From Physcia stellaris (lineage: Eukaryota > Ascomycota > Lecanoromycetes > Caliciales > Physciaceae), in the NCBI GenBank assembly GCA_018902385.1, contig JABSSW010000001.1, forward strand, positions 310,001 to 374,000: DNA of 64,000 nt. The letters are read 5' to 3'. Positions 1-64,000 of this stretch are shown one piece after another. The notes beneath the pieces were generated by a model. It searched no databases. It saw nothing but the letters and a program-made list of their open reading frames with translations, and was not told the origin of the DNA. Position numbers and translations under genes: made by a program. How positions within the stretch are numbered: position 1 is the first letter of the stretch; every line of letters begins with the position of its first letter.

Positions 1-1310
1 AAGTAGATTAGCTTTAATGTGTACTTGTAGCAGGAGTTAAGGGTAACTTGCTTGAGAATACAATGTTAATCCACCTAATGTGTGTATGTATCCGGGGTGT
101 CTAGCTTGAAGAAAGACTGGGACTACTTCATCTGCAGTCAGCAAGAAAGGAGGTCTTTGAATATGGGAAATCCTGCTAACGAGCAGATGCAACATCAACG
201 GAACAATGATACCTGATGCAAACCTGCCTTTGCTGTCCATATCGATCCTTGCACGTACCAGCATCATGTTCTCCAACAAACATCACAAGATACTATGCTG
301 TTGGCTATTCCTTTGATGGCAGGGATTGGTCTTTGTGTCGGGTTCTGCCAGCATACGTAGCGTCTGCAGTGATAAGAGAGCTTGTGATTGAAGATGCTGC
401 AATTGCTGCGCGGAAGAACGCTGCTGCGTAGGATCGACGGCGGGGAGCGTTCAGGGAGGCTCAAGCTGGGTAATCAAATGGGACTGTTGATGGAGGAAGA
501 AGTTATTCAAACCGCTAGCTACGTACATTCAAATTGAAGATCAAAATAGTGGCAGCCAGTCTGTAATCGCGGGTATGGCACAAGTCCAAAGTCCTAATAA
601 CACCAAGCAGCCCTAAGTGTACACCAGAAGGGGTCTGGTAATGGTCCTCTGGCACGTGAGCTTTTTGCCACTGGAGGTAGGGATCGAACTCCATGCAGGC
701 GTATTACTTTCATTCTTTGATGTCCGGCCTTGTTGAGCAATTGCCTCAAAGAGGGGGGGAGCTCAGTGCCTCCTTCTCCAGCTTCATGTCTTGGTGTAGC
801 CTACTGGTTGACTAGTTAAGCCGTGTGGCGAGGAAAGTGCGGAAGGCGTTCAGGCGTTGATACAATCCACCAGTATAACTTAAGACAAGATGTACACTTC
901 TATCTCTGGACCGACTTCGTGGACTTAAAGTCTTCTGCTAATTAGTTGAGACGTTCGGCTTCGGGTGTCCAATATCTGTCATCATCTAAGTAGTAGGTCA
1001 ATTATCGAGTGAAGCACTTCAGGCTTGAGGTTTTGGGACTTGGATGCAAAACAAGAATGCAATACTCATCGCTAATATCAACGCAAAGATCATATAATAG
1101 AGGTAAGTGGATAACGCCAGGCTATGCACTGCTCGACCTACACCGACCCATGCTATAAAGAAGATGCTATGCACGTCTCCAAATCGTACATTGATGCTCG
1201 GGGTATCTAATCATCGTCATCTGACAGGCTCGAAATATCTTCCAACCTGCAATGCAATCCATTAGCAAATCTCCTGCTACCTTTGCTGGCCCTAGTCGGA
1301 GGAATATGAC
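1..1310. other. Intergenic, no gene recognised
   Basis: No reading frame here has protein-like composition, and none joins across splice sites into a known family. A short stretch near 670-690 resembles a tRNA T-loop on the minus strand but does not fold convincingly. The right part is the 3' flank of the transporter gene on the minus strand. Confidence 0.5.
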
Positions 1311-2927
1311 TTACGCTTTCTTCCTCTCCTCTTCCATTTCTCTGTATGTACTCCAGCTCAATAGCAAGAACGCCGCAATAATCAGTAAGCCTCCAACAAT
1401 CGCCGCGGCGCTCAAGCTCTCGCCCTTGAGAAACCAGTCAACGATGGCCACCAAGAATATGGTAAGCAGCGCAGCAACAGATGATAGGACCGGGGAGGTC
1501 AGGGAGATCAGGACAAGGAAACAACCCGAGAACGTCGCATTCGCAATTACAGATATGAACAGCATCCAGGCCTGCTCCCCTACCGGCCATTCGAACTTCT
1601 CCCAGCCTGTGAGGTGTAAGAGCGGCAGAGGGATCCATAGCACGAAAAGAGTGAAGCATCCGATGAGGGAACCAAACAGGTTTGCGAAGATCATGCCTCG
1701 TTCTGGACTTGTCCCCTCGGGCGGACATGCAAGCTTTTTGTAGAGCACCTCGTACAGGCCATACAGCACGCTTCCAATCCCGATGATTACGTTTCCTAAG
1801 CTGCGATTGCGACCTGCTTCTTCCTCCGGAGAAGCCGGAGCGCCGCCGACTGCACCACCAGATTTCCCGCCATGCTTGGTGTCTTTACTGTCTCCATAAG
1901 CTACGATCAGCACGCCAGCGATGGCGACGGCCACAGAAAAGACTTTATCGAATCGAATCTTGTCCTTGAGTAGAGGGATACTGAATGCGTAGGCGAAAAA
2001 GGCGGAGCAGTTGTAGATGGCTGTGAGATCGCTAGGGGAGGTCAAAGCGACGGCTACGTACCATGAGGCGCCGGCGATGGTAAGAGCTGTGGTCACGAAG
2101 GCTGTTTTGCGAAGGATGTAGGGGACGGGAGACCTCTGCGTTTGGGCCGTCGTTAAGTGAAGATTTTGGGATTCCACCATTTGCGCTGTAGTCCGGATAA
2201 TGTACACGTGTTTGCGCCAGAAAGCTTTCCATGGGGTTCTCCAATTTTGCAGTCGCAGGATGAGGAGTTGAGTAGGCCATAGTAGGGACCAGGAGCCGTG
2301 GGTAAAATATCTTGAGAGACACGGTATGTTAGTACAAGACTCCGTCAAGGGAAGAATAGTGACATACAGCATGCAATAAGCTTTCTTCCATTTGAGTTCA
2401 TCCTGAATATACACCGCGGTCTCCGTTTGTACGACAAAGCTAATTAAGCTCACACCCAGAAAGAAGGCTGCGTAGGTGTACTTTTTCTTCGTTGCTTTCG
2501 ATCCCTCCAAGTCTGGGCTTCGACTGCGAAACGTTGATTTCCTCGCCATGAGCGGCGGGCGTGCGTTACCGTTGGAAGAATCGTAGGAGATTCTTCCGCC
2601 TTCATCTTTCAGCAGCGGAGCTGACGAGCGTCCATCGGTTGGCCCATAAAGGTGGGGCCGAAGTTCTTTGTCTCCCATAGCCTCGTCCTCTTCATCGAGC
2701 TCCTGATCGTCGGAATGGTCCTCGCCCCGCCAGTCTTTCGGTGCGGGGCTACCACCAGCTTTGTGAGCTGAGAATGAGACTCCGGGTCTGTAAGGTGAAG
2801 ACTTGCGTGAGCGTGGTCGTGGGCTTGATTCTTCGGATGGTGGAGTGTTGATGGTTGGAGTTGGGGTGCTAGAGGGATAGTTGGCTTCAAGATTTCCCAG
2901 CGAAGCCGAGAGCGTGTCTTTGGTCAT
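1311..2927 (-). CDS. SLC35F-type drug/metabolite (EamA-like) transporter
   Basis: This is probably a membrane carrier of the drug/metabolite transporter superfamily, closest to the SLC35F5 / yeast YML018C-THI74 group; the substrate is not known from sequence. Two exons (2927-2368 and 2310-1311) are joined across a 57-bp in-phase intron (2311-2367) that starts GTATGT, has a perfect TACTAAC branch point and ends CAAG. Splicing restores the family motif CMLYFTHGSW. The protein is 519 residues. The first ~150 residues are disordered, Ser/Pro-rich and acidic; about ten hydrophobic segments follow, including YNCSAFFAYAFSIPLL and the last helix ending before STYREMEEERKKA. Without splicing the frame also stays open, so an automatic call could wrongly include 19 extra residues. 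Location, probably vacuolar or Golgi membrane, is inferred from the family only. Confidence 0.85.
   Translation of the reverse strand: MTKDTLSASLGNLEANYPSSTPTPTINTPPSEESSPRPRSRKSSPYRPGVSFSAHKAGGSPAPKDWRGEDHSDDQELDEEDEAMGDKELRPHLYGPTDGRSSAPLLKDEGGRISYDSSNGNARPPLMARKSTFRSRSPDLEGSKATKKKYTYAAFFLGVSLISFVVQTETAVYIQDELKWKKAYCMLYVTILPLTESCTNIPCLSRYFTHGSWSLLWPTQLLILRLQNWRTPWKAFWRKHVYIIRTTAQMVESQNLHLTTAQTQRSPVPYILRKTAFVTTALTIAGASWYVAVALTSPSDLTAIYNCSAFFAYAFSIPLLKDKIRFDKVFSVAVAIAGVLIVAYGDSKDTKHGGKSGGAVGGAPASPEEEAGRNRSLGNVIIGIGSVLYGLYEVLYKKLACPPEGTSPERGMIFANLFGSLIGCFTLFVLWIPLPLLHLTGWEKFEWPVGEQAWMLFISVIANATFSGCFLVLISLTSPVLSSVAALLTIFLVAIVDWFLKGESLSAAAIVGGLLIIAAFLLLSWSTYREMEEERKKA
2311..2367 (-). other. 57-bp in-frame intron of the transporter gene
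   Basis: The intron has GTATGT at its 5' end, TACTAAC 17 bases before its end and a CAAG acceptor. Its length is a multiple of three and it has no stop, so it is invisible to ORF-based prediction. Removing it gives the conserved YFTHGSW segment directly after CML. Confidence 0.85.
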
Positions 2928-3604
2928 CCATACAGGTCAGTCGACGGCAAGCGCAGTCGCTGACAGTGAGATATCAGGCTACAAGTAAGATGTGAAAGGT
3001 ATGCGCCTCTGCGGTCAGTGTGACTGTCTCACGAGATCACGAGATCGCGAGTTCACGTCTTCACTTGAATATGGAGTAGGAGTTACGGGATGTTTATGAG
3101 CACCGTATGAAATGAAAACCAGATATCAGAAGACCCTATATTCATCATGCAGAGCGAGCTTTCACTCGTTTTAATACTCGTCTGCAGCATATGTGCAGAC
3201 TGGCCCGATGGGATGTGCCTAACTAGATGTGTCCTAGCATTACTGAGCCCCCGATGCCCCTATTCTCGCCGCAAAACTCCGCCTTCGCTGCGTCCCAGGT
3301 GAGGATCCCCTGTACCACTCTTGGTGGTCATTACTCCTTCAGCAAGCCACTTCTTGTACTACTTCCTGTCTAACCCCAGGGCTGAGGAAGTTCATACCAA
3401 ACCGCCGGTGTCTGTATATGCCCTAAGGCGCCCTGAGGTCTATGTCCTCTGTTCCGCTCCTCACATCAGGTTCGTATCGGATGAGTAAATTTGTTGATGC
3501 CCTGTGAATTGGGATTAGTTGCATTCGTGGCAAGATGATGGTTGACTGCTGTGGATTGGCAGCCCAATAGTTTCTTCCTTGAGGTCTCTTGATTTTCATA
3601 TATG
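2928..3604. other. Intergenic, transporter 5' flank and ssn3 3' flank
   Basis: This holds the upstream region of the transporter gene and the downstream region of ssn3, both on the minus strand. No coding potential or clear repeat is seen. Confidence 0.5.
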
Positions 3605-5132
3605 TCAGTCCTTGAACCTCTTCGTTGGTCTCCCAGCAAGGCTGTCGTCTGGTAGCCCGTTTCTCTTGGTTCCCGGCAAACTGCTTGTTCGGATGTCATT
3701 GTCATCCTGGCTCACTCTCCGATGCGGATACTGCATGCTCATCCCCTCGAAGCAGTTCGCTGAGACCTTTTCTCCGTTGGCAGAGAAATATGGATGTTGC
3801 AGCGCATCTTGAGCTGTGAGTCGCTTGGTCGGGTCCCATTCCAACAACTTGGACAGCAAATCTAAACCTTGTTGACCGGGTGTACCGGCAGCAGAGCTAG
3901 CTTCATAGTTTCCGATTCTCAAGGTATTCCAATACCATGCTTCGAGACCCGGGGACCTGCCGCTTTCAGTAGGCGGTAGTCTTGGACCCGCTGACGAAAG
4001 CGTATGTATTTGTGGATAGTCTGCGTGGTGTACCAGGCCAGGCCATTTGTCTTTCGTTGGCATGCCTAAAATATCAACAATTTTCTGCATTTGACTACGC
4101 TGGAAGGGTACAGTCTTCTTGTTGTCTATCTTGGCTTCTTCGCCTTTGAAGATCGGCCGCAATGATAGCAATTCCGCGAATATACAGCCAACAGCCCACA
4201 AGTCGACGGCTGGAGTGTAGTGTTTACTTCCAAGGAGGAGCTCGGGCGCGCGGTACCAGATAGTGACCACAACCTTATCACCGTTGTAGAGCGAGTGGAG
4301 AGGCTTGTAGAAGATTCTAGCCAGACCCAGGTCGCCAATGCGTACTTCGCCTCTCGAGGTGACCATGATGTTGGCAGGTTTGAGGTCTCGGTGGAGTACC
4401 CAGCTGCTATGAAGATAATAAAGGCCGTTAAGCAGCTGAAAGAGGATGGACCTGATAGCAGATGACGGGATGGGATGGCGTGTCGGCTGGGTGTGATGCT
4501 GTATAATCTGTAGTAGATCGTGCTCAGCGTACTCAAAGACCATGAAGATACATTTATCCTCCAGGATAATTTCTACAAGGTTGATGACGTTCGGATGAGA
4601 TAGCTCGGAGCACAGAGCCATTTCTCGGCAAGCGGACTGAGAGATGCCAGTGTACTGTATCACTTCGCCTTCTTTGTCTGGCTTAAACCTAAAGTATTGT
4701 CAACAAAATTGGGTTTGAAAAGAGAAGACAGTCGTCGCATACTTCTTGATAGCAAAGTCTCCACCCTGCCCATTCAAGCCAACGGCTTTGTAGACCCGAC
4801 CGTACGTGCCACTACTGATAAACCCAACAACTTTGTACTTGTCCAGTACTCGGACTTTGCTAGTATAGCCATTTACCGACATTTTCTTTGGATCAGAGGG
4901 TTCTATATAATTCAAAAGCAAGTGAGAATCCTATCTAGGCGTCACGCGTAGAAACCAATCCACATAATCCAAGATCGGGAACGAGTGAATTCTCGGATGA
5001 TAATAGACTAATTGAGAAATATAAAGAAGAGATTGAATGACACTCACCATCGAAATCAGCTTGTACACTCCTTTTCAGACTACCCTGTGAAGCCGGAATC
5101 CGTGCCGTTGTTGAAGGATTGGAAGTGCTCAT
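3605..5132 (-). CDS. ssn3: Ssn3 / CDK8-type Mediator kinase
   Basis: This is the cyclin-dependent kinase of the Mediator CDK8 module. With cyclin C (Ssn8) it phosphorylates the RNA polymerase II tail and transcription factors in the nucleus. There are three exons: 5132-5048, 4902-4743 and 4688-3605, giving 442 residues. Intron 1 is 4903-5047; intron 2 is 4689-4742 and splits the lysine codon in [13 protein letters not shown]. Visible features are the Gly-rich loop [14 protein letters not shown] near residue 50, the invariant lysine in FAIKK, the catalytic loop [13 protein letters not shown] in place of DFG as in fungal Ssn3, the substrate segment [10 protein letters not shown], and the insert [15 protein letters not shown] that is diagnostic for this subfamily. 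The C-terminus is basic (GRPTKRFKD). The start at 5132 is chosen because it joins in frame to the conserved exon 2; the first ~40 residues are not conserved. Confidence 0.93.
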
Positions 5133-5731
5133 TTTTGAGATGAGTAAGCCTAATTGTCAGCGTGATTTGATTTGCTTCTCTCAATGCATGTTCCTAGATT
5201 TGGGTGAGACAGATGATGGAGATTTGGCAATGATAGAGAGATACAAGCATTGCGAATGAAGATGCCACTCGAGGCCCGCCAGCAATGTATTATTGTATCT
5301 TTGACGACCAGTACGTGATGACTCGAGAGCTAGAATGTTGCAGATGGTGTAAGTTAATAGTAATCTCCTTCTGCTGACTACTTCTGGGTGGTTGAGCTTG
5401 CGACTTGTTCAGTAAGAAACAAGGTCAGTAGGCCACACATCATGATCAGCACAAACACGGTAGCCTTCGAGATGCAGGTAGAGGTCGGCTCATTTGCAGA
5501 GATCTAAAATACGCTTCTCCCTCCACGATATAAAACAACTCGAGCTGGAGCCTGTGATAAATTACACCATGACCGAGACTTGACATTGTATTTCTACAGA
5601 ATAGTGTAGACTTATGTACAACAGCTTGGACTTCCTCCAAATCCGTGACAGAGGGTATCAACATGCAGTGAACATCAAAGGCGATGAAACAAGAACGCCA
5701 TCGTAGACACCATACGGCAAACCAAACCCAT
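5133..5731. other. Intergenic between mbp1 3' end and ssn3 5' end
   Basis: The two flanking minus-strand genes leave about 600 bp that serve as ssn3 promoter and mbp1 downstream region. No supported gene or structured element is seen. Confidence 0.5.
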
Positions 5732-7920
5732 TTATATCGCAAACGCCGCTGGTTCGACTCTACCGTTGATACCATCCATTCTACTGAGCTCCAACTCTTC
5801 CAGTAGTTCTGGGACTAAGCCGACCACTTTGTCTTCTGGGACCTCTATGATCGTGGCAATCAACGTCCTCAATCGTTCACCTTTCTCAGACATCCCTGCC
5901 GTGGCCTGCGCCTGGACGACGGTCCTTACCAGCTGCTGGCGCTTCTCTTGTTCGGCCGCAAGATCCCATGCCAATTGCAGCCTCTCTTGCAGTGCTGCCT
6001 CCCCAAGTGTAGCGCCATTCGTTTGAGCGTGATGTGCCGAGGGAGGCAACAGGGAATCTTCTTCTCTCACTGCCGCATGTAGCTCTCTGTGCTGCTGCTG
6101 CTCGAGGTAGCTCTCCGAGGTAGCCTTCAAAGTATCATATTCACACTGCAGCTCCTCAAGCTCTGCATCGTCGCTTCCATCAATGAGCTCTCCGCTGCTT
6201 AGTAACGCAAACGTCTTTGCACGAGCGAGAGACCTTTCGTGCTCGACATTCGCCAGCAGACGGTGGGCCTCCTCAAGATCAGTCTCTTTGTCTTTCATCT
6301 CAGCGTCCATTGCAATAGCAACTTGTAAACTTTTAGCGGATGAGACGTGCTCAAACGATTCCCTGAATGAACGAGCAGCTTCCGTTCCGAAGTGTGGAAG
6401 AGGGCCTATTGCTGCTACTCCGTTCGGGACATGTCCATTTGCTAGAGTCATTCCTGACTGTACTGGGGAGGACGATGCTAGAGCATATTCCTCTTGACGC
6501 TGGCTGGCGAATCGCTGAATATACTGGTCAGCTGTTTCGCCGCTATTATTTGGTATATCGGTTTGTGCGCCACGACCTAGCAAAGTGCGAATACATTTCT
6601 TGGCCGAGTTGCGAGATACTATGTGTAATGCCGTATCCCCTTGATGATCACGTGCGTTCAAGAAGTCCACAAACTGCTGAGCCGGAAGAATTTGACTTAA
6701 TTTGTGGAGAAGGACTTCCAGATAGTTACGAGCTGGCCTATTCCTGCGCAGAATGCTTGTAGTTGCCGCGACGTGATGGAGAACAGTGCCTCCATAGTTA
6801 TCATGAATACAGAGAGTTTCCTTCAAGAGGTCGACGAGCTGGCCCGTCGTACCCTTGTCATGGTTGTTGATAAACATTACACCGCGAATGAGTGGCGTCT
6901 CGCCTCGTACATTTCGTGCCCCAGGATCAGCATTGAGGTCCAGAAAAGCTTTCACAACGGGGATATCACCCATAGCTGTTGCCCAATGAAGAACGGTGTG
7001 TTCGAGGTCATCGATAGCCCTGTCCATTTCATAATCAGGCGGTGGCATCGGCGGCTCAAGACCAAAAGGTGGTGAGTTTGAGCCTGAAATCATGAAGTAA
7101 TCGAGAAGAGCGTCGGCATAGAGTATTTGATGTTGATCCGCGGCTTCAGCCTCTGCTGCACGCTTGCGTTTTCGTCCGGATATTTGATTGGTATAATAGG
7201 GTGTATCGTGATCTTGTATGAAGGATGCAGAATAGGGGGAGGAGCTTGCCACTGACTCGTCGTCATTGAGCTGAGCGCTGACATTCTCAAAATCTTCGCT
7301 GAATTGGCTAGCTGCGGGCCTGGCCTTCGGTTCTATAATGACGTTAGTCATGTTCAGGAGAGGACTGGTGAGGTGCACTTTGTTTCTTGATGAGCTGAGC
7401 AGGTTTCGGCAGCTTGGGTTTGTTGGTAGCATGCTTAGGCGCTTGCGGTGGACTTATGTCGCCAGGAACATAGTCGAACAGCGGTCTTAACTTTTGAAGC
7501 ACATGATTGCGCTCTGCGAGAATCCGACCTTCGTGCAAAGGAACCCAGGTTCCTGGTATCTAGCGTCAGCGGACGATTGCCAGACGAACAGTCCTTCAAG
7601 AAGTCTCTAACCTTGATACTTTCCATAACCGCCCTGGACCTTCTCATGTACACCTTTCTGGACTTCCCGCTCCAGAATCCTCGTGCGTTGCGGCTTATCA
7701 TAGTCCGCTACCTTGAGGATGTGCGTGGCATTGATCCAATTATCGTGACGACGGCGCATGACATGATTCCCTTCCACGTTGAATTCGAAGACGGGAACCT
7801 GCAAGAGTTTTGGTGAGTGAATCTCGTTTCTCAAATAGGGAGCAGAGAGACAAAGAGGTGACTTACATTACTGTAGGTTGCGGAGTAGATTCCGTCGTTT
7901 GAAATCATGCTGGGAGCCAT
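5732..7920 (-). CDS. mbp1: APSES cell-cycle transcription factor, Mbp1 type
   Basis: This is the DNA-binding subunit of the MBF complex, which drives G1/S genes through MCB elements (ACGCGT) in the nucleus. Four exons (7920-7867, 7798-7612, 7552-7379, 7332-5732) give 671 residues. Introns are 7799-7866, 7553-7611 and 7333-7378; the last is only 46 bp with a weak GTGCAC donor but a good TGACTAAC branch point. The APSES/KilA-N domain covers about residues 8-110 ([24 protein letters not shown], then [16 protein letters not shown]). A basic, NLS-like GRKRKR lies near residue 190. Ankyrin repeats start near 255 ([20 protein letters not shown]) and include [12 protein letters not shown] long coiled-coil part follows and ends in [16 protein letters not shown]. 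Ankyrin repeats and length fit Mbp1/Res rather than the StuA-type APSES factors. The gene shares its upstream region with NDUFB7. Confidence 0.93.
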
Positions 7921-8264
7921 GATATCTGTGAAGGCTCTATCGCTGTGCCCGTCCAGACACGCCGGTGTAGGTTAAGCCGCTGGTACCGGCTGAGAAGTCC
8001 ACTTTATGAAATACAGAACCCCACGAGAATCCGAATGGCCCTAGACTTCTATCATCATATCGAACAGGGATGCGTTGACCTCCAATGGATTTCGAGAAGA
8101 TTTGAAATGATCCACGTCGCGTCACGGTGGGTGGGAGGCCCGTGTTGAGACGCGGGCGGGAAGGCTATAATCCATATCCAGATTAGCGTCTTGGCAATTG
8201 GTGGTATCAACTGTCGAAGCCCCAAAGAACATCTTGACGTGCTAATGAAATTAAAGCCTTCACC
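7921..8264. promoter_or_regulatory. Shared divergent upstream region of mbp1 and NDUFB7
   Basis: This 344-bp region separates the mbp1 start (minus) from the NDUFB7 start (plus), so it should contain both promoters. It holds two ACGCG cores, one at 8118-8122 on the minus strand and one at 8150-8154 on the plus strand. These are partial matches to the MCB element bound by Mbp1 complexes. They are not full ACGCGT sites, and autoregulation is only a guess. Confidence 0.5.
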
Positions 8265-8810
8265 ATGACTGTCACGGAAGCGGTCCAAGAGACTGTCCAA
8301 TCCGTCACAGATACCGCCCAAAATGCCGTCAGTGAAGCAAAATCGCTTCTCCCCTATAAAGAGCCCTCTTGTACGTCAAACAAAAATATGCATCTCCTCT
8401 AGAGCTGGGTGCTTTTCAGCTTCGAGAAGCTTACAATTCCTACCAATGTGGTGTAATTCCTTCTCGAAATGCAACACGGCTAACAATTCTACTTTATCAT
8501 AGCGGCCACCGCATCCCGAGAAGCAATGTCCGAAGCCCGACTTCCACTCCAATATCGTGACAGCTGTGCCCATCTAGCTATACCTCTCAACCGATGTCGA
8601 TTCGAAACCTATTACTTGCCTTGGAAGTGTGAGGTAAGCTAGAGTCGACGGCTAAGGACGGAGAAGCTCCGCAGGGAGACCGTGGCTGACAATCTTACTC
8701 TGCAGACCGAAAGACATACCTACGAGAAATGCCAGTATGATGAGTTTAAGAAGCGGGTCGCTAAGATGGACGAGATAAGGGCAGCGAAGGGCGGGGCGAG
8801 GAGCAATTGA
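8265..8810 (+). CDS. ndufb7: NADH:ubiquinone oxidoreductase subunit NDUFB7 (B18)
   Basis: This is an accessory subunit of mitochondrial complex I facing the intermembrane space. Exons 8265-8370, 8503-8633 and 8706-8810 give 113 residues. Introns are 132 bp and 72 bp, both GT-AG. The diagnostic feature is the twin CX9C fold: cysteines in DSCAHLAIPLNRC and in KCETERHTYEKC are each nine residues apart. They form the two disulfide-linked helices made by the Mia40 import pathway. The second intron falls exactly between the residues of KCE|TERH. The conserved PLQYRDSCAH and LPWKCE segments match the family. The N-terminal ~35 residues are not conserved. The gene is divergent from mbp1. Confidence 0.93.
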
Positions 8811-9194
8811 CCGTAGCAGGCTGAGAGACTTTGTACATATGGAGGCTTTAAAGAAACGATTGCAAGATAATTCGCTGATCGTATGGCGACCTTTGATGGG
8901 TTTGGAGAGAAGCCGTCAACATTCCACCGCTTTTTGCCCAGGCAGCTCAGGCTTTCCCCACGCCAAAATTGAGTCGACTTAGGACAATCGACCAGGATAT
9001 CGAGTTTCGTGGCTTTGAAAAGTAACTCAATTTGCAGGAAATAGACCCCTTTCGCTCTGGGGCGGTCACTCAAGTTTTGAAGATGGTAAAACTTATATCA
9101 AGGACTTGCATTCGTAACCAACATGCTCATGGGTATCTTATGCCCCTGACGCCGCGCTAAACAATGTCTTCGAGATGTATCCGATTGATGGGCG
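8811..9194. other. Convergent intergenic region
   Basis: These 384 bp lie between the 3' ends of NDUFB7 (plus) and the coiled-coil gene (minus). They should hold both polyadenylation regions. No coding potential is seen. Confidence 0.5.
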
Positions 9195-10421
9195 TTAGTC
9201 CTCGCCACGGTCAACCACATCCTTCAAGATCTCCCATCCAAATTCATCTTCAACACGCTCTTTTTCCATGCCCAGTGCACTCCTATAAGCCCTAACCTCG
9301 TTCTGCAACCCCGCAACTATCCTCGTTGGCACTTCCTCCTCCTCGCATCGAAGCCTGTATGCCTCTCTCAACATCTCCACACTCCTCATGAATTTGCTGT
9401 GCCAATGATCTTTTTCGAGTCTTGCCTCCAGATGCGCGTCTTTCTCTTCCTGTAACAGCTTGTTGTAGTGCAATTGTAGAGAAGTTTTCTCGGCCTTATT
9501 GTTGAAGCTATAGTTTCGGACCATCTCGACGATATTGCCTACGGCGGTCTCATACTCCCCAATGAGCTTGGTGTTTTCTTTTTGTTCTCGTAACATCGTG
9601 CGAGTTTTGTTCTGTTCACGGGCCAATTGACGCTCAAGGTCTGCTATTCGAGCCGCTGGAGATGGTTATTAGAAGCTGTTAATGTCGATATCATACTGGG
9701 CGGTCATACCAGAGATCTCGGCATTAGCTTCCTGTAACGAGGGACTAGCCCCATTGGCAGCTGCTCGAGTCGCGAGCTCCTCTGCACCCGCAACAATAGC
9801 CTGCGTTCTCTCCCGGTTCTCCCTCAATACCTCACTAAGCTCAATGACCTTCTGGTAAAGCATGTTGACATCCATCTGTTGCCCTGCATTCATGGGCAAT
9901 CCTCCCGAGCCATTGCTCATTCCTCCTCCTAACCCGTTCATACTGCTCCCAGTACCATTCACCTGATGTTGCTGTTGCTGTGATGCCATTGGTAAAGGTC
10001 GCTGGATACTGGTCGGACCCGAAGTGGAAGAATTGGTATCGAGAAAGGAAGGGAACATGTTGTTTGAAAGGTTCATGGATTGTTGAGTTTGTTGAGCATG
10101 GCTGTCGGACGCTAAAGCTTTGTCGATACTCGTAGTAGGCTCATCAGCGTCAACAAGGGTGGGACTTCGACGTGGGAAAGACTTCTTTGGTCTGAATCTG
10201 CGGAGAGACTGCGGCTGCGGCAAGGGGCCTTCTAATTCATCGTTCGTATCTGTTGTTCCGGGAAAGAGTGAGCTGACGAAGAGTCCGAAAGATGTTGAAG
10301 GCGGGCGCTGATCTGAAGTGTGGCTGGTGGGTGAGGCTTGCTCGTCTTTTGATTGGTTTGCCTGCCAGAGGGCTCGCAATGGACTAGACATCTCCCTACA
10401 GCTTCGCCTGATGATACTCAA
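9195..10421 (-). CDS. Fungal protein of unknown function with a C-terminal coiled coil
   Basis: I do not recognise the family. Two exons (10421-9710, 9655-9195) are joined by a 54-bp intron (9656-9709) with a GTATGA donor; this choice keeps the coiled coil in frame (NAEIS|AARIADLERQ). The product is 390 residues, or 380 if translation starts at the internal Met at 10391 (MSSPLRALWQ), which looks the more natural start. The N-terminal half is Ser/Pro/Gln-rich and disordered, with a Gly/Ser/Met-rich stretch. From about residue 185 to the end it is strongly helical and charged, with many Glu/Arg heptad-like positions (LERQLAREQNKTRTMLREQ), suggesting a self-associating or scaffold protein. Further 5' exons cannot be excluded. 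Confidence 0.65.
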
Positions 10422-10694
10422 GTCAAGATCTACTCTACTAGGTTTTTCAGAGCGTTCAGTTGCTCGACAATCGACATTGGTGATTGGGAGTGCAGCGCTA
10501 TTTCACAGCGCTCTAGCAAGTATTCACAGGCAAAGAAGGCACGACCAAGCGACCCTGCACAACCAATGCTCCACTTAGCAAACTTTGATAAGATGTGGAG
10601 GAAGCAACTTGAATAGTGCGTTGTGCAAAAACGTTGATGGAGGCTATGGCTACCTGAACAAGCTCTCCAACAGCAGCATTGTTCAGTTCTCGGT

Positions 10695-11675
10695 CTACCA
10701 TTCTTGCACTTGACCATATCCTCGTCCTGAAATGGAATTGTTACCCCAATATCTCCCAGTCACACCCTGGATATCACCGAATCCTAGACGGATGGGTATC
10801 CGCGCACCCTCGGCTGCGTTGAACTAATCAATACAACTTGACACCAAATATTTGGACTGAACATACCTGGATTTTTAGGCGGCGTTGAGCTCATCATCTT
10901 ACCCATATCTGTTGCTACCCAGCCTGGACAACAGCTGTTGATGACCAGACCTTGGTTCTCCCGGGCCAAGGTTGCAGTCAACGCATTCTGAGCAGCTTTA
11001 CTGACAGCATACGACTGAGTAGGCCAGCCATTCTGGCGCTCGGTACCTTGATTCGCAGATTCCTGATATTCGTCGATCAACTTCGCGAGATCATCCAGAG
11101 TCATTTTAGAGCTTCGGAAGCGCGCCTTGATGGAATCACTATAATTGCTCAAAGAAGACCCAGTCGAAGAGACATTGACGATGCGGCCGTTTGACCGAAG
11201 AAGTGGCATGAAGGTCTGGCACATCTGTAGCAATACCTTGTCAGCAAAGACCGTCATCGTAGATGCGCAGTACCTAGTTTCTTACTTTCAGCGTCCCACG
11301 ATAGTTTGTATCAAGCGTAGTCTTCACATTTTCCGGCGAGTACTGATCGTCGAGATTGACTCCGGCGTTGTTAATCAACACATCGAGTCCGTCATGATCT
11401 CTCTTAATGGTCTTTGCAAGATCGTCAATGCTGTTTGAGTTGGCTATGTCGAGCTTAGGGTATTTGATCTGAGTCTTCGTAGACGAAGGCTTGAAGCCTA
11501 GATCTTCCCCTTTTCGGGAAGTCGCATAAAGTAGCAGCGGTTCTTGGAAGTCTGCTGCGAGAGTCTCGCAGATGGCATGGCCAATGCCTCGGTTCTAATT
11601 TATTAGTCTTTACTATGTGCCCTTAGTGAGGAAACATACAGCGCCGGTCACAATGGCAATGATTGGGCTACTCAT
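10695..11675 (-). CDS. Short-chain dehydrogenase/reductase, carbonyl reductase type
   Basis: This is an NAD(P)H-dependent classical SDR similar to carbonyl reductase 1; the substrate is unknown. Four exons (11675-11640, 11594-11286, 11224-10867, 10813-10695) give 273 residues. The cofactor motif TGANRGIG is split by the 45-bp first intron after TGA. Other motifs are NNAG (LDVLINNAGV), the catalytic Ser in NVSSTGSS and the Tyr/Lys pair in SYAVSKAA. SCCPGWVATDMG and the tail AEGARIPIRLGFGDIQG with GVTGRYW are typical of this subfamily. The last exon is needed for that tail and is easily missed because the previous frame runs on into the intron. The gene is divergent from sam35. Confidence 0.9.
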
Positions 11676-12114
11676 GATGTGAGCAAAAGACAATTGAACA
11701 AGAGACCTCTGGATCTTCAGGAAGTCGACAGTAGAGAGGCAAAGTCTACAGCTTGAAATAGAGAACGAGAAGGGGACAACAATATATACGTTGAGCTCTC
11801 GATGATCAACGTCGTAGTCCGAGGTGAACTATCGTCATAGATCACGAAAGCGAGCTAAGAAAACCCTTGCCAGGCTCGCCATTGACTTACATCCTCATTG
11901 TCGCCGGTTCTCCTCGATTCGAATAAAGCTAGTCGTGCAAAAAGTGTCTTAGAGCTCAAGCTGCTTTCCGCAATCCGATGTTTGAAGTCGGGATGAATGT
12001 AGGTGGTCAGGAAATCTTCCAAGGCGAGCCAGGGTCGTAGGGCTGACCAAGGCCTCAAATTTCGCGACTTTCCATTATTTTTTCCCCTCCCTCCAGTAGC
12101 CATGGACCTCAAGA
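11676..12114. promoter_or_regulatory. Divergent upstream region of the SDR gene and sam35
   Basis: These ~440 bp separate two divergent starts and should hold both promoters. A short upstream ORF begins at 12102 and overlaps the sam35 start; it is listed separately. Confidence 0.45.
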
Positions 12115-12128
12115 ATGTCACAGGATGA
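12102..12128 (+). promoter_or_regulatory. Upstream ORF overlapping the sam35 start codon
   Basis: An ATG in strong context (GCCATGG) opens an eight-codon frame (MDLKNVTG) that ends at 12126-12128, past the sam35 ATG at 12115. Scanning ribosomes would meet this ATG first. It could reduce sam35 translation, or transcription could start downstream of it. Confidence 0.5.
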
Positions 12129-13165
12129 CAAGACAACCCCCGAGAACAAGACACAGGCCAACACTACCGAGCCATCCTCCAAGTCGTCAAGCTCTAAACC
12201 CAAACCATGGTTTGATACACCAGCTCCTGTAAAACGCCTTTTCGGTCGATTCCCACTGCAGACCTATGCGCCGAACCACCTCCCACTACGAACGGCCGTC
12301 GACCGGAGTCGAAACAATCTCTACATCTTTACGACGGATGAGGCAGCCGGAAGCGGGGCCCCGTCCTTCAATCCCAGCTGTCTGAAATGGCAGGTATGCT
12401 CACCAAAAAGCCACCGAGCAGGAAAGTTGGGTGCTGATCAACGAGACAGGCATATTTGAAATTCACGGGGATTGAACATGCGACAGTCGCCTCGAACAAC
12501 CACGCGTCTCCCAGCGGAGCTCTTCCTTTCCTCCTACCCGCTTCGCCAGCTCCTCGGAGCGAGTCAACGCTTCCAATCCCTTCCAATAAGCTCCAGCACT
12601 GGATCTCTGAAAGATCAGCTTCACGAGAAGAGTCATCGGATATGCGCTATGGGGCCTATCTATCCTTACTAGACAATCGGATCCGTAACGCATGGGCAAG
12701 CACAGCTTTCAGGTCTAGTTTGCAACAAAGCTAATTCCCGTGCGATAGCTCTATGCCCTATACCTCACGCCCTCGAATTTCGATTCCGTGGCGAAACCGC
12801 GCTACATTCTCCCCACCTGCAGCAATCCGCTCGTAAGACAGACAATCTCGTATCAGCTCCGTCAGGCCGCAGCAACCGAGCTACTGAAGCAGTCACCCGC
12901 GATTGACGTCGAGTCGCTGTTCCGGGACGCTGAGAAGGCTTGGGAGGCGTTATCTGAGCTTCTTGGGGACGATGGGTATTTCTTTGCGGAGGAGACTCCT
13001 GGACTGTTTGATGCGAGTGTCTTCGCGTACACGCACTTACTGCTGAGCGAAACCATGGGTTGGAAAGATAAGAAGTTAGCGGATGCGTTGGCGAAACATG
13101 ATAACTTGGTTCGTCATAGCGAGAGGATCTCCCACAAATATTTCGATGAGATAGAGCCTGCATAG
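12115..13165 (+). CDS. sam35: Metaxin-like SAM complex subunit Sam35
   Basis: This is a peripheral subunit of the sorting and assembly machinery that inserts beta-barrel proteins in the mitochondrial outer membrane. Exons 12115-12393, 12450-12695 and 12749-13165 give 313 residues. Family features are WFDTPAPVKRLFGRFPLQTY near residue 30, PSFNPSCLKWQ at the end of exon 1, SNNHASPSGALPFLLP (metaxin GST-N-like) and, near the C-terminus, GLFDASVFAYTHLLL (GST-C-like). Intron 1 is a normal 56-bp GT-AG intron. Intron 2 (12696-12748) must use a GC donor (TGG|GCAAGC) to join RNAW to LYALYL in frame; the nearby GT donor leads to a stop. The first ATG upstream (12102) opens a different short frame. Confidence 0.88.
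12696..12748 (+). other. GC-AG intron in sam35
   Basis: The intron starts GCAAGC after TGG and ends GATAG, with a GCTAAT branch-like site. It is the only model that keeps RNAW joined to LYALYL at phase 0. The alternative GT at 12712 gives a frame that stops after about 30 codons. Confidence 0.75.
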
Positions 13166-13350
13166 CTGAAGAGCAAGGATAAAAATTGCACGTTCATAAC
13201 CTGTGCTTGGCTTTGATAAGAGACGTCTTCCAGACATGCTCATACATATTTTCCCCTTGGTATACCTCCACAACGCCACGCCGTTTCCTCGAACTCCCTG
13301 GCTATGCGAAACTCTTATCGTACAAGCTGTCCCAGCTCTACCGCCCCTTC

Positions 13351-14327
13351 TCAGGCTAGGCTCGCACCATATGGCGCACTCTCTCTCAAATCCTCCACAA
13401 GATCTTCCACATTAGGTAGATACTTTCCTAGTAGCCTTTGTTTCTCCACCGTTGTCCTAGTCGCTTCCTTCGCTGCTTCCCCTGGACCATTGATACTCTT
13501 ATCCGAGGACGCTCCAAGTCGTTTGCTCGGGCTTCGTTGGAGTCCGCCACTGCTCTGCCGGCTTCCCACACCGCAATAAGGGGTTTCCGGCATGAGGTAA
13601 AAGTACAGGAACTCCATAAGTTTCATTTTCACTTCTCTGCTTGTGCTTCGAGACTTGAAGAGCGATGTGACTGTCAGCAAACCATCAAGGTTTTCGAAAG
13701 TGCGGGTGTTGGCAGGAGTTTCGAGGAGCGCCGTGACGAGCGTCAGCAGAGTCGAGGATTGAATTGCTGGACACGAGGAAGGGTCGAGGAGGTCGAGGAG
13801 GAGCTGCGAGGTCTATCAGCACAGACCACGTTACGAAAGCCGGGAGGACTTACGTTCATGTAGATTTCGCGGGCGAAGAGTGAGCGTGATGGTGGATGTA
13901 TGAGAAGTACACCATGGAGAAGATCAAGCGTCGATACGATGAGGAGGTCGTTTTGGCCATCTATGATGTGCGGTTAGCCTCCATCGACACCACCAACATG
14001 AACACTGAAGAACGTACTGCTCCCTTTGCCCAGAAGTCTCTCCAAGCAGGCAATAAGCCGTATCCCAACATTCCATTCAAATCCTTCCTGTAATTTGAAA
14101 AACTCGCGAAAAGCCGGATCATCTTTCAACGAAGACAGATCTTTGGGTGATTGTTCGGATGCGCCGCCGAGTGCTACTGATCTCCGTCTTTCTGCTGCCG
14201 TGGAGTTGGTGGACCTCGATAGACATATCTGTGCCAGCAAGCCTTCAACTTGTTTCAATCCTTTTCGAATCTTGACCCCGTCAAACGATGAGAGGTAGTC
14301 GAAAGACAAGGAGAGTAGAGACTCCAT
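13351..14327 (-). CDS. cdc14: Cdc14-family septation initiation network protein
   Basis: This matches the fission-yeast Cdc14 family (partner of the kinase Sid1 in the septation network), not the Cdc14 phosphatase. It is expected at the spindle pole body and needed for septum formation. Exons 14327-14018, 13960-13854 and 13803-13351 give 289 residues; introns are 57 and 50 bp. Conserved stretches are MESLLSLSFDYLSSFDGVKI, FFKLQEGFEWN, LLIVSTLDLLHGVLLIHPPS, SLFAREIYMN|LLLDLLDP, LLTLVTALLETPANTRTFE and FKSRSTSREVKMKLMEFLYF. The C-terminal ~60 residues after YLMPETP are Ser-rich with a final helix. The gene is convergent with sam35 (185 bp apart). Confidence 0.9.
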
Positions 14328-15550
14328 TGGTGGCTTATGCAAGTGGTATTGCTATGAGGTACGGATTGATCGCATGTCCCCCTTTGCGGGTATTTGTTGA
14401 CTTTTTGAGCTGTTGGCTGGACAGCCGAAATGAGGGTTGAGGTTGCTTTATTAAACCCGCCTTGGCGACCTTGAAATACATCACGGTCTGATCAATTCAG
14501 GATGATCACTGAGAGTAACTCTGCTGACTACTTCTTTTATCCTACTAGAGTAGAGCCTGCGAATCATGGTGAAGCTCGCAGAGCATGAGAGGAGTGTTGC
14601 CACGAAGACGATCGGTGAAACAGGCGAGTATGAGCCAGGACACGAACATGGAAACCGTGCTGAACGCGCTGTATTGAGGTCTTATCACCTCGTGACTGGG
14701 TAATCTGTACGGAGTAACAGAATCCCGTTGATAGCACAAAGGTCAGAACTCGCCGCGTCTGCAGATGGGCGTGATGGGCTCTCGCTGCTGCATATGAGGG
14801 TGGGTACCCTGGGAGCATGAATGGCTTATTACGCGGCATACGGGGCTGGAGCTGCCAGTGCTAGGATTGTGTGCCTGATGCCGACTATGTGAGTGCGCAC
14901 CTCGTTCGGACACAAGTTCATGTGTTTGTTGAAGAGCATGTTGCTGCTACTCCGTACTTCGGTGAGATGTTCACGAAAAGGAACTCAGAGTCCTTATCAG
15001 AAGTCAGAGTGCCTGAACTGTAAAAAGTCGGATCGAGAAGGGCCTGAATGCAGAATCGATCGATTCAGCGTGAACGAGTTCGACTGTGCAGTATCTGGGC
15101 TCAGCGTATGGGGGGCTTCAGGATGATAGAGTTCGAGTCTTCCAGAAGCCTGATTAGAAGGGCTAAGCGAGAGGCTTGGCACCAAGCAGGCATATGTACA
15201 ACGGCACTTCTACCTTCGTGGAATCAACCAAGCACTGAAAAAGCAATGCGACGAATGCATGGTCTGACGGAGAATTGAAGCACTACTGAAGCGTGCAGAC
15301 TTATGGCTGCAGCTTTGGCATGTGATTCCGATCATGTCTCCACCAAGCCGAGCGTCTTGTCAACAACCACTCACCAGTGCCGCACTCTTTCTCTTCTGCT
15401 TCATGTGTAGCCGCGTCAACAATAGCGTCACATGAGCAATATCTTGTCGTACGCAGTAGGTTGTTTGTATTCTAACCTTATCTACTAAAAGGTCCATCTT
15501 TTCTCAGTCCTCCGTCAGCTTTAGGCACTCTCTAGAGCAAGGTTCGCGTC
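14328..15550. other. Intergenic region between cdc14 and ggs1
   Basis: About 1.2 kb lie between two divergent starts, so both promoters should be here. No protein-like reading frame, repeat or RNA gene could be supported. Confidence 0.45.
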
Positions 15551-16801
15551 ATGGTTTCCGAGCAATTCCAGTCTCCTAATGCCATTCCTCCAAGAACCAG
15601 CTCATCTGGTCTTGCTGCGAGCTTCCTTACCTCTTCTAGCCCTGGGCGACCCCAGTCCCCTACCAAGCCGGTCCTCAAACCTGTCCCTGAAGGCGACTGG
15701 ATAGCTCAGCGCCGAAAACTACATACCACTTCTGCCTCTCTGGATCTCATCTCTTCGGATGCGTTACGCAGGAAAGATGGCGTTATCAAGAACATTAATG
15801 GGCGAGACTGGTCACCGGAAAAGGAGAAGATCCTGCTCGGACCCTTTGAATACATGTACGATCATCCTGGGAAGAACCTAAGGAAATTATTGATCACTTC
15901 ATTCAACGCGTGGCTCAAGGTGCCCGACGAGAGTCTCGCCATAATCACAAAAGTTGTTGGCATGTTACATACGGCGTCCCTTCTGTGGGTCCTCTGGCAT
16001 TGTAACGGCTTCAATAAGCCGAGCTAACTACACAATAGAGTTGACGATGTGGAGGATTCCTCTGTTCTCAGAAGGGGCATACCGGTTGCACATAGCATCT
16101 TTGGTACAGCGCAAACAATCAACTCAGCCAACTACATATATTTTCAAGCCCTGCAAGAGCTGGTAAAGCTCAACAATCCAATGGTTGTCCAGATCTATAC
16201 GGACGAACTGATCAACCTACATCGGGGTCAAGGAATGGACTTGTTCTGGCGTGACACGTTGACATGCCCAAACGAAGAAGACTATCTTGAGATGGTGGGC
16301 AACAAGACTGGTGGGCTGTTCCGCTTGGCGATCAAGCTGATGCAAGCGGAGAGCAACAGTGACAAGTGAGCCGTCTTTTCTGCTTCTCTTGGTATGGCTA
16401 TTAACGTTTCACGCAGAGACTATGTTCCCTTAGTCAATCTTATCGGTGGACTCTTCCAAATTCGCGACGACTACCTCAATCTTGCCTCAACCGAATACAC
16501 CTCCAACAAGGGCTTCTGCGAGGATTTGACAGAGGGGAAATTCTCCTTTCCGATTATCCACAGCATCCGTACCAACCCGTCAAATCTCCAACTCATCAAC
16601 ATACTCAAGCAGAAAACGACGGATGAAGAAGTCAAGAGATATGCGGTGGCATATATGAAATCTACTGGAAGCTTTGACTACTGTCGAAAGATAATGAGAG
16701 ACTTGCACGCGAAAAGCGTCGCGATGCTTGATGAAATGGATGAAGGGACAGGAGCTGGAGATGGATTGAGATCGTTTATGGAAAAAATGGTTGTTGATTA
16801 G
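15551..16801 (+). CDS. ggs1: Geranylgeranyl diphosphate synthase
   Basis: This trans-prenyltransferase makes C20 geranylgeranyl diphosphate from farnesyl and isopentenyl diphosphate, for protein prenylation, carotenoids and diterpenes. Exons 15551-15984, 16039-16365 and 16417-16801 give 381 residues; introns are 54 bp (GCTAAC branch point) and 51 bp. The first Asp-rich motif is DDVED in [13 protein letters not shown], restored only by splicing intron 1. [10 protein letters not shown] follows, and the second Asp-rich motif is the DDYLN form ([13 protein letters not shown]) typical of GGPP synthases. [17 protein letters not shown] is also conserved. The first ~80 residues are Ser/Pro-rich and not conserved. 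No terpene cyclase or P450 lies nearby, so this is more likely the housekeeping enzyme (al-3/BTS1 type) than a cluster copy. Confidence 0.93.
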
Positions 16802-17759
16802 CTTACCGAGCTCGAGACTCGGGGGCGTTGATGTGACTCATAATGTCAGACACTTCTGGATAAGATTCTATATGGATAAATGTCTTGGGAATATCTCAAT
16901 ATGTTCCTCATGTCTGAATTTTGGCGTTTTTCAGATCCAAAGTCTTGCAAGGGGATGAGAAGAGTCATTTGGTAGACCTTGTAATGAACTCCGCTCCGCC
17001 AGGGATGTGGCAAAAGAGACTTTGCATGTATACAAGCAGTGGAGCTTTCCTGCCATCTAAGGTTGCTAGAGTGGAACTCTGGAAGCGTGAGAGACTGTTA
17101 AAATTCTATATATAGCAGCACTTGGCCTTTTCCGGACCCTGATAATGGCACATGCGAGCGATAAGGCGATAAGCTTAAGGCGATGGAAGCTGTCTCAATT
17201 TTTCATCATGGCTACACGTTTGATTTGCAGCTCTCCGTCAAAGCTTTGCGACAATATCTCCTTCGGATCTTCTTCGGATGGCCGAGGCTTCGAAGTGACT
17301 CGCTCACCTCGTACCTGACTATCCCAGTGTTCTTGACTTAGCGGCAGCTAGAACTAGAGTCTCCGCATGGCGAACAAGGAAAGGCCATTCAACGTCAGAG
17401 CCGTGGGTGGCTCTCCCCACCTGTGCTGCTGCCGTGATCGTAAAGAGGATGATAGTCATCGCTAACTTTTCTTTCCCTCTCTCTTCCTATCTCTTCATCG
17501 ATATACAAAACTCTCAATTAGCTTCGCATGTATTAGTCTGTCCAGTCTTTGCTGCACCATCGCTTTGTCTAAGAACAAATTACTGTCTTATCCTTTTCTC
17601 TCACTCGTTTCATTCGCTAGACACATTCTTTGTCCCAGTCATCGCTCAATCCGGCTTGCTGTACGAGTTCACTTTGACTTGAGATTCATATACCCTTGGT
17701 ATCTTATGCCCGAATCTTGAATGTAATTAAATTTTGGACGTTCACATTCTCTCACCACC
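16802..17759. other. Intergenic region with pyrimidine-rich leader
   Basis: No gene is seen in these ~960 bp. The right part (about 17460-17660) is rich in C and T, as is common for promoters and 5' leaders of highly expressed fungal genes, and lies just before the Prm10-like gene. Confidence 0.45.
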
Positions 17760-20516
17760 ATGGCTTCTCCGGAGCATTCTTTCACACCTGTATCAGCCGA
17801 GGCCCAAAGCTCGCAGGAGCAGAGTCCTGAGAGCAGTGCCCCAGTGTCGAGAGACAGTTCGAGACCTCCAAAGAAGAGGGGACGTATCCACTGGCAGCCT
17901 GAAGGCGAGTCAATGGATACCCAGAAGCAAAAGTCAACGTTCAATCTCCGGGATCACAGTTCGCCTCCGACGGCCGAGCCCTCAAAGCCATTGCCCAAAG
18001 CCACAAGGAGTGACTCTAAAGCCACAAGGAGCGGAAGCGTGAGCCCTAAGCGCCGGAGTAGCATTTCTCACGAGGTTTCCGAAATGTTAAAGAGTCTACC
18101 TATACCAAAACCTTCTGTCCTCAAGCGATCCTCAAGCGATGTTTCGGAGAAAGACGTGAATGGATTAGATGGCGTAGTAGAGGAAGATGATGATAACATG
18201 GATGAACAAGCTTATGGGAAAGCTATGGCTGAACGCACGGCTCTATCAAATGCTCAGCGACTCTCACGTGACTTGGGTATCAAATCCGCCCCCGGGTCAC
18301 AACTACCATCGCCTGCGAGATCACCCCCTCCGTCTCCCTCCGGATCAGATCAACCGCCTCTCAATTTAGAAGATATACCCTTGGAAAGACTTACCACTAG
18401 AAGACAATATGGCATCGAGGATGATACGGATACAGAGGAAAGTGGTGATGGTCAAACCCACAAGAAAAAGAAAAGCCGGTTCCACAACGCTGCTAGACGT
18501 TTGATACGACGTCATACTGGCAAAGATGCTGGCTTCAATCTATTCAGGATACCAGCGGCAGCGTCATCGCAAACAAGTCTTCGTTCTGGACATGTTACGC
18601 CGGAGCGTGAACGAGACTATGAGCATTATGTACCAAGGCCGAAGGCTTACAATGAAGGAATCTTATCGTCTCTTTTAAGATTATACAACGAGCAGGATGC
18701 AGGGGCAGCCAAATCGAGCCAACCCCTCCAGAGCCTGAATCCTAAATTTTCTGCCAGTAAAGATTCACTTTTTGGAGCACCATCCTCAGGTGCTGCGACC
18801 CCTTCTACATCCAAGGCGGCCTCCGGCCAGGCGACACCGAAACATCAGAAATGGTACTACAAGGATCAAAGCCCATCAGCGACACCATCAATCGCGGATC
18901 TCGTCAGCTCTTCAAGGAGCCTCGCGCAGCCGACCGCTGCGCCTTTGACCAAAGCTGAGGAATCTACACCAGCAGTTCAAGGCAAGAAAGCTGGAATGAG
19001 ACCTCAGCCAAAACATAGGAGTAGCAGTCAGAGGCTGAGTACATTGTTTACCATGGCCAAAGCACCCAAACCCAGTGACGACGAGTTCAAAGTCCATCTT
19101 CACGTTGCAAATGTGTTGAAGCGGCATCAATACTTATTGAAGCTCTGCAAAGCTTTGATGAGCTATGGAGCGCCCACTCATCGATTAGAGGAGTATATGC
19201 GGATGTCTGCCAGAGTACTCGAGGTTGAAGGGCAATTCCTGTATATCCCTGGCTGCATGATCATTTCTTTCGACGATTCTGGAACCCACACCACAGAGGT
19301 CAGGATCGTCCGGACAGCTCAAGGCGTGCATCTCGGCAAACTCCGAGATGCTCATGAGATTTACAAAGAGGTTGTGCATGACCTGATAGACCTCGATGAA
19401 GCAATGGCAAGGCTTGACGAGGTGGTTAGAGCAAAAGACAAATATCCTCCGTGGTTTTTGGTATTTGTGTACGGCCTAGCCAGTGCGTGCGTGGGCCCTT
19501 TCGCCTTTGGGGCTCGCCCAATCGATCTACCGATCGCCTTCTTCCTCGGATGCCTTTTGGGGATAATGCAACTCATCATAGCTCCAAAATCCGAGCTTTA
19601 CTCCAATATATTCGAAATCACGGCTGCAGTCCTTACAAGCTTCCTCGCTCGCGCTTTTGGTTCGATACGGAACGGAGAGATGTTCTGTTTTTCTGCCTTG
19701 GCCCAATCCGCGATCGCTCTCATCCTGCCTGGGTACATTGTCCGTAAGTCATTCATTCCCAAATCTCAATGTCCTGCTCCCTTGACGCAATGCTAATATC
19801 AATCAGTCTGCGGGTCCCTCGAGCTCCAATCCCGCAATATCGTCGCCGGCTCCGTCCGCATGGTCTACGCAGTCATTTACTCCCTCTTCCTCGGCTTCGG
19901 TATCACCATCGGAACCTCCTTCTACGGCGGCATCTCCTCCAACGCAACCTCAGACATAGTCTGCCGCACCACTAACCCCACCTGGTACCCATTCATCTTC
20001 GTCCCGCCCTTCACCCTCTGCCTCATCGTCATCAACCAGGGCAAATTCAAGCAGATGCCCGTCATGCTCGCCATTGCTTTCGTCGGATACATCGTCAATC
20101 ACTACTCCGCGCTTCGTTTCAAATCAAACGCCCAGATCGCAAACACCCTCGGCGCGCTCGCAGTCGGTGTCCTGGGGAATCTCTACTCCCGCCTTCGTCA
20201 CGGTCTCGCTGCCGCGGCTCTTCTGCCCGCCATCTTCGTCCAGGTGCCCTCCGGTCTCGCCGCCTCGGGGAGTCTGGTCTCTGGTGTTACTTCGGCGAAT
20301 CAAATCACGAATCAAAGTGTGAACGGGACGCGGCCGCATGGCACGACGACTGTAAGCGGGGGCTCCGGGGTAGGAGTGGGCGATGTGAATAGTATGGTGC
20401 TTAACGTGGGGTATAGCATGATTCAAGTCGCGATTGGCATTACGGTGGGCTTGTTTCTGAGTGCGTTGGTGGTGTATCCGTTTGGGAAGCGGAGGAGTGG
20501 GCTGTTCAGTTTTTGA
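17760..20516 (+). CDS. Prm10/ThrE-family membrane protein
   Basis: This belongs to the threonine/serine exporter (ThrE) superfamily, the group of yeast pheromone-regulated Prm10. A transport role is inferred from bacterial ThrE and not shown for fungi. Exons 17760-19743 and 19807-20516, with a 63-bp intron holding GCTAAT, give 897 residues. The N-terminal ~430 residues are disordered, Ser/Pro-rich and basic in places. The ThrE_1 part begins near residue 440 (FKVHLHVANVLKRHQYLLKL, LMSYGAPTHRLEEYM, PGCMIISFDD). Hydrophobic segments follow (LVFVYGLASACVGPFAFG, SALAQSAIALILPGYIV). The second part (YAVIYSLFLGFGITIG, NTLGALAVGVLGNLYSR) is of ThrE_2 type and ends in a helix before PFGKRRSG. About ten membrane segments are seen. 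Confidence 0.88.
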
Positions 20517-21151
20517 TTTCGAGGATTAGTAGGGATATGGAAGAGAGAGGCTGGGATCTGTGATGTAGCATGATGGGTTTTCTGGAAACATTTTGAAGGG
20601 GCTTAGCGTGGCGTTTCGGGCTGGTGTGGTTATGTTTATTTATAATCTTGAGACCTTGAGAACTTGGGACCTTGAAGGTACAGGAAGACGCTTGGATGAT
20701 ATAGGTCTCTATGGAAAGAGAAACAATAATTCGAGAAATGTCAACCGGATTCGTCCTTCTTTGACTTGGATTCATTCGGTGGTATGAAAATGTCTGTGCA
20801 GCTTTTGTAATTACATCTTTATCTCGCAGAGAAGGGCGTCAGGATTGGCAATTCAGATTGACCGTTGATCTTGATCTTTGAAAAGAGAGAGAACTTTTGG
20901 ATTTCCCTGGGGGTCGGAGTCGCGAGAGTTTGATTCGATGGAAATAGGGTTAGAGTTTTTCAAGACCTGAAACCACTCCGCTCTGGAAAAATCGGGGTCT
21001 CATCTCACACAAACTGAATGAACCAACGAGAGCCCGGATTCGGAAACATGGCCAATCTAGAACTCCATTCATATCACATTACTCTCTGAATTCCATGGAC
21101 GGGTAAGCGTGATTTAATAAGTGATTCCTGTCTTCCATCCGCACTCAATAT
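20517..21151. other. Downstream region of the Prm10-like gene
   Basis: About 630 bp lie between the Prm10-like stop and the first inverted-repeat element. They include the likely 3' UTR. No reading frame is supported. Confidence 0.4.
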
Positions 21152-21409
21152 TAGGGAGGTTTTGCAACCCGCGGGTTAAACCGCGGGTTAACTTTTTGCC
21201 TTCCTGATCGAGCACACTTTTAATGAATTAGGAAGGAACTTACCACAGGCCTGTGGTTAATTAGCACAGGCCTGTGGTAATAAGCCGCGCGGGGTTAACG
21301 AATCAGGTTTAGTGACAGCCCAAACAGGAAGGTCGGATTTTTTCCGACAATCCCGAGAGTTAACAAGCACCACCTCAAAAGTTAACCCGCGGGTTGCAAA
21401 ACCTCCCTA
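21152..21409. mobile_element. MITE-like element with 26-bp terminal inverted repeats and TA duplication
   Basis: A 254-bp unit (21154-21407) is bounded by perfect 26-bp inverted repeats (21154-21179 and 21382-21407) that begin GGGAGGTTTTGCAACCCGCG. It is flanked on both sides by TA (21152-21153 and 21408-21409), the target duplication expected of Tc1/mariner-type insertion. It has no coding capacity. The left repeat carries an extra 12 bp (a second CCGCGGGTTAA block, 21180-21191) that the right repeat lacks. The interior holds two copies of the palindrome CACAGGCCTGTG (21245-21256 without its outer bases, and 21265-21276) and a GTCGGA/TCCGAC hairpin at 21332-21348. A MITE assignment is inferred from structure only; no transposase is present. 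Confidence 0.8.
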
Positions 21410-21431
21410 TTTAATTTTGTCGTTGGCGCAA

Positions 21432-21817
21432 CACTCGGGTGCATAAAGCTGTAGAATCCTTGGCATCGAAAAAATTAAACTTTCCCCCTCCCCCAGCAGT
21501 TCCCGCTTTTTGTTAGCGAAACCCTTACATAATTCTAAAAATACTGCTGTCAAGTCGCACTACTCAACGCTAAATTGAGCTTAAATTCTTGTACTCAAAT
21601 CCCTTTCGAACGTTGATTTTCAATTGATTACAGTACATTCAATAATATGTCAAATTTCATACAATTAAAGCGTCATACTATCAGAGTTACACTATATGTA
21701 TTGACATTAAATTTTTGAAACAAATACACCTGTTTTGATTGAGTTGGAAATTTTTGATGTTCGCGGGGAAGGGGAAAACTAAAAATTTTCGATTCTACAG
21801 CTTTCTGCACCCGAGTG
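21432..21817. mobile_element. Second inverted-repeat element, AT-rich, 386 bp
   Basis: The ends 21432-21458 and 21791-21817 are inverted copies matching at 26 of 27 positions; both begin CACTCGGGTGCA and continue AAAGCTGTAGAATC. Inside each repeat a looser second pair is seen: an A-rich stretch followed by TTTCCCCCTCCCCC on the left and GGGGAAGGGGAAAAC on the right. The middle is AT-rich with no reading frame. No clear target duplication is visible, so the superfamily is unknown. It starts 22 bp after the first element ends. Confidence 0.65.
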
Positions 21818-22508
21818 AAGGTGCACACCGTCAACGACGTGGACCGAATGTATGGAGAAGATGCATGTTTTCCATTCGATGCATTCGTGACCGCATTTGA
21901 ATACTAGGCGCTGCGCATCCTTAAGATGCTGAGGGTTTTCGTGCACAATCTGACGATGCACGTCGTCGCACCTTGTTCTGGGCACTGTGGGCAGGTGCAT
22001 CGATGCTTTTTGTTTTGATGCACCTCGCCCGATGCGTCGTTGACGATGCGTCAACTCTGACCGCAGCTACTGCTTGCACCAGTAGTCGTACAGTTGCTTT
22101 GCATCTTGCACACCACGTACTAGTAAGTAGACGACAATCTCATCTGATTGCCAATTGTATATCTAAAGTCATAGAATAGGGTGAGCGCATCAGCTGTCAT
22201 TGGACGAATAAATATAGCTAAGTACCTTCATGGAATACGATCAACAGCGGTTGGCGACTTTCGTGGATGAAAGGTGACCAGCTGCGGATGAATGACTCTT
22301 GCCCCAGCACGTTTCGGCTGTGGGTCGTGAAAGCCTCACCAGGCATCCAACTCAGCCTCACGTTTCTTCTCGTTGCATTTAAGGTCTTGCACCCCACATA
22401 CTCACCAGCACCTAATAGTAAAGACCCTCCGTAGCATTTTACCTTCCTAATGATCTCCTTCTTTTCGGTGAATCTGCCTCTACCTTCTACCTTACGCCAT
22501 CTGCTAAG
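21818..22508. promoter_or_regulatory. Upstream region of the NACHT-ankyrin gene
   Basis: About 690 bp lie between the second element and the NACHT-ankyrin start. The part 21840-22060 is rich in GATGC-type hexamers, and an 11-bp inverted pair CGTCAACGACG/CGTCGTTGACG sits at 21829-21839 and 22036-22046, possibly the trace of another decayed element. The right part should hold the promoter. Confidence 0.4.
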
Positions 22509-25500
22509 ATGGCCGACCCACTCTCTGTTTCGGCCAGTCTCATGAGCCTAATCACGTTTGCTGAAATTATTTTTCGACGGACGTTCAAATATGCAAAAGC
22601 TGTGCGCAATGCGCCAGAGGAAATCAGAAAATTGTCGGACGAGATAAGCGTTCTGCATGGACTGCTTCATCGCGTCCAGCTATTGGCTAGCGAGTTGGAA
22701 GGTCATCCTTCGCAGACATCCATACAGAACTACGGATTGAGTCCATGTCTGGAAACTTTGGAGGAAATCAAGTCAATTTTGGACAAGTTTGAAGCACCCA
22801 CAACAGCCAATCGGACTTTGAGTACAGTCAAAAGGAGATTGGGATGGCCGTTCTCGACATCTGAGGCGAATAGCCTCATAGATGAGATTGGTAGACACAA
22901 AGCAACATTAGGCCTGGCATTGAAAGCGGATGAAATATCTGGTCTAGTCAACGTTCTTGCTAAACAGGCCGGCTTGAGCGATCAACTTCAGGAAATCAAA
23001 AATGAACTCGTACAGAGACGCGAGGTTGAGACGCGCATCCAGCTGGACGAAGAGCGTCGAAAGATTTTGCTCTCATTGGGAGCCACCACCCCAGAACGGA
23101 ATCATGATATGAGCTTGCAACTACGACAACCCAATACCGGCTTGTGGCTAACAGAAGGTGACGAATTCCAAGACTGGCTAATCACGCCTGGTACGGGCCT
23201 ATGGCTTTATGGGATACCAGGCGCTGGCAAGACCGTGCTGGCATCTTCGATAATTGAGAAAGCACTCCAGCGAAGCAGTGATAGTATCGCTGTAGCCTTT
23301 TATTACTGCGACTACAAGGACATTGAGACACAATCGCCAAGAAATATCTTAGGCGCACTTGCAAAGCAAATTGCCAGGCAGGACGAGCAGAGCTTCAAGG
23401 TTCTCCGCACATTCTACCAACAACATCACCGAGTTGATAGAGCGCCCATTGAGTACGAGGCATCTGGGCTTTCAGCTTTGATTATAGAAATGGCAGCTTT
23501 CTTTGAGACGACAATGATCATTGTGGACGCGCTAGATGAGTGTGGGAAAGCTACTAGAACAGTGACAAAGCTATTAGCAGCCCTTCGGAGTAGCAGCGAA
23601 GACACTAGCATTAAGACCCTATTCTTGAGCCGGGAAGAAGTTGAAATTAGAGATGTCCTGGGTGACTATCCGCAAGTATCCATTGCGGCTCGAAGTAGCG
23701 ATCTCAAGCTGTACGTTGGGGCCGAAATGGCAAGGAGAATCAGCGAAAAAGAGCTTCGTATTAAGGACCTATCGCTAAAAGAGCACATTATGGAACGCTT
23801 AATCGAAGGCGCCGATGGAATGTAAGTGCAATCTCATGGAACGCTTCACTTCCTCATTATATGTAGCCTCCCGTACTTTCCCAGAAAAATCTAATTACAT
23901 TACCGACTTTATGTTCAGTCACTGATCTCCATCAACTAGGTTCCGATGGGTCGCTTGTCAGATGGATTACCTTTGCGAGCTCCCAAATGACGCCGCCCGT
24001 CGGAGGGCCCTCGGAACGCTTCCCCCACTTTGAACGCAACGTATGAGCGGATTCTCCAGAAGGTCAATGATAGCAGCGTCGATGTTCAAAAGCTGGTCAA
24101 AAGGTCGCTGTACTGGCTAATACACGAGCCTTCTATCAGTGTTTCTGCCCTGTGCGAAGCCGTGTCAATTGAACCGGAACACAAAAGGCTTGATAGAGAA
24201 GCTGTGCCAGAAGAAGAAGATATACTTCGTCACTGCAGTAGCCTTGTACGGAGGTCCGCGTCTGGTCAGAGGTTGGAGCTTGCTCACTTCACTGTCAGAG
24301 AATTTCTAACAAGCGTCGAGACTCGGTCGAACATTAGCTACTGCGCCTACTCTGTCGTGCCCGACGAAGACAGCTTAGGAGCAGCGGGTGTCGCCAAGAT
24401 CTATCTTAGGTATTTGCTTTTTGAAGATTTCAGTAGTTTTGACAAGCCAGAAAGTTGTCGGACGGAGCCAAACAAAAACGAGTACGCCTTATGGTCACTC
24501 AGCGCTGACAATTGGCTAGCGAACGCTCGTAGCCACATGGACAATTCGGAACTCTTCGATCTAGTTCAACGACTTTTCCATCCCTCAAAGTCAAATAACT
24601 TCTTGAAGTGGGCTCATTACTATGCCGGACATGACGATTATCCAGCAAGTGGTAGTCCACTGCACTTTGCAGCTTCTTTAGGCCTGGGGAAAGTTTGCAC
24701 TTGGCTCGTCCAGAGCGGCTGTAGGGTGAATCAAAACAGTCTGCTGGGCACCCCATTACATTGCGCCTTCTGGGGCTTCGATTTATTCTATGGGAATTCA
24801 CCACAAAGCTTAGTTGAAGAAGGAAGATCTCCTGAGGAGAATGAATCAACTGCGGCAACTGTTCGTGCTTTGCTTGAAGTCGGTGCAGATCCTTCTTTCC
24901 CCTATGAATCCGAAGGTGACACCTGGACTCCGATCGAACTTGCGTTTCGATACAAGAATGAGGATGCGTGTGTCGACTTACTTAGGCGGGGCGCTACAGT
25001 GAGCGACAAGTTATACAGCGATCTTCCCAAATTAGTTATGGGATACAGTTCATTCTGCAAGCAAGTTATAGATCGTGTCGGATTGGAGCACCTCCAGAAA
25101 AGGGGGCACGCACGATTGTTAAGGTTCGCTGCGGACCCAGAATCACTTGAGAGGCCTAAACTGCAAGATATCAATGGCCACTCTACAGAACGGATCCTGA
25201 TCACGAACGAGGATTCGTCTCTAGCTCTTCGAGTCGCAGCATACTTTGGCCAGCTGAGGATGGTTCAGGATCTAGTGCAAGACTTGACGATTGACATTAA
25301 CCAGACAGACAATGATAGTGGTTCAACGGCTCTCATTGAGTCTTGTAAGATGAACCACGTTGATGTACTGAAATTTTTACTTAACCAAGGAGCGGATCCC
25401 AATGTTATGGACTTTCAAGGGAGATTAGCACTTCACTACGCTGTGCAGGCACCTGGATGCCAATGTTTGCCGGTCTTGCTTAAACAAACGGCCGATATTG

Positions 25501-28500
25501 ATGCCTGCGAACGTGATGGCAACAACGTCTGGCATCTCACTGCAGAAAAACCGAATATCGAAGCTTTGCGGATTCTCAAGGACCATACAAAGTGTCCACG
25601 AGGGCCCCTCCAGGCTGTGAAGCATGGATGCGCGGCTCCTGTCTCCCTTACGGAACAGAAAGATGATAAATCTCTCCAAGACAGCCGCGATGAGAATGGC
25701 CCTCGGAAGGTGAATTTTGATGGAGAAACCCCATTGCACTTTGCAATATACGAAGGATCGGCGGAAGCAGCGAAACTTTTGGTTGCTGCAGGGGCAGACC
25801 CACTCATAAAATCAGAAGAAGATTCAACCCTGCTCCACTATGCAGTCACTAAACATGGAAGTAACAGACCCGTAATTGTTGACATGCTCATTGAGATGGG
25901 TGTTGACCCTTGCGGAAGCGGCAAGAGTGGTTCGACTCCACTTCATACACTGATGACTATGTATGTTTACGACGAATGCGATATCGAAGGTAACAAGTTG
26001 ATATTCCAGACGTTAGCAAAGCGGGGAGCGAACGTTAACCAACCCGATGCGGAGGGTCGGACTCCTCTCCATCATCTTTGCGGTGCAAACAGATGCCCAG
26101 TGCGCGAGGGCGCATCTTGGCACGAAGTTGCACTAGACTTGTTGCTGGATCTTTCGGCAGATCTGTTTAGCCGGGACCAGGATGATCAGACGCCAATCAA
26201 TATCCTGATTCGATCTTGGGAACAAGAGTACGTTCCAGACGTCCACTCCAAGCGGGCACCGGTAACTAAAACATCTCGTGTTTGCGCCATACTGCTGAGT
26301 AAGATCGTCGGTCACTGTTCCTCAAAAGGTCCAAGTGAAATGGGTTCTGTCCCGTGGAGCGCGAAGATGCTTTTTCTGGCTTTGTGGCTAAAGGAGGAGG
26401 CGCTGGCGCGCTCAATACTCGATCACAAACCAGACGTAGATGTAAGTACTAGTCCCGGGAAGCTTTCTCCAGTCCAGGGCGCCTGCCTTTATGGGTGCAG
26501 CCGCTCCCTTTTGAAGCGACTACTAGAAGCGTCAAGCTTTCACTCCAACCCGTCTGCCATGGGAATTGGATTGATAGACTTGCTTTGTAGAGATACCGAC
26601 GAAATGAATGACGGCAATCTACTCGAGCTTTTCTGCAATGGATACGATCCAAACAGGCAAATGTCCAACGGTACAACTGCACTTATGATCGCTGCAAGAG
26701 CTGGAAAATTATCATACGTAGAGACCTTAATTCGTCACGGTGTCGATGTATGCGCCCAAGACAATGACGACTGGAATGCAGCACATCACGCATGTTACAG
26801 TGGTCAACTTAATGTCCTGTATGCTCTGCAAAAAGCGAACATCGATTGGAATAGCACAGTGTCCATGCTTCATCTTGCATCCTCCCGAAGCGACAGTAAG
26901 GTAGTTGAATTCCTTCTTACTCAACACCTTGTAGAAGACATCAATGGCCTTACAGACGGTAATGTAACGGCATTACACATCGCCTCGTACTGTGGAATGG
27001 ACATCAATGTTAAGCTCTTGCTTGAGGCTAATGCTGATGATACAATTCTTTCCGATGAGGATGAATCACCCCTTCACGCTGCCGTCAGAGAGGGTCATTT
27101 ACATGTGGTTCGGATTTTCTTATCTAAAAATTGTCAAACACGAATGCCGAATGTGGCTGGGTTAACTCCAGAGCTCTATGCTCGGAAATATTGTCGTCAA
27201 CAAATTTTAGATGTTCTGAAGGAATCTCGAGTCAAAGAAGGTACGTAGCGTCCAAGCAACTCCTAGAGTGGGACAACTCATGGGGATTCAAGTGTAACAT
27301 GATGGGCAGAAGCGTGCGAAACAGTCACAACAGTGTCACATGTCGACTCGAGACGAAGTCCGCTGAAGGCATCAGAGCCGCTAAAACTGGCAATCACTAT
27401 CGGAGACTACGAGCTATGCCGACAACTCATCGAGGAGAAAGAGAACATACATGCCAGCTTGTTTGGTTGTTCAGGCTGTACGCCCTTGCTCTATGCTCTG
27501 CACCTGGGTCGTAGCGATATTGCAAAGTACCTTTTATCTCAAGGCGCCACAACAACCGGGAAGATATGCCAGGGGTATGAAACTTGTGGTTACACGGCCT
27601 TTCATTATGCTGCAGTGCGCGGTGATGTGGGATTTATGAGGGACTTGCTTGACAGTAAACAAGATGATATCTCACAGCATTGTCGCCCTGTACACCCATT
27701 ACACCTGGCAGTCTTGAACAACAATATCGGCTGTGTGAAGCTTCTCCTAGGAAATGCGTCAGGTAAGGTGTTACTTTTCTATTTGTGTGAAGATTGTGGC
27801 TAATCGTAGACCAGGCCAAAGGAAGCGACCTGTTTTGCATCCATGTGAGGAAACCTACGATTCTTTCCATTTAGCAAATCTGGTCACCCAGCGATTATCA
27901 ACAATGGTGCTATGGCATCTTGACTCAAACACCTGTCTTCCCCCTGAATATGAAAATATGGCACCATTACATCTTGCCGCATTAGAAGGTAATGTACCTA
28001 TTGCAAGAGTCATTCTCACCTACGGGGCTTCGGTGGACTGTACCGATGATGAATATTGTACACCATTGCATGCTGCATGTAGGCGAGGTCGAATCGAGAT
28101 GGTTCGGCTCTTGCTAGCTTGGGGGCCAATCCAAATTCTTTGAACAGCCTGATGGAGAGCCCTAGCATGTTGGCCGCCTACGCTGGTAGTCTCGAATCTT
28201 TGGAAGCTCTTGTGGACGCCGGCGCGGATCTGGGACTACAAGATATTTATGGGTGCACAGCGTTGCATTGTGCAGCAGAATCAGGGGAAATCCATACTTT
28301 GGGCTTTTTTATCAACCATATGATCAAGTACAAGATAGAACCAAAGGCCAATTTAGGTGATTCGGTAATCGGTGAATTGTTCCGCCTTTCGCCGTTACTC
28401 GCATTCAATCTGGTATCAAGTTTCAGCTCCAACCTCGGCGCCTACGAACCTCGAGCGGCTAATATACTATCAGCTGCTGCCTACAATTCCGAAACTTCGA

Positions 28501-28889
28501 TGCTCAAGAAAGTCCTCCGAGTGGTCCCTAGAGAGATGACCCATGGACTTCTGAACCAGAGGCATCGCCGGCTAGGTTCCCCTCTCCACGCCGCAGTCCT
28601 GTACCGTCCAGAAAACATCGACATTCTGCTAGACGCAGGCGCCGACCCCGAACTCGATGGAAGCGAACATGGTACCCCGCTGATGGCGGCCTGCGCAATC
28701 GGCCGTTTGCCTGCCGTCAAGAATCTTGTCGCAAGAGGTGCGAAGACGTCCTACATTCGAGACGGCGAACTCTTTAGCGTTGTGAATTCAGCCATACTCC
28801 ATCCTCCGGTTCTTCGCTGGCTGCTAGTTGGTCGGTTCATGGAAGGACGTAGATTACTTACATGTGCTTCAGATGCCGAAGAGGGCTAG
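22509..28889 (+). CDS. NACHT-ankyrin STAND receptor (fungal NLR-like), with two apparent -1 frameshifts
   Basis: This is a fungal STAND protein, the architecture linked to non-self recognition and regulated cell death. Exons are 22509-23821, 23940-27240, 27334-27762 and 27815-28889. Order: N-terminal STAND domain (Fungal_N, helo-like; MADPLSVSASLMSLITFAE) about 1-150; NACHT ATPase with Walker A GIPGAGKT at 235-242 and Walker B MIIVDALDECG near 336; winged-helix-like part (TLNATYERILQKV, LAHFTVREFL); then about 25 ankyrin repeats from ~675 to the end. Exons sum to 6,118 nt, two short of a multiple of three. One base is missing in a C run at 24022-24026 (between LGTLPP and TLNATYE) and one in a G run at 28121-28125 (LLLAWG/ANPNSLN). 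With both restored the product is 2,039 residues. Elsewhere no in-frame stop occurs over 6 kb, which argues against old decay. It may be an assembly error or a recent pseudogene. Intron 3 (27763-27814) uses the second of two nearby acceptors. Confidence 0.8.
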
Positions 28890-29759
28890 GGCCGCTCTGT
28901 TTGTTATGCTTTGTTTTGTCAGGGATTGGGCCCAACGGCTCTCAGCGTGGCATCCCCCGTTGCTGAGTGGTCTCCGATGATATGTGAAATCTCACTAAGT
29001 GCTTCAAAGATGTGGGTTTAGACATCGCAATTAGCTTACGACGAGGGACGCATGATGTCATTTCAGGAACATTCACTATCATCTCCTTACCTGACTGATT
29101 CGGTGACTTGAATAACAGCCAGCTCTGCACCTATCTGAGATCACCAAACTGAAGTTTGGTTGGAGTCAGTTGGAATTTTTTATTCTGACGTCTCTAAGCT
29201 ACGCGTCTGGATCTGAATCAAGGAGAATATGTATTTGAAATTCCTATATCAGGTTGTCGCCTCTCAGGCACATTGTCATCTTCTAGGCAGCACAGCACTA
29301 TCAAATCACGCAACCACGTGAAGATCCACTATGCAGCCTCACCGAGCGGTCCTCAAAACCGCAAGCTCAACCATTCCACGTAGAACACACAGGCATCTAG
29401 TCTGAACAGCAAAGCTTTACCGAAAGACGATCAGGGAAAGATCACCAGGTATATTTAAATGGTTTCTGATAGCCACCTCAACTCAGCCTGGCATCCACTT
29501 TGGATGCAACCATCATTCTGTCCTCACTTTTTCAGACAATCGGCATCTGTTCACAGGAAATGCCCAAGTTACGGCTAAAGACGCAAGTCAATCAAGGATT
29601 CCATTCTTCACATTAGCCTCAGTCCCGAGAGGATGAGCTGACAGTAACTGCTGGATTCTACATGCTTTTGTCAGTCGAGGAACATTTCTCATATGACTCT
29701 TATGTTCACTAAGTGAGAACGTTGATGCTCCATACGACTCGAATGTTTACAACTACACC
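28890..29759. other. Intergenic between the NACHT-ankyrin gene and the F-box gene
   Basis: No supported gene is seen in these 870 bp. They should hold the NACHT-ankyrin 3' region and the F-box promoter. Confidence 0.45.
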
Positions 29760-30821
29760 ATGGACCTGAAGCAGTTCGCAACTATGACTCTAAATGAAGA
29801 ATCACATGAGCAGGTCAGTCCACCAACGCGAAGCATCGACTAAAAGTCCAAGCTGACCTAGAAGCAGTCTCCAAACGCCAAGAACCACTTCCTATCACTA
29901 CCAGCAGAAATACATCTCACCATCGGTGGCACATGCTCGCGCAGCGATCTTCAAACGATGTGCCTAACCTCAAAGTCCCTTAATAAGCTCTACACAGAGA
30001 ACCTATACGAGGAGGTCTACTTGCTTCAACCAGCTCTAGGCCTGCGATTGAATACAGCAGATCTCGTCATCAACCAGACATTCCACAGGCAGGCGCTATT
30101 CCTCAAAACCATCAAAGCCCACCCCGAGTACGCGAAACACGTCCAAAGGTTCGAATGGACCTTTATGAATAAGCGCCGCGAAGACGCGCGAGGTTGGCTC
30201 GAGGCGCTACCCAGCTACTCTGCCTCGGAGCCTGATGGCATCTGGGAAATCCTATCGACGCTATCCAACGTGTCCCAGGTAAAAATCAATGAAGCGTCGA
30301 TCGAGTTCTCCTGGATCAAGGTCCCGAAACACTTAACGCTCTTCCCGCGATTGAAGTCCGTGTCAATCTTCGGGAGCGTGGTCGCCAGGCTCGTCCGGGC
30401 GATTCTCCCAGTCCGCAAAGCGAGTCAGCTACAATCCCTCCGCCTGGAGAATTTCCACATGTTCAGCATTGCCAGGCAGGCTGTGGTGGAGACGACGGGC
30501 CCTTTCTTTGCTGGCTTGGTGGGCAATTGCGCAGATCTGCAATCCATCGAGATCATCCATGGAGGAGACGATTTCCCTTACCCGTGCGCAGTTCTCGGCG
30601 CTACTTGCACCGTCTATGCATCTCTGATTGATTCGAGTAGAGGCACGTTGGAGTATCTGTATTACAAACGCCGATATGGCAACAATATACAGTTTGACAG
30701 TTCGATGAGAGTACGGCAGGTACTCGAACGTGGATCTTGGCCCTGTTTGCGAAACGCAGAAGTTCGCCCGAAACTACGAGGCGAGAAACGTACCGCTGAG
30801 GGGGAGGCCGAAACGCAATAG
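29760..30821 (+). CDS. F-box protein, fungal type
   Basis: This is a likely substrate adaptor of an SCF ubiquitin ligase. Exon 1 is 29760-29813 (MDLKQFATMTLNEESHEQ); exon 2 runs to 30821. The acceptor is either 29867 or 29861; both keep the frame and differ by two residues, giving 335 or 337 residues. The F-box is near residues 25-65: FLSLPAEIHLTIGG, then LQTMCLTSKSLNKLYTENLY with the usual downstream aromatic/Leu pattern. The rest has Leu-rich helical segments (LFPRLKSVSIFG, LQSLRLENFH) in the style of weak leucine-rich repeats. The C-terminus is charged. The target is unknown. Confidence 0.7.
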
Positions 30822-32333
30822 TGCTCTCGGTTTTTAATTTGCATGAGGCTATTGGTGCTCAGTCTGGAGCTTCTATACACACACTTTCTACTACAAAAGC
30901 ACTACCTAGCGTGGCCACAAAGATTTTACAGGGAGCTTTTGCTCTTGTAGCAAAAGCCTTAAATATGCCTAGGATGGTAGTTTGAACAGTAGCAATCAAT
31001 CGGATTCCAAACCACAGTCGGGTATCCGTGTGCACATGAATGCGTGTGACTCCCCGTTTCCTCTTCGACAGCACAAAGTCCAAATCTACCCTTCCCTTCC
31101 CATTCAAATTCACCCCACAATCTCCATCTCCCAACTCCAACTCCTCGTCCGAGGAGGTCAACACAGCCGAGACAAGGAAACTCGAGCTGGAAAAATGAGT
31201 GACAGCGATCGACCCCTGAAATAAAACCGGCATGAATGTCGCGTTGGGTCATTGTTACGTACCTGAGATTCGAAAGAGAGGGACTAGAAGGAAAAGAAGT
31301 TTGAGGCTGGGAGGGTGAAGAGGTGAAGGGGAGATATGGGTGAGTTGGGAGTGGATGGACGATAGATGAGAGAATTGGACAACGGTTCGAACTTCAAGGA
31401 GAGTTTTATCCTCGTACAATCATGCAATGTGGGATTTTCGGGAACATTGAAGAGCTTCAAAGATCTGGGTTATATAGCCACTCGATCGTCTACAATGCGT
31501 TTATCTTGGGTTCAAGCAGCTGCAGGGCTAGTGGGTGTTGTGTGAGAAAGTTACTCCCCCAATTCCATGCTCTTGATTTTTGTCCTCGATACCTACATGT
31601 TGAAAGCGACAACGTGATCACTGTGCCATTCGCAACTGAGCGATTGGGCATCTAGGAGAAGTGGGGAACGGAACATGAGAGAAGGCTGATTGGAGCTTCT
31701 GGGTCTCCTCCCGCGCACACAAGCTGAACAGTAGTTGTCTCGAGCGCAGTGTTGAACGTGACTGGGATTGATGTCAGGGTCGCGAAATGATGAGGTTTTC
31801 CGTTGAAACCGAAGGTCCACTCTGATCGTTCAGCCCCAGCAAAGAATCCCCATGCCCAAGCACCGACATGCTGGCCTCTACTAACCTCCGACCACCCTTG
31901 GTGCCCTTGATCGACCAGGGTGTATCCTAGGGAAAGCACGACATACTACTCTTCTTTCTCCCGGAATCGATCGAACAGGGCTTCGTCCAGCTCAAGGCCA
32001 CAGAGAAACGCTTGTACCTCAACAGTTCACCCGGACTGGCGTCAGAAGCAGTAACTGTCCTGCACAGCAAGGCGTTTGCGAAAGTGACGAAGCCAGCTGG
32101 CTGTCGTGCAATGAGGACCCGCAACGTCGATGCCAAATCCACCTTCCTTGACTTCATTCGTGATTTGCGAAGCCATGCTAGCCTATGCCTCGGTGTTGCA
32201 CTCCTAGCGGGCAAAGAGTGTACCTCATCAGCACCATGCTGAGGATTGAACAAGCGTCGCTCTCGGTGCGCCTCTTTTGCTCCGTCTCCTTAACATCCTT
32301 TCCAAGGTCAAAAGGTTCCGCGATCTCTCAGGG
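30822..32333. other. Intergenic, no gene confirmed
   Basis: Several short open frames are present, for example on the minus strand at 31652-31939 and on the plus strand around 31970-32242. Their translations look partly protein-like but match no family I recognise and join to nothing. They may be remnants of decayed genes. Confidence 0.4.
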
Positions 32334-32395
32334 TAACAAACGCCGCTGTCGCATACGAGTCAAGTAACAAACGCCGCTGTCGCATACGAGTCAAG
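32334..32395. repeat. Two perfect tandem copies of a 31-bp unit
   Basis: The unit begins TAACAAACGCCGCTGTCGCA and ends GAGTCAAG. Copy one is 32334-32364 and copy two is 32365-32395, with no mismatch. Perfect identity points to a recent duplication or a copy-number-variable repeat. It lies 40 bp before the CTAGG-rich palindrome. Confidence 0.9.
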
Positions 32396-32436
32396 ATCTA
32401 GATGGTGGTTTGGCGGCATCGTGGGGAAACCAGAGG

Positions 32437-32662
32437 CTAGGAGGGGCTAGGAATTTTTTTGGTGGAGCTAGGGAGGGGCTAGGGGAATTAAGCGAAGCTA
32501 GGAGAAATAAGCGAAGCTAGGAAAAATAAACGAGGAGCTAGGAACCGGCTCCTAGCTCCTCCTAGCCGCTCCTAGCTTCACCAAAAAATCTCCTAGCTCC
32601 TCCTAGCGGCTCCTAGCTCCTCCTAGCTCCACCAAAAAAAATCCTAGCGGCCCCTAGCCTAG
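32437..32662. repeat. CTAGG-rich imperfect 226-bp palindrome
   Basis: The left arm contains seven CTAGG pentamers and the right arm ten CCTAG pentamers. The arms are imperfect inverted copies: the left has GGAATTTTTTTGGTGGAGC and the right has GCTCCACCAAAAAAAATCC at matching distance from the ends. The centre near 32545 (GGAGCTAGGAACCGGCTCC) is itself a near-palindrome. There is no coding capacity. It may be a MITE-like or foldback element or a hairpin grown by local duplication; no target duplication was found. Confidence 0.75.
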
Positions 32663-32995
32663 TCCCTTCAAGATATAGATTGGTATTGATACTTCACATC
32701 GTAGACTTGATGGCAGAGCTTCTATACGCGAAGGGTCTCCTAGCTGTCATCTAAATGCTCGCATTCATCTCAAGACTTTTCTTGATGTATAGCCAAATCA
32801 TTCCGATGAGAGGCCAACGCAGGATCGTGGCGGAGCTGACACTTTCGACTGGTGGCTTCAGACCAACCTGGGCTGTGGAAGGGAGAGCCAAAACGAGACA
32901 GTCAGTCGCGAATCGTGCGAGCACCTTCGTTTTTATTGCTCGATTTACATCATGCTGGTCCGCCTCTCACTCTGCCGAACTTCTAGACCTTCAAC

Positions 32996-33315
32996 ATGCC
33001 CGACAACCCAGCGACGATGTACGGCATCGCGATCTCTATGCTAGTACTCGCCCTCGTGGCAGTGCTGCTACGGTTTTATGCGCGGTATCTCCAGAAGGTG
33101 AGATACTCTTGGGATGATTGTACTTGCAATGGTACATGCCCCTACTCGCCTTCCTCTTACCCCTACTCGTAGACCACATGTACAACATGCCGCTGACGCT
33201 GGCGCAGCTATTCACAACCGTGGCCGCGGTTTGCATGGTTATCGGCACCGCGCGCGGGGACCTTGCGAACACAACTCCGTCACTGAAGAGGATGACTCGG
33301 CCACGATACTCATAG
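32996..33315 (+). pseudogene. Remnant of a fungal rhodopsin-domain membrane protein
   Basis: The frame from 32996 gives one membrane segment (IAISMLVLALVAVLL), RFYARYLQKV and YSWDD, the start pattern of the fungal rhodopsin-domain (SAT4/Pth11-like) integral membrane family. Right after WDD the frame is lost: the next family-like piece, MIVLAM, lies in another frame (33114-33131). A GT at 33132 and the acceptor at 33207, preceded by a CTGAC branch site, would join it to LFTTVAAVCMVIG. A stop follows at about 33313, far short of the seven membrane segments expected. I read this as a truncated, shifted fragment. Family assignment rests on a short motif and is uncertain. Confidence 0.4.
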
Positions 33316-33513
33316 TAACGTTTGGGACCGGACATACAAGTTTCAATCTTCAGGGGAAATGTTGGCACAATCACTTTTTCGAGAGTCCTTGGTCAAAAAC
33401 GGTCGGAGACCAGGCGCTATGTCGTACGCGACGTCTCGGGAACCCGTCACCCAAAGTCAACTTGTGCGAATACGTTGTTGCCGGAACGTGGAACACGAAG
33501 CAGATGAGTGGAA

Positions 33514-34860
33514 ATGTTGATAAGCGGAGTTCGAGGCACCAGAGGCGCGCTACAAGAGGAGTTCTACAAACACGCAGAGCAGCAATTACAGACTCTCGGA
33601 CAGAGAGCTCACGATGGTCGATCTAGGGAGAATGAGATCTAAAGCTGGGAGTGGTTACTACAGGACAGAGAACAAGCAACTAACTATGTCGTTCATCTAC
33701 TTGATCAGCTTCCCAACTACATTATTAGTGCCCTGCTCAAGGGCGAGCTGCCACGAGCGTACAGAACAGATGCAGAAGTAAGACGGTACGTCGATCTATA
33801 CATGAAACTAGAGGACACACCGGGCATCTATGCCAATTTCCTGCACGATGTGGACGGCTGCTGGCTTTCGAGCAACGATGTGCAGAAACTGATCGCAATA
33901 ATGGAGAAGTATATGGTGGTCGAGCCAGACGGCGAGCCTCGAAGTGACCAGAGAGCATTAGATACACGATTTAGCAAGTTCACCCCTCAGCCCGGTCAAT
34001 CAAAGCTCCGCTGGCTGCCAGGCAAAGCTGGCACTGTGACGCGCGCCGAGACCAAGATTCGAGAATGGATAGCCCTGGCCCGAGCTGCTTATTGCAACAA
34101 TCCGACAGATGCAGACACCCCCTTCTCAATGACCCCGTCTGAGGTTGGCTGGTCGGTCAATGTTGTCTCGCGCTGCAAAGACCACATGGCCACCGCAGGG
34201 ACAACGTACCTCTTCGGACTGCTAAGCACCATCTGTCGAAGCTCTCGCCCGCGTGGATTTGAATTCCCAAACCTCATGCAGATATTCTTGTTCCCGATCT
34301 GGGTACGAGATGAAAGGCTCTGCAGAACGGCAGAAATCGTAGGCTCCCTGCTGTGTGGATCTTACTCTTACCTCGGAGACACCAACATATGGCATGCTGG
34401 AAGCATGAACTGGGACCCGGAAGGCTCAAAACCCGACGCCGAATTGCATCCCCAGCCGCGGCATGCAATATACTGGGGAGATAATGCTAAAAAGGTTGCC
34501 CGTCGCCTCTTGGTGACGATGCCGGTCGATGAGGACAGACAAAAGGCTCGAGCACTAAGCCGAGCAATCACACAGTGCGCGAGGATAGACGAGCTGGAAA
34601 TCCAAATCAAAGACTTGGAAACCAAAGCAAGAGAACAACGCGCGACACACGATAAGATCAAAGCAAACGTTCAAGCTCTACAATCAGAGATAGAAGATCT
34701 TCAAACCAAGTTAAGCGAGTCTTTGTCTCTCCACGGTGCTACTCAGGTGAAGGGCACGCAGGTGCAGGAACATGAGACGAGATTGCGGGTGCTAAGAAAA
34801 GACTTGGAGGAGAAGGAAGCTCCATACAATGATATGGAACGATATTACTTTGAATCGTAG
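33514..34860 (+). pseudogene. Unknown fungal protein with in-frame stop (possible pseudogene)
   Basis: I do not recognise the family. The frame is open from 33643 to 34860, but the first Met in that stretch is at 33802 (352 residues). Upstream sequence looks coding in the same frame from an ATG at 33514 (GALQEEFYKHAEQQLQTLGQ). It is cut by a single TAA at 33640-33642, directly before SWEWLLQDREQATNYVVHLL. No intron can remove the stop. The protein has a globular part with Trp and Cys-rich segments, then a coiled coil from about residue 255 of the 352-residue form (LEIQIKDLETKAREQ). Either translation starts at 33802 and the upstream part is UTR, or the gene carries a nonsense mutation. Confidence 0.5.
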
Positions 34861-35383
34861 TTTATTCAAAATACAAATCACTTACTTGTTGAAATATCAT
34901 GGCACGGAGGGTGTGATTGCTATGGACTCTGAGCGAAGACCTCAATGATCGTCGCTCCAATGCCGTCTTGTGAACCCGCTGTGCACTGTATTGTATTGAC
35001 CCATTGTAGCGAGCATAGTGTACTCCCAGCACCCCGTGAAATAGCCATTCATGATGTGTACGGCCTGCTTTGTAGCCACCGTAAACCCGCGAAACCTCTG
35101 CTTGACCGTAGGGAAACAGGGAAGAGTACGACGGGCGATTGAGATGCTGACTCGCTGGGCTTTGTCGAAGCTGATTGATGATGAGCGCAGGTGTTTTGCA
35201 GCCGTGTCAGGGTGCCGATCATAGCTGTCGAGGGAGTTGAAGAACGCTTCCGCGGAAACGACAAACAGCAGAACTCAGACTGGATTGATGGCACCAGTAA
35301 GTTGCTCATCATCATCAGGACACGCGGCTTTCACAATCAATCAGGGGACGAGGGGAAGACCGAATGCATGGGATATGGATAGC
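34861..35383. other. Convergent intergenic region
   Basis: These ~520 bp separate the 3' end of the unknown gene (plus) from the 3' end of the esterase (minus). No gene is supported. Confidence 0.45.
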
Positions 35384-37234
35384 TCAAAGTCGTGCATTGA
35401 CCCAAGTCCATATCCCATCCGCCAATTCGCCCTTGCACACTTCGCCTAGCAGGGCGAGGACGGCCTGGTCGTGGAACTCGCCGTGGGCGACGAGGGTCGC
35501 TGTGTGGGGGTGGATTTTCTAACGAGGTGTCAGCGGGGCGGGACGAGGAGTCGAGGTGGAGGTGGGAATATTTATGGAAGTATGCGTCGAGCAGGATGGG
35601 GCTTTTGGGGATAGAAGGGAGATGATTGAAGGAGGTTGAGCGGGGGAAGATGGAGTAGCGGGACATAGGGGAGATCTGGTGTTCTGGTTACACAAGCAAG
35701 CTTCCGCCGCGTTTCCTGTTTACATACGATGGTTGGGAAGGAAAATCTCGGGCGTACCCGAGTACGGAATAGAGGATGGGCGAAGAGGAAAGGATCAGAC
35801 ACTCTAGGCCTTACAAAAAACCAGGCGGCTGAAGAAAAGGAAAAGCGGAGCAGAGAAGAAAGAAGCAAACACAGCCAGGAACTTGTATAGAAGAGGTGTA
35901 TACAACTCACCTCCAACCTCCTCATCATAACCCTCTGACTATCCACCAAAATCTCATCCCCTCCACAGCCCACAAAGATCTCCTCCACAATCCCCTTCAA
36001 CCCCTTCCCCTTCTCCCCACCGCTTTCCCACCAGCCCATCTCCGCGGTAATGGGCTCATTATACTCATCCCTCTTCTTACCAGCTAAGAAATTGGCGGAC
36101 CACAAATCCCCAACAAAGGGTGACACCGTGTCCTTATTCTCGTTCGCCGCGACGGAGGGCCAATCTGTAGCGAAGGACCACCAGGGCGCCATGAAGATGG
36201 CGCCTCTGAGGGGCGCGGAGAGGGTGAGAGGGGGGATGCCAGAGGGGTGGGGGTGGAGGATGTGGGAATGGACGGCGAGGGCGAGGTTCGCTCCTGCAAA
36301 ACGAGACAAAAGCGTTTACAAACCGCTCGGAAATAAAATATTTGGAGCTCAAGATCAATATATGGGGGCAGGGATAGATATAAGGGGAACTTTGAGAGCG
36401 GAAGGACGCACCGGCACTGTCCCCCGCCAGCATCACGTTCCCCGGCTTCCGGCCCAGCTCCTCGAGGACATATCTCAGACTCTCCACGCCCTGCTCCAGC
36501 TGCTTCGGCCACGTCGCGTACGGAGCCAGCCCGTACGCGGGGAAGAGAACAGCTACGTCCTTGCCGGCTGCCCTGGCGCTATCGACGATGCTGGCTGCGA
36601 ATTGGAAATGGCCTGGATCGGCCGGCATGGTATATCCGCCACCTTTCTCTCCCCGGATCATATTTAGGTTCTTACTATCAAAAAAAAAAGAGAAAATAGA
36701 AAAGGCAGCGATACGTCTTATTCAGAGATAAGGGAGAATGAAGGAAAACCCCATACCATGATACCAAACAATCACATCCTCACTCCTCGGATTCCCGATC
36801 CAGTACGCTTTCATCCCACTCTTGAACGTCTCGCTCCGCGGTTCAAACCCGTTCTGCTTGGCATAGGCAGGGTAAGTGGATTCCACCGGGGCGGTGATGT
36901 ATCTATTCCATTCAGTGCTTTAGCGCCAGTCCCCGGGAACACCCACACGTGGAGGGGGGTTGGCCTACTGAAGCTGAGCAATAGTCATAGCCTCGATCAA
37001 CTTCCTCTCCATCGCAAGCGTGACATGCCTCTTGACCGTTTTCGCACCAGCTGATCCCCGGAAGGGAGAGAGGAGAAAGGTGTAGAGTCCGTGAGTTACT
37101 GAATAATACATTCCATTCAATTGACCCGCGATTCGAGATCTTGAAAAGGATGGGAGTCTCTTACCAACGCGACTGAGGGCATATACGATAACGAATTTGT
37201 CCCAGAGGGGGAGGCCGGTGCCGTAGCGTGACAT
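35384..37234 (-). CDS. HSL-type alpha/beta-hydrolase (esterase/lipase)
   Basis: This is a hormone-sensitive-lipase-family esterase (alpha/beta-hydrolase fold-3); the substrate is unknown. Six exons are proposed: 37234-37165, 37050-36969, 36902-36757, 36642-36412, 36293-35911 and 35518-35384, giving 348 residues. The oxyanion motif HGGGY is assembled across intron 3, and the nucleophile motif GDSAGAN across intron 4. The acid residue is in GCGGDEILVDS and the catalytic His in AHGEFHDQA of the last exon. The N-terminus has one weak hydrophobic stretch (FVIVYAL). The last intron (35519-35910) is 392 bp, long for this window, and may hide a small exon. All phases close and the total is a multiple of three. 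The pattern is close to fungal AADAC/steryl-deacetylase-like proteins. Confidence 0.82.
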
Positions 37235-38271
37235 GCTATCGAAAAAAAAAATATATATATATCCCGCTGGAGAAGAACAGAATCGACTACTTAATGAATA
37301 GGAGGGTACACTACGATAAAACCAAAACAGAGATATCATCAGAACATGAAAGTAGGAAGCTCAACAAAAAAGGATATTATTAATCACAAGAGGAGTTGCA
37401 TGCCGGCCAATTATTGACACATCCCCGCATCCTGAAGGAAGCCAAGGAACACTAGATCACTCGTCATTACTACGAACACAAACCCTAGGACTTTGATGAT
37501 TAGTATTCGAGTAGACTGATGCGAGAACGAATGCGCAAGAGCAGGATGGCTCCAATGAAGTGGATGAAGATGAGGAAGTGGAAGTCGGTACCACAATTTG
37601 CAGTGAAGCTTACACGCAGGGAACCCGCTAGCCTACCAACGTCGAACGCTTTCACGAGGGTGGAAAACGTCGGGAGATCTCTCAATGCTTTGTCTATGAT
37701 TGAGGCCTTTGGCCTTCCTGTACAGCTAAGCTATGGAGGTTCTCCTGCTAAAGCATGCAAGCTAAGTTTGCCCTGCCCTGTGTCAGAAGACAACCATCAG
37801 TCTTCAGATCGGAGACATTTTTTCCACCTGGCTTTTTGAAGCGCCACCCCTCTTAGCATCCTTCATCCATTCCTCCCTTGACCATGATGATAGGATGCTC
37901 GGCATAAACAGAAAGTAACTTGCAAGCCAGCAGTGCTTTCGCAGAAACTTGCCAGCAAAATGGCCACGAACAGAATCCATGTGCTGTTCGATGGTGGACC
38001 CAGTCACCGCATCTCGAGCTCAGAAGCCTCGATAATGCCATAACCGGGAAAGAAACGAAAGAATAGTTGCATTATTGAATTAGGTGGTAAGGACTGTCAG
38101 TAATGTCGTAAAATTGAGTAAATGTCGTAAGAAGCATACTGAAGGACCGGTGATTGTTTGATGCTTCATGTAGTTGTAGTGTACATCAACATCCGTAGAG
38201 TTGCGAAGAGGGATCTACCCAACTTTCGCCGACGGTGAACCAATGTGCCGGACTGAGAAAGCCAGCTGAAG
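37235..38271. other. Intergenic with AT dinucleotide run
   Basis: No gene is supported in about 1 kb. A short A-run followed by an AT repeat lies at 37241-37263, directly upstream of the esterase start on the minus strand. Confidence 0.45.
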
Positions 38272-39954
38272 TTAAAAGATGTTGCTCTTCCGCTTTTCAG
38301 CACTGGTCAGCACCAACAGTGGAGTCCTGCGCTTTTCCTCGTCAGGACTTCCCGAGTGTTCCGACTTGACCTCGACAAGTTTGCCTCCAACGGTTCCATC
38401 CTCGCTGCTGACACTATTGGCCGAGTAGCTATCGGTAGAACCTCGCTCTTGCGAGCGTTCCTTCATCTTCCGTTCGGATCCGATAGCGCCGTGAATAGAC
38501 ATACTGCTACCGCTCCGGCTGCCAACACTATCAGAGTCGTTATCAGAAGGAATCGAAAAGTTCAGATCCGGTTCGCTGGCTGGTGTTCCAAGGCTGTCGA
38601 TGGAGCCGCTGCCACGAGAAGCACCACGACGTTCTAGACCAGCACGGACGAGGTTGTTGACTGCACGACGACGCTGGCGGGTGACGAAATTCTTGCTGCC
38701 CTCATACTTGGATGTTGGTTTCGCAACAAGGTCTTCTAAAGATGGTGGTCCTCGAGGCTGACGGATAGGGTGTTCACCCGCGCGGGCTTGGCCTGGACCA
38801 AAAGTGCCCGTCATCGGAGTAATCGGAAAACCAGCGGATCTGGGGATACCAGACTTTGGCGTTTCATTAGAACCTTGTCCGAACCCAGCAGCAAAAGATG
38901 AAGCCTTCTTGTGACTACGTCGGAAAGCGTTGGCGGATGGGGGAGGGAGAGGATCCACCTCCTGCGGTGGAGATGAAGTCAGCCGAGGAGGCGACTGATT
39001 GGCTCGAGGTGGTGAATTGTTGCGGTTGATATTGAACGGTTTGGACGAGTCTGGAGGTGGCGAGACCTGAGCGCGGAAAGTAGGCGTCAACGGAGGTGGA
39101 GAATGACTTAATTCATGGTTCGAGAACGACGGCTGAGGTAATGGTTGCTCTTGGTGGGCAGAATCCATAACGAAGCTAGACTGTCCAGTCATCGGATTGT
39201 AGACGGAATATAGCCCTGGCTGGCCTTGGACAGCTTGCACGATTGGCTGAAGTCCTTGTTGAAGTTGCTGACTGTAGTATCCACTACCAGGAGAGGTAGA
39301 CTGCTGAGCGAACTGCTGTTGCTGGCTCAGATTCATTCCTTGAAATTGCTGAGCGGCAGCAGTAACCTCCATGAGCTGTTGCTGCAAACGCATCTGTTGC
39401 TGAGCAAGATATTGATTGGTAGCAACGAGCTCAGCATAGACGTGAGGATCCATGCCCGAGCCGTCTCCATTGTCCATTTGAAGCGCAGGTGGAGCGAGAA
39501 TCTGATCCGGGAGAGAGTACATCTGACCGACATTGTTCATGCCATACTGTGCCTGAGGGAAATTTCCAAACTGTGCCCCAATAGCGGTGTGAGGCACACC
39601 ACGACCATAGGTGTTGTTCTCTTTCCCTGAAAGACCGCTGGAAGAAGCTCCACTGTACTGCTGCGTCTGAGAAGGAGGCGCCGTGTTTGGTACAGGACCG
39701 GGAGATTTGGGTGCAGTCCGTAGCCCGGCAAGCAGGTGAGAGCGGCTGGTCCGTGGGGTCGGGTTGGGGTTGGCTTGCTGGGTCTCGTCGATAGTAGAGA
39801 TACTAGTAGGGGGAGCCACGCTCAACCGCTTAATGTGCGAGCCTTTTCCACGAGAAGCAAAGCCAGAGTTGGGAACCCCAAGGCCGCTCATGTTGTTGAA
39901 GGAGTTGTGAGGTTGGTAAGTCATTTGAGCAAGACCGCCTGCGTTAAGGCTCAT
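38272..39954 (-). CDS. Gln/Ser/Pro-rich fungal protein of unknown function
   Basis: A single exon encodes 560 residues. I do not recognise a named family. Most of it is low complexity: Gln-rich between about 170 and 260 (LAQQQMRLQQQLMEV, LSQQQQFAQQ), Pro/Ser-rich from 280 to 350. One compact block near residues 410-450 looks conserved: GPPSLEDLVAKPTSKYEGSK followed by NFVTRQRRRAVNNLVRAGLE. It is basic and helical and could bind nucleic acid or a partner. The C-terminus is Ser-rich and charged and ends KRKSNIF. Such composition is common in fungal RNA-granule or transcription-related proteins, but that is only a suggestion. The long upstream gap leaves room for a spliced 5' UTR. Confidence 0.7.
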   Translation of the reverse strand: MSLNAGGLAQMTYQPHNSFNNMSGLGVPNSGFASRGKGSHIKRLSVAPPTSISTIDETQQANPNPTPRTSRSHLLAGLRTAPKSPGPVPNTAPPSQTQQYSGASSSGLSGKENNTYGRGVPHTAIGAQFGNFPQAQYGMNNVGQMYSLPDQILAPPALQMDNGDGSGMDPHVYAELVATNQYLAQQQMRLQQQLMEVTAAAQQFQGMNLSQQQQFAQQSTSPGSGYYSQQLQQGLQPIVQAVQGQPGLYSVYNPMTGQSSFVMDSAHQEQPLPQPSFSNHELSHSPPPLTPTFRAQVSPPPDSSKPFNINRNNSPPRANQSPPRLTSSPPQEVDPLPPPSANAFRRSHKKASSFAAGFGQGSNETPKSGIPRSAGFPITPMTGTFGPGQARAGEHPIRQPRGPPSLEDLVAKPTSKYEGSKNFVTRQRRRAVNNLVRAGLERRGASRGSGSIDSLGTPASEPDLNFSIPSDNDSDSVGSRSGSSMSIHGAIGSERKMKERSQERGSTDSYSANSVSSEDGTVGGKLVEVKSEHSGSPDEEKRRTPLLVLTSAEKRKSNIF

Positions 39955-42295
39955 GTTGACCTAGATTATGTATGTACGAGAAGTGGGGAGCTAGTGGGTG
40001 TTGTCGGCAGATTTGGGTAATTTATGACTGTGGAAGGAATCGCGACCCGATCGACACCTCGATTTCCCCGTCAGGTGGGAGGCTCTATTCAGCACAGAAT
40101 GAAGACGTACAAACACCCAAGTGTCTGGTCAACGTCTGTTGTAGTATCGGCAAGACGAACAGCTAGCTGTCGATGTAGGAACTTCGAAGCCTATTAATGG
40201 GCGACGGGTATCAGCACCTCGGATTGTTTGGTTTCGGGGAAGGATCCATCGACTCACAAATGAAGTATTCGAATTCACAGTCTGTGACTGGACCCACAGG
40301 TGAAGTGATGTTCGAAGGAACGGAGGGTGAATTAGTTGGGTTGTTAGATTAATGAATAAGATAAAGCAGATATTGATTCTAGGAAGGCACCAATGATTGG
40401 TGATGGCTTGTTGTTGCGCTGCAAAAGCAAACCGGGTGAAGTTGGGCAGGGGCGATGAAGGTGCTGTTGGTTGAGTGTTTTGTTGTTGGTGAAGGGGTGG
40501 AAGTGGTGTGGGCTAGACGCGGACGCGACTTCCAGCTGAAGGGACTCAACACAATGGCAGTGCAAAGGAAGGAAAGAGAAATCTGGCAAGGGCGGTCAAG
40601 AAGGAGAGGCGAACAATGAAGGTCTAATAAATGGATGGACCGGATATTATGAGGGAGGGGGAAGTAAGTGACGAAGGGCTGAAGAGAGGGAGCGAAGGAG
40701 ATTCAAGTTGAGAGGGTTGGTGTGGGAGTGGAGAAGGGGACTTTGTTCAATCTCGCTGGCTTGTAATTCATTGGCGCTAGGCGACATCAGGAGCAAAGGT
40801 AGGGATTGCACCACCTAAACCACTTAGAGTCCTCTTTGTGGCCGGAGTCGCTTCAGGGGTCACAGAGGGGCTCATCCAACAATGACATCCTGCCCACTGG
40901 CCTGAACCTCTCCCCAATTGACGGCGCTCCATGGCGCAATTCAAATCCACTCTCCCATCCCAGATCATCCACCCTTTGTCTGTCCCAAAGCAGCCATCTC
41001 ATTTGATGGCCATTCTTAGCAGCCTTTTGCTGCCAAACTCCGCTACACCTTGCCCCGCGAGTTCTCCGTCGCTATCCATTCTACAATGGCGGTGAGGATG
41101 CGTACCCTCTTGCTCCCTCTATCGTAGTTATTTACTCCTAGCCAGGGGACAGTCCAGCATCAAGTCTACAATAATAGTCACGACCACCGTTCCACCTTCC
41201 TTCACTTCCGACGGGTTATTTGGTAGTCCAGCTAGGATCGGACCCAAAAAAGCTTTCTGACAGTGGGTCATCCACCGGGCTGTTTCTGGCTCGGCAAGTA
41301 GCATCTCCTGTAGCGGCGGCGCTTAAGCATGCAACGAGTCTAACAGTGCGAAATCTGGACTGTGCGTGCAGCACACAACCGCGAAAATCTCCTTGGTTTC
41401 TTTGTCCCGTGCACGTGAAGAAGTGGCAATCATCCGCTTGTCATCCGTCATTCCTCTCGCTGGCTTGACAGTAAAAGCTTCATCGAGGCAGCAGCATTGT
41501 GAATCCAATCATTGCTCTCATCCGTGATCGTTGATTAACGCATAACGCTCAAGGCATTGGAGTCAGGGAAAGTACCCCTGGACCGAGGCATTCCGGGTGC
41601 GCCTCTCCAGATGCTCCAAGCTCTCAACGGCTGTTGGTCGCATGTGGCTTGGCCTGCATAAGGAGCAAGATCGGAAACATGCGTGAGGCAGCTCCTTATG
41701 CACCCTCACCCAATATAGATCTTGAAACATGGCTCTTCCTCCCGTCAAACACGCTCGACATGGCACTGCGATCGATGTCTACGTTCGGCCTTGTTTGCGT
41801 TCTTGTGCACTAGTGAAGGACGGATAAATTGCCTATTGCCCTTTGACCGTTGACGGTAAGACGGAGCAGTGCTCTCGTCCAAGCTATGGGAAATATCTAT
41901 GTACAAGGTAGGAGGATCCTGAAGGAAGACCGCACTGGCGCTTTCCCAAGTCCACCGTTTCTATTGTCAAAAGGCAAAGGATAAAACCCAGAGACCAGCT
42001 TGCGGGCATGCCATGGTAGCGAAAGAGGATTAGATGAAGAAAAGCAAAGGTGCATGTAGCGACAGAATGTTAATAAAAGTCCTGGTCGTAAATCGTATCG
42101 TGGCAAAGAAAAGATTGATGGCGAGTGACCTTCAAGGTATTGGGCGGGATGTTGTTCCCCTTACATGCAAATGCAATATTCCGCAGCCCTGGATCACGCC
42201 TCCCATGGGTATAATACTGTTAGAATGACAGATGACGGGAACCTCCGTATGCACCCAAAACACCTCCTGTATGCAAACACTTGGGAAAAATCCAT
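39955..42295. other. Long intergenic region, no gene recognised
   Basis: About 2.3 kb lie between the 5' end of the Gln-rich gene and the 3' end of plc1, both on the minus strand. Short open frames exist but none is protein-like or splices into a family. The part near 40000-40750 probably holds the promoter and leader of the Gln-rich gene. Confidence 0.45.
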
Positions 42296-45200
42296 CTAGT
42301 CGCTGTTCGTGGATGACTTCGGATCCGGTCGGTTTCTGAATGGTGTTGCACCTCCGCTCTTCTGGGCAGGAGGCGTCCCATTCGCGCTGTTCTTCCTTTC
42401 AACTCCGTTCGAACTCTTGCTCTCGAAGATCCTTGAGCTCTTCCTCTCGACTCGACCGCCGTTCTTCTTCTTGTCCACTGACGTGGTGCGCTTGAGTACG
42501 GCCTGACTGAATGACCTAAAGCGACCAGTCTTCTCTGCGGCGGGTTCTTCACCTTGAATAGTGACAGGCTCCTCCTTCTTGATCTTGCAAAACAAGGTTG
42601 AGAACAAAAACTGATCACCATTATGATCAAAGAGAGGGAGATGGCGGTAGCCTTCTTGTAGGGTGCTCAGTTTTGCAGTGAAAGTAGCCAAGGGGTCTTG
42701 GCTGGGATTGTTGTTGTAGCCATTGCCGTCCAAGGAGTTCCATACAGTCCAACGAACAAAGACAAGCTCGGGATACTTGGTATCTAGAGACAACTTGAAA
42801 TCCTCGTCGAAAACCGGATTGAAGCCATTCGCCTGGACGACACGAGTTCGCCTCCGGTGCGGAGCACCTATGCCTGACATGCCGTTGCGGGGAGAGGCAT
42901 CTTGGCCGCCTTCGCCGGCAGCAAGGCTCTTGCCCTTGTCCTCGGCACTGAACATCTCGATCTCAATGTACGGATCAAGAATCTCTTCTGCGCCCATTCT
43001 TGAGGGTCTCGGAAGTTGTTGGGCTGATATGACTTTGACCGAGAACTTGATAAATTTTCGCTGAGGCTTACTGATCCCGGGCATTATGGGCTCGAGATCG
43101 GATTCCTCCAACGAGGCTGATTGTCGGAGTTCCGCGGCTTAAGGACGTAGCCGTACTGGTCCTGCCCGCTGGCGAACATTGCATCATTCATCTGCATAGG
43201 GAGGTCGTAGGTCTGCCAGTTGAGTGCCACCATCTGCACGCCACGTCTCCAGAACTTCAGCGGGTCTGGGTTGCCGGATGACCACCTATACGCAGCCGGG
43301 TAGACACGCATGAGGTAGCGCATGTTGTGTTTTTCGAGTTGCTCTTTGCCGTCCGGTTGTTCGCATATTTTGTTGAAATTATTTTCGGCGAGAGAAAATA
43401 CATGATTGGGTGTCTGACTCTCCAGTGAGGTGAACGAAGCATTGAACTTATAGCCCTGTGTGTAGACTCCGAGCTCTCCAAGCGACGAAATGATTTTTGT
43501 CTTTGGTTTAGATGGTGCTCGTTTCGGACGTGGTTTACTACTATGTGCCGTATCGCTATCATCAGCGCTACTCATGCTGGTGGTGGTCATGGAACCTCGA
43601 CTAGCAAGCCAAGGGGTTCCATATTCTGACGGACTTGTCGAAGGAGGGCTTGACAAAGGTACTCCACTCGGTATGGCGGAGTTGTCCAGAGCCATAGGTC
43701 GAGAATAAGGCGAGCTAAGACTACGTTCACGGGTCTTAGAAGGGGTGTCTGGGGGTGGGTTCGGCTTCGCTCCAGCCTTGACTTTGACCAAGATTTTGTG
43801 TTTAAGATCATCGGGGAAGGCAGATTGAGTGAATTCGTCATAAGTGGTTCTCGTATAAGCCAAGGCGAGAGTTTCTCAAGCATGATGTCCACCATTATCT
43901 GTTGCTGCTCCGGACAACAGTGAACTTCGAGTGATAAGATTAGAGGATATGGAGAGGAACCAAATGAGTATTCCGATTTTCCGATGATCGAGATGACGTC
44001 TGCGAATGAGATAGCGCCAGTGAAGCTGTGTCCATGCTTGACGATAGGACGACCGTATTCTCCATCCCAACAATCTATCTCGACACAGCGGCAGCCCTTT
44101 TGCAGCGCCCTAATGTAAGGTTCAACACTGGATGCATCACCAAACTGGCGGCCGACAAGGTAAGTGTTATGAGAACTGGAGATGAAATATTCGTTCAATG
44201 GTCGCTCCAATCTGACAGAGGATGGCTTGATTGCCAAGACATAATTGTACTTAGAAGACACGAAGTTGGAAAAGCCGGTAAGATTCATTCGTGATATTGA
44301 TAGATCAGGCACATCTGGTAGAATTGGGTTTTGAGGATCCGGTTTGGGCACGAACTTGGTAAACACTTTGACCCAGTGCGGCCGGTTACTTGCAACATCG
44401 ATGCGTTGGGTGTCCTTCAGGAAGTCAAGGAATTCGTCAAGATCGAGGCCTTCAGGGTCTTTCAGATCAAAGGTTTTGAAGATGTCTCTCACGTCATTGC
44501 GCTGCTTTAGGCGACGGACAAAGTCCTTGAACTGCAGAAAGCTCAGAGTGCCAAGAGAATGAGTGTCTGCCTTCTGGAATTGTGCCTTTAAGACATTCTT
44601 GGAGCACCAGAGATGTAGACTTCGACAGAGGTTTTCCACCCCGTCTAGGTCAAGGAACTCGTCATCCTCTGAACGAGGCAGATCGCTAAAGTTTTTAGTC
44701 ATCGCTTGTTTCCAATGGCTTCTCAGGCTTTTCTCATCTTGACCGACGAGACCGGCCATCAGTTCATGACGGGACTTTGACAAATTGCCAAGAGTAGTTG
44801 TCCACAACTCAAACACTTGCTGGTTTGGTGCGATGAGATGCATAGCCTTGAGCGGCCTTCCTTTGGCTCGATCATGATCTGCGTAGATGATGGTAAAAAA
44901 TCGCGCCTCGAAACTGTCCTGAACATTGAATCCTTCACGGTAGTTCCGTGCATCCTTCCCTAATCGGATCTCCTGGATGTCATCGACATAGAATCTCTTG
45001 GAAATGTTGTTCGGGTTCCAGTACACCTTACCGGAGTTGGAATCCAGTTGGAATTTGAGGGTTTTGCGCTTCTTCTTGGTCACTTTCGTGAGCATTGTCC
45101 CTCTCCCAAGCAAGTGTAGACCCCAAGAGGCGGATGTTCCATCATAAGGGGTGATGTTAGGTGTACCTACTCGACTATCAAGGCTGAATCCGTCGCCAGA

Positions 45201-45761
45201 GAGGCCAAGGCCTTGTAGAGGCAAAGGACTAGAGATGATGTCCTCACTTCCTAGTTCGGATTCGGATTCCATCAAGCCATCCGTGCCCGCTTCGCTTTTG
45301 CTGCCACTCCGACGTCGCATCATTACAGGTCCGGAACTTCTTTCACGGCTAGCAACATGGTTGGATGATTGTCTCCGGCGTAACTTGTTGGCAGCGCCTT
45401 GGGATATTCGTCGGATCAAGCCCGGCCCCTTGCTAATCGCCACCGCCTCACTCATAGCATTCTGCCTTGGGGACATGGGTATACTGGCGATGGGTTCGGG
45501 GAGCTGTAAAGGTGTAGGAGGATCCGACCATGGAGGGAAGCGACCCCGAGGTCCTTCTGGTGAAGACTGAATGGAATTGTTTGCGGGAGTAGTGGATGAC
45601 GAGATGGCTGAAGATGTAACGGCTGACGCAGGCGTCAGCGTCACTGGGATTGCTGTCACAATCTGTTGAAGGGAAGTAGAGTGGGCAGAGGAAGGCTGTG
45701 GCCTATCTTTCTTGACCGTACCATTGGCCAATCCCGGCGAGGGAATAGCTGAGGGAGCCAT
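42296..45761 (-). CDS. plc1: Phosphoinositide-specific phospholipase C, with two apparent -1 frameshifts
   Basis: This enzyme cleaves PIP2 to IP3 and diacylglycerol at the plasma membrane. One uninterrupted exon is proposed, 3,466 nt. This is two short of a multiple of three; restoring one base at each of two sites gives 1,155 residues. Order: disordered region 1-210; PH domain ~212-335 (YWNPNNISKRFYVDDIQEIR); EF-hand-like 360-470; catalytic X domain ~525-665 with SSHNTYLVG, VEIDCWDG and KHGHSFTG; Y domain ~758-875 (LGVYTQGYKF, RYLMRVYPAAYRWSSGNPDP); C2 domain ~900-1040 (FSVKVISAQQLPRPS). Break 1 is a C4 run on the coding strand (plus 43813-43816): LNLPSP must continue with DDLKHKILVKVKAG. 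Break 2 is a GG (plus 43132-43133): VLKPR must continue with ELRQSASLEESD. No intron fits at either site. Assembly error is more likely than loss, since all motifs are intact. Confidence 0.88.
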
Positions 45762-48700
45762 GGTATCTGGAAGCGGGTCGCTGAGCGCAGTGCTAGCGAG
45801 CTTATTTGTGGTATACTTTGGGTCGCTTTGAAAGCCGCAAAAGGGCCATAACGTGATCTGTCTGGCCTAGAGGGGACGACGAGTATGTGCTGCGGTGTGC
45901 ATCTCGCCTTCCAGAGGACGAAAGTTGAGCGGCAAGAATGAGCGAATACGTGGGGTACAGGAGAGGCAGGGTGGGCCAGGGAGCAGATTGTCGATGACCG
46001 ATTGATTGTTTGGTTTCACGAGTGTTTGCTCCACGAATGTTTGAGTACGAGTGGACGAATTGGGCGACAGGGCGACAAGCGCAGGGAATTGATGAGTTCG
46101 ATGACTGAGACTCTGCAGGGAGTATTGGAATCGTGTCAAACGACGGCAAACGCAAGCATGACCTGAAAGGAACGGATAGGATCTGTAAGTAAGATTGGGA
46201 ATATGATTATGAAGTTGCATCAAAAAGGAGTGGGATGCGGATGGTGATTGAAAAAGTTTCGACTCGGTGAATCAGAATGTAAAGTGACGGTGACAAGGAT
46301 GGCCAGATTTGGGATAGCCAGGAACACGCGGCTGACTCGGAGCTTGCTGTGCAGTATTATGCACTGCAAACAGGATTTTTGATTAAGTCGAGTTTAGTTA
46401 CTCCAGGTATGATATCGACCGTCTTCACACACTCTCCGTGCGACGGCCAAGCCATAAGCCTCGAGTTGCAGCATCTAGCCCTACGACTACGTATGTGTCT
46501 ATGTATACTCACATGCATTTGCATTCTTCCCTCTGCAGAACTTGGCCGCCAATGCCCGCCAGTGGTAATTGTACGCGAATGGCATCATCTCCCTTCATCG
46601 CATGCATCCCGTCCTGCCTGCGTAACCTGGAATGAGTGCTGATGGACGTTAGGCGCATGATCTGGTGTTGCCCTCACGCTTTCTTCTGTGGCCCCTGATT
46701 TGCAAGTTGCAACTGTCAACCTCGTGCACATCCGCAGTGTGCCGCCAATCAGAAGTTTCTTTGGAAATATCTTCGTCCATCCGAGCAGAGCCGTCACTGC
46801 GGTGGTCAATCTTTGCTCGCTTCCAGTCTAGTCTCGCTGTCGCTGGTTGGGATTTTCCTCGTGCTGAGGGTGACTTCATACTTTTAGCGTGGGTTAGGGG
46901 CAACTTAAATCTTACTCGTCCACCCACTATCTCTTCTAGCATCAGGTACATACCTACAGGTACAGCCTCGTGCTCGGGGGACGTACATGCATATTTCTAG
47001 TTTGTGATTTATGGATATAGTATTAAGCAGCGAGCTGAGCAGGATACGAAGACAGTTACGTGTTGCGCAGTCCGAGCGTCAAGACATTGCTGCCTCCCCA
47101 TATCAAATTCACCTTACCCCTCAACGTGTCCAAGAGCCCTACGGAGCTACCGAAATCCCTCTATTTTATGCATGCCATCCGTACATGATCATCGATAAGG
47201 GGAGCCACGTTTCCAGCAGTTTGGTAGCTAGCCCGCCCTGACCAAAGCACCCCATAATTCGCAATTCCTCGACTGAGCGGCCCCCCTGTTTAATGTTTTA
47301 CATACGTTCGTCTAGTCCATCTTGGTGCAAGTGTTATCCTTAGTGACGGTTTGAGTCTTATCGGTGCCGATTGCTTTTTCTGAGAAGCTTTCACATCCAG
47401 ATTTGCGATGTCGGAGGATGAACAAGTCGTAATAGCTACCAGGCTGCGGTGGGCCGTAATGGGCTGACGTCTGTCGCGCTCGGAGGATATTTCGCCGTTG
47501 CACGTCGTACAACCATGCAAGTCATGAGGGCGCCGGGCGGTGTCCAGCAAATTATCTTTTATTTGCTCTTCTTGGCGCTACCCCGTGCGCTCTGTCGCTT
47601 AATATTGCCCACCAATGCGCTGTGCGGACAGTGCGATTCGACCAAGACAAGTTGGCCCATCGGAGATAGCTCTGCTTTCGTAAGCATGCTTTCGTATCCT
47701 GCAATATAGGTGTTGGCATGATCACAAGATCGCTGTATTATTCCCTGCCCGGGCAAGCGGTAGCGTACGGAGGTCCAAAAACCGAAATATGCGCAACGCC
47801 CAGCCATGGGGGATAGCAGAATCCCACCCACCTATGTACAAAGATCAACGCTCCGTCACCCCTGAATGCCTTGTGCCCTCATGCCTTTCCGCCTCACTGT
47901 AAGGCCTTTGCAGCGAGTCTGGCGCGGGTGCTGTCACACAACCTCAAGGTATACTACGGTCTGGAACATGCTTTTGGTCTCCGAAGCGCCCTGGAAGTCA
48001 ATCCGTAGACGGGATGTTGCTGTTCAGCTTCACAAAAAAGCAGACCGAGCATCCAATGGCCTATGATCACGCGTTCTTCTCTTCAACGATTGCCTGCGTC
48101 TCGGCCACCCTCTTCGCGTGTTGATCTAGAGATAATATATTGCCTGTGCCGCTAGCAATAGAACTCGCTTAATAAGGTGATGGGCCTGGAATTGGAAGCG
48201 TTGTCATCCAAAGCATATGGAGCTCAGCTGTCTGCTGTACTGTGGGGGCGTCTTTGTTGGGCGCAAGATTCAAACAGGAAAAGAGGATAGATGTTTCGGT
48301 GTAGCATCGTCGAGTCCCAGCAGCAGAAACCCCCACGACACACTGACAGTGCGAAAAAGCGTATTGTGCCTGGAATCGTTCATCTAAGGCACGGTACGTG
48401 CGCACCTCGATTTGCTAAGACATAGCTGGCACGCTCAATGCAGACATGTCTCTAATTCATCTCTGGAGCACAGGAACTACAGGGACCGTAGCCATCGTAT
48501 TTTATGAGACAAATCGACGTTGCAAACAGCAGAGATGAGTGAGCCCACAACAACCCACCCACAACCGCAGTTGCAAATATCACCACGAAGATCACTTAGG
48601 GACGGATCTTCAATCTCCGGCAGCTCATCTAGGATTTTGTAAAGTCTGAGAAGTTCATGATTGTTTAAACCCAATGACTCGGTTGTTGCTGTGCAGGTCT

Positions 48701-49111
48701 TGTATCGTGAGACCTTACAAACAGATTGGTAATCTTGCAACTACCTCCTGTGTCTTAGTTGCTAAGTACAGATAGAGTGCATGGAGTGTGTGGGATGGTG
48801 TGGCTCCTTTTGGACACTGCAAATCCTCAAAGTCAACCAAAAGCAAATGCCACGATATCCTAGATTCTTGTTTCTCAGCTACCACACCTCGCCTAGAAAT
48901 TTGCATCACTTACTGGGTGCTAAGTATGCTTCGTAAGGACTACTGACGGAGGACTCCGTCTGGCTTGTGAGCAGCTGTGAACCCGATGGAGTGTCCGAAC
49001 GCCCTGCACTAACATCCGTGATACGAAACTAATCGAAGGCTTCGAGGAAGATGTTGTTGAGCTCTATCGCTGAAAGTGATCTAGAAGTAGCACTGTGGAC
49101 ATTATATGACC
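45762..49111. other. 3.3-kb region without recognisable genes
   Basis: This is the largest gene-poor stretch. The left ~600 bp should be plc1 promoter and leader. The rest has only short open frames on both strands, none with protein-like composition or splice partners. No inverted repeat, tandem array or RNA fold was recognised by eye. It may hold decayed mobile DNA or a non-coding transcript. Confidence 0.4.
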
Positions 49112-50065
49112 TCACAGGTAGTCCTTCTTCCTGCTAGTCCTGGTGTATTGATTCATATGCCACTCGGAATCACCTTCTTTGTTTTCCAGAGTCCCGCCTC
49201 GAATCTCAAAGAGTCGCATAGTCATTCGTGGCCCAACTTCAGCGAGCTCTACGCTTTGGTAGCTCGTACGCACAAAGACATGATGGCGCACTTCAATACT
49301 GTCATCAATATTTTTGAACGTGACTACCCTGTTGCCCACTTTTTGATTTGTAGTCGCTGCCTCACGTGGAGGAAAGATGTGTTTAAGGATCTGACAAATA
49401 CGTTTACCTAGAGGTGTTGTGAACCCTTCAAACAGTAGGTGTGGGTATGACTCCGATACGGTCCCACGTGAAGCGTCGGGCAGATCATGTCGTAAGAGAA
49501 CATTGTGCAACGAGAACGAAGCTGTTGGGCCGTGGGGAAGATGCGATACGGTCATTGCGGTGGGCGTTCCACGGTGCTCGTGAAGTAGGCAGATATCGGT
49601 AAGACCGGATGCGTTGGCACTGGAAACGAGGTTTGGGAGAATAGTGGTTCCTCTGTTAAGGCGAATGGAGGTTGGCAGGAGCAAACGGATCTCTTTTGCA
49701 AACGCCGAAAGGCGGGTAGAGGGAGATCGTGAAGTCGTGATCAGTGGCCGGGGATCTACGATGCCAGATAGGTGGGCATACTCATCGTCGATTGCCAGTA
49801 CCTCCGCAGGGGAGGGAGCATTCTCGTCAAACTTGTAGTCTTCCCGAAGCGTCTTGTCGTTCGCTATAGACGGTTCAAGAGGTTTGCCACTTGCCAGTGA
49901 AGCTTTCAGCTTTGCACGCTTCTCGGCGGTCTCAGCATCCCGCAAGGTGAGCGCGCGGCGGTAGAGATAGTCCCGCCTCTGGCGTGCTTGGCGTCTCTGT
50001 TCACACTGTCAACACAGGATATCATGAAGGGAAGGGAATCGCATCGTGTGCATACATACTATCAT
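49112..50065 (-). CDS. imp4: U3 snoRNP protein Imp4 (Brix domain)
   Basis: Imp4 binds U3 snoRNA with Imp3 and Mpp10 and helps pair it with the pre-rRNA in the nucleolus during small-subunit assembly. Exon 1 is a 6-nt micro-exon (50065-50060, ATG ATA) followed by GTATGT; intron 49997-50059; exon 2 49996-49112. The product is 296 residues, the usual length. Splicing produces the conserved start MIRRQARQRRDYLYRRAL. The Brix domain runs from about residue 95 to 275 and includes RLNRGTTILPNLV, DICLLHEHRGTP, LPHGPTASFSLHNVLLRHD, SYPHLLFEGFTTPLGKR and ILKHIFPP. The tail EWHMNQYTRTSRKKDYL is characteristic. The gene is divergent from upf1. Confidence 0.93.
50060..50065 (-). other. imp4: 6-nt first coding exon of imp4
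   Basis: ATGATA is followed directly by a GTATGT donor. Joined to exon 2 at 49996 it gives MI|RRQAR, matching the family N-terminus (ML-RRQAR). The largest open frame starts 51 bases into exon 2 and would lose the conserved start. Confidence 0.8.
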
Positions 50066-50353
50066 CTCCAATAAGGGTGACGGGGAGAAATTGTGTGTCG
50101 CGTCGTGGTTTTCCAAGTCTTTAGCGTCATTCGCTTGGCTTTAGCGGGGTACCCTAAGGCAGGAACCGTGAGCTACAAACCACCCTTGCCACCTTTAACT
50201 TTCCTTCACAAGTAGGTTTCCTTCCTTTCTGCGGGTTGAAAGAGAATCTTCTCAGTGGAGAATTGTGCCTCCGCACAAGACGAGCTCTGAAAGCACACCC
50301 TTCGCTCCCAAAGAGCGCGTATCTATCGCCCATCCTACTGAGAGCCCGCCAAC
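50066..50353. promoter_or_regulatory. Divergent promoter region of imp4 and upf1
   Basis: These 288 bp lie between two divergent start codons and should contain both promoters. An ACCCTAA stretch near 50150 resembles the telo-box seen upstream of some fungal ribosome-biogenesis genes; this is a weak match. Confidence 0.45.
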
Positions 50354-53300
50354 ATGGAGGGGGCTTTCACGCATCTTGGCAATCATCTGATATCTGATTC
50401 AGCTCCTACTATTAATGCTGGCGATGACCTGTCCACTATCGATGCAGATGAGAGTATTTTGGACCGAGAATATGGGAGGGGGAACTTGTCTGGAGGCCCA
50501 AGGAGACGTCAACATGACGACGAGGATGATGGAAATGAAGCTTTTGAAGACGATGACACGGAAAGCATGGCGAGTATGGCGGTAGACGGTGCCAACGGCA
50601 AACAGGCAGTGAGGAATGAAGAGGAGAAAGAGCTGCCACCGCACGCTTGCGCGTGAGTGTTGGGTCATTCGAAGTATGGTTCATATGCTAATTTCTCTTG
50701 ACCTTAAGATATTGCGGTATACACAATCCAAGCTCTGTAGTAAGGTGTCTCGCCTGCAGCAAGTGGTTCTGTAGCGCTCGTGGCAATACTTCCTCATCGC
50801 ACATCATCAACCATCTGGTACGCGCCCGGCACAAAGAGGTTCAGCTACATCCCAGCTCATCGCTGGGAGACACCGTATTGGAATGCTACAACTGTGGCAC
50901 AAAGAATGTTTTCTTGCTAGGATTTATACCAGCCAAATCAGATACGGTAGTCGTCCTTCTTTGTCGTCAGCCTTGCGCTTCGATGCCTTCTTCTAAAGAT
51001 ATGAATTGGGACGTGTCTCGATGGCAACCCTTGATCGAAGATCGCTCATTTCTAAGTTGGCTGGTGTCTTCGCCATCAGATCAAGAGCAGCTACGAGCAC
51101 GCCATCTCAGTCCTCAACTTATCGCGAAACTGGAGGAAATGTGGAAGGAGAACGTTGACGCGACAATCAAAGATCTGGAGAAGGGAGCCGGGATCGATGA
51201 TGAGCCAGCGCCCGTTCTGCTTCATTATGATGATGCTTATCAATATCAAAATGTCTTTGGTCCTCTCGTCAAGATTGAAGCAGACTATGACCGGAAACTA
51301 AAGGAGTCGCAGTCTCAAGACGGGCTCATCGTCCGTTGGGATTTTGGACTTAACAACAAGCACCTTGCCAGCTTTGTCCTCCCGAAGCTTGAACTTGGAG
51401 ACGTCAAGCTCGCAGTTGGTGACGAGATGCGCATCAAATATACGGGAGAGCTTCGTCCAGTATGGGAAGGTGTCGGCTATGTTATCAAGATACCCAACAA
51501 CCAGTCCGACGAAGTTACTATTGAGCTTCGTGCCAAAGGAGATCATAAATCTGTGCCTACTGAATGCACGCATAACTTCAGTGCTGATTACGTTTGGAAG
51601 GCTACTTCCTTCGATCGGATGCAGCTTGCTATGAAGACTTTTGCAGTGGACGAAATGAGCGTCTCAGGCTACATCTTCCACCGACTGCTAGGTCACGAGG
51701 TTGCTGCAGCACCAATGAAGACTAATATGCCGAAGAAATACAGTGTTCCTGGCTTGCCTGAACTCAATGGCAGCCAAATCAACGCTGTGAAGAGCGTCCT
51801 CCAAAAACCCCTAAGCTTGATCCAGGGACCACCCGGGACAGGTAAAACTGTCACATCAGCTACAATTATCTATCATCTTGCGAAAATCAACGATGGGCAG
51901 GTCCTCGTTTGCGCTCCGTCCAACGTGGCCGTGGATCAGCTGTGCGAGCGTATCCATAAAACAGGCCTTAAAACGGTCCGTGTCACTGCAAAGTCTAGAG
52001 AGGACGTTGAGTCTCCAGTCGGATTTCTTTCTTTGCATGAACAAGTCCGGATGAACGATAGTAATATCGAGCTAGTGAAGTTGAATCAGCTCAAGAGTGA
52101 ACTTGGCGAACTATCTCAGCAAGACGAAAAGAAATACAAAACGCTCACTCGCAACGCTGAACGCGAGATACTCACCAACGCAGACGTAATATGCTGTACC
52201 TGCGTCGGAGCAGGTGATCCACGTCTTGCACGATTCAAATTCCGCACAGTCCTAATTGATGAATCGACTCAATCCGCCGAACCCGAGTGCATGATCCCCT
52301 TGGTGCTTGGCTGTAAGCAAGTTGTCCTCGTCGGAGACCATCAGCAGCTTGGCCCAGTCATCATGAACAAGAAAGCCGCCAAAGCAGGTCTTAATCAGTC
52401 TTTGTTTGAACGCTTGGTCATCCTTGGCTGTGCACCAATCCGACTGAACGTGCAATACCGCATGCACCCCTGTCTATCGGAATTCCCATCCAACATGTTC
52501 TACGAAGGGTCGCTTCAAAATGGGGTCACCATGCAACAACGCCTTAGACGCGACGTTGATTTCCCATGGCCGGTCAACGATTCGCCAATGATGTTCTGGT
52601 CGAATCTAGGGAACGAGGAAATCTCAGCTTCAGGCACATCCTACCTAAACCGCACGGAAGCTTCGAACGTTGAGAAGATCATCACTCGTTTCTTTAAAGC
52701 CGGTGTCCAACCGAGCGATATTGGTATCATTACTCCGTACGAAGGCCAGAGAAGCTACGTGGTGAGCTCAATGCAGAGTACTGGTAGCTTCAAGAAGGAG
52801 AATTACAAAGAGATCGAGGTCGCGTCTGTCGATGCATTCCAAGGACGAGAGAAGGACTTCATTGTGCTGTCTTGCGTCCGCTCCAACGACCACCAAGGTA
52901 TCGGGTTCTTGAGCGATCCCCGCCGTCTTAACGTCGCTCTCACTCGGGCGAAGTACGGTCTTGTAATCCTCGGCAATCCGAAGGTACTGTCGAAACACCC
53001 ACTTTGGCATTTCCTGCTTCAACATTTCAAGGAGCGCAATTGCCTAGTAGAGGGTCCACTGTCGAATCTCCAGATGTCACTCTTGCAATTCAGCCGGCCA
53101 AAGCAATCTTACCGCGGGCCCCAGCGCTACCAGATGTCCTACCAACGTGCTTCGGACATGGCTCACGGTATGCAAAACGGCCGCAATGGCCAGCGCCAAG
53201 AATACAATGACGCTGGTTCGATTGCAGGCTACATCCCAGATGATGTCTCCTCCGTCCATTCTTCTGCAATCGGTGGAGTCGGCGTGCCCTCCGCATATCC

Positions 53301-53694
53301 CCCAATGTTCTCAGGCTTTCAGGATACATGGCCTAGCTTGAACGGAGGTCGCCGACCCAACGGAACCAAAAGCAGAACCGGTACAGAAAGCGTTGCTGGT
53401 GAGTCTGTTGCTGCTACCGAGTCAGATATCAACGGCGCAAGTATTGCTGGTGGTGGGAAAGGAGGAGTCAGTCTTGCTGGGCTCAGTATCAACGATGCTA
53501 AACAGACGAGCCTTAGCCAATCTGACCGCCTCAAGCGGTATGTTGAATCTGGTGGTCGTCCGGGCGAGTCTGGTAGCATTCTCAGCGGAGCCTCTACCAA
53601 CAGCCGGGTCGCTCGGGGACCTAACGACGACGAAGATGCGCGGAGTGTTTCGACCGCATTCGCAAGCCAAGTCGGCTTAGGCAGCTATGATTGA
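50354..53694 (+). CDS. upf1: Upf1/Nam7 RNA helicase of nonsense-mediated decay
   Basis: This superfamily-1 ATP-dependent 5'-3' RNA helicase recognises premature stops with Upf2 and Upf3 and triggers mRNA decay in the cytoplasm. Exons 50354-50652 and 50709-53694 give 1,094 residues; the 56-bp intron lies inside the first zinc motif (HACA|YCGIHNP). The Cys/His-rich domain is about 96-190 ([24 protein letters not shown]). A 1B-type beta-barrel precedes the helicase core. Motifs are GPPGTGKT near 472 (Walker A), [10 protein letters not shown] (Ia), [11 protein letters not shown] (II), [10 protein letters not shown] (III), NVQYRMHP (IV), [20 protein letters not shown] (V) and [11 protein letters not shown] (VI). 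The C-terminal ~200 residues are Ser/Gly/Gln-rich, consistent with a regulatory tail. Confidence 0.97.
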
Positions 53695-55230
53695 TTCAAG
53701 GATATGACGCAACGATCGATCGGACGCTATATCAACCGCTCAAGATCCAGCCTATCCAAGTCACGAAGGCTTCCATCCCGACATTGCAGAAGGGCCATCA
53801 TGCGCAAGAATTCAGTCAGCATATGAACACCCCTAGCGACCGTGGATGCCACAGGGTGATGCTGCAGGGTACCTTTCAAGCATCGCGCGCAACAAGCTAA
53901 CGTGAGGGGGGGCGAATCACCAGACTTTACCAGGGCACTGCCAAAACCAAATCACATCATCACTACAGCTCGCCGGGTCCCGGGTTGTACAAATGTCTGA
54001 TCTCACGCGGAGCCGAGGCCATGAGGCTGTTTGTTCAGACGCCAGCGGCGCCAAGCTTAAGGTAGATATGGTGATTGATCTGTGGTGATTGAGCTCTTAT
54101 GCTGCAGCTTAGATAAAGAAATGTTTCATGTACTCTGCAAGTGATTATTCTCAGCTTTGCACAACATACGAGCTGTTCTTCTCTCCTTGTGCACGTCCTG
54201 ACTTCTCCAATCTCCTGATCCTCACAACTCAGCTCAGCTGTGTTATTTTGTCGAATATTCCAGACGGACGAGAGGATGTCGTAGAATGTCCGAGCTTGGG
54301 CGCCACCTCTTACGATTTTGGAAGCCCCTAGAGCCACGTCGACATGGGGGTTTCGAACCTTTGAAGTGCATTAGGCACATGCCAGGATGCTGCAGCTGGG
54401 TCATTGAATGCATCATCGTTCGACAACAGGGTCATATGGGACATGCAGCATGATGACTTCTCATATATCCCCTGGATAAATTCGACTGATGTCCGTGCTC
54501 GTGCGTGAACACCGGAGCGACCAAATAAACCCGCCATTGCACTGAATGATGCACCTGTGGACATCTAGGGGGCGTACACCCATCTGTGCAAGGTTCATCG
54601 CTCGCATCCGGCATTTCAAATGGCGGGGTGTATGATTTGCCTTTGCCATGATGGGCTCCAAAGCTAATCTCACATAGGTCTTTGAGCTTCGTATCGGGGA
54701 TTTGGATTGGTACGTTAATATGCTGCACCAATTTGGCTTGGGAGGATCTTCTCAAAGGAGCAATCATGCTCCGGCCCCTGCCCAATCAATTCCCCTGCAT
54801 AGCGAGAATTTCTCCCGATAAAGCGGGATGAAGCCAGTTGGGGGCTTCAAAAGGCCAAGTGGCGCATCTCTCACTGCAACGGGCGTAGCGTGCAGGGCCG
54901 ATCGCTCAGGGCAAGTTGCATGATTTGTTGAAACGCCATCCCAACTCCTGGATACAAACGCTACGCCAGCAGCCCCCATGATCCATCCTCATGCTTAGTC
55001 TTTACTAGCGATCCTCAGAATCAGTACTTACCCCAGCCGCCATCATGCACTCATTCAAATGGCCTGCCTCGCCTCTTGCGCTCAAGCAGTCCCCCTTCCA
55101 GGCTTCTTCAACCCTTCTGCGCTCGCTGACATATGCTTCGACCGTTTGTATCATTCAACGAGCCGCCAGAGTTACGCCAGACTGACCACCTTCAGTAATT
55201 ATTGTCTGCATCTACACACTTATTCACAAA
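53695..55230. other. Intergenic region, no gene recognised
   Basis: About 1.5 kb lie between upf1 and the peroxiredoxin-like gene. Short frames such as minus 54432-54785 lack any family signal. No repeat or RNA gene could be supported. Confidence 0.45.
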
Positions 55231-56167
55231 ATGACCGTCCGAAAAGCCTCAATTACCGCTAGGGCTGCAGTCGACTCTGAAGGCGATGTCAAATCATCCA
55301 GCAAGCCTCCATCTCAGTCCGACCTCCAGAAAGCCGCCACCCTGCCCATCCTTGACGCTTCGGGCAAATCGCACAAGTTCAAAAGTCTTTATGACGGAAA
55401 ACGCAAAGTCTTAATAGTGTTCATCAGGCATTTCTTCTGTGGAGTATGTCTACAGAAAGGGTACAGCATCGAGGCAAACGATCTTAGACACTAACGAATC
55501 ACAGAACTGCCAGGAATACCTTCGAACGCTAGCCTCAGTCCTCACCCCCGAATCCCTCCAAAGTCTACCCACACCTACAGAAGTCGTTATCATCGGATGC
55601 GGTCAGCCAGATATGATTCCGATGTACATCAAAGAAACATCATGTCCTTTCCCACTCTATGCAGACCCGACCAAGAAGCTGTACGACCTTCTCGGCATGA
55701 CCCGAACCCTCGATCTCGGTCCTAAGCATCCCAAATACATGCAAATGTCCCTCCCTACAGCCATTATAAGATCTTTCCTTCAGGCTCTACGCTCTGGCAA
55801 CAAAGCGCTCCGAGGCGGCGATTTTTCGCAGGTCGGAGGGGAGTTTATTCTGGAGGATGGCCGAGCAGTCTGGTGTCACCGGATGCAAAACACAAGAGAT
55901 CACGCAGAGTTTTCAGTCTTGCGATCAGAGCTTGGCTACGACGGGGCAAAGCCACCAATTCGGAGGCGATGGTCTCAAGGACTGGTTCGATCGCTTTCGA
56001 GTAAGCGGCAGAGCTGGTCGAAGAGTCGGGATAGAGGTTCAAAGGGCAGTCCTCCTGCAAGTGTCATGGACCAATTAAAGGAGGAACTTGGCGAGGAGAA
56101 GTTCCCAAACGAGAAAGGTCATGATTTGACTCCGATGAATGGTAGACATGTTGAGGCTACTGCTTGA
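55231..56167 (+). CDS. Peroxiredoxin-like 2 / AhpC-TSA_2 family protein
   Basis: This is a thioredoxin-fold protein of the AhpC/TSA_2 (PRXL2-like) group, probably a redox enzyme of unknown substrate. Exons 55231-55443 and 55505-56167, joined by a 61-bp intron with a CACTAACG branch point, give 291 residues. Splicing creates the active-site-like CxxC motif in RHFFCG|NCQEYL. Other features are TLPILDASGKSHKFKSLYDG, VVIIGCGQPDMIPMY, SCPFPLYADPTKKLYDLLGM and GGDFSQVGGEFILEDG, all usual for this group. The C-terminal ~70 residues are basic, Ser-rich and disordered. Start at 55231 is supported by the lack of an earlier in-frame Met. Confidence 0.88.
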
Positions 56168-56867
56168 GACGAAGAACGGAGTTGCTTCGGTCGTATTGGC
56201 AATCTTTCACTGTACATATCTTATGAGATACCCAAGGTTGTTCGCGATACGGATCACGGAATGTGCCTTGTTTCGTGATCTGTGTCCCTACCGTTGCAAT
56301 GACTTTTGTATAATTAGCTGGTTACCATTCGTTGTCCATCTTTCAGAGCTTCTCGTAAGTGCTTCGAACCAGCAGAGCCAGTCTCGGCGACAAATGTCTC
56401 TCTCAGCTGCCCAAAGTCGGGAAATCACCGCCTGTCTGAAAGAAAACAGGGCAATAGACTGGAAAAATCATAAGGTCCTCTGCCTTGAAGTATCATCATA
56501 CATTGTTGCGTGGATGATGTTCGAAGGACCTATTTCTATTTTTATTATTTTCAAAGCGTGCCTTGCGAGCGTTACGTGATATTTTCCCAGCTTTGGGCCC
56601 TTCCCAACTCTCAGACATATGGGCCAACAGAGGATGCTTTCTTGGGACCTACAACTTAGGTATATTGAGGTCAATCCTCCAATGTCGGCAAGAACCGTCG
56701 CCCAGCTTCCCTAGCGTTACTTACAACAGCATCACACCCGCCGATCAGGATGTCGAGGCACCCACCGCAAGGCTGTAGGCTTGGCGTCACCAAAAGTCTT
56801 CCAAGATCCAACTCTGCTTCTTCCCACGATCTTCTACCGTCTTCAGAATGCGAGATAGACGATAGGT
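56168..56867. other. Intergenic region, no gene recognised
   Basis: These 700 bp hold the likely 3' region of the peroxiredoxin-like gene and the promoter of the membrane-protein gene. No coding potential is supported. Confidence 0.45.
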
Positions 56868-58074
56868 ATGCACTGGCTAACAGGCGGATTCAGCAACCTC
56901 CAGCTTGACATCGTTGGCTTGTAAGCAAATTCCAGCAGGCATCATCCCGGCCCACTAATCTGCGGCTACTGACCTCGACCTTCCTCAAAGCCTCGCTATC
57001 CTCGGGGAAGCTTCGGTCCTTACAAACGCCCAGGTCTCCGCTCTTTCGAAGTTTTTTCTCCTCCCCAGGCTCGTTCCGGCTCCTCAAGCTCTGATAAGGA
57101 CGACTCGACCAGAACGTCTCGACTCCGCTCCAGGCAAAGTTTTCGGCGTCCACTCGGGCAGCGTCCGGGACTACGTCCAGTATATAGCTCACACATTACA
57201 CAATGGGAGCAGCCTTCCAGACTACGCCGTCCGATGCGAAAAGATCATCGAGACAACCGGCAACCCGATCAAGGCCAAAACATGGGGCCCGCTGACATTT
57301 CTCTCGATCCTAGGATGCTGCATGTCAATTGCCATTTTCGTTACCTCGATTGTTAAAGGAGACGGCATGGCTCTCCTCGCTACCCTCCTCCTCTCCTTTC
57401 TCTCTACCCTCGTCGGCATCGGTTCGCGATGGACTCCTGAATTCAAGGAGCGGAAATCTACCCGCATCGTACCTCGTTCCGACGTGGTAATCCAGTTCCC
57501 TCAGGGTGCCTTTCTCATCGTCCAGTGTGAGGAAAGCACAGCTCGTCAGCTATATTGGCATCTACCTAGATGTCAATATCAGGTGAACACTCTCACCTAC
57601 CGGATCATCTCCTTGGTCGGCACCCTGATGCTCATGTTCGGGGTCATCTGTCTGGGAAATGCAACCCTTCTGTTACAAGGATTATTCGCAGGAGCTTACC
57701 TCATACTGAACGCGGCATATTGGGCCGTGGCAGCACTTCCGCAGCACTTGCATTGGGATCTCAACCATTTTCGCGTCGTTCGGATAGCCTATGCTGGGGG
57801 CGAAGAATCCAAAACCTTCACTGAAGCTTTGTGGAAGGCGATCGCGATCTCGAGGAGTGTGAAATGGGTCCGGGATGGGCAGGTGGCGCCTGGCACTGAA
57901 GGGTGGGATGAATGGCTTTCGGAGGCTGAAGCGCATATCACTGCACCGGACGAGAAGCAAGACTCTGGATTGGATGGAACACCCCATCATCCGTACAAGT
58001 TGCCCGAGTGGGACCCTGAGGAGGCCCTGGATAGAGCACTGGCCCCAAAAGACGCAGCGACAAATAACGTTTGA
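56868..58074 (+). CDS. Fungal membrane protein of unknown function
   Basis: I do not know a named function. Exon 1 (56868-56920) encodes MHWLTGGFSNLQLDIVG; after a 70-bp intron with a CTACTGACC branch site, exon 2 (56991-58074) continues FLAILGEASVLTNAQVSALS. The product is 378 residues. Two hydrophobic pairs are clear: GPLTFLSILGCCMSIAIFVT with ALLATLLLSFLSTLVGIG, and IISLVGTLMLMFGVICLG with LFAGAYLILNAAYWAVAAL. A soluble domain lies between them (VVIQFPQGAFLIVQCEES). The C-terminal ~110 residues are cytosolic-like and acidic (WDEWLSEAEAHI). Similar four-helix proteins are widespread in filamentous ascomycetes, but this link is from general impression. It is convergent with mcm2. Confidence 0.75.
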
Positions 58075-59251
58075 AGGGGATGTACAAATTTATAAATACA
58101 GTATTCTCGCTTTCGGTCTTCGGCGTTCGCAACAGATATAGAAGGCTTCTACGCACAGTCGTCGACAGGTTTTTTCATCGGTAAGGAGTAGTGACCTTGA
58201 TCGGGCAGGCATCTCTCTACAAAATTTGGGCAGTCCGCTCATGATCGCTGAGTCAAATCCGTCTCGAGTCACTGATGCAATTGTTATAAGCCTGGCTCGG
58301 CCTTTTCTCCTCACCTGCTTTTCGATTTTTTTTTTCTTCCTACCCTTTCCCCCCTGCCTCCCTCCTCACCTCCCCTGCTTTCTCCTATCTCCCTCCCTCC
58401 CCCACCCCATTCTCTAATTTCCTCGCACGTAGCAAAAATAATACATCACCGAATCCCTAGACCCCAATCCCATAAGCTACATATATATAAAAGCTCCCAC
58501 ACACAATACAGCTTTCGGAGGCGATGATGACTTAGCGACTAAGCTACGTAGATATAAACATTTCTGTCTAGCGCACATCTATGCTTGCGTTTCCTTGGAA
58601 TAAGAAACTAGGTATGGGCGAAAGCCTCCAAAAACTTAGAAAGAGCAGGAGCAGGAGAACGGCGGGGATGCCTAGAAGGCTTGGATCCTCCGCTATCGTC
58701 CCAAAGTACGCAAAACACGAGGTATGAGGGATGAGAAAGAAAGAAAGAGGTTAAACCATTTCCTAAATGGATTCCCAGCTCATGCGCGATTGTACTATCT
58801 CTGGACTTTCCTGCCCGGGAGCAAGGATAGGGAGCTTTGGGGATGTACAAACCCACCAAGCCACGAACCACGAACCACAAACGGGAGCAGATGGCGTCTG
58901 GCCAAGGCATGAAATTGGAGGATCTAGTAATGCTGTCGCTTTCTCTCTGATCCTGGAATCTGGTGATGGATAACAGCTCTCCTCTCCACGAGCAAAAAAC
59001 ATGACGAAACGGGCACAAGGAAGCATCAGTCAACGCCCATCCTTCAAATCTCAAGCATGCATAACCCCCATTAACGAAATACCTATCAAACATGGCGACA
59101 TACACGCCGTCCCTCCCCCTCTATCCCACCTACCTACCAAACAATACAAGACACGAGATAAAGATATTGTACAGACTCCCACCACTCCTAGCCCCCAGTC
59201 ATTGATGGGAGACCTAAACTAAAGGACAGCACTTAGGCTGGCTGGGATGAC
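58075..59251. other. Convergent intergenic region with long pyrimidine tract
   Basis: About 1.2 kb lie between the stop codons of the membrane-protein gene (plus) and mcm2 (minus). A strongly pyrimidine-biased stretch on the plus strand covers about 58315-58430, interrupted by few purines. A TATATATAAAAG string sits at 58481-58492. No gene is supported. Confidence 0.5.
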
Positions 59252-62207
59252 TTAGGCCATCACGGCGGTGGGTCTCAGTGCTCCTCGGGGGTTGTTGCGG
59301 CGCTGGGATTGGGACTGGGATTGGGATTGTGATTTGGAGGAGGGGCGGGCGAGGGTGTATCTAAGTTAGGAAAGGGTGTTAGCTACAGTCTCGTACGACC
59401 TTTTTGGACCGAGGACGATTACTCCTCTCTCCCAGACCATCGTCATCGAGGCACGGGCAGACATAAACTGCGTGCTGGAAACCAAGATGATGACGGGTGA
59501 AGATAAAAGGATAGGATGAAAAAGGGGAGGAAGAGAGGGGGATACATACTTCGCAAACGCCCTGCCAAGTGCTTTCCTGCAGGAGACCTTCTGTGCGCCG
59601 ACGAAGGAGTCGACCGTCACGGCAATGGCGCGATCCACGTCCTGCGAGGTGCAGTACTCGCTCAGACGCATCTTGCAGAACGCCTCTGCTATTCGGATGA
59701 TGGCTTCGAGATGGCGGACCTGTGTTTCCAGCATCAGCAAAGCCCCTAACAACCCAATCTCTCCCCATTTCTCCCAAACCAGACGCCAAAAAACAGGAGG
59801 TAAAGACACATACGGTAATCGGATACGCCCCCGTAGCCAACGACTCCCGCCTCATATCCGCAAACAATCTCGCGACCTTATCCTGATCGATCTGGTACAG
59901 TTTCGGCCGACACCTCTCGCGAGCGTAGAGGATATACTTCCTCAGCAGCTCCTGGTCGATCTCGCCCTCCTGCTTCGGTTCCCCGCCGTTGATGCCCTGC
60001 TGGCGCACCTCATCTTCATGCTCCGTCTCCATCCTCTCTTGGTTCTCTTCGACGGCATTGGAAGCAGGGTGCGCTCTCCCGTGCGATCCGACCACGAAGC
60101 GAGCGAGTCGCTCGTCTTGCTCTGGGTCTACGGTGTCACGGACGACGCACATGATGTCGAAACGACTGAGGATGGGCTCCGTGAGCTCGACGTTCTGTGC
60201 GAGGGGCACGGTGCTGTTGTACCGGCCTCCGATGGGGTTAGCGGCAGCGACGATGGCGCAGCGCGCTTGGAGCGTGGTGACGATGCCGGCTTTGGAGATG
60301 GAGATGGTTTGCTGCTCCATGGCCTCGTGGATGGAGGTGCGGTCTGCGTCGTTCATCTTGTCGAACTCGTCGATCAGACAGGTCCCTCTGTCTGCGAGTA
60401 CCAGAGCGCCGCCTTCGAGCGTCCATTCTGCCGTCAGCGGGTCTTTGCGCACTGAGGCTGTGAGACCGACTGCGGAAGCGCCCTGGCCAGTAGCGAAAAC
60501 GGCACGGTGAGCGGTCTTTTCGATGTATTTCAGGACTTGCGATTTGGCGGTCCCGGGGTCGCCGAGGAGGAGGATGTTAATGTCGCCTCTGATGTTGAGC
60601 TTGCCTTGAGCTACTTTGCTCACGCCGCCGAAGAGAGAGAGCGCGACGGCGGTTTTGATGTCGGTGTGGCCGTAAATGGAGGGCGCGATAGAGGCGATGA
60701 TTTTATCCACGATTCGAGGATCGCGGGAGAGGAGACGAATGCGGCGCTCGTCGTCTTCTGTGAGGCGGAAGCCGGCAAGGGCGTCGTGCGACTTGATAAC
60801 ATGATTTGCTTCGAGGATGGTGGCGAAGACGGGAAAGCCGTTGCGGTTGTTGAGTTGCGCGCTGTAGCTGTTTCGGTAGATGCCGGTGATCTCGATCTCT
60901 TCACCTGGCTTTGCACTGTCGATCAGGTCCCAAAGGAGGATGACTTCACGGTGACGAGGTAATCGGCCAGCGGGAACGGTGCCAGGGGATTCTTGCAGAG
61001 TGAGTCTTTGGTAGTTGCGGTAAATGGTCTGTTGGCTGTTGAGGGTGAAGGGGCCGCGAGATTGGCAGTTTTGGCAGTAGCTGATCTTGACTTCGGCGTT
61101 GGATTCTTGCTGAAAGGGACCAAGTGTGATTCCGCATTTAGTGCAATCAAAACGGACATACTTGAGCTGAGGAAAAACTCCACTTCGACGAGTGACGACG
61201 CCTGTCACTCGGACTAAGCAGTTGAGATGTGTTTGGCGAAGTTGGCGGAGAGTGTAATGTACGGGAAGATCTGATATCCGAACGTGGATCTCTGAGTGAA
61301 TTCGCTCATAGTCGGGATAGTGAAGAAGGGTCACGTCCATGGCGACTTGATCGAAGATAGCGAGGACTTCTGTGGGGGCGTTTGCAAGGAAGTAGGCCAA
61401 TATTGCCTTTGAGGATGAGAGGTGGTCGTAGGATACTTCGAGCGATTCCGCATTCACTTCTCCCAACGTACGAACGCGCGTACCATACACTGAGACGCCT
61501 TTCTCATCAGTGTATTCAGTCAGGAACGACTTGAACTCGCGGAAGATGGTACGGTGGACGGAAGGTAGGGCAACCCAGTCAGTCAAACTGGAGGCTTTGA
61601 CATCCTGTAGAGTCTCGAGGGATAGCTCTTCTTCCATGATGTCGTCTGCCATATCTTCATCGTCTTGGTCTTCATCGTAATGATGTCTTCGGCGTCTCGG
61701 CTGGCGGGTGAGGTCCATCTCCATGTCTTCGTCCTCATCCTGAAGGAAAGCAGCGGGCATACGGCGTCTTCTGGCTAGTTCACGATCACGCTTGTTCAGC
61801 CTTGCTTCAAGTTGTCGTCGAGTAGCTGCGTCAAGTTCTTCGTAATCTCCTTCGTCGTCAATGTCTGCACCGGCATAGGCATCGTTTTCTCTCTCTTTGT
61901 AATCGCGCTCAAAATTGTCCGCGAATAAGTCAATACCGTCCTCGTCTTCTGCCATCTCGTCTGCATCGTCAATATCACCGATGAGATCATTGTCAGGGTC
62001 GATTCCTTCGTCGTCATCGTCGTCCATAGGCAGTACTGGTGGTGACGATGGGGGTGCTAATAGACATCAGCCATGTCCGTCGTACTTACTTTGACTCTAC
62101 TCACGGCTTGAAGGAGGTACTGCGGAGGAAGATAGCAGCTCATCGTCAGGCTCTCTCGAGCGTTTGCGCCCATTGCGAGCACTTGGGCCACGATTCGCGG
62201 CAGACAT
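59252..62207 (-). CDS. mcm2: DNA replication licensing helicase subunit Mcm2
   Basis: Mcm2 is one of six subunits of the MCM2-7 replicative helicase loaded at origins in G1. Exons 62207-62105, 62056-59814, 59719-59550 and 59360-59252 give 874 residues; introns are 48, 94 and 189 bp. The first exon encodes MSAANRGPSARNGRKRSREP and the last encodes the Ser/Gln tail ending PTAVMA. The N-terminus is acidic (DDDDDEG, DLIGDIDDADE), as expected for histone binding. The zinc finger is CTKC...CQNC. The AAA core has GDPGTAKSQ (Walker A), LIDEFDKMND (Walker B), the arginine finger SRFD and AAANPIGGRYN. The C-terminal winged-helix part is VRHLEAIIRIAEAFCKMRL. Upstream lies a promoter with MCB and SCB sites, as expected for a G1/S gene. 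Confidence 0.96.
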
Positions 62208-62579
62208 ACTTGGTCGCAGTGGTGAGCTATTATCTATTAGTCGTTTCTTCTGACAGGTAACAATTGGTAAAGCAGATTAAAGTGTTTCGTGGATCTTGGA
62301 ACCTACCTCATTGATTACTGTTCTTCACTGGATATGTGCACATAGGATATGTTTATGCTTCAATGGAGATGTTGAGTTGAGGGATGAAGACCGTGAGTCC
62401 CTGAACTTCACCGACGCGCCGAAACGCGTAACACGAAAAAGCACTTTACGCCAAAATTGGGTTAGCGTAAGGATCCCTCTGTCAGCACGTCTCGTTTCCC
62501 CAAGTCAAGCGCGATGAGCTCAGTTTCAACCCTACAATTGCAGTAGTCTTTATCAATTGCTCTTCTGGAGCTTCAAAGT
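62208..62579. promoter_or_regulatory. Divergent promoter of mcm2 and the mlo2-like gene with MCB/SCB sites
   Basis: This 372-bp region contains a perfect MCB (ACGCGT, 62424-62429), an MCB-like ACGCG core at 62414-62418, a perfect SCB (CACGAAAA, 62432-62439) and a second SCB (CACGAAA on the minus strand, 62285-62291). These are the known binding sites of MBF and SBF in yeasts. The first three are packed within 26 bp. Function here is inferred. Confidence 0.7.
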
Positions 62580-64000
62580 ATGGACGACGTGAATGCATCT
62601 GCGATCCAGTTGAACAACACTTTAAGCCAAAACAACCACGGCAACAAAAGTCCACAACACCCCGGTTCGCAAACAGCTTCCGAGTACGTGCGAACCTTCC
62701 ACAAGCTTGTCGTTGCTCCTGTTCTTCGTGCGCGTTACATCTGAGGTTCTGACACTTCTTTGCTAGATTCATCGATAGTCAGCTACAGCTTGAAGCTGAT
62801 GCGCGAGAAGTACTCCCCTATGTGAGTCTCATCTCACTTTCGCGCATCACAGCACTGACCTTCATCAGGCATTCGATCATTGTACTCAACCCCTCGGACC
62901 CCTTCGCCAGAACCTATATTCCTGCCTAACCTGCTCCCCTCCGCCATCCTCACCCTCAAACGCTTATGTACCGGCCGCGGTATGCTACTCCTGCTCCATA
63001 GCTTGCCACGGCGAGCATACTCTCGTCGAGCTCTTCAACAGGCGCAACTTCACCTGCGACTGTGGTACGACTCGACTGCCTTCGACATCACCATGTACGC
63101 TTCGCATAGACCCTGCTACTGGACTCAAAGGCCCGGTTCACTCTCAGGCAGCCGCTGAAGGGAACACATATAATCAAAACTTCCAGAATCGATTCTGCGG
63201 ATGTGGTGATTTGTATGACGCGCACGCAGAGAAAGGCACCATGTTCCAATGTCTGGGTTTGGCAACGGAAGAGGATGGTGGATGCGGAGAAGATTGGTGG
63301 CATCCAGAGTGCGTCAATGGGCTTGGAAGGGGCTGGGCCAAAAAGACCAAGCCTGAAGCGAAGCAGGAGAATGGCGTAGCTTCGGCTGGGGAGGATGAGG
63401 ATGATACGGACGTTCTACCACCAGGCTTTCCGCAAGAGGATGAATTCGAGACGTTCATATGCTACAAATGTGTCGAGGCTCAACCTTGGATCAGGCGGTA
63501 TGCTGGCTCTGCAGGCTTCTTACCTCCAGTATATAAGCGAGACGAGCAGAAGGGTTTAGCGCTAGAAGGAGCGTCAAGCGAGCCATTGGAGAAAGATACT
63601 CCATCGACTGCACGTCAAGGTCAAGAAGACAACGAGGGCTTGGACTCGGCTGAGGCACCAGCTGTTCCTAAGAAGCGGAAAGCGAAAGACAATGTCGAAG
63701 ACTTCTCGGATGGAATCACAGATCACAAAAAACCTAAGACTGATACAAACGGTGCTTGCCATTACGATACCCTCTCAGAACCGTTACCAGGAAGATTATC
63801 GCTCTTTCTCAAAGAAGATTTCCGAGACCACCTATGCCGATGTCCGACATGTTATCCTACGGTTAGCAAGCACCCCCAGCTTCTCGAAGAGGAAGAATCG
63901 TACGAGCCGCCGCTTTCCGACGCTGGCGACGAAGGTAATCGAAGTGCGGGCACAGGCAGCTTGCTGGACAGGGGAGAGGCTGCTTTGAGCAATGTCGATC
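62580..64000 (+). CDS. mlo2: UBR7/Mlo2-type UBR-box and PHD-like zinc finger protein (partial)
   Basis: This is a putative E3 ubiquitin ligase of the UBR7 / fission-yeast Mlo2 group. Exons 62580-62683, 62767-62821 and 62869 to beyond the window end; 430 residues are visible and no stop is reached. The UBR box spans about 58-130: CTQPLGPLRQNLYSCLTC, VCYSCSIACHGEHTLVELFN and RNFTCDCGT carry the zinc-binding Cys and His. A PHD-like zinc region follows (NRFCGCGDLYD, MFQCLG, DWWHPECVNGLG, FICYKCVE). The linker after 250 is acidic and has a basic KKRKAK. The later segment SLFLKEDFRDHLCRCPTCY is typical of the UBR7 C-terminal part. The gene is divergent from mcm2. Confidence 0.9.

What the first reader, a model, noticed from the sequence alone, without database searches (positions are those of the whole stretch)
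22509..28889. Giant NACHT-ankyrin receptor whose frame is broken only by two missing bases
The four-exon model is 6,118 nt, two short of a multiple of three. Each break maps to a C or G homopolymer (24022-24026 and 28121-28125) where one more base restores family sequence (LGTLPP/TLNATYE and LLLAWG/ANPNSLN). About 25 ankyrin repeats follow the NACHT core, an unusually long sensor. Everything else is open over 6 kb. So the gene is either intact and mis-assembled, or was disabled very recently, as happens in polymorphic fungal incompatibility genes.
Basis: partly seen in the sequence, partly recalled or inferred. Interest (0 to 1): 0.75.

Follow-up and report, generated by a model that had tools for sequence, protein, structure and literature searches.

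The report
Ordinary fungal immune receptor, assembly errors
This is an ordinary fungal NACHT-ankyrin immune-receptor gene whose two reading-frame breaks are most likely sequence-assembly errors, because genes the fungus cannot live without, such as the one for RNA polymerase II, show the same kind of break in this assembly.

Summary
A four-exon NLR gene (HeLo-like/PigL_N domain, NACHT/NPHP3_N, about 25-33 ankyrin repeats by eye) lies at 22509-28889. Its frame breaks twice, each time as if one base were missing, at a C5 and a G5 run. Introns explain the breaks only by deleting coding sequence.

The same one-base-short break occurs in genes that should be indispensable: RPB2 (RNA polymerase II) and RPN5 (proteasome), each found once in the genome. 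It also occurs in two HSP70-type chaperone genes and twice in a phospholipase C gene of this window. All eight homology-supported breaks are one base short modulo three. In four housekeeping families, 3 of 28 frame-changing junctions have an excess of 20 nt or less, too little for an intron; the other 25 have 47 nt or more.

Best reading: an intact, mis-assembled NLR rather than a recently disabled one. The repeats are diverged (mean identity 31% over 13 scored repeats) and not tandem at DNA level, so it lacks the hallmark of hypervariable incompatibility NLRs.

Two breaks in one gene is more than a uniform error rate predicts (P 0.008-0.09), so errors probably cluster locally. Real loss is not excluded without reads.

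The parts
22509..23821 (+). exon 1: HeLo-like/PigL_N N-terminal domain plus NPHP3_N/NACHT core (P-loop GIPGAGKT)
   Evidence: Pfam PF24883 132.5 bits, PF17111 30.7 bits (cut-off 27.2), PF05729 26.7 bits (cut-off 26.7)
23822..23939 (+). intron 1, GTAAGT...CTAG, 118 nt; acceptor at the same position relative to FRWV as in paralogue L002
   Evidence: splice sites; paralogue
23940..27240 (+). exon 2: region after the NACHT core and the first ankyrin repeats; frame break inside it
24022..24026 (+). frame break 1 (C5 run); downstream frame is one base short
27241..27309 (+). intron 2, GTACGT...GCAG, 69 nt (acceptor uncertain, 27309 or 27375)
27310..27762 (+). exon 3: ankyrin repeats
27763..27814 (+). 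intron 3, GTAAGG...CCAG, 52 nt with CTAAT branch site (112-nt version ending 27874 is also in phase)
27815..28889 (+). exon 4: ankyrin repeats to the stop codon; frame break inside it
28121..28125 (+). frame break 2 (G5 run); downstream frame is one base short
42296..45866 (-). control in the same window: phospholipase C gene split over three frames (breaks near 43820-43808 and 43140-43125)

Best explanation
An ordinary, probably intact fungal NLR (STAND) gene of about 2,045 codons: a HeLo-like N-terminal domain, a NACHT nucleotide-binding core and a long ankyrin array. The two frame breaks are most likely single-base losses in the assembly consensus, here in C5 and G5 runs, not mutations in the organism. 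By family knowledge (inferred, not shown here), the ankyrin array senses a ligand, the NACHT core oligomerises on nucleotide exchange, and the HeLo-like N-terminus carries out or relays a membrane-damaging cell-death signal. Shown: domains, exon pieces, the break sites, and the same break type in housekeeping genes of this assembly. Inferred: that the NACHT breaks themselves are errors, and the function.
For: (1) RPB2 on C12: profile positions 9-115 and 121-373 lie in different frames 17 nt apart, excess 2 nt. A search of the genome with its upstream piece found that place and one other, on C15, which matches RNA polymerase I RPA2/RPA135. (2) RPN5 in L028, one of 20 regularly spaced sample loci: the pieces on both sides match RPN5/PSMD12 structures, the frame changes between them, no GT lies in the interval, and the one in-phase intron found (83 nt, donor GTACTT) would delete coding. 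The upstream piece has one match in the genome, itself. (3) Two HSP70-type genes (C8, C39) change frame with excess -1 and 20 nt. (4) The phospholipase C gene of this window has two such breaks; all three pieces match phospholipase C structures. (5) All eight homology-supported breaks are one base short modulo three. (6) In four housekeeping families 25 of 28 frame-changing junctions show an excess of 47 nt or more, as introns should; 3 of 28 do not. (7) 0 of 42 matches to the NACHT profile carry an internal stop. (8) Precedent: a deletion in a Podospora NLR allele judged a misassembly in a small homopolymer tract (PMC12222747, passage).
Against: The break rate elsewhere is modest: 3 in 37,491 matched nt of housekeeping families, none of them in Cpn60/TCP1 (13,887 nt) or tRNA-synt_1 (7,317 nt), and 1 homology-confirmed break in 56,384 nt of ab initio coding, where simulated losses were found in 87 of 105 trials. 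Under a uniform rate, two breaks in one 6.1-kb gene has P of about 0.088 (housekeeping rate) or 0.008 (sample rate), so local clustering of errors must be assumed. With exon 1 as query, 10 of 73 matches in the genome contain a stop; these may be introns, or some NLRs may really decay; not examined. Not all the control breaks sit in long runs: the second phospholipase C break and RPN5 do not (by eye). In-phase GT-AG pairs that would delete coding exist over each of the eight breaks, and for C39 (excess 20) an intron is least firmly excluded. Homopolymer slippage is also a real mutational process. No reads or alleles could be examined. There are two further PI-PLC-X genes, so this phospholipase C need not be essential; essentiality of RPB2 and RPN5 is recalled. 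The polymerase III relative of RPB2 was not found, so these searches can miss genes.
Confidence: 0.85

Rival explanations
1. The gene is a true, very young pseudogene (or a null allele of a polymorphic NLR) with two real one-base losses in homopolymers.
For: Two breaks in one gene exceed a uniform error rate (P 0.008-0.09). NLR alleles with supported stop codons exist in Podospora (PMC12222747, passage). 10 of 73 exon-1 matches in this genome contain a stop (cause not examined).
Against: The same signature is present in RPB2 and RPN5. Two breaks also sit in the phospholipase C gene about 13 kb away. No nonsense codon interrupts the family frame within the pieces, though that alone is weak evidence.
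Confidence: 0.11
2. The breaks are unrecognised introns or alternative splicing.
For: In-phase GT-AG pairs exist over each break (11 for break 1, 16 for break 2), and the permissive ab initio model placed introns there.
Against: They would remove at least 98 nt or 56 nt of coding, and the six shortest printed for each have poor or non-consensus splice signals. Paralogues run through break 1 without a gap.
Confidence: 0.02
3. Programmed -1 frameshifting joins the frames during translation.
For: Both sites are homopolymers and both need the same shift.
Against: Neither site fits the usual X_XXY_YYZ heptamer in the zero frame (by eye; the motif rule is recalled). The same breaks appear in unrelated housekeeping genes. 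Five of five paralogous loci printed carry no break at the site of break 1.
Confidence: 0.02

Closest known systems
Fungal NLRs of HeLo-like / NACHT / ANK architecture (PMC4986451; PMC12258605; passages read)
   Same: PigL_N (PF17111, the accession that PMC9815663 calls Helo_like_N), NPHP3_N/NACHT core and C-terminal ankyrin repeats in that order; T-NACHT/ankyrin is among the commonest associations reported for Sordariales (PMC12258605, passage)
   Different: the ankyrin array is long (about 25-33 repeats by eye) and diverged; the assembled frame is broken twice
HNWD-type incompatibility NLRs (het-d, het-e) of Podospora
   Same: NACHT core with C-terminal repeats
   Different: those have WD40 repeats with over 80% internal identity (PMC12222747, passage); here ankyrin repeats of 31% mean identity and no tandem DNA array
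Long-read consensus indels in fungal assemblies (Drechmeria coniospora, PMC7500977, passages read)
   Same: single-base errors in homopolymers that split conserved genes into adjacent frames
   Different: there over-long homopolymers were commoner after polishing; here the eight breaks are one base short; the sequencing technology of this assembly is unknown

Membership tests
Fungal NLR (NACHT-ANK STAND protein) | nucleotide-binding NACHT-type core with P-loop | tested here: met
   PF24883 132.5 bits and PF05729 26.7 bits (cut-off 26.7); P-loop GIPGAGKT in the translation
Fungal NLR (NACHT-ANK STAND protein) | N-terminal effector/signalling domain | tested here: met
   PF17111 PigL_N 30.7 bits against cut-off 27.2; SesA 21.3 is below its cut-off of 26.3
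Fungal NLR (NACHT-ANK STAND protein) | C-terminal superstructure-forming repeats | tested here: met
   Ank families in four of four downstream pieces
Highly internally conserved (hypervariable) incompatibility NLR | repeats with high mutual identity (over 85% over at least 100 aa in PMC4986451) | tested here: not met
   13 strict repeat hits, 78 pairs: best 52%, mean 31%; no tandem array over the gene
Heterokaryon incompatibility gene | allelic polymorphism with incompatible cell-death reaction | not testable with these tools
   only one genome is held and it has no relatives here
Pseudogene | inactivating changes present in the organism's own DNA | not testable with these tools
   no reads available; indirect evidence favours assembly error

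The most novel reading that the evidence does not exclude
A long HeLo-like-NACHT-ankyrin receptor truly silenced in this isolate by two very recent homopolymer losses, kept as a null allele in a population where others carry a working copy.
Probability: 0.1. Interest if true: 0.35.

Novelty: new member of a known kind. Interest (0 to 1): 0.12.

Why it matters
The main value is cautionary: this assembly carries one-base-short breaks that split housekeeping genes, so frame breaks in its NLR or other genes should not be read as pseudogenes without read support. The gene itself adds a long NACHT-ankyrin receptor to a known family.

Tried and rejected
Ab initio frame-break detector. With permissive introns it turned breaks into false introns. 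With a strict setting (-18) it found 38 of 105 simulated losses, with -9 it found 87 of 105. It missed NACHT break 2, placed the phospholipase C breaks imprecisely, and labelled break 1 as an insertion because it chose another intron 1 acceptor (23961); the paralogues support 23939. In L009-L028 it gave five events: L028 was confirmed by homology; L013 (labelled an insertion) coincides with a tandem duplication of about 16 nt and was not homology-checked; L015, L017 and L024 were weak or at a gene edge and not followed. In the window it gave five: break 1, two in phospholipase C, one antisense to MCM2 and one of gain 0.3. Of the NACHT loci L001-L008, L004 gave two weak events and L007 one, not followed; L029 and L030, the flanks of the window, gave none.

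Housekeeping count: families Cpn60_TCP1, HSP70, tRNA-synt_1 and RNA_pol_Rpb2_6, 61 rows, 31 junctions within 1,500 nt, 28 of them frame-changing. Sugar_tr (only 9 of 210 candidates scored) and PI-PLC-X were left out of the count; their rows show no tight frame change by eye. The junctions counted as introns were not read base by base, except those of the Cpn60/TCP1 gene on C36.

In one search the interval typed for the second phospholipase C break lay a few bases downstream of the true place; one search repeats it at the right place and adds RPB2 and the two HSP70 genes. For these three the shortest in-phase GT-AG pairs (41, 44 and 65 nt) have poor splice signals and would delete profile-matched coding.

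AlphaFold2 without an alignment gave unusable models (mean pLDDT 43.5 and 41.0), so no fold search was made. The search of solved structures with exon 1 listed only AAA-type ATPases through the P-loop. The strict ankyrin profile found 13 repeats, fewer than Pfam and the eye suggest; its first identity figure used only 4 of them, so all 13 were compared. Programmed frameshifting and introns were rejected as above. The organism was not identified.

Full report
Observation. The window lies in a 43.97-Mb genome of 147 contigs, as C1:310001-374000. At 22509-28889 five open pieces follow each other. The first carries PigL_N (PF17111, 30.7 bits) and NPHP3_N/NACHT (132.5 and 26.7 bits); the other four carry ankyrin repeats. 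Three introns are supported by splice signals: 23822-23939, 27241-27309 and 27763-27814. Intron 3 is better placed with the acceptor at 27814 (52 nt, CTAAT branch) than at 27874, though both are in phase. The remaining two frame changes are at C5 24022-24026 and G5 28121-28125, two of the four C/G runs of 5 or more in the gene. In both, the downstream frame is one base short.

Break 1 is real relative to the family. Between the F(R/L)(W/Q) motif and the next conserved motif the window has 29 residues once the frame change is allowed, and five of five paralogous loci printed (L001, L002, L003, L007, L009) have 29 without a break (by eye). Break 2 lies inside an ankyrin repeat, which keeps its 33-residue period only with the frame change (by eye). 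No GT or AG lies in either interval. In-phase introns over the breaks would delete at least 98 or 56 nt of coding, and the shortest use poor splice signals.

Is it specific to this gene? No. The phospholipase C gene at 42296-45866 (minus strand) in the same window is split over three frames. All three pieces match phospholipase C structures in order, and it changes frame near 43820-43808 and 43140-43125, one base short each time. RPN5, the proteasome lid subunit, in L028 (one of 20 regularly spaced 10-kb loci), changes frame between two pieces that both match RPN5/PSMD12; no GT lies in the interval and the one in-phase intron found would delete coding. The piece has a single match in the genome. 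The RNA polymerase II subunit RPB2 on C12 has its profile matches 9-115 and 121-373 in different frames, 17 nt apart. The upstream piece matches Rpb2 best (E 2.4e-58), and the only other place it finds in the genome is RNA polymerase I RPA2/RPA135; the polymerase III relative was not found, so such searches can miss genes. Two HSP70-type genes, on C8 and C39, change frame with an excess of -1 and 20 nt; C39 is the less certain. That makes eight breaks in six genes, counting the two NACHT breaks, all one base short modulo three. They are not all in long runs (by eye).

How common is it? In four housekeeping families (61 matches, 37,491 matched nt) 28 of 31 close junctions change frame. Of these, 25 show an excess of 47 nt or more, as introns do, and 3 do not. 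That is one break per about 12.5 kb, 95% interval about 4.3 to 61 kb. None was in the Cpn60/TCP1 or tRNA-synt_1 families. The ab initio scan of 200 kb gave one homology-confirmed break in 56.4 kb of predicted coding, with a sensitivity of 87 of 105. For a gene of 6.1 kb the chance of two or more is about 0.09 or 0.008 by these rates. The gene was chosen because it is broken, and the phospholipase C gene about 13 kb away also has two, so errors probably cluster here. This is the main weakness of the error reading, and only reads can settle it.

Is it a recently disabled incompatibility gene? Nothing found points there specifically. The ankyrin repeats are diverged (13 scored repeats, 78 pairs: best 52%, mean 31%) and leave no tandem DNA signal. 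In fungal NLRs a marked class has repeats of high internal conservation; 10% of ankyrin repeats are of that class (PMC4986451, passages read). None of 42 NACHT profile matches in the genome has an internal stop; with exon 1 as query 10 of 73 matches do, which may be introns or decay and was not examined. The array is long (Dyrka et al. name 21 as the most highly conserved ankyrin repeats in one protein of their set, same passages), but single open frames of 1,100-1,469 aa occur at other NACHT-like loci here.

Function, by inference from the family: the ankyrin array senses a ligand, the NACHT core oligomerises, and the HeLo-like N-terminus executes or relays cell death. PF17111 is listed as Helo_like_N, and its profile match aligns with the MLKL executioner domain in one cluster (PMC9815663, passages read). 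No structure model was good enough to test this.

Precedents. A nanopore Drechmeria assembly had many conserved genes split by homopolymer errors before short-read polishing (PMC7500977, passages read). In Podospora a deletion in an NLR allele was judged a misassembly in a small homopolymer tract, while another allele had stop codons supported by reads (PMC12222747, passages read). The sequencing technology of the present assembly is not known to me.

Noticed in passing
window 42296-45866 (-): Phospholipase C gene split over three frames by two one-base-short breaks; same signature as the NACHT gene.
   Followed up: yes
L028 3807-4399 (+); L031 (C12:647103-647119, -); L032 (C8:120786-120858, +); L033 (C39:184599-184633, -): One-base-short (modulo three) frame breaks in RPN5, RPB2 and two HSP70-type genes.
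   Followed up: yes
L013 about 8270 (-): A tandem duplication of about 16 nt coincides with a frame change in a predicted gene; error or real duplication not decided.
   Followed up: partly
G000, ten places listed (for example C41:270749-271672): Ten of 73 matches to exon 1 contain a stop codon; introns or decayed NLR genes, not examined.
   Followed up: no
window 5732-7453 (-): A second ankyrin-repeat protein (573 aa) with a short ankyrin array; resembles Swi6/MBF-type regulators (recalled, not tested).
   Followed up: no
window 50692-53694 (+) and 59379-62066 (-): UPF1 and MCM2 genes have their conserved domains in single open frames, so errors in the window are patchy.
   Followed up: partly
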